This document shows, one piece after another, positions 1 through 21,607 of a DNA stretch of 21,607 nucleotides. A program made the position numbers and the translations under genes. The notes below the pieces were generated by a model. The model saw nothing but the letters and a program-made list of their open reading frames with translations, made no database searches and was not told where the DNA came from. How positions within the stretch are numbered: position 1 is the first letter of the stretch; each line of letters opens with the position of its first letter. The stretch is from a virus: positions 1-21,607 of IMG/VR virus record IMGVR_UViG_3300049783_000420. One strand, written 5' to 3'.

Positions 1-6
1 TAAATT

Positions 7-1092
7 ATGAGTTGTTTAGCTCCTCGACATGCTTTAAGTATTAGATTCAACGGCGATGTTGTTCCTGATTGCGTATACACTGGCAGGCACGGCAATTTAC
101 TTAAAAATACATTACCAGAGATCTTTAAGGATCCTGGATTAATTGCTACACAACAAATTGTTGAACAAGGTAGTTTGCCAAGTAACTGTATACAATGTGT
201 TAAGAAAGAAAAAGTTAATGGTCACAGTAGACGTAAGTTTTTTGAACAAGTTCTTAATCCTATTGTTAAAGAAGAATCAAAAAATAAAAACGACATTTAT
301 TTTTTAGAATTTAATATGAGCAATTTGTGTAACTTAAAATGTAGAATGTGCAGCGGCATTAACTCTACAGCATGGGTTAAAGAAGATATAAAATTATCAG
401 GCATGGGAATTGATCGTCCTATTCATGATCCAGAATTTGGTTATAGAGTTGTGCCTAGCAGCATAATTGATCGATTATTTGATTATCCAGAGTATTTTAA
501 AAATTTACAATACGTAAACATTAAAGGCGGTGAGCCTTATATGGAGCCTGCTAATAAATTAATTATGCATTATCTAATTAATTTAGGTCTTGCTAAAAAC
601 ATTACACTTGATATTAGCACTAATGGAACTGTAGTTGATGAGGAGTTTGACAAACTTGCATTACAGTTTAAAGAAACTAAATGGCATATTAGTATTGAAG
701 GAACTGGTAAACTATACGAATATATTCGTGGCGGCGAAAACTTTCCGTTTCAACAACTTGTAGAGAACTTAGAACATTTTAATAAAATGGATCGTGTTAT
801 TTTTGCTGGTACTGTAATGACATATAATGTTTGTCATCTACAAGAAATGCAAACATGGTTTGATAGTGTTAAAAAAGACAATTACGAAATATATTTAACT
901 AATGTTGTAACAACACCAGCATATCTTAATCCTACAATTTTACCTCAACATATTTTAAATGGCACTAATTATAAACACGTTAAGAATGATAAACAATTAG
1001 CTGCGTTTATTAATTATACAAATAAATTAGATAGTATTAGGAATACAAGTATACATGATGTATGCCCTGAACTAAGCAGTCTCTTTTCTTAA
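7..1092 (+). CDS. Radical SAM enzyme with N-terminal twitch-type Fe-S domain (361 aa)
   Basis: This is a radical SAM enzyme, expected to cleave S-adenosylmethionine at a [4Fe-4S] cluster to start radical chemistry; its substrate is unknown. The CxxxCxxC motif is C108, C112, C115, followed by a GGEP-type motif (KGGEP, 173-177) and TNG (205-207). An extra cysteine set precedes the core: C3, C22, C61 and C64, with an NGDV motif before C22 like the one in SPASM/twitch domains. The auxiliary cluster therefore lies N-terminal to the radical SAM core. The protein ends in a CPEL..L tail (353-359) that matches the FPE tails of three other proteins in this window. An in-frame TAA at 1-3 fixes the ATG at 7 as the first possible ATG. 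It is the only plus-strand gene, and its 3' end overlaps the convergent neighbour by 21 bases. Family assignment is secure; function is not. Confidence 0.9.
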   Translation: MSCLAPRHALSIRFNGDVVPDCVYTGRHGNLLKNTLPEIFKDPGLIATQQIVEQGSLPSNCIQCVKKEKVNGHSRRKFFEQVLNPIVKEESKNKNDIYFLEFNMSNLCNLKCRMCSGINSTAWVKEDIKLSGMGIDRPIHDPEFGYRVVPSSIIDRLFDYPEYFKNLQYVNIKGGEPYMEPANKLIMHYLINLGLAKNITLDISTNGTVVDEEFDKLALQFKETKWHISIEGTGKLYEYIRGGENFPFQQLVENLEHFNKMDRVIFAGTVMTYNVCHLQEMQTWFDSVKKDNYEIYLTNVVTTPAYLNPTILPQHILNGTNYKHVKNDKQLAAFINYTNKLDSIRNTSIHDVCPELSSLFS

Positions 1093-1977
1093 ATAGATAT
1101 CACTTAAACATGCACAAGATTGTTTGCCACAAATAATAGTTTCTTTTGGTAATTTATAGCGTTCAATGTTTCCTAAAGGACCGCCTTCTTGACAATCAGC
1201 TCTATACATGTTTCCCCACATATCAATGTTAATCATATGCAGTCCTGCCCAGCATTTCCAACCTTGGAATTTATTTCGATCAGTACTAATTAAATCATTT
1301 GCTGTTACTGGTTTATCATCTAAAAGTAATCCTCCTCTATGAAGATTACTATCAGGCAATGGTCTAAAGAAAGGCCATTTCTTTATTGTATCTAATTGTT
1401 CTTGAGAATAGTTGTAAGGTGTATTAGTTATAGCATCAATATTTGATTTGTCAAGAATAATCTTTGGCCATATTGCAACATTGTCAGAACAGTTATATAA
1501 TGCTTCTGCAACATTAAACATTTGTTCAAAGTTATCTGGTGCTAACATTAAATTAATAAACACAGGGCAATTAGAGTTTTGTATAACTTCCATTATATGA
1601 TTTATGTCTGCATATTCTGGATGATACGAAATAATATATCCATCTGAAAACTCAGAAATAGTTTTATAGTATTCTACAGTATGGCTTCCGTTAGTTAAGA
1701 AAGTAAACGTATGTCCTTGCTGTTTAACTAACTTTGCAAGATCAGTAAAGTGTTTCCAGTATGTTGGCTCGCCTCCGCTTAGTCGGTAACATATATTCTT
1801 TTTAGGTTGCTTAAATCCTTTAACAAAACGTTCAACAGTATCCCATCGAGGCTGTCCAGTACTTCCACTGTGTAAGTGGTCTGGACAATATGAACACCGA
1901 TAGTTGCATTTGTTGCTTAATGTCCAGCTAACAAGAAACCAATCTTCTTTTGTTTTGTCTTGGTAGGTTAACTTCAT
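1072..1977 (-). CDS. Radical SAM enzyme with C-terminal SPASM/twitch-like cysteines (301 aa)
   Basis: A radical SAM protein with C24, C28 and C31 in the motif CNYRCSYC, SGGEPT at 67-72 and TNG at 95-97. The C-terminal part carries C242, C262, C283, C288 and C290, consistent with an auxiliary Fe-S cluster of SPASM or twitch type in the usual C-terminal position. It is a paralogue of the 334-residue protein at 5515-6519: both have NKF[QK]GW[KN]C.AG before the first C-terminal cysteine, then a PLG motif and a closing C-rich segment. The substrate is unknown; sugar, peptide and small-molecule oxidations or epimerisations are all known for such enzymes. The ATG overlaps the upstream gene's stop in an ATGA junction (1974-1977), which indicates translational coupling. 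It is the last gene of the minus-strand string and runs tail to tail into the plus-strand radical SAM gene. Confidence 0.88.
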   Translation of the reverse strand: MKLTYQDKTKEDWFLVSWTLSNKCNYRCSYCPDHLHSGSTGQPRWDTVERFVKGFKQPKKNICYRLSGGEPTYWKHFTDLAKLVKQQGHTFTFLTNGSHTVEYYKTISEFSDGYIISYHPEYADINHIMEVIQNSNCPVFINLMLAPDNFEQMFNVAEALYNCSDNVAIWPKIILDKSNIDAITNTPYNYSQEQLDTIKKWPFFRPLPDSNLHRGGLLLDDKPVTANDLISTDRNKFQGWKCWAGLHMINIDMWGNMYRADCQEGGPLGNIERYKLPKETIICGKQSCACLSDIYLRKETA

Positions 1978-2630
1978 TCGCTCATGCTGTGTTTAATAAT
2001 TAAATCATGTGTACGTTGATTTAGTTTAACTGTAAGTATTAATGAATGTAATCCATCAGTATAACTAAACACACTATGTTCTTTTTGGAAGTTAATAAAA
2101 TGTACATATTCTGGATCAGGATAAATTAACTGTTTATCAAGTATGTGTGCATAGTTCTCTGGCTGGGCTTTACCAAATGTGCATAACAGTCTAAAATATT
2201 CTGGACCTGCTCCAGGATAATCTCTATGTGGTGGAAAGAATCCTCCGGCATCTACTCTAAGTAAATGTACACGCCCGAGGTCTGGAGCAAATATATCTAC
2301 TAAACTAGCAAGTTGCGGAATAGCCTTGTACACTTCTGTTGGTGTTGTAAAGTCTTCTTCTTTCATCTTAACATCGTGATACCGTTGCATGTGGCCAAAG
2401 CTATTTAAATGCCAATTCTCTGCTACATCACCTGTATGACTTGTAACAGGTAATCCCCAGCGATTATTGTGCGTATCTTTCTTTTGATTATAAGGACACC
2501 AGTTATCTTCAAACTTCTCTAGTTGTTGTACAAGACTGTGTCCATCAACTTTTAGTTTTAGTTTTACCATGTCTCCCATATTACATAGGCTATTCCAAAG
2601 CAATGCACGTTCTTGTTGTTGGTTATCCAT
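1974..2630 (-). CDS. Divergent aspartyl/asparaginyl-hydroxylase-like 2OG-Fe(II) oxygenase (218 aa)
   Basis: The fold signature is that of the cupin-like 2-oxoglutarate/Fe(II) oxygenases nearest to the aspartyl/asparaginyl beta-hydroxylase group. It has an HxD pair at H135 and D137 (in PPHRDYPG), an R in YFRLL at 147, and a distal H185 in KEHSVFSYTD, so the three iron ligands can be proposed. The arginine that normally follows the distal histidine by about ten residues and binds 2-oxoglutarate is not evident; L194 and H195 sit there instead. The enzyme may use a different cosubstrate contact, or it may have lost 2OG dependence. The start is well supported: an AAGGAG ribosome binding site lies eight bases upstream, and the ATG overlaps the preceding gene's stop by eight bases. 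It lies between two radical SAM genes, which suggests oxidative tailoring of a shared substrate (inference). Confidence 0.7.
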   Translation of the reverse strand: MDNQQQERALLWNSLCNMGDMVKLKLKVDGHSLVQQLEKFEDNWCPYNQKKDTHNNRWGLPVTSHTGDVAENWHLNSFGHMQRYHDVKMKEEDFTTPTEVYKAIPQLASLVDIFAPDLGRVHLLRVDAGGFFPPHRDYPGAGPEYFRLLCTFGKAQPENYAHILDKQLIYPDPEYVHFINFQKEHSVFSYTDGLHSLILTVKLNQRTHDLIIKHSMSE

Positions 2631-3930
2631 TTTTTAAACTCCTTAATTCTGGAAAGACTTTTGTAAAATCTGTTCCTCTTGTTTCATCTAATACTCGTAA
2701 ATAGTCTTGTAACTGCGGCAACTTATCTGACCAATCTTCTGACATCATATAACTAATTATACCTTCCCAACGCTGTTTACCCATAGCGTGGTTGTTCCAA
2801 TCTGCATTAAACTTCTGACGTTGGACAAACTTTTCAATATTATTTTTAGTAAACTCTTTAAGTTCTTTAGGTAATGTTCTAACATTTAAGTAACTAGGAA
2901 AGTAAACTAAATGTGTATTAATTATTCCGCCACCAAAGGGCATTATATTAACTTTACTAAAGTTTTGATCTTGTTTCCATTCAGCTAGTTCGTGTATATA
3001 CGGAACATTTAATAATTGTACTGCTGCTGCAACATTTATTGTAATATTATCTAGACTAGTATCAAGTTTATATAAGTTTTTTTCAATATCAGCCCACTTG
3101 CTTGGATAACGTATATAATCATTCTTATCACCATATGCATCTATACTAAAATTAAATGTAATTTTCTTAAAATGTTGCCATAGTACAAATAACTTATCAG
3201 GTAATTTTAATCCGTTACTGTTATATCGTATGCAAATATCTTTAGCATAATTATTATCAACCATGAATTCTAATATAGCATAATGCTCTGGAATTAGCAA
3301 CGGTTCGCCGCCAGCAAAATACAATTCTTTAATGTGCTGCGATTGTTGTTTCATTGAATCTAAGAAACTTCCTTTCTTATACCAAGTATAATCGAAGTCC
3401 TCATCCCAACTTTGTTCTGCAATTAAGTTTTTATCTGTATACTTAGGCTTTTGCAGTTTCCATTCTTTAATCCAACTACTTGAATCATGTGGACTACACA
3501 TAACACACTTTAGTTGGCACAGATTTCCAAGGCGCAAATCAAAGTAAGGAATGTTAACAGGTAAGTTTCCATCAACATCTGTTTGAGCTACAATATTGTC
3601 AATGTCTAAACGTTGTTCCCATACTTTAGTCTCCCACTGACGCTTGCTTACAATGCCTTTATCTTCTTCTGCAAAGCACTTGCGGCAACTTGCTGGAACT
3701 TGTTCGTTAAGCATTTGTAATCGTGTGTTACGCATATGCTCACTGTTCCATACTTCTTCAATAGTATGGTTACGCATATTCATAGCAATACCGTCTTTCT
3801 TAACAAGGCCAACTGTTTTATCATCATTAAGTCCAGCACCTGATGCATTAGCAGTACAGCAAACTCTAACGTCACCGTTAGGTCGTGTTGCTAAATGTAT
3901 CCAAGGTAAAGGACAAAATGTTTTACTCAT
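2623..3930 (-). CDS. Radical SAM enzyme with N-terminal twitch domain (435 aa)
   Basis: The N-terminal auxiliary cluster half has C6 in FCPLPWIH, NGDVRVCC with C24 and C25, and C82/C85 in CRKC. The radical SAM core has C138, C142, C145 in CQLKCVMC, AGGEP at 206-210 and NSNG at 237-240. The tail is FPEL..L (426-432), shared with the other N-twitch proteins here. This is the most typical member of the group and matches what databases call twitch domain-containing radical SAM proteins, which I recall as frequent in marine phages. The reaction is unknown. The ATG at 3930 was chosen over an in-frame TTG at 3945: GAAAGG lies seven bases upstream of this ATG, and the resulting eight-base overlap with the previous stop (ATGAGTAA) is the same arrangement used at five other junctions here. 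Confidence 0.9.
   Translation of the reverse strand: MSKTFCPLPWIHLATRPNGDVRVCCTANASGAGLNDDKTVGLVKKDGIAMNMRNHTIEEVWNSEHMRNTRLQMLNEQVPASCRKCFAEEDKGIVSKRQWETKVWEQRLDIDNIVAQTDVDGNLPVNIPYFDLRLGNLCQLKCVMCSPHDSSSWIKEWKLQKPKYTDKNLIAEQSWDEDFDYTWYKKGSFLDSMKQQSQHIKELYFAGGEPLLIPEHYAILEFMVDNNYAKDICIRYNSNGLKLPDKLFVLWQHFKKITFNFSIDAYGDKNDYIRYPSKWADIEKNLYKLDTSLDNITINVAAAVQLLNVPYIHELAEWKQDQNFSKVNIMPFGGGIINTHLVYFPSYLNVRTLPKELKEFTKNNIEKFVQRQKFNADWNNHAMGKQRWEGIISYMMSEDWSDKLPQLQDYLRVLDETRGTDFTKVFPELRSLKNG
2639..2644 (-). promoter_or_regulatory. Strong ribosome binding site for the divergent oxygenase
   Basis: AAGGAG on the minus strand, eight bases upstream of the ATG at 2630 and inside the end of the preceding radical SAM gene. 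It is the best Shine-Dalgarno match in the window. Confidence 0.75.
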
Positions 3931-4921
3931 GTTCATGCCTTTCAAATTGTGCGTTTAGTTTATCAAAACTACCACATTGCTTTGAACATTCTTTAAGTCC
4001 AGTACTAGTCCAACAACTACTAATCTTGTTAAAGAAGCCGTTGTCAAAGATCTCTGTAAATGAATACTTGTGTAAATTAGGATATTCTTTAATTTTCGTC
4101 ATATAGTCTATTCTTGAGAAACTATGTTGTGGTAACCATTCTAAATCTAGCCAACAGCAAGGACTAACATTTCCATTTGCGGCAATATACATTTGTTTAT
4201 CTTGAACTGCTTTACAATTAATAGTTGGCATAGATTCGTTCCTAGCTTTTTCTGCCGGTGCAATCATTTCTAAACTTTTTTGTGACGGTAACAATATATG
4301 CGTTACATTATAATTATCATCAATAACTTCTAACTGACCGTCTTTAAATCTAGTAGTATGCTTAATACTAAAGCCTTTGAATCCCATGTCTTTGCTTAAT
4401 TGTTCGCATGCTTCTACTTGGTGTTCATTATGTTTGAACACTAACATATCCCATCTTGCGTCACCGCCTGCATCAATAAATGCTTGTGCATTCTTTAGAA
4501 TTTTATCGTAATCTGTACTAATTCTATATAGTGCATGTGTATCCTTTAGTCCATCAATACCAAATACAATTTTTACTCCTACGTCTGCTAGACCTTTAAA
4601 CCAATCTACTGTTCTAGCACTCCCGTTAGTATGCATTTGTAAGGTCATTCCGGCATTGTGTTTACGCAAGTATTGCATTATACCTAACGTATCTTTAGCC
4701 ATAATTGGATCGCCTAAGTTTCCGCACATATTTAAGAACTTTAGTTGCTGTACAAAACTTATAGGAAACCATTCAGTAAACATTTGATAACTAATTTCTG
4801 TAAGATCTAAACTGTCAAGTTCTGGACCGCCTTGAACTCTTCTTGGACACATAGGACATCTTGCTTGACATCTAGTTGTGACTTCTAAATGTATAGAAGT
4901 TATATCTTCGTAATTATACAT
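3923..4921 (-). CDS. Radical SAM/SPASM-type enzyme (332 aa)
   Basis: The CxxxCxxC motif is C18, C22, C25 (CQARCPMC). The usual GGEP is replaced by GNLGDP (67-72), a variant I know from one branch of phage and environmental radical SAM/SPASM proteins. TNG lies at 98-100 and GIDG at 121-124. The C-terminal SPASM-like cysteines are C236, the pair C255/C256 after NGNVSP, C303, C312 and C316, enough for one or two auxiliary Fe-S clusters. This domain order (core first, SPASM last) is the opposite of the N-twitch neighbours, so the cluster holds distinct radical SAM classes rather than only copies of one. The substrate is unknown; SPASM enzymes commonly modify peptides, but some act on carbohydrates or small molecules. 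The gene overlaps both neighbours by eight bases. Confidence 0.88.
   Translation of the reverse strand: MYNYEDITSIHLEVTTRCQARCPMCPRRVQGGPELDSLDLTEISYQMFTEWFPISFVQQLKFLNMCGNLGDPIMAKDTLGIMQYLRKHNAGMTLQMHTNGSARTVDWFKGLADVGVKIVFGIDGLKDTHALYRISTDYDKILKNAQAFIDAGGDARWDMLVFKHNEHQVEACEQLSKDMGFKGFSIKHTTRFKDGQLEVIDDNYNVTHILLPSQKSLEMIAPAEKARNESMPTINCKAVQDKQMYIAANGNVSPCCWLDLEWLPQHSFSRIDYMTKIKEYPNLHKYSFTEIFDNGFFNKISSCWTSTGLKECSKQCGSFDKLNAQFERHEHE
3938..3943 (-). promoter_or_regulatory. Ribosome binding site that decides the start of the 435-residue radical SAM gene
   Basis: GAAAGG on the minus strand, seven bases before the ATG at 3930. It overlaps the alternative TTG at 3943-3945, which makes that TTG an unlikely start. 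Confidence 0.65.
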
Positions 4922-5525
4922 TAAATGTTCCCATAATCATAAATCTTTTATATTTTTGTAATTGTAATTCTTCTGCTATAAGTATATCTGTTAGATTAGA
5001 CTTCTTAATAAATTGATCAAGGCTGCTACTACAATTGATGTGTTCTTTTAATTCATAATAATTATTAGATTGTAAAACTATCTTTGCACCTTCGGGTATT
5101 TTGTTTAACCATCTGTTATATTGGTCCGGTGTAATATGTTCACAACTTGTATTAATAACAAAATATGGATCATTTGTATATTCGTAATCACACATATCTG
5201 CTGTAACTGCTTTAAACCGGCCATCTATTTCTTGGCGCTTATTAATTGTTGATGCAGTTTGCTCACATGCAGGATCAATGTCTATACTTGTAATATGTTT
5301 AATTCCTAATTCACTATTAAACATCATACTAGCAAGTACTCCGTTCCATCCTCCAAAAATAGCACATTCAGCATTAGAAATATGTGTTTTTAGTTCAAGT
5401 GTTTCAATTAGCCATGTTTTAGACTGAAGTTGTCCTCCCCAAAGACTTTCTAAGGTTCGGTCACGATCTTCACTATTGCGAATAGCATCAGCCCAAAACT
5501 TTATATCTTGAATATCAATCTTCAT
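4914..5525 (-). CDS. Class I SAM-dependent methyltransferase-like protein (203 aa)
   Basis: A Rossmann-type methyltransferase fold is suggested by a motif I-like strand and loop at 53-67 (AIFGGWNGVLA), an acidic SAM-ribose strand at 78-85 (ITSIDIDP), a motif at 107-112 (VTADMC) and a strand at 121-131 (YFVINTSCEHIT). There is no [DN]PP[YF] motif, so it does not look like an adenine or N4-cytosine DNA methyltransferase. The likely acceptor is a small molecule, sugar or protein, but this is not determined. It sits between two radical SAM genes. The ATG has AAAGG at 5532-5536 (complement) six bases upstream and overlaps the preceding gene's end by eleven bases. SAM is the shared cosubstrate of this gene and its radical SAM neighbours, but they need not act on the same target. 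Confidence 0.72.
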   Translation of the reverse strand: MKIDIQDIKFWADAIRNSEDRDRTLESLWGGQLQSKTWLIETLELKTHISNAECAIFGGWNGVLASMMFNSELGIKHITSIDIDPACEQTASTINKRQEIDGRFKAVTADMCDYEYTNDPYFVINTSCEHITPDQYNRWLNKIPEGAKIVLQSNNYYELKEHINCSSSLDQFIKKSNLTDILIAEELQLQKYKRFMIMGTFNV

Positions 5526-6519
5526 TCTTTACCTTTGGTATTTTACTGTCTGCACTGCTTACACAAGTAGGAGTAATACACTTACGTGGCGCCTTAAAGA
5601 GCTCAAATCCGCCGTCTAACGTGCCTAAGGGTTCGTCATGGCAACTATAGCTGCGCTTAACTTCATTTTCACGTACAACACATCCTTGGTATCCTGCATT
5701 ACAATTCCAGCCTTTAAACTTATTGAATCCAAAGGCATTAAATCGTTCAGCTTGATCTATGTAGTACTTGTTGCCGGCTTTGTCTTGTAACTCTACTTGC
5801 AATAAAGGTATTATTTTTTTAAATTCGTCTGGGATTCTTTGTGGGAATCCGGCTTGTAGTTTGTCAAGTTGTATGTCTGTATATCCGGATACCACACGAG
5901 AGGCTGTAGGATCGGACTGTGGCTTGAGAGTAACATTAATACCTCTGGCGGCAAATCTCTGTAGGCGTTCGTAAAGCTCTTCAAACATTTCAGGGACCAT
6001 AACTTGATTGATTGTAATATATACATTATTTTTCATTAATTGAAGACATTTATCTCCAAACTCCTGTTCATTTGCAAACTCCGCATGGTAGCTTGCTGTT
6101 ATACTTCTACGCTGTAAACTGCTCGTAGCTTCTAACCAGTTGTTCCACCATTTGCTTCCCGGGCTTAGATTGGTCGTCATGTGGATACTTTGGTATTCAG
6201 GAGCTGTATCACTACAGTAATGGTTTATAACCTTCCCAAAGTATTTATAAGCAGTAGGCTCGCCGCCGCTAAAACTAAAATGGAAGTCAGTAAATCCGTT
6301 TGCCCTAGCTTGTTCTTTAATACTGTCTATTGTTTTAATATATACTTCTAAATCTTGGTGATCAGGAGTGCTACTGCGAGCATAGGGCCAGCAATAACTG
6401 CAATTATAGTTACAAAATCTAGCAAGTATCCAACTAACTGTGAACAATTTCGTACCTAGTAAGGTCTTTTGTCCAAAGCTTGTTATGTCCTCAAATGGTA
6501 TGTTTTGAAAATTGTTCAT
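5515..6519 (-). CDS. Radical SAM enzyme with C-terminal twitch-like cysteines (334 aa)
   Basis: The core motif is C36, C40, C43 (CNYNCSYC), with SGGEPT at 84-89. A C-terminal cysteine group (C273, C280, C293, C314, C319) follows NKFKGWNC and surrounds a PLGT motif. It is the paralogue of the 301-residue protein at 1072-1977 and shares both the N-terminal approach to the cluster (SW.L...CNY.CSYC) and the C-terminal layout. The substrate is unknown. The ATG at 6519 is preferred over an in-frame TTG at 6531 because it starts the part that aligns with the paralogue; no strong ribosome binding site precedes either. The start lies 29 bases inside the 3' end of the upstream gene, the longest same-strand overlap in the window, so coupling to the transferase upstream is likely. 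Confidence 0.87.
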   Translation of the reverse strand: MNNFQNIPFEDITSFGQKTLLGTKLFTVSWILARFCNYNCSYCWPYARSSTPDHQDLEVYIKTIDSIKEQARANGFTDFHFSFSGGEPTAYKYFGKVINHYCSDTAPEYQSIHMTTNLSPGSKWWNNWLEATSSLQRRSITASYHAEFANEQEFGDKCLQLMKNNVYITINQVMVPEMFEELYERLQRFAARGINVTLKPQSDPTASRVVSGYTDIQLDKLQAGFPQRIPDEFKKIIPLLQVELQDKAGNKYYIDQAERFNAFGFNKFKGWNCNAGYQGCVVRENEVKRSYSCHDEPLGTLDGGFELFKAPRKCITPTCVSSADSKIPKVKNED

Positions 6520-7165
6520 ATAGCCAGTCAAAGTCGTTTATAAGTTTAAGGTCAGCATTATCAGAAAGCCCAAACTCCCTGCCAGCATTAGCACCGGCAA
6601 TAGCATACTTTCCATAAGTTTGATCCCGTCCTTTGGACCGCCAAACTGCAAGCCTTTCTTCAGTTTCTTCATTGTTTTGCCTCGCAATAGATTTACTGCT
6701 TAATTTTGCACATTCTCTAAATGCGCTGCGCCATGCTTCAAATGGACTTGTGTTAAATGCTGTAATATTTGCAACAGCGTCTACGGCAATAAACTTTGAA
6801 CTAATACTTGTAGTCATATCAGGCTTATTTGTATCCATATCAATAGTTAATTTTCTTGGAAATAATTTTACTCCGCCGTAGCCGTATTCTAAATGGTTGA
6901 TAGGATTTCTGCTGCGCCAAACATGTACGTGATCTAGTTGATGATCAGGAACAACATAATCAAAGTTAAAGTCGTCCATAATTATTGCATCAGCATCTAC
7001 AATCCAAAACATCTTAGTAAAACATTTCTTTGCTGCTTTAATATGTGCTTGGTGTATTCCTTTAATTCCATGCACACGTTTAGCCATAGGAAAGCGTAAC
7101 TTTAATGCAGCGTAGTTTTCATCTGCACTAAGTTCTTGATAACTTATGAATACAATATCATACAT
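6491..7165 (-). CDS. GT-A-like glycosyltransferase, short form (224 aa)
   Basis: Related to the 310-residue protein at 16376-17308. Both begin YDI[VI][FY][IL]SY.E, continue with AKRVHG..G...AH...A, and have a DxD candidate (D57-A-D59 here), the metal and nucleotide-sugar site of GT-A-fold glycosyltransferases. They also share RN.IN.L.YG.GG.K (85-100) and an AWR..FRE..K segment. I therefore call it a putative glycosyltransferase; the sugar and acceptor are unknown, and a catalytically inactive GT-A fold cannot be excluded. Alignment with its paralogue supports the ATG at 7165 as the true start. That ATG lies only five bases after an exact-consensus -10 box and has no well-spaced ribosome binding site, which raises the possibility of leaderless translation. 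It is the first gene of the final transcription unit. Confidence 0.68.
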   Translation of the reverse strand: MYDIVFISYQELSADENYAALKLRFPMAKRVHGIKGIHQAHIKAAKKCFTKMFWIVDADAIIMDDFNFDYVVPDHQLDHVHVWRSRNPINHLEYGYGGVKLFPRKLTIDMDTNKPDMTTSISSKFIAVDAVANITAFNTSPFEAWRSAFRECAKLSSKSIARQNNEETEERLAVWRSKGRDQTYGKYAIAGANAGREFGLSDNADLKLINDFDWLYEQFSKHTI

Positions 7166-7170
7166 GTGTT

Positions 7171-7199
7171 ATTATAGCACCTATTAGTTTGTTTGTCAA
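7171..7199 (-). promoter_or_regulatory. Exact-consensus sigma70 promoter
   Basis: On the minus strand there is TTGACA (7194-7199), a 17-base spacer, then TATAAT (7171-7176). Both hexamers and the spacer match the bacterial housekeeping consensus exactly. The -35 box overlaps the TGA stop (7196-7198) of the upstream radical SAM gene. The first base of the start codon (7165) is six positions past the end of the -10 box, so a start site five to seven bases downstream would fall on or inside the ATG. It should drive the string from the GT-A-like gene to the radical SAM gene ending at 1072. A host-polymerase early or middle promoter is the natural reading; no transcript data are available. Confidence 0.82.
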
Positions 7200-8713
7200 G
7201 AGTAATTATTATAAAGATCAGTAAATTCAGGAAACGTTTCTAAAAAATTAGTTTCTCGACGTTTGTCATGTTGATCAAAATACTTAACTAAGTTGCGGCG
7301 GTTTCTATCAAGTGCCTCAGGACTACTTAAATTCCTTGCTTGTAACGCTGCTAAGTTACGTTCAGCCTTTTCAATTTCAAAGTCATAAAATCCTATAAAA
7401 TTATCAGTATTTGCATTTGCTTTCATAAATGCAATTGCATCTACTAGGTAATGGTCAAATTCTTCTGGTAAAATATGTATTGCCTGCCATGCTGGATTTC
7501 TTAATAGCGGAATATCAAACCAAATACGCTGACGCGGATGTATTTCATAATCGTCATGTGTGTTGTAAGGGTCGTGTATAGGAACATATTTGATTCCTTG
7601 GGCATCTCTGCTATATTCAGCCCTTAATGAAAGAATATATTCTAAAAAGTTTTTAAACTTAGGTACACTTAGCGCATTAAAAGTATTAATAAATGTCATT
7701 GTTGTATTAGTAGTTTCTGCTAAGAATGTATCTACATTAGTCTGCATAACACTATAGTCTAACCCAGATCTAATATACTCAGCTTGCTCGCCTACAGAAT
7801 CAACACTAACAAACACAGCAACATTTTTCAATGCCATATTAACATACCAGTTGTTACCCGATCCAGGATTAAAGCGTTCATCATCTTTCCAAATTTGTAT
7901 TTCTTCTAATTTCTTTAGTTTGTTAATAAACTTAGTCATTAGCTCGGGCTTAGGAGGACAAAAGTTACTAGTTACACTAACTTCTAGCCATGCGTTAGGA
8001 TTTTCATAGATGTAGTCAAGTACTTTAAATGTGTTAACATCCATTAGAGGCTCACCACCTGTAATACGAAATACTTCAAGTTTCTTATATAAGTCAGGCC
8101 ACCATTTCCAAAATGCTGTTACATACGGATTATCTGCTTGCTTACCCTTTAGTGGCATTAGTCCATCTTTTGCTAGATACTCAATATTATTATGTTGAGC
8201 AGATTTACCTTTATTATCTATAATATTGTAAGGACCAAACTTAGTAACCTCTTCTTCCCAAGCAGTACTAAGGTGCGGAGAACAATATGAACATTTTAAA
8301 TTACATGCTTGGTTAAAGTTTACTTCTACATAACGAGGTATAACGTCACCAGTGTCTAACGATTCAATTATATCAGTTTTAGAATTTTGTGCCCATTGCT
8401 CGCCGCTGCGATAAATCCTATCACTACGCCCGCCTTGGTCTTCAATCTTCCAGCAATAAGAACAGCCCTCAGGTCTTTCGCCTGCAAGCATTTGTTTGCG
8501 TTCTTTCTTTTTTTGTTTAGTGTTATGTAACGCACTTGGATTGTCTACTATTTCTTTAACATCGATTTTATGTAACGGAGGATGATAACAACTGTGTGTA
8601 GTACCGTTAGTTAAATGCATAGACATTTGAGACCACTTAGCGTAGCACATACTTGGTGAAATACGTTTTAGTTGATTTTCAGCAATATCTGCTGATTCGT
8701 TATAATCGCTCAT
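7196..8713 (-). CDS. Radical SAM enzyme with N-terminal twitch domain, long form (505 aa)
   Basis: The N-terminal auxiliary-cluster cysteines C23, C42, C84 and C87 are at exactly the same residue numbers as in the 468-residue paralogue at 14973-16379, with NGTTHSCYHP around C42. The radical SAM motif is C137, C141, C144 (CNLKCSYC), and TGGEP lies at 218-222. A linker rich in aromatic residues (FWKWWPDLYKKL, 201-212) precedes the GGEP strand. The tail has FPEF at 494-497. It is among the longest N-twitch members here, with an insert between the CxxxCxxC motif and TGGEP. Its substrate is unknown. The start has AAAAGG five bases upstream and overlaps the SGNH hydrolase stop in an ATGA junction. 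A homologous radical SAM/GT-A pair occurs at 14973-17308, which suggests the two proteins work together (inference). Confidence 0.9.
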   Translation of the reverse strand: MSDYNESADIAENQLKRISPSMCYAKWSQMSMHLTNGTTHSCYHPPLHKIDVKEIVDNPSALHNTKQKKKERKQMLAGERPEGCSYCWKIEDQGGRSDRIYRSGEQWAQNSKTDIIESLDTGDVIPRYVEVNFNQACNLKCSYCSPHLSTAWEEEVTKFGPYNIIDNKGKSAQHNNIEYLAKDGLMPLKGKQADNPYVTAFWKWWPDLYKKLEVFRITGGEPLMDVNTFKVLDYIYENPNAWLEVSVTSNFCPPKPELMTKFINKLKKLEEIQIWKDDERFNPGSGNNWYVNMALKNVAVFVSVDSVGEQAEYIRSGLDYSVMQTNVDTFLAETTNTTMTFINTFNALSVPKFKNFLEYILSLRAEYSRDAQGIKYVPIHDPYNTHDDYEIHPRQRIWFDIPLLRNPAWQAIHILPEEFDHYLVDAIAFMKANANTDNFIGFYDFEIEKAERNLAALQARNLSSPEALDRNRRNLVKYFDQHDKRRETNFLETFPEFTDLYNNYS

Positions 8714-9624
8714 TTAAACCTTTTCCATAAATATTTTGCTATTTCTTTATAATTACCTAGACCAGGGTGAATACAATCTCTAGCTTGATTATCAATCATA
8801 AATTGTTTGTCAAGATGTAAGGGACTTCCCGGAAAAAATGATATACTGGCATATTTACATCTACCTTCCCATAACCATTTGCCCATTTGTCCTTCGTAAA
8901 ATGAAAGTCCTGCTTCGTGGGACGGATCTGCAAAAGTATTTTTCCATAATTGTTCAATATCAATCATATCACTTGGTCCTTTGTCTAGTCTTGGGCCATT
9001 AACTTGTAGACCGTCCCATGGACCTGCATGGTAAGGGTTATGTTTACCAAAGAATTCAAAACGATCCGAAGTACTCCAATTGTTAACTACAGCATACGGT
9101 GTGCCAAAGTTTTCTAGTAAGTTAAGATTGTTTTGTAACATTAAACTATTTGAGCCGCCACCTACTCCTAAGTTAACTACTTGTCTGCCTGAATATTTTT
9201 CTAAGTATGCTGATAATGTATGATCGTCATCAACACCAATTCCATAAGTACACGAACACCCAAATATTACAATAGCGTTTGGCCAATCTACTTTATCCCA
9301 TTCATAAGTTCGATATCCATCTCTATTTGTAGTGTATCTAACTTCTTTGGTATGATAGAGCCATTCAGGGTTATTCTCTTTTATTTTTTTATTCTTTTCA
9401 AGACTTTCGAACCTGTCGCCATCCATTTCTTTAAATGTGCCAGCAAGTTCAGGAATAAAATTAGGCTTGGCAGATTGGGGTTTAAAGGTAAATGGCCTTT
9501 TAGGATCATTTATATAAAAAGGTAATGCATCATCTCCAAGAGGTCCTTCTCTAGGGGTTGGTTCTTGCACTGGGGGACTAAGGATATTAAACCTTTCTAA
9601 TAGTCTTCTTTGTTTTTTGCCCAT
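8710..9624 (-). CDS. SGNH/GDSL-type hydrolase (304 aa)
   Basis: The SGNH blocks are visible. Block I is FGCSCTYG with nucleophile candidate S124. Block II is NLGVGGGSN (N151-G153). A block III-like VNNWSTSDRFEF begins near N181. Block V is DCIHPG with D283 and H286, the catalytic Asp/His pair. SGNH proteins include carbohydrate esterases and deacetylases as well as O-acyltransferase-like members. In a glycan-tailoring cluster, adding or removing acyl groups on sugars is a reasonable guess, not a demonstrated role. The first 110 residues are a charged, proline-rich extension with no recognised domain. There is no signal peptide, so it acts in the cytoplasm or is packaged. A paralogue lies immediately upstream. 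AAGGA eight bases before the ATG lies inside the end of that upstream gene. Confidence 0.78.
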   Translation of the reverse strand: MGKKQRRLLERFNILSPPVQEPTPREGPLGDDALPFYINDPKRPFTFKPQSAKPNFIPELAGTFKEMDGDRFESLEKNKKIKENNPEWLYHTKEVRYTTNRDGYRTYEWDKVDWPNAIVIFGCSCTYGIGVDDDHTLSAYLEKYSGRQVVNLGVGGGSNSLMLQNNLNLLENFGTPYAVVNNWSTSDRFEFFGKHNPYHAGPWDGLQVNGPRLDKGPSDMIDIEQLWKNTFADPSHEAGLSFYEGQMGKWLWEGRCKYASISFFPGSPLHLDKQFMIDNQARDCIHPGLGNYKEIAKYLWKRFK

Positions 9625-9628
9625 CTTG

Positions 9629-10654
9629 TTAGTCCTTAGTTATATGTGTATATAATTGATTTGCGAACAAATCATGCGCCTTCTGGCTAGGATGCGAACA
9701 CGGTGTTATCCATCCGTCTGGACTGCCGCAGCCTAAAAACTGACAGTAATGATCTTGTTTATTTTCTAATGTTAGTTCTTTTGATATTACTAAGTCTATA
9801 AAAGTAGTATATCCGTCTGGCTCAAACATTAAGTCCCATGGAAATAAATCTATTAAATGTGTTTTGTCACTAGCGCCTTTTATAAGTCCGCCTAAACGTT
9901 TAGATACTGTCATGCCTTTTTCGTTTCGACTAACATGCTGTGATAGACATTCTGTAAAATAATCTTTATCATATCTTCTATCGAAGCCTGGTGTAACTAT
10001 TAATTTTGCGTTATTAGCTTTGCACCATGTTATTAACTCTTGTACGTGGGCAAGTTGCTCCATTATTTCAAATTTAGGACTTGACAGTTCGTCAGCATAA
10101 CCTGTCCACAACTGCTTTCTACCGCCCTCTGGCATCCCGTCACGGTCACCAGCAGGCCACATACATTTCCAATTAAAATGATCAGTTGCTTGGTCATTAA
10201 TAAAATCAAATCTTTCCAAACCGCTTGGGCAATATATAACTATAATTTCCTCTGCTTTATGCAAATCAAGATCAGGATACATATACAATTCTTTAATCGA
10301 AGCACGGTTTCCACATCCTCTTATTCCTAAATTAATTGGAGTGTAATTGCCAGCAAAGTATTTTTCACACAGTACATTAACAAATGAATTTTTATACTCC
10401 ATCATAGTAAAATCTAATTTACCTGTAAAGTCAGTGCCAACAAGGCCTCTGTGCCTTTTTATTAAACGTTTTCTTTCTTTAGGCGTAACCTGTATTGTAA
10501 GCGGCTCGCCTTCGTCATACTTCCATTCGTATGTATTATATAACTCGTCATCAACTGCACCTTGCCCTTGTACAAAAGAGCAACCTATTGCAATAATAGC
10601 CTTTTTATTATTCTTTAGTTTTTTGTTTATTTCATTAACTTGTATTTGATACAT
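9629..10654 (-). CDS. SGNH-hydrolase-like protein with altered block V (341 aa)
   Basis: Block I is IGCSFVQG with S26, and block II is INLGIRGCGN (107-116). A YCPSGLERFDF segment (141-151) aligns with the paralogue's NNWSTSDRFEF by a shared S..[DE]RF[DE]F pattern. The C-terminal PCSHPSQKAHDLF has H321 in the block V place, but the Asp expected three residues before it is P318. A Ser-His dyad could still be functional, as the Asp is dispensable in some SGNH enzymes. Residues 35-95 and 155-270 are insertions relative to a minimal SGNH fold, rich in charged and aromatic residues. The likely role is acyl removal or transfer on a carbohydrate (inference). The ATG has AGGA seven bases upstream and shares one base with the previous stop (TAATG). 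Confidence 0.68.
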   Translation of the reverse strand: MYQIQVNEINKKLKNNKKAIIAIGCSFVQGQGAVDDELYNTYEWKYDEGEPLTIQVTPKERKRLIKRHRGLVGTDFTGKLDFTMMEYKNSFVNVLCEKYFAGNYTPINLGIRGCGNRASIKELYMYPDLDLHKAEEIIVIYCPSGLERFDFINDQATDHFNWKCMWPAGDRDGMPEGGRKQLWTGYADELSSPKFEIMEQLAHVQELITWCKANNAKLIVTPGFDRRYDKDYFTECLSQHVSRNEKGMTVSKRLGGLIKGASDKTHLIDLFPWDLMFEPDGYTTFIDLVISKELTLENKQDHYCQFLGCGSPDGWITPCSHPSQKAHDLFANQLYTHITKD

Positions 10655-11982
10655 TAATTATTCCTACTCGTAGTGTATTTTTCTATAATATTTGAATATG
10701 ACGATATGCTTTCAAAGTGAGACTTAAATTTTAGAAGTTTATAATTATGATCTAAAATTTCCTGCATGCCTTGATACCATTCTATTTTTTCGTTGACAGA
10801 CATATTGTTTATTCTAGTTAGCTCTGCTGTAATTGCTGCCATTCGTTGCCATGTAGGTAGACTGTCATAGCTTTCATCAATAAACGGACTAAATGTTTTA
10901 TATCCTAATTCTCTTAATCGATGCAACGATCCTTGATTACCTGCTATTATAAAAGGATGATTGCATGCTATAGGCTTAAATGTCTTTTCACTAATAAAGC
11001 ATTCGTTTTCGCTTTCGCCAAATGACGCTTCACTAACAACAGTTAGCCATGTATCTAACATTGTTTCTTCATTAAACTTTTCTAAATAATGTGCGCAATC
11101 ATCTGAAGCAAACGTTTTTAATCCTTTTATTCCAACAGTTGGAGGTAACATAGGTAGCTGGTGTATTACAGATCTATACTCGTCCTCTGTCATTATTTTA
11201 CCTTCGTAATTTGTATTTTCAATACGAAACGTATTCATGCTGTTTATGCCATGTTCTAATAAGTTAGCATCAGATAGATGTTTAAAGAACCAAGCACGAT
11301 GTGCTCTTGGACGTTTTTGTAAAGCACTGTAAGTTTTTATAGTATCTATGTTAGCTAGTTTGTATTCTAAATGCTGTTCAAATGTTGGATACTTTTCTAA
11401 GTTGTCGTTTAATATATTAGAAATTACAGGTTCAAAATGGGGATAAGGAATTGTTAATATTCTATCTTCTAATGCATAACTGTCTGCCCAAGTGTTATAC
11501 TGGTCTGTGCAATCTAAGTTGCCAGTAACATATATAATTTGTTTAGGATTAATATTATAAGTTTTACAATTGTTATGGAACCAACTCCATAACCATTTAG
11601 TTTGATACCCTTCATGAGATTGATCTATTAATAAGTATGCTCCGCCCTTGCGCAATGCTTTACGTTGTTTTTTAGTTAGATAATCAAATAAACTTTTTCT
11701 ATTACGAACATCGTTATTAAATCCTTGGCCTATACTATCAGGTCCGCACCAATCCCACGGAGCATGTGCAACACCAGTAGCAATAACATGAATTTGGCCG
11801 CGTTCATGTGTTGATCCAAATGTATGGCCAGACTTATCGCTGTGTAGCATAAATCCAATTACTATAGGACTAGGAGTAAATCTAGAAATACCTGATGGAT
11901 TTTTATCTCTACAGTTAGTTAAGTTTCTTGGCACAGTCTGAAATTGACCACCGTAGTCTAAAGTGTCGAAAGTAAAATGCAT
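10654..11982 (-). CDS. GT-B-like glycosyltransferase family protein (442 aa)
   Basis: The C-terminal third holds the diagnostic block (about 331-373): SEKTFKPIACNHPF, then a GYKTFSPFIDESYD segment. The same block occurs in the protein at 12986-14185 (TEKTYKTIGCTKPF and GYKTFHPYIDETYD). This EK..K......P pattern resembles the donor-binding half of fucosyltransferase-like and other GT-B glycosyltransferases, where the acidic residue contacts the nucleotide sugar. A KRPRAHRAWFFKHL segment (223-236) fits the linker to that half. The N-terminal half is divergent between the two proteins, as expected if they recognise different acceptors. I assign it as a putative glycosyltransferase; donor and acceptor are not readable. 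Its ATG follows the epimerase stop with no gap. Confidence 0.62.
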   Translation of the reverse strand: MHFTFDTLDYGGQFQTVPRNLTNCRDKNPSGISRFTPSPIVIGFMLHSDKSGHTFGSTHERGQIHVIATGVAHAPWDWCGPDSIGQGFNNDVRNRKSLFDYLTKKQRKALRKGGAYLLIDQSHEGYQTKWLWSWFHNNCKTYNINPKQIIYVTGNLDCTDQYNTWADSYALEDRILTIPYPHFEPVISNILNDNLEKYPTFEQHLEYKLANIDTIKTYSALQKRPRAHRAWFFKHLSDANLLEHGINSMNTFRIENTNYEGKIMTEDEYRSVIHQLPMLPPTVGIKGLKTFASDDCAHYLEKFNEETMLDTWLTVVSEASFGESENECFISEKTFKPIACNHPFIIAGNQGSLHRLRELGYKTFSPFIDESYDSLPTWQRMAAITAELTRINNMSVNEKIEWYQGMQEILDHNYKLLKFKSHFESISSYSNIIEKYTTSRNN

Positions 11983-12984
11983 TTAAATTAACCTGTCTGT
12001 CCACGTTTTGGGTGTCCTAGAATTTACTATTTCTAAAGGAAAAGTATAATCAAAAGGCTTTGTACCGCGGTTCTTAATATATTGAACTGTGTGTTCAACT
12101 GCTGTTTCTAAAGTAGTTGTTGTTTTATAATTTAAAAGTTCTCTTGCTTTGTTTGCACTACACATTGCATGTTTAACTTCTTGAGGCCTATCATCTACAT
12201 GTATAGGATCTAAGTTACAGCCTGTTTTGTTAGCTACAAGTTTTGCTAGATCTTTAATAGTAATTGTTCCTTCATCTGGTCCAATATTTATAATTTGGTT
12301 TATAATAGTTTTATCTAATGTAAGTTTTTCAAGACACTGTATGCAATCATCAACATAACTAAAACATCTTGTTTGTAAGCCGTCACCGTATATAATAGAA
12401 GGATTGCTTTGTAAGTTTCTATTAATCATTATACTCATTACATTACGAAACGGATCATCATATCGTTGCCTTGGTCCAACTATATTATGAGGAACAGCAA
12501 TATTCCACTCCATTCCATGCACTTCGCTAAGTGTTATTAATACCTGTTCGCCTGCTACTTTTGCAATGCCGTAAGGATCAACTGGCGCAGGAGTTTGTTC
12601 TTCATGAAATGGAATTGTTTGTCCGCCGTATCGTGCCATACTAGTGCAATACACAAATCGTTTTACTTTATTTTCTAGTGCTGCACTAACTGTAGCTACA
12701 GTTGCTTGAAATATATTTTTAGTAATAAAATCTGGACTTACTACACTTAGTCCTTCGTGAGCAGTTGCAGCAGTATGTACAACAATATCAACGCCTTTCA
12801 TTATGTCAGCCATGCGCTCTCTATCACAACAATCTACTTTGTATAAAGTAGCTTTGTGATTTACATTATCTTCATAGCCGCCGATAAGAGTATCATTGCC
12901 TGAAACTTCATGACCTAATTCAATCATGCGATCTGCTAAATGGCTTCCTAAAAAGCCAGCTATACCTGTTATAAAAATGTGCAT
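11983..12984 (-). CDS. NAD-dependent sugar-nucleotide epimerase/dehydratase, extended SDR (333 aa)
   Basis: A classic extended short-chain dehydrogenase: the TGIAGFLG nucleotide-binding loop at 6-13 (GxxGxxG), HTAATAHEG at 70-78, S115 in CTSMARYG, and the catalytic Y138xxxK142 pair in DPYGIAK. GPRQRYDDPF at 169-178 and a YGDG..TR.F.YVDD segment near 218-232 are typical of NDP-hexose 4-epimerases and dehydratases such as the GalE/WbpP type. It should interconvert or oxidise an NDP-sugar, supplying a donor for the two GT-B-like transferases that flank it. Which sugar cannot be decided. Beyond the normal end of the fold there is a tail with YTFPLE (313-318) that reappears as YSFPLE near the C-terminus of the upstream transferase. 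One base separates it from the upstream stop. Confidence 0.9.
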   Translation of the reverse strand: MHIFITGIAGFLGSHLADRMIELGHEVSGNDTLIGGYEDNVNHKATLYKVDCCDRERMADIMKGVDIVVHTAATAHEGLSVVSPDFITKNIFQATVATVSAALENKVKRFVYCTSMARYGGQTIPFHEEQTPAPVDPYGIAKVAGEQVLITLSEVHGMEWNIAVPHNIVGPRQRYDDPFRNVMSIMINRNLQSNPSIIYGDGLQTRCFSYVDDCIQCLEKLTLDKTIINQIINIGPDEGTITIKDLAKLVANKTGCNLDPIHVDDRPQEVKHAMCSANKARELLNYKTTTTLETAVEHTVQYIKNRGTKPFDYTFPLEIVNSRTPKTWTDRLI

Positions 12985-12985
12985 A

Positions 12986-14185
12986 TTATGTTACTCTAGG
13001 TTTTGCAAAAGTATCTACCATTATTTCTTCTGCCCATTTAAATTCTAGTGGAAAAGAATAGTTTGCTTGCTTAGTTTGCATAACTTGTGCATTGTGTTTA
13101 GCAATCTTTGTACATTTTGTAACCACTTCGGCAAACTCTTGATCTGATAAATTCGATAGTCTTTCTATTTCAGACGTAATTGCTTTCATACGGTCATTGT
13201 CATTTTCAATTGTATCGTATGTTTCGTCTATATACGGATGAAACGTTTTATATCCCAGTTGTTTAAATTCTTTTAAGAATTCTGGGGTAGAAACTACCAT
13301 AAACGGTTTAGTACATCCTATAGTTTTGTATGTTTTTTCTGTTGGAAATGCAGGACTAAATTTTCTAAAATCTTCGTATGAATGACCTTTAAAGTTCCAA
13401 AAAGGATCAAAATGCGATTCTATTATAACACTAATACCTGCTGATGCAAGTTTATCGTATATTCCTGTTGCCATTTTATCTTGCCAGCCGTTACCATATT
13501 GGTTAGTTGATTCTAAAGTATACGGCACTTTAGACATCCAGTTAGTTAATTCTGGAGTACGACTGTAGCCCATTTCTTCTGCATGTGTAAGCATCTCATC
13601 ATGTGAAAATGTAATAACTTCACCATAAGGCATAATGTTGTTAAATGTATAATCAAAGTTTTTTAATATATCTTTTTTAATTAACTCACAAAAAAGTTGT
13701 AATCTAAATTTAAGATAATTTCTACTAAAAGTACTAAACCTATACTTCATTGGTGTAGGTGTTAGTGGCGGTGCAACAACTCTTTTCATTAACACATTTA
13801 GTGCAGTAATATTTACATTAGGCAATCCAAGTTCAGTAAACATATCGCCAGCCCATTTTTTAAAGTTTTCGTCAATGCATATAATGTAAAGTTGATTAGC
13901 TGGTACTTTTGTTTCTATTAAAGCTTTAGCTATAATTTCTATGTCAATTTTATTAAAATACTCATCACCGTAAAATAAAAGAATTTTAGAAGTAGGATCA
14001 CGACGTAGGTGTTTAGATATAGAGTAATCTAAAAAGTCATTAAAATATAAACGATGTTGCGCGGCGTCATGTTGATCATGCCAAAATACTGATCCTTGCT
14101 CAAAGCGATGCCTAGAGTAAGCAACCTCTACTATACTTTCGTCAAAATACATGCTTGTTTTGCCTGTCTTAGTATATATTTTCAT
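12986..14185 (-). CDS. GT-B-like glycosyltransferase family protein (399 aa)
   Basis: Shares the C-terminal donor-site block with the protein at 10654-11982: TEKTYKTIGCTKPF (282-295) followed by GYKTFHPYIDETYD (311-324) and a helical region of similar spacing (RMKAITSEIERLSNLS). ISVIIESHFD just before the block fits a beta strand leading to it. The N-terminal 140 residues are unrelated to the paralogue by eye. A putative glycosyltransferase; no donor or acceptor can be named. The C-terminal YSFPLE (376-381) is also found at the end of the downstream epimerase. The start is good: AAAGGA lies seven bases before the ATG, which overlaps the oxygenase stop in an ATGA junction. Confidence 0.62.
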   Translation of the reverse strand: MKIYTKTGKTSMYFDESIVEVAYSRHRFEQGSVFWHDQHDAAQHRLYFNDFLDYSISKHLRRDPTSKILLFYGDEYFNKIDIEIIAKALIETKVPANQLYIICIDENFKKWAGDMFTELGLPNVNITALNVLMKRVVAPPLTPTPMKYRFSTFSRNYLKFRLQLFCELIKKDILKNFDYTFNNIMPYGEVITFSHDEMLTHAEEMGYSRTPELTNWMSKVPYTLESTNQYGNGWQDKMATGIYDKLASAGISVIIESHFDPFWNFKGHSYEDFRKFSPAFPTEKTYKTIGCTKPFMVVSTPEFLKEFKQLGYKTFHPYIDETYDTIENDNDRMKAITSEIERLSNLSDQEFAEVVTKCTKIAKHNAQVMQTKQANYSFPLEFKWAEEIMVDTFAKPRVT

Positions 14186-14916
14186 TCTTGTGTCCTTTTA
14201 TCATAAGGTATTTTTGATATATCATCAATCCAATATAAACTTCTGTGAGGTGGATCGTCTGGTAAATGTGTGCTGTTACTAGTATAGTAAAATAACCTAA
14301 AAGTTGTTCTATTTTTATCTACTGGACACTCTATTGGTTCAGCATAACCATGATATCCAAATCTATTATATTGCCAAATTACGCATCTATTGAACAACGT
14401 ATCTACAGTTGTTACAATATTTTCTTTTTTATTATCATAAAAATCTAATGCACCCTTCCAGTCTACTTGCCAATCAGGTGTCAAGTACAAAGTAAATGTT
14501 AATACTCTATGTAATTGAAGTTGATCGTTCCAATTAAAATCAGTATGTACGTTTAGCATATCACCGTTAAAACTTTTACTATAGCCTGCACCTATTAAAT
14601 GCGGATCGGGAATTAGTCCTGTAATTCCTGTATACTCTGAAAGCAATTTTAAAAAATTTGAACTATGAAAATAATTAAGTGTGTTAAACGCAATTGGCGC
14701 TAACTCCATCTTGTTTACTTCCATCATATGGCTGCCGTTTCTTGTAAACGTCTTCCAATGCTCGTCAGGAATAGTTTGGCTTTCGTTGTACATGCTTAGT
14801 GCAAGATCTTTTGGGAGGAAGTTATCCATAATACCTAAAGGTATTGGCTTAGCTGATTTAAACTCAGAAGCGTTCTTAAAGATTTCAGTACCAAATACGT
14901 CTGTTACATGTTCCAA
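14182..14916 (-). CDS. 2OG-Fe(II) oxygenase, prolyl-4-hydroxylase-like (244 aa, TTG start)
   Basis: The metal and cosubstrate residues of a 2-oxoglutarate/Fe(II) dioxygenase are in place: H124 and D126 (VHTDFNWN), distal H189 (FGYHGYAEP) and R203 fourteen residues later for 2-oxoglutarate. Between them lies the typical HRVLTFTLYLTPDW strand pair and a GALDFYD turn. The N-terminal IMDNFLPKDLA (29-39) is the common opening helix of this group. It should hydroxylate or otherwise oxidise a protein side chain, sugar or small molecule; the substrate is unknown. The first codon is TTG at 14916. It is supported by AAAGGA six bases upstream, whereas the first internal ATG (residue 30) would cut into the fold. 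It is the first gene after a 56-base gap holding promoter-like sequences. Confidence 0.82.
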   Translation of the reverse strand: MEHVTDVFGTEIFKNASEFKSAKPIPLGIMDNFLPKDLALSMYNESQTIPDEHWKTFTRNGSHMMEVNKMELAPIAFNTLNYFHSSNFLKLLSEYTGITGLIPDPHLIGAGYSKSFNGDMLNVHTDFNWNDQLQLHRVLTFTLYLTPDWQVDWKGALDFYDNKKENIVTTVDTLFNRCVIWQYNRFGYHGYAEPIECPVDKNRTTFRLFYYTSNSTHLPDDPPHRSLYWIDDISKIPYDKRTQE

Positions 14917-14922
14917 TATACG

Positions 14923-14928
14923 TCCTTT
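14923..14928 (-). promoter_or_regulatory. Ribosome binding site for a TTG-started oxygenase gene
   Basis: AAAGGA on the minus strand lies six bases before the TTG at 14916. It is the evidence that this TTG, rather than an ATG 29 codons further in, starts the oxygenase. Confidence 0.75.
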
Positions 14929-14930
14929 CT

Positions 14931-14958
14931 ATTATAGTAGCATATAATAGTATTTAGT
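14931..14958 (-). promoter_or_regulatory. T4-late-promoter-like motif plus TATAAT box
   Basis: The minus strand of the 56-base gap holds ACTAAATACTATT (14946-14958). This differs at two positions from TATAAATACTATT, the extended T4 late consensus as I recall it; the core TATAAATA is matched at six of eight. A separate TATAAT (14931-14936) follows, without a convincing -35 box at 17 bases. Either could start transcription of the oxygenase-led string; the late-type reading needs no -35 element. Such AT-rich motifs arise by chance in this DNA, so the location in one of only three real gaps is the main support. Confidence 0.5.
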
Positions 14959-14972
14959 AGTAAAACATATCG

Positions 14973-16379
14973 TTAATCTGACTCTGGTTGAGACTTTGCA
15001 ATTTCTGCTAATTCGCCGCAGTGATTATAAAAGTTTTCCATTTCAGGAAACGTTTCTAAAAAGTTTACATTGCGCCTACGATCATACTCATTAAACCAAT
15101 TATAAAAATCTATACGACCTTCTTTAACTCTTTTTTCATCATAGTTAGCTGTAGCAAAGTAATCACGCACACGACGAAACTTTTGATACTCTAGTTCTGT
15201 AAACTTAGTAGCATCGTTGTCATCTTTGTTATCGTTAATAAATTCTAATATTTTATCAAAGTGCGGCAAAAATTCTTCCTTAGGCAATATCATCATATCG
15301 TATTGTAATGGTTCTTTTAGATAAGGAGTATCAAATCTAATACGTCTTCCATATCCTCCTGGATTCATTGTTGCTTGATACTGTGTTCGCCAATCTAAAA
15401 TTTTCTGTAAAAATTGTGTAAACGAAGTTACACTTAAAATATTAAATGTACACATGATACTAACTGGAGCATTTGTTATTGATATGTAATGATTTAAATT
15501 CTTTTCCCATAAATCTAGTTTTAATCCTGTGCGTATATACTCTGCCCGAGGACCCCACGAATCTAAGCTAGAAAATAATTTAAAGTTTTTAATCTTTTTA
15601 TCATCTTTTAATTCTTTAACATTTGTTGCTAATCTTTTAACCATTGCTTCTTTAATGCCAAGGTTACTATTCAAATTTATTTCTAATTGGGGTTTAGGAT
15701 CTTCTTTTAAACGTTCAAATAAATTCCAAGTGCTTTTATGCATTAGAGGCTCTCCGCCAGTAAGACGAAGAATGTTTAGTGTTTTACTTACTTCTGGCCA
15801 CCATTTCCACCAAGCTTTTATGTAAGGATTTTCATCTTCAGCATAAGGTTTAAACCAATCAACATTTAATGTGTGATTTTTAACTGGCATAGGACCATGC
15901 TTCTTTATTTCTGCGTCATATGAACTACTAGCCATAGGATGACAGTATCCGCACTTAAAATTACATTCATTACTAAATGCTAATTCAATGTATTCAGGGT
16001 TAATATTAAAGTCCCACGGACTATTAACAATTTCTTCTAGTCTGTGTTGATTGTAAATGCCTGCATTGCGCTCATGTCTATCACTAATATGTGTGTCACT
16101 AAGCTTTTCAACATTCCAACAGTACTGACATCCTTTAGGCTGTTCACCTATTAACATTAATGCACGTTCTTTTTTCTTTTCTATTGTATTGTGAAGTGCC
16201 GAAGGATCTTTTTCAATTTCTTCAAGCGGTATATGATGAGGTGATGGATGATAACAACTGTGTGTGTCGCCGGTATGTAAATAAATTGTAGTGTGATGCC
16301 ACTTGGCTAAACAAAAAGTAGGACTTATAGTATTAGTAATGTCTTTTACATTTTGTATTCTGTCGGTTTCGTTGCTCAT
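14973..16379 (-). CDS. Radical SAM enzyme with N-terminal twitch domain, long form (468 aa)
   Basis: Paralogue of the 505-residue protein at 7196-8713. The auxiliary cysteines C23, C42 (in GDTHSCYHP), C84 and C87 have identical numbering, and DPSALHNT..KKKER (58-72) is nearly the same in both. The radical SAM motif is C139, C143, C146 (CNFKCGYC), TGGEP lies at 207-211, and a WWKWWPE segment precedes it. The family tail has FPEM at 444-447 and is followed here by about 20 extra residues ending in a charged segment. Substrate unknown. It follows the GT-A-like gene with a four-base ATGA overlap. This copy reads GT-A then radical SAM, while the other reads radical SAM then GT-A across a promoter. 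It closes the first promoter-driven string. Confidence 0.9.
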   Translation of the reverse strand: MSNETDRIQNVKDITNTISPTFCLAKWHHTTIYLHTGDTHSCYHPSPHHIPLEEIEKDPSALHNTIEKKKERALMLIGEQPKGCQYCWNVEKLSDTHISDRHERNAGIYNQHRLEEIVNSPWDFNINPEYIELAFSNECNFKCGYCHPMASSSYDAEIKKHGPMPVKNHTLNVDWFKPYAEDENPYIKAWWKWWPEVSKTLNILRLTGGEPLMHKSTWNLFERLKEDPKPQLEINLNSNLGIKEAMVKRLATNVKELKDDKKIKNFKLFSSLDSWGPRAEYIRTGLKLDLWEKNLNHYISITNAPVSIMCTFNILSVTSFTQFLQKILDWRTQYQATMNPGGYGRRIRFDTPYLKEPLQYDMMILPKEEFLPHFDKILEFINDNKDDNDATKFTELEYQKFRRVRDYFATANYDEKRVKEGRIDFYNWFNEYDRRRNVNFLETFPEMENFYNHCGELAEIAKSQPESD

Positions 16380-17308
16380 AACTTTTCTATAAACCTTTGA
16401 TGATCTGTCCTCGACGGATGTTGATATACTGCTTTGAAGAACTTACTTTGCTGGGCATCTAATGGATTGCTTGCAATAGGAACGTCTAATTCATCAATAA
16501 GACTGTTACCTAACCGTTGAATTGATTCTAACAAGTTGTCGTCATTTATATGTACACTAACTGTTTTATCCCAATACTTGTTTAAATATTTAAAGTCTCT
16601 TACTTGAACATAATCCCAGTCTGTACACATTGTCATATACAAACCTTCTCTAGCACCGTATATTGCCCATAGACCGTTTTCAATGTCTGCTCCCACCATA
16701 GCCCAAATGTAAAGCCAGTGCAAGCAACGCCAGTGATTGTTTTTAAGTTCTTCTGGTGTAATTCTAGCGCCGCGATCAGTTGCAAGCTTTACGCCTTCTC
16801 TAAAGCCTGCTCTCCACGCTTGTCCAGCAGTTTCGTTGTTGTATACATCCGAATAACAACTATTCATTTGGATATATTTTGCGTCCCAACAAAAATCTAC
16901 TTGTGCATGTGCATTATTAGGATCTGCATTTTCATGTGTACGCATATTCAGTACATACTGCTTAGGCCAACATTTTAATCCACCGTTGCCATACATTAAT
17001 CCGTTTATTTCATTGCGGCCACACCAACTAATTACAGTATTTTTTAAATCTGCATGTTCTTCAAAATCTATTTCTTGATTTAAAAACTCTTCTCGAATTC
17101 TATTATCGCCATCTACTGTAATAAAGCGATCTGTTTCACTTAGTTCTGCACAAGCTTTGTGTGCAGCATCGCTGCCATCTACTCCGTGTACACGTTTAGC
17201 CCAAGGAACTTTCTTGCATAAATCTGCATAGTTTTTTTCTGCATTAGGTTCATCGTAACTAAGATAAATGATATCATAGTCAATTGGTTTAAATTTCTGG
17301 GACATCAT
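16376..17308 (-). CDS. GT-A-like glycosyltransferase, long form (310 aa)
   Basis: The N-terminal strand YDIIYLSYDEPNAEKNYA (11-28), AKRVHGVDGSDAAH (37-50) and TVDGDN (64-69, D66-G-D68 as the DxD candidate) define the same family as the protein at 6491-7165. RNEINGLMYGNGGLKCWP (98-115) and AWRAGFREGVKLA (near 154-166) extend the match. It has about 85 more residues than its paralogue, including a middle insert and a C-terminal helical region (INDDNLLESIQRL). Putative glycosyltransferase of GT-A fold; donor and acceptor unknown. Two adjacent ATGs exist. The one at 17308 gives an ATGA overlap with the upstream stop; the one at 17305 has a better spaced GAGG. The difference is one residue. Confidence 0.7.
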   Translation of the reverse strand: MMSQKFKPIDYDIIYLSYDEPNAEKNYADLCKKVPWAKRVHGVDGSDAAHKACAELSETDRFITVDGDNRIREEFLNQEIDFEEHADLKNTVISWCGRNEINGLMYGNGGLKCWPKQYVLNMRTHENADPNNAHAQVDFCWDAKYIQMNSCYSDVYNNETAGQAWRAGFREGVKLATDRGARITPEELKNNHWRCLHWLYIWAMVGADIENGLWAIYGAREGLYMTMCTDWDYVQVRDFKYLNKYWDKTVSVHINDDNLLESIQRLGNSLIDELDVPIASNPLDAQQSKFFKAVYQHPSRTDHQRFIEKL

Positions 17309-18645
17309 ACAACCTCGTGTGCGTAACTGTCAAAATATTTTGCTGTGTATATACTTACATCCTTAGAGTCTGCCTCTGATTCAAATATGAACGGAATGAC
17401 AGATGAAGCATCTGATAATAAATCACCTACTGTAAACTCTAAGCTTCGGTATAACACATTAGGATCATACTTTGCTGTAACACTAAAATATAATGTTTCA
17501 TCAGATCTATAACCACTAGTTTGTAAAAACTTTTTAGTATAAGGATTAAGTGATAAAGACCATGATTTAGAAAGTGTATTTTGTTGCACTATAATATCGT
17601 ACTCTTTGTCTACTGCAATTTGATACAAAGATTTGCCACATAATATTGTTTGGCCGTTTTTTAAATCTGTAGTTTCAGATAACATTAATCGCATGTCGTT
17701 TGAATCAACACTTCCAGTTTCTCCAGTTAAATCAATTTCTAAACAGTTTTTATTGTTGTAATATAGCAAAGTAGAAAGTGAATTATAAAAGAAAATACTA
17801 CTTTTATCTTTATCAAATTTTTCTTCTTCTTCTTGAATACTGTATATACTATTATATTTTAGTATAATATCGCCTGGATTAATGTTATTGATAGTTTTTA
17901 ATAATTTATTTTCGTCAGCATATAAATTTACATCGCCAATAATAACTTCTACATTTTTCATTGTAAATTCAGTGTCTGCTTCTGCGTATTCTAATATTTT
18001 ATAAACATTGCCATTTAGCCATACATGTTGACCTGCTTGATGCTCTAAGGCTTTATACCATACATCAACATGAACACCCTCATACTCAGGTTTCATAACT
18101 ATTTTTGTTGCACTATGGCTTTGTGTTGGCAAGTTTGTTAACATTACATCATCTTCTAATATGTTATGCGCAGTAGTATCAAATTCTGTGCCTAGCTCAA
18201 TATTAGTTTTAAGTTTGTAAACTATTTCATTATGCCAAACGAACTCACCTTCAATATAACTTTTTGTAATATCCCAGATACATATGTCAATTCCTTCAAA
18301 TACACTTGTTACTGAAAAATGACCGTCAAATGTATTCTTAATAACAGGCAACTGATACGTCATTGTATCTGCTGTTTTTTGATTGTCATCATACGATACT
18401 TCTTTTAATCTTATTTGTTTAGAACTTATATCGTATGTTATAGTAAACTCTTCAGTTCGACGTTGTCCAGAAAGAATAGGCTTAACTTCTTCATTATCAA
18501 TTTCAAAAATTTCAAGCCCTTCTTGTAAAACATTAGTTGAGCTAATTTTATGTATTTTGCCATCTTCTTTGTTGTAGTATACATACGACTGTGTACTAAC
18601 TGGTCCAGCTTTAATTTTTTTAAGTAAGTCTTGTAAATCAGACAT
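17305..18645 (-). CDS. Unrecognised phage protein with four G-x9-Y repeat units, CBM5/12-like (446 aa)
   Basis: I do not recognise a named family. The protein is acidic, beta-rich and without cysteine clusters or catalytic motifs, so a structural or binding role is more likely than an enzyme. Four segments share the pattern G-x-x-[VI]-x5-6-[IVL]-Y-x-[IL]: G133-Y143, G205-Y215, G258-Y268 and G331-Y341, each with exactly ten positions from Gly to Tyr. The first two also carry an upstream Trp (W124, W196) and resemble chitin-binding type 5/12 modules (W...Y..G..V...G..Y). The N-terminus (STQSYVYYNKEDGKIHKI) may be a degenerate further unit. It lies between three glycosyltransferase-like genes. 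It could bind a glycan, be the glycosylated protein, or be a virion component; these cannot be separated here. Eight-base start/stop overlap with the upstream gene. Confidence 0.6.
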   Translation of the reverse strand: MSDLQDLLKKIKAGPVSTQSYVYYNKEDGKIHKISSTNVLQEGLEIFEIDNEEVKPILSGQRRTEEFTITYDISSKQIRLKEVSYDDNQKTADTMTYQLPVIKNTFDGHFSVTSVFEGIDICIWDITKSYIEGEFVWHNEIVYKLKTNIELGTEFDTTAHNILEDDVMLTNLPTQSHSATKIVMKPEYEGVHVDVWYKALEHQAGQHVWLNGNVYKILEYAEADTEFTMKNVEVIIGDVNLYADENKLLKTINNINPGDIILKYNSIYSIQEEEEKFDKDKSSIFFYNSLSTLLYYNNKNCLEIDLTGETGSVDSNDMRLMLSETTDLKNGQTILCGKSLYQIAVDKEYDIIVQQNTLSKSWSLSLNPYTKKFLQTSGYRSDETLYFSVTAKYDPNVLYRSLEFTVGDLLSDASSVIPFIFESEADSKDVSIYTAKYFDSYAHEVV

Positions 18646-19480
18646 TTATTAAATTCCCGTATCTTTCTAGTGCTGGCGATTTTTCTATAAAATCTGTTTC
18701 TGTATAATGCAATATTCCAGTCTGTGCATAGTTTCCAACTTTTATACTGCCGTCTTTTGAAATATAAACACCTACTTGATTTTGCCAGCTAGATTGTACT
18801 TCGTTCCAGCCTTGGCAATATGGTTTCATATGAGTAAAGCTTGGAAATTTAGAAACTTTGTTTGTTACAGATGTTTCACAATCTAATAGCTTTACTACAA
18901 TTGCTGAACATACATCAATACTTACATGCTTAGGACGAGTGGCGCCCTCTAAATGTTGTTCGTAGAATGTTTCCCAGTTGTTAACTACTAATTCTAACCA
19001 AGTATAAAACTCTTGTGCAAAATCACACTTCTTAAAGTAGTGTAATCCTACAAATAAATTAGGAAGATTGTTTGCTATAAACGTTTTTCTGTAATAACTA
19101 GTGTCAGCAACTGTGCCTCTATATGTTAATACTTTATTAGTAAAAAACATTTCGTAATTAGAAAGAAAATTCCACCATACATCAATGTTTTGTAACACTA
19201 GCATATCAGTGTCCATTACAATTGTTTCATCATACGGACTAGCATGATAAATCTTCCAACGGTTTTCTATTTTCCACGCACTATCTTTAGCACTGTCGCC
19301 AAACGGAATAGGAATAATTTTATCAAAAAGACGTATGTATTCTTGTGGCACTTCGTCATTAGTAATTAAACTAATTTTTGCATTGTTGTACGTGTGCAAG
19401 CTCATTGCTAATAAAGCAGCTTGCTCTACATAATTATCAGTTTCATTGTTTTGTGCAAGAACTACAATTCCTTTAGTCAT
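18638..19480 (-). CDS. GT8-like glycosyltransferase (280 aa)
   Basis: Resembles the glycogenin/LgtC (GT8) type: an N-terminal strand GIVVLAQNN (4-12), a [YF]..QA..LA.S[LI] helix, and a second strand ISLITNDEVP (36-45). A donor-site segment SPYDETIVMDTDMLVL (81-96) contains the DxD motif D90-T-D92. GLHYFKK (151-157 region) fits the product-site strand. It should transfer a sugar from a nucleotide donor; the acceptor may be the neighbouring repeat protein, a virion protein or a lipid glycan. It is a paralogue of the preceding gene. The ATG at 19480 was chosen over a TTG at 19498: GGGAG lies seven bases before it, and the eight-base overlap (ATGACTAA) matches other junctions. Confidence 0.75.
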   Translation of the reverse strand: MTKGIVVLAQNNETDNYVEQAALLAMSLHTYNNAKISLITNDEVPQEYIRLFDKIIPIPFGDSAKDSAWKIENRWKIYHASPYDETIVMDTDMLVLQNIDVWWNFLSNYEMFFTNKVLTYRGTVADTSYYRKTFIANNLPNLFVGLHYFKKCDFAQEFYTWLELVVNNWETFYEQHLEGATRPKHVSIDVCSAIVVKLLDCETSVTNKVSKFPSFTHMKPYCQGWNEVQSSWQNQVGVYISKDGSIKVGNYAQTGILHYTETDFIEKSPALERYGNLINV

Positions 19481-20324
19481 TTGCAAACTCCCGATCAATT
19501 ATTCTATCAAGACTAATTTTATTCATTACGTGTATATTCTGTCCTGTTGTTTTCAATGCAGTAAATTCGCCAAGGTATCCGTTTTTTTCTACTAAAAACA
19601 TCATTTCATCTTCATTTAATTGCCACAGAATATCTTTATCTGTAGTGTATAACATACTACCTGGTAATTGCTGTGCAAAAGTTCCTGTTTGAAATCCATT
19701 CATCATATGAATTGCAATACTAAAAGCAAAGTCATTCCTAAACAAACTAGAAGTTATTTGGTACACACGCCTATAATGATTCCACTCGTCTTCAATATGC
19801 TTAACTAAGTCAAAAAATACACGGTTAGTTTCTGTCTTTTTAAAGTATACAACAGTTGCCCAATAAAAGTCAACACTAGCATTACTAATAGTATCAAACT
19901 CTGCTTCATTACGCACTTTTGCAATATCGTCTGATGTGTTGTATATCATAAAGTCTGATTTAGATCCAAAGCATCCTTTTAATAAATCATTTGATATAAT
20001 GTAATCAGTATCCATTAACAATGTTTCATCATACGGCGAAAGCCGGTATACATTTGCTCTATTACTATTTTTAAAACTTGCTGTTTTTTTAGTTAAAGAA
20101 CCGTCAAAGAAATATCGCATATTTCTATCATCAACATACGGTAATGTAATAATATTATCAAAGTCATCTGTGCCATAATCTGATGTTATGTACTCTTCAC
20201 TATCCGTAGCTAAAGTTACAGGTACACCTAGATACTTTTTTATTCGTCTGGCAAGGAATACTGCTTGTTTTGCATAGTCGATTTCACCGTTGTTTCGAGC
20301 AATTAAAAATACGCCTTTACTCAT
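19473..20324 (-). CDS. GT8-like glycosyltransferase (283 aa)
   Basis: Same architecture as its downstream paralogue: MSKGVFLIARNN at the start, an AKQAVFLARRI helix, VTLATDSEEY (36-45), and the donor-site segment SPYDETLLMDTDYII (96-110) with D105-T-D107. VDFYWATVVYFKK is the equivalent of the later product-site strand. It differs in the central region, so the two are probably not redundant. A role in glycosylating a phage or surface target is inferred from the fold and from the location two genes after a virion-type protein. The ATG at 20324 (eight-base ATGAGTAA overlap) is preferred over a TTG at 20333, because MSKG aligns with the paralogue's MTKG start. Confidence 0.75.
   Translation of the reverse strand: MSKGVFLIARNNGEIDYAKQAVFLARRIKKYLGVPVTLATDSEEYITSDYGTDDFDNIITLPYVDDRNMRYFFDGSLTKKTASFKNSNRANVYRLSPYDETLLMDTDYIISNDLLKGCFGSKSDFMIYNTSDDIAKVRNEAEFDTISNASVDFYWATVVYFKKTETNRVFFDLVKHIEDEWNHYRRVYQITSSLFRNDFAFSIAIHMMNGFQTGTFAQQLPGSMLYTTDKDILWQLNEDEMMFLVEKNGYLGEFTALKTTGQNIHVMNKISLDRIIDREFAND
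19488..19492 (-). promoter_or_regulatory. Ribosome binding site that decides the start of the second GT8-like gene
   Basis: GGGAG on the minus strand, seven bases before the ATG at 19480. It supports that ATG over the TTG six codons upstream. Confidence 0.65.
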
Positions 20325-20667
20325 AATTGACAAGTTTCTCTACGCTTCTGCTCTGTTTAAGTTTTAAGTATTGGGTATGATAATCATTAGATGATGTAGT
20401 ATAAATATCCATAATGTGTCCGTAAAAGACACTCAAGTCTTCTACCATACACGGAATACCGTTATCATCAGTAATAATAATTTCATCTTGTTCTGCATGT
20501 ACCATTGTACTTACAAACGTAATTAATTCACGGGTAATTGTAAACTGTGATCCGCTATAAAAGTGTATTAATGATTCTTGATATTTTTCTGCTAACAATC
20601 GTTTTTGATTGTTGAGTGTTAGCATGTAATTAGAAAAGTCTAGTGCTTTCTCTAAACGCTCATCCAT
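20317..20667 (-). CDS. Small conserved-looking phage protein of unknown function (116 aa)
   Basis: I cannot assign a function. The protein is acidic and mostly helical: a leading segment (MDERLEKALDFSNYMLTLNN), a K-rich turn (QKRLLAEKYQ), a short beta region around the ITDDNG turn, and a final helix ending in KLKQSRSVEKLVNYE. No cysteines form a metal site, and there is no membrane segment or signal peptide. The helix-turn pattern and the position directly after a structural gene resemble small proteins of unknown function seen near tail genes of T4-like marine phages, from memory only. It is the first gene after a strong promoter and has a good ribosome binding site (AGGAG seven bases upstream), so it should be well expressed. 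Its stop overlaps the next start by eight bases. Confidence 0.7.
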   Translation of the reverse strand: MDERLEKALDFSNYMLTLNNQKRLLAEKYQESLIHFYSGSQFTITRELITFVSTMVHAEQDEIIITDDNGIPCMVEDLSVFYGHIMDIYTTSSNDYHTQYLKLKQSRSVEKLVNYE

Positions 20668-20674
20668 AGTTAAA

Positions 20675-20679
20675 CTCCT
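20675..20679 (-). promoter_or_regulatory. Ribosome binding site of the first gene after the promoter
   Basis: AGGAG on the minus strand, seven bases before the ATG at 20667. It fixes that start and gives the transcript a normal leader of about 22 bases, in contrast to the leaderless layout at 7165. Confidence 0.75.
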
Positions 20680-20696
20680 AGTTTATTATTACTACT

Positions 20697-20725
20697 AGTA
20701 TATATTAAAATTAAGGCTTTGTCAA
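20697..20725 (-). promoter_or_regulatory. Sigma70-type promoter, near consensus
   Basis: TTGACA (20720-20725), a 17-base spacer and TATACT (20697-20702) on the minus strand, in the 69-base gap after the structural gene. The -35 is exact and the -10 differs from TATAAT at one base. It should start the string that runs from the small 116-residue gene to the radical SAM gene ending at 14973. The same -35 hexamer and spacing recur at 7171-7199. Confidence 0.78.
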
Positions 20726-20736
20726 GCGGAGATTGG

Positions 20737-21607
20737 TTAGGAAAGTGGTCGAGTTAGTATAGCTGTCGGTGTTGTAGTAATACCTACTGCATTATGTAGT
20801 GTGCCGTTAATGTTTATTGAACTGTTTGCTCTTGCAGTTTCTATAATGCTGTTAAATCTTCCATATACAACTTCATCAGTTCCGTAAGTTGGATCAGTTG
20901 GAGTACCGTCTATGTATTGTACTTTAAAAATTATTGTAGATGTTCCGTCACTTGTTGCAGACTCAGCAGCATATATTCTGTATTCATTATTAGCATATAC
21001 AGCACTACTATTTCTTGAATAAACTAGCTGGTAACTTGTATTAAGATCGAAACTTCCTATATTAGATCCTGTACCAACACCTGCATTATTAACAGTGTTT
21101 TCACCTTTAAAGCTTGTTGTTCCCATACTATTTAATATTGTTTGCCAATCAACTGATTTAGGTTGACTACCTGTATATCCTACTGATGCGCTAAAGCGTA
21201 TTTCGCCGCCTGCGTTAAAATAATGACGCCTTTGTTCAGCAGTTGGAAATACAATTTTAAAAATAGTACTAATTTCAGTTAACCATGTACCTGTTTCGGG
21301 TCTAGTACTAGACGCACTTGGCAAAGCTTCAATGGTTAAATTAGCAGAATCAACTAGGAATCTGTCAGTTATAATATTATTTCCTAAAGACTCTAATCCT
21401 TGTATATACGATTCTTCAATTTTGTCGGCGGTTGCTGTGTTTGTATTATAGTCGCCAATTACAAATTCATCAATAGCAACTGTAGCACCTACTTGGTGTG
21501 ATCGTGTTCTTATTAAATCAATATATAGGTTTTCGTAATCTTGTGCTGTAACTTTATCAGCATTTGGAACTGAAGCTCGTGAGCCGGTAACTGCCAATGT
21601 ACTAGTT
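20737..21607 (-). CDS. Phage virion structural-type protein, 5' end outside the window (partial, 289 aa visible)
   Basis: The reading frame is open to the right edge, so the start is not in the window; a TTG at 21597 is internal, not the start. The visible part is rich in Ser, Thr, Asn and Gly, low in Cys, and beta-type in character. A segment near 146-158 (RRHYFNAGGEIRFSA) matches what I recall of neck, tail or fibre proteins of T4-like marine phages. It is preceded by a region that reads like a structural assembly domain (AQDYENLYIDLIRTR). The carboxyl end (TTTPTAILTRPLS) is typical of a beta-rich virion domain. Which virion component it is cannot be decided. Its importance here is context: it places the tailoring island directly beside virion genes. 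Confidence 0.65.
   Translation of the reverse strand, partial: TSTLAVTGSRASVPNADKVTAQDYENLYIDLIRTRSHQVGATVAIDEFVIGDYNTNTATADKIEESYIQGLESLGNNIITDRFLVDSANLTIEALPSASSTRPETGTWLTEISTIFKIVFPTAEQRRHYFNAGGEIRFSASVGYTGSQPKSVDWQTILNSMGTTSFKGENTVNNAGVGTGSNIGSFDLNTSYQLVYSRNSSAVYANNEYRIYAAESATSDGTSTIIFKVQYIDGTPTDPTYGTDEVVYGRFNSIIETARANSSININGTLHNAVGITTTPTAILTRPLS

Follow-up and report, generated by a model that had tools for sequence, protein, structure and literature searches.

We found that a predicted glycosyltransferase gene of an uncultured marine phage starts five bases behind a perfect sigma-70 promoter, and that this arrangement is preserved in related phages. The most probable explanation by far, in our judgement, is a conserved, gene-specific leaderless expression of the transferase from sigma-70 promoters in a clade of marine T4-related phages of the jumbo type. 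Because many relatives preserve it, and do so for certain genes alone, the layout has the appearance of a genuine mode of expression and not of a peculiarity of a single sequence. In the window, that is the whole stretch of 21,607 nt that was analysed, the minus strand from 7199 to 7171 reads TTGACA-N17-TATAAT; AACAC comes next, and then the ATG at 7165-7163 (Table 1). The exact-consensus promoter five bases from the start codon given in the preliminary description is thereby confirmed on the minus strand at 7199-7165. All 12 hexamer positions match the consensus, the spacer of 17 nt falls within the 16-18 nt that separate TTGACA and TATAAT in sigma-70 promoters, and TG precedes the -10 box. 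Since the -35 box includes the stop of the upstream gene, the intergenic gap is scarcely longer than the promoter.

Table 1. Features of the transferase promoter and its surroundings in the window.
Feature	Position	Strand	Remark
-35 hexamer TTGACA	7194..7199	-	Includes the stop codon (TGA, 7198-7196) of the radical SAM gene upstream
Spacer, 17 nt, AACAAACTAATAGGTGC	7177..7193	-	Ends in TGC; TG at 7179-7178 forms an extended -10
-10 hexamer TATAAT	7171..7176	-	Exact consensus
AACAC, 5-nt gap from -10 to ATG	7166..7170	-	A pyrimidine precedes the A of ATG
GT-A-fold glycosyltransferase, 224 aa (MYDIVFISYQE...)	6491..7165	-	Predicted to be leaderless
Upstream radical SAM gene	7196..8713	-	Stop within the -35 box
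Downstream radical SAM gene	5515..6519	-	Homologues begin MNNFQNIPF, ATG 6519; TTG 6531 is an alternative start
Second strong promoter of the gene cluster, TTGACA-17-TATACT	20697..20725	-	Ordinary leadered kind

The promoter at 7199 is the single site in the window that matches at 12 of 12 positions. The second strong promoter of the cluster has a 29-nt leader with AGGAG ahead of a 116-aa gene at 20667. A T4-type late promoter (TATAAATA without a -35 box) was ruled out at the transferase, where the -10 box is TATAAT and the -35 box is near-invariant across the related upstream regions. A sigma-70-like site at the start of a paralogue (17333-17304) was set aside, its -10 box overlapping the ATG and its -35 box being explained by upstream coding sequence. 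The minus strand showed nothing resembling a terminator from 5515 to 7199, the Rfam scan of the window gave no match, and the message folded in an ordinary way over its first 66 nt (z -1.3).

An in-frame TAA lies two codons upstream of the ATG at 7165, so a longer start is impossible, and about 80 relatives share the same initial methionine in the alignment (MYDI, with MHDI in one cluster). The preliminary description had taken a paralogue as confirmation of this start. The start is correct, but the paralogue (17308-16376) is nine residues longer at the N-terminus and 34% identical, and thus supports it only loosely; the orthologues decide. Searches of the 224-aa protein gave no family match in Pfam or PHROG and no relative in INPHARED by tblastn. 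The AF2 model (pLDDT 90) found glycosyltransferases as its top PDB matches (E 5e-5, TM about 0.4), and a DxD-like motif, D57-x-D59, is conserved among the relatives; going by the model, the product has a GT-A fold and is a predicted glycosyltransferase. The genes of the window share one strand and one direction and leave few gaps. Those between positions 1 and 16379 mostly overlap; they include genes for several radical SAM proteins alongside 2OG-oxygenase-like, SGNH-like, epimerase-like and glycosyltransferase genes. The radical SAM gene downstream shares 29 nt with the 3' end of the transferase, which makes translational coupling probable, and it is probably co-expressed with the transferase.

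The lack of a well-spaced ribosome binding site, also claimed at the outset, held: none of GGAG, AGGA and GAGG occurs 4-18 nt upstream of the ATG at 7165. With 12 nt between it and the ATG, the motif AGGTG (7182-7178) is too distant to make a good ribosome site, and it would be absent from any transcript begun at the ATG; it is possibly a weak candidate on read-through mRNA only. The message might then begin upstream, by read-through from the promoter at 20725, with AGGTG as the ribosome site and the promoter at 7199 in a minor role. The head-to-tail order of the genes agrees with such read-through, as does the recurrence of AAAGG(TG) in the spacers of many transferase clusters and in several promoters of RfaE-like genes; about half of the 21 promoter-bearing clusters described below have AGG in the spacer, about 17 nt before the ATG, where it might serve read-through mRNA as a weak ribosome site. 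However, AGG is missing or shifted in the other half or so, whereas the -35 and -10 boxes are retained in nearly all. Shine-Dalgarno sequences are used by these phages in general (44% of genes against 7% at a control position), but their 4-mers mostly begin 9-14 nt before the ATG and few begin at 17-18. Moreover, the copies that truly depend on read-through have no promoter and are coupled at the start instead. We consider the read-through reading very unlikely.

Conservation was analyzed in 80 IMG/VR loci, which gave 32 upstream regions distinct enough to be counted separately (clusters); as the clusters are homologous, they are not fully independent trials. The promoter ends 5-7 nt before the transferase ATG in 21 of the 32, with a gap of 5 nt in nine, 6 nt in eleven and 7 nt in one. 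Matches to the consensus numbered 9-12 of 12 and at least 10 in 20 of the clusters, the sole cluster with a score of 9 (L056) having a poor -35 box. Pairwise identity between clusters was 93% in the hexamers and 47% in the spacers, so it is the promoter itself that has been kept and not the surrounding DNA. The base before the ATG depends on the gap: it was a pyrimidine in nine of nine clusters with a gap of 5 and a purine in 10 of 11 with a gap of 6 (P = 1.2e-4). This pattern in the sequences fits selection on the start point of transcription, which would be phased onto the A of AUG.

The preliminary description had proposed the downstream radical SAM genes as the real targets of the promoter, the transferase itself being poorly translated from its leaderless end. 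The next gene does overlap the transferase nearly always and is often a radical SAM enzyme. However, the promoter-bearing copies have nine gene families upstream and five downstream, and promoter, spacing and start persist where the next gene belongs to a family unrelated to those radical SAM genes (L049, L064, L070 and L076); it is the transferase that the promoter accompanies, and the gene behind it varies and is not always radical SAM. Coupling would also tie the output of the downstream gene to translation of the transferase and not bypass it. The proposed targeting is therefore not supported, and as an explanation of the promoter it is unlikely.

All 12 promoterless copies tested (eleven IMG/VR clusters and one contig of a metagenome-assembled genome, MAG) have the stop of the upstream gene at -3 to +8 nt from the ATG and are thus translationally coupled. 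A Shine-Dalgarno sequence was found by a simple motif test in 1 of the 32 clusters. Judging from the sequences, the transferase gene appears to use either its own leaderless promoter or tight coupling to an upstream stop, and a Shine-Dalgarno sequence almost never. The protein tree requires at least nine changes between the leaderless and coupled modes, four of them forced by well supported branches. One locus (L019, 3362-4757) seems to have caught such a change in action: 27 bp (nine codons) of transferase start (3396) behind a leaderless promoter belong to what is now a 23-codon ORF. A methyltransferase-like gene (3461) has been inserted after it, and a complete, coupled transferase (4086) that begins with the same 27 bp comes last; the arrangement reads as a natural cassette insertion at the start codon. 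In two other loci, L015 and L064, the promoter reaches into the 3' end of the coding sequence that precedes it, with TAGACA formed from conserved Asn-Thr-Arg-Gln codons, and in L015 the stop of the upstream gene lies inside the -10 box. These overlaps point to a possible route for the birth of promoters from coding DNA.

We also analyzed the distance between promoter and start codon genome-wide, using gene starts called by a simple ATG-only caller. In 16 sequence sets, promoters with at least 11 of 12 matches occurred at gaps of 5 and 6, at none of the gaps 0-4 or 7-16, and broadly from 17 onwards. A 335-kb relative had five promoters at gap 6, 0/5 with a Shine-Dalgarno sequence, 33 at gaps 17-40 and one each at gaps 4 and 14. 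In the pooled set of related contigs and the 335-kb relative, at the same threshold, there was 1 promoter at gaps 0-4, 21 at 5-6, 1 at 7-16 and 66 at 17-40. A Shine-Dalgarno sequence accompanied 1 of the 21 at gaps 5-6 and 46 of the 66 at gaps 17-40 (P = 9e-8, which is optimistic because related contigs and alternative starts are both in the pooled set); the empty range separating the two classes is unaffected by this. Among the IMG/VR matches listed, an exact promoter opened an ORF of at least 60 aa in 76 of 122 cases at gaps 5-6 and in 19 of 89 at gaps 11-12, counts that are supportive and no unbiased census.

Chance, or the composition of an AT-rich genome, might be thought to create such sites, and the weaker sigma-70-like sites in the window do occur about as often as in shuffled sequence (110 found, 92 expected). 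But dinucleotide shuffling of the entire window leads one to expect the exact pattern only 0.03 times, contact with a gene start not yet being required, a reversed-pattern control gave 1 against 35 in 22 contigs, and a permuted decoy consensus gave an average of 0.10 promoters at gaps 5-6 with a maximum of 2. Together with the conservation in relatives, these controls make an artefact hardly credible. With the spacing kept in 21 clusters, gaps in two separate classes, and a leaderless class free of Shine-Dalgarno sequences apart from the one case, the leaderless reading of the preliminary description gains strong comparative support from the sequences. Its description of the arrangement as unusual fits a single genome but not the clade, where the mode recurs in a gene-specific manner.

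Other gene families were compared as well. A gene for an RfaE-like heptose kinase was leaderless in 14 of 20 clusters and leadered in none, and the late sigma factor gene was leadered with a Shine-Dalgarno sequence in 37 of 37 clusters (leaders of 19-56 nt). By these counts, gene families retain their promoter class, and the leaderless mode is gene-specific. The idea that only accessory genes are leaderless was refuted by a primase-like and a helicase-like gene, identified by eye, that are leaderless in the 335-kb relative. A motif, AAAAGG(TG), recurs directly before the -10 box in leaderless promoters of the transferase and of RfaE-like loci (L507-L586), which are unrelated genes, and is absent from the leadered late-sigma promoters. 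A different phage contig (IMGVR_UViG_3300023235_000155) carries four exact promoters with leaderless spacing in 13.7 kb.

The contigs with the transferase gene also encode a T4-type capsid protein (Gp23), a terminase, a gp32-like protein and a gp55-like late sigma factor, and the capsid protein is 67-71% identical to those of the jumbo phages Vibrio phage 2.275.O, Pseudomonas phage PA5oct and Sinorhizobium phage Phosso. The phage of the window is a T4-related, jumbo-type, marine and uncultured phage. The 335-kb contig, binned in a Neomarinimicrobiota MAG, encodes a homologue of the transferase (65% identity) and Gp23. This contig (C57 of G023, 335231 bp; loci L457-L473 in a Candidatus Neomarinimicrobiota MAG bin) is itself a jumbo T4-like phage, perhaps near complete, and contig C77 of the MAG resembles a partial duplicate of it. 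The leaderless peak was absent in the cultured capsid relatives PA5oct and Vibrio phage 2.275.O, so the leaderless class is no trait of the whole superfamily.

The E. coli sigma-70 polymerase places the start of transcription 6-7 nt after the -10 box. With the -10 box fixed 5 nt (5-7 nt in relatives) before the start codon, a host-type sigma-70 polymerase using this promoter would start the mRNA on the A of the AUG at 7165 or one base away from it. The transferase would then be translated without a Shine-Dalgarno sequence by ribosomes, probably of the 70S type, that bind the 5'-terminal AUG, and the overlapping downstream genes would be carried on the same message. We infer the transcript start, the polymerase, the mode of initiation and the timing from this geometry, and assume the start-site preference and leaderless translation by analogy with other bacteria, in which 70S ribosomes read leaderless mRNAs from a 5'-terminal AUG (PMC9031893).

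Leaderless phage mRNAs named in reviews are lambda cI (PMC9031893) and those of Thermus phage phiYS40 (PMC3594737). The messages predicted here would resemble them in starting at the AUG and needing no Shine-Dalgarno sequence, but they are deduced from sequence, concern particular families (glycosyltransferase and heptose kinase), have a full -35/-10 sigma-70 consensus, and belong to phages that otherwise use Shine-Dalgarno leaders. In Deinococcus-Thermus, -10 regions abutting ORFs are common and an added -35 box raises output (PMC12340547), and mycobacteria also have leaderless genes (PMC4633059). Those systems and the predicted one have in common that the -10 box keeps a constant, short spacing to the start codon and gives a leaderless mRNA; theirs, however, are cellular, phylum-wide modes and ours is a minority class in a T4-related clade, clearly separate from the leadered class. 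In the available part of a study of a T4-like marine methylophage, sigma-70 promoters are treated as early promoters and a leaderless class goes unmentioned (PMC9004378). The transferase promoter shares TTGACA/TATAAT for the host polymerase with T4-type early promoters, and with that of the late sigma gene in the same phages, but has neither leader nor Shine-Dalgarno sequence. Like phage morons, the genes are accessory genes in a long array with their own sigma-70-type promoter and varying neighbours; in contrast to morons, no terminator-like site was found in the interval noted above, and the two replication-type genes of the 335-kb relative are leaderless as well. The open-licence PMC literature held no description of a leaderless class in T4-like or jumbo phages.

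Few leaderless phage mRNAs were known before. The present clade of abundant, uncultured sea phages as a whole maintains two promoter geometries in parallel: which one a gene has goes with its family, and this persists as the surroundings change. This provides a simple annotation rule for start codons and operons in such phages, a -10 box 5-6 nt from the ATG, and opens the question why certain genes avoid a Shine-Dalgarno leader. We tentatively suggest, as a possibility on the doubtful side, that starts free of Shine-Dalgarno sequences make such genes portable cassettes that could be placed beside other genes with no need to rebuild a ribosome site, with recombination at the conserved start swapping the modes. 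If so, coupling to whatever stop lies upstream and a leaderless promoter of 35 bp would each suffice for the start to work, and translation of the surface-glycan genes during infection would follow a regime (70S, IF3-sensitive) that differs from that of the replication and late genes.
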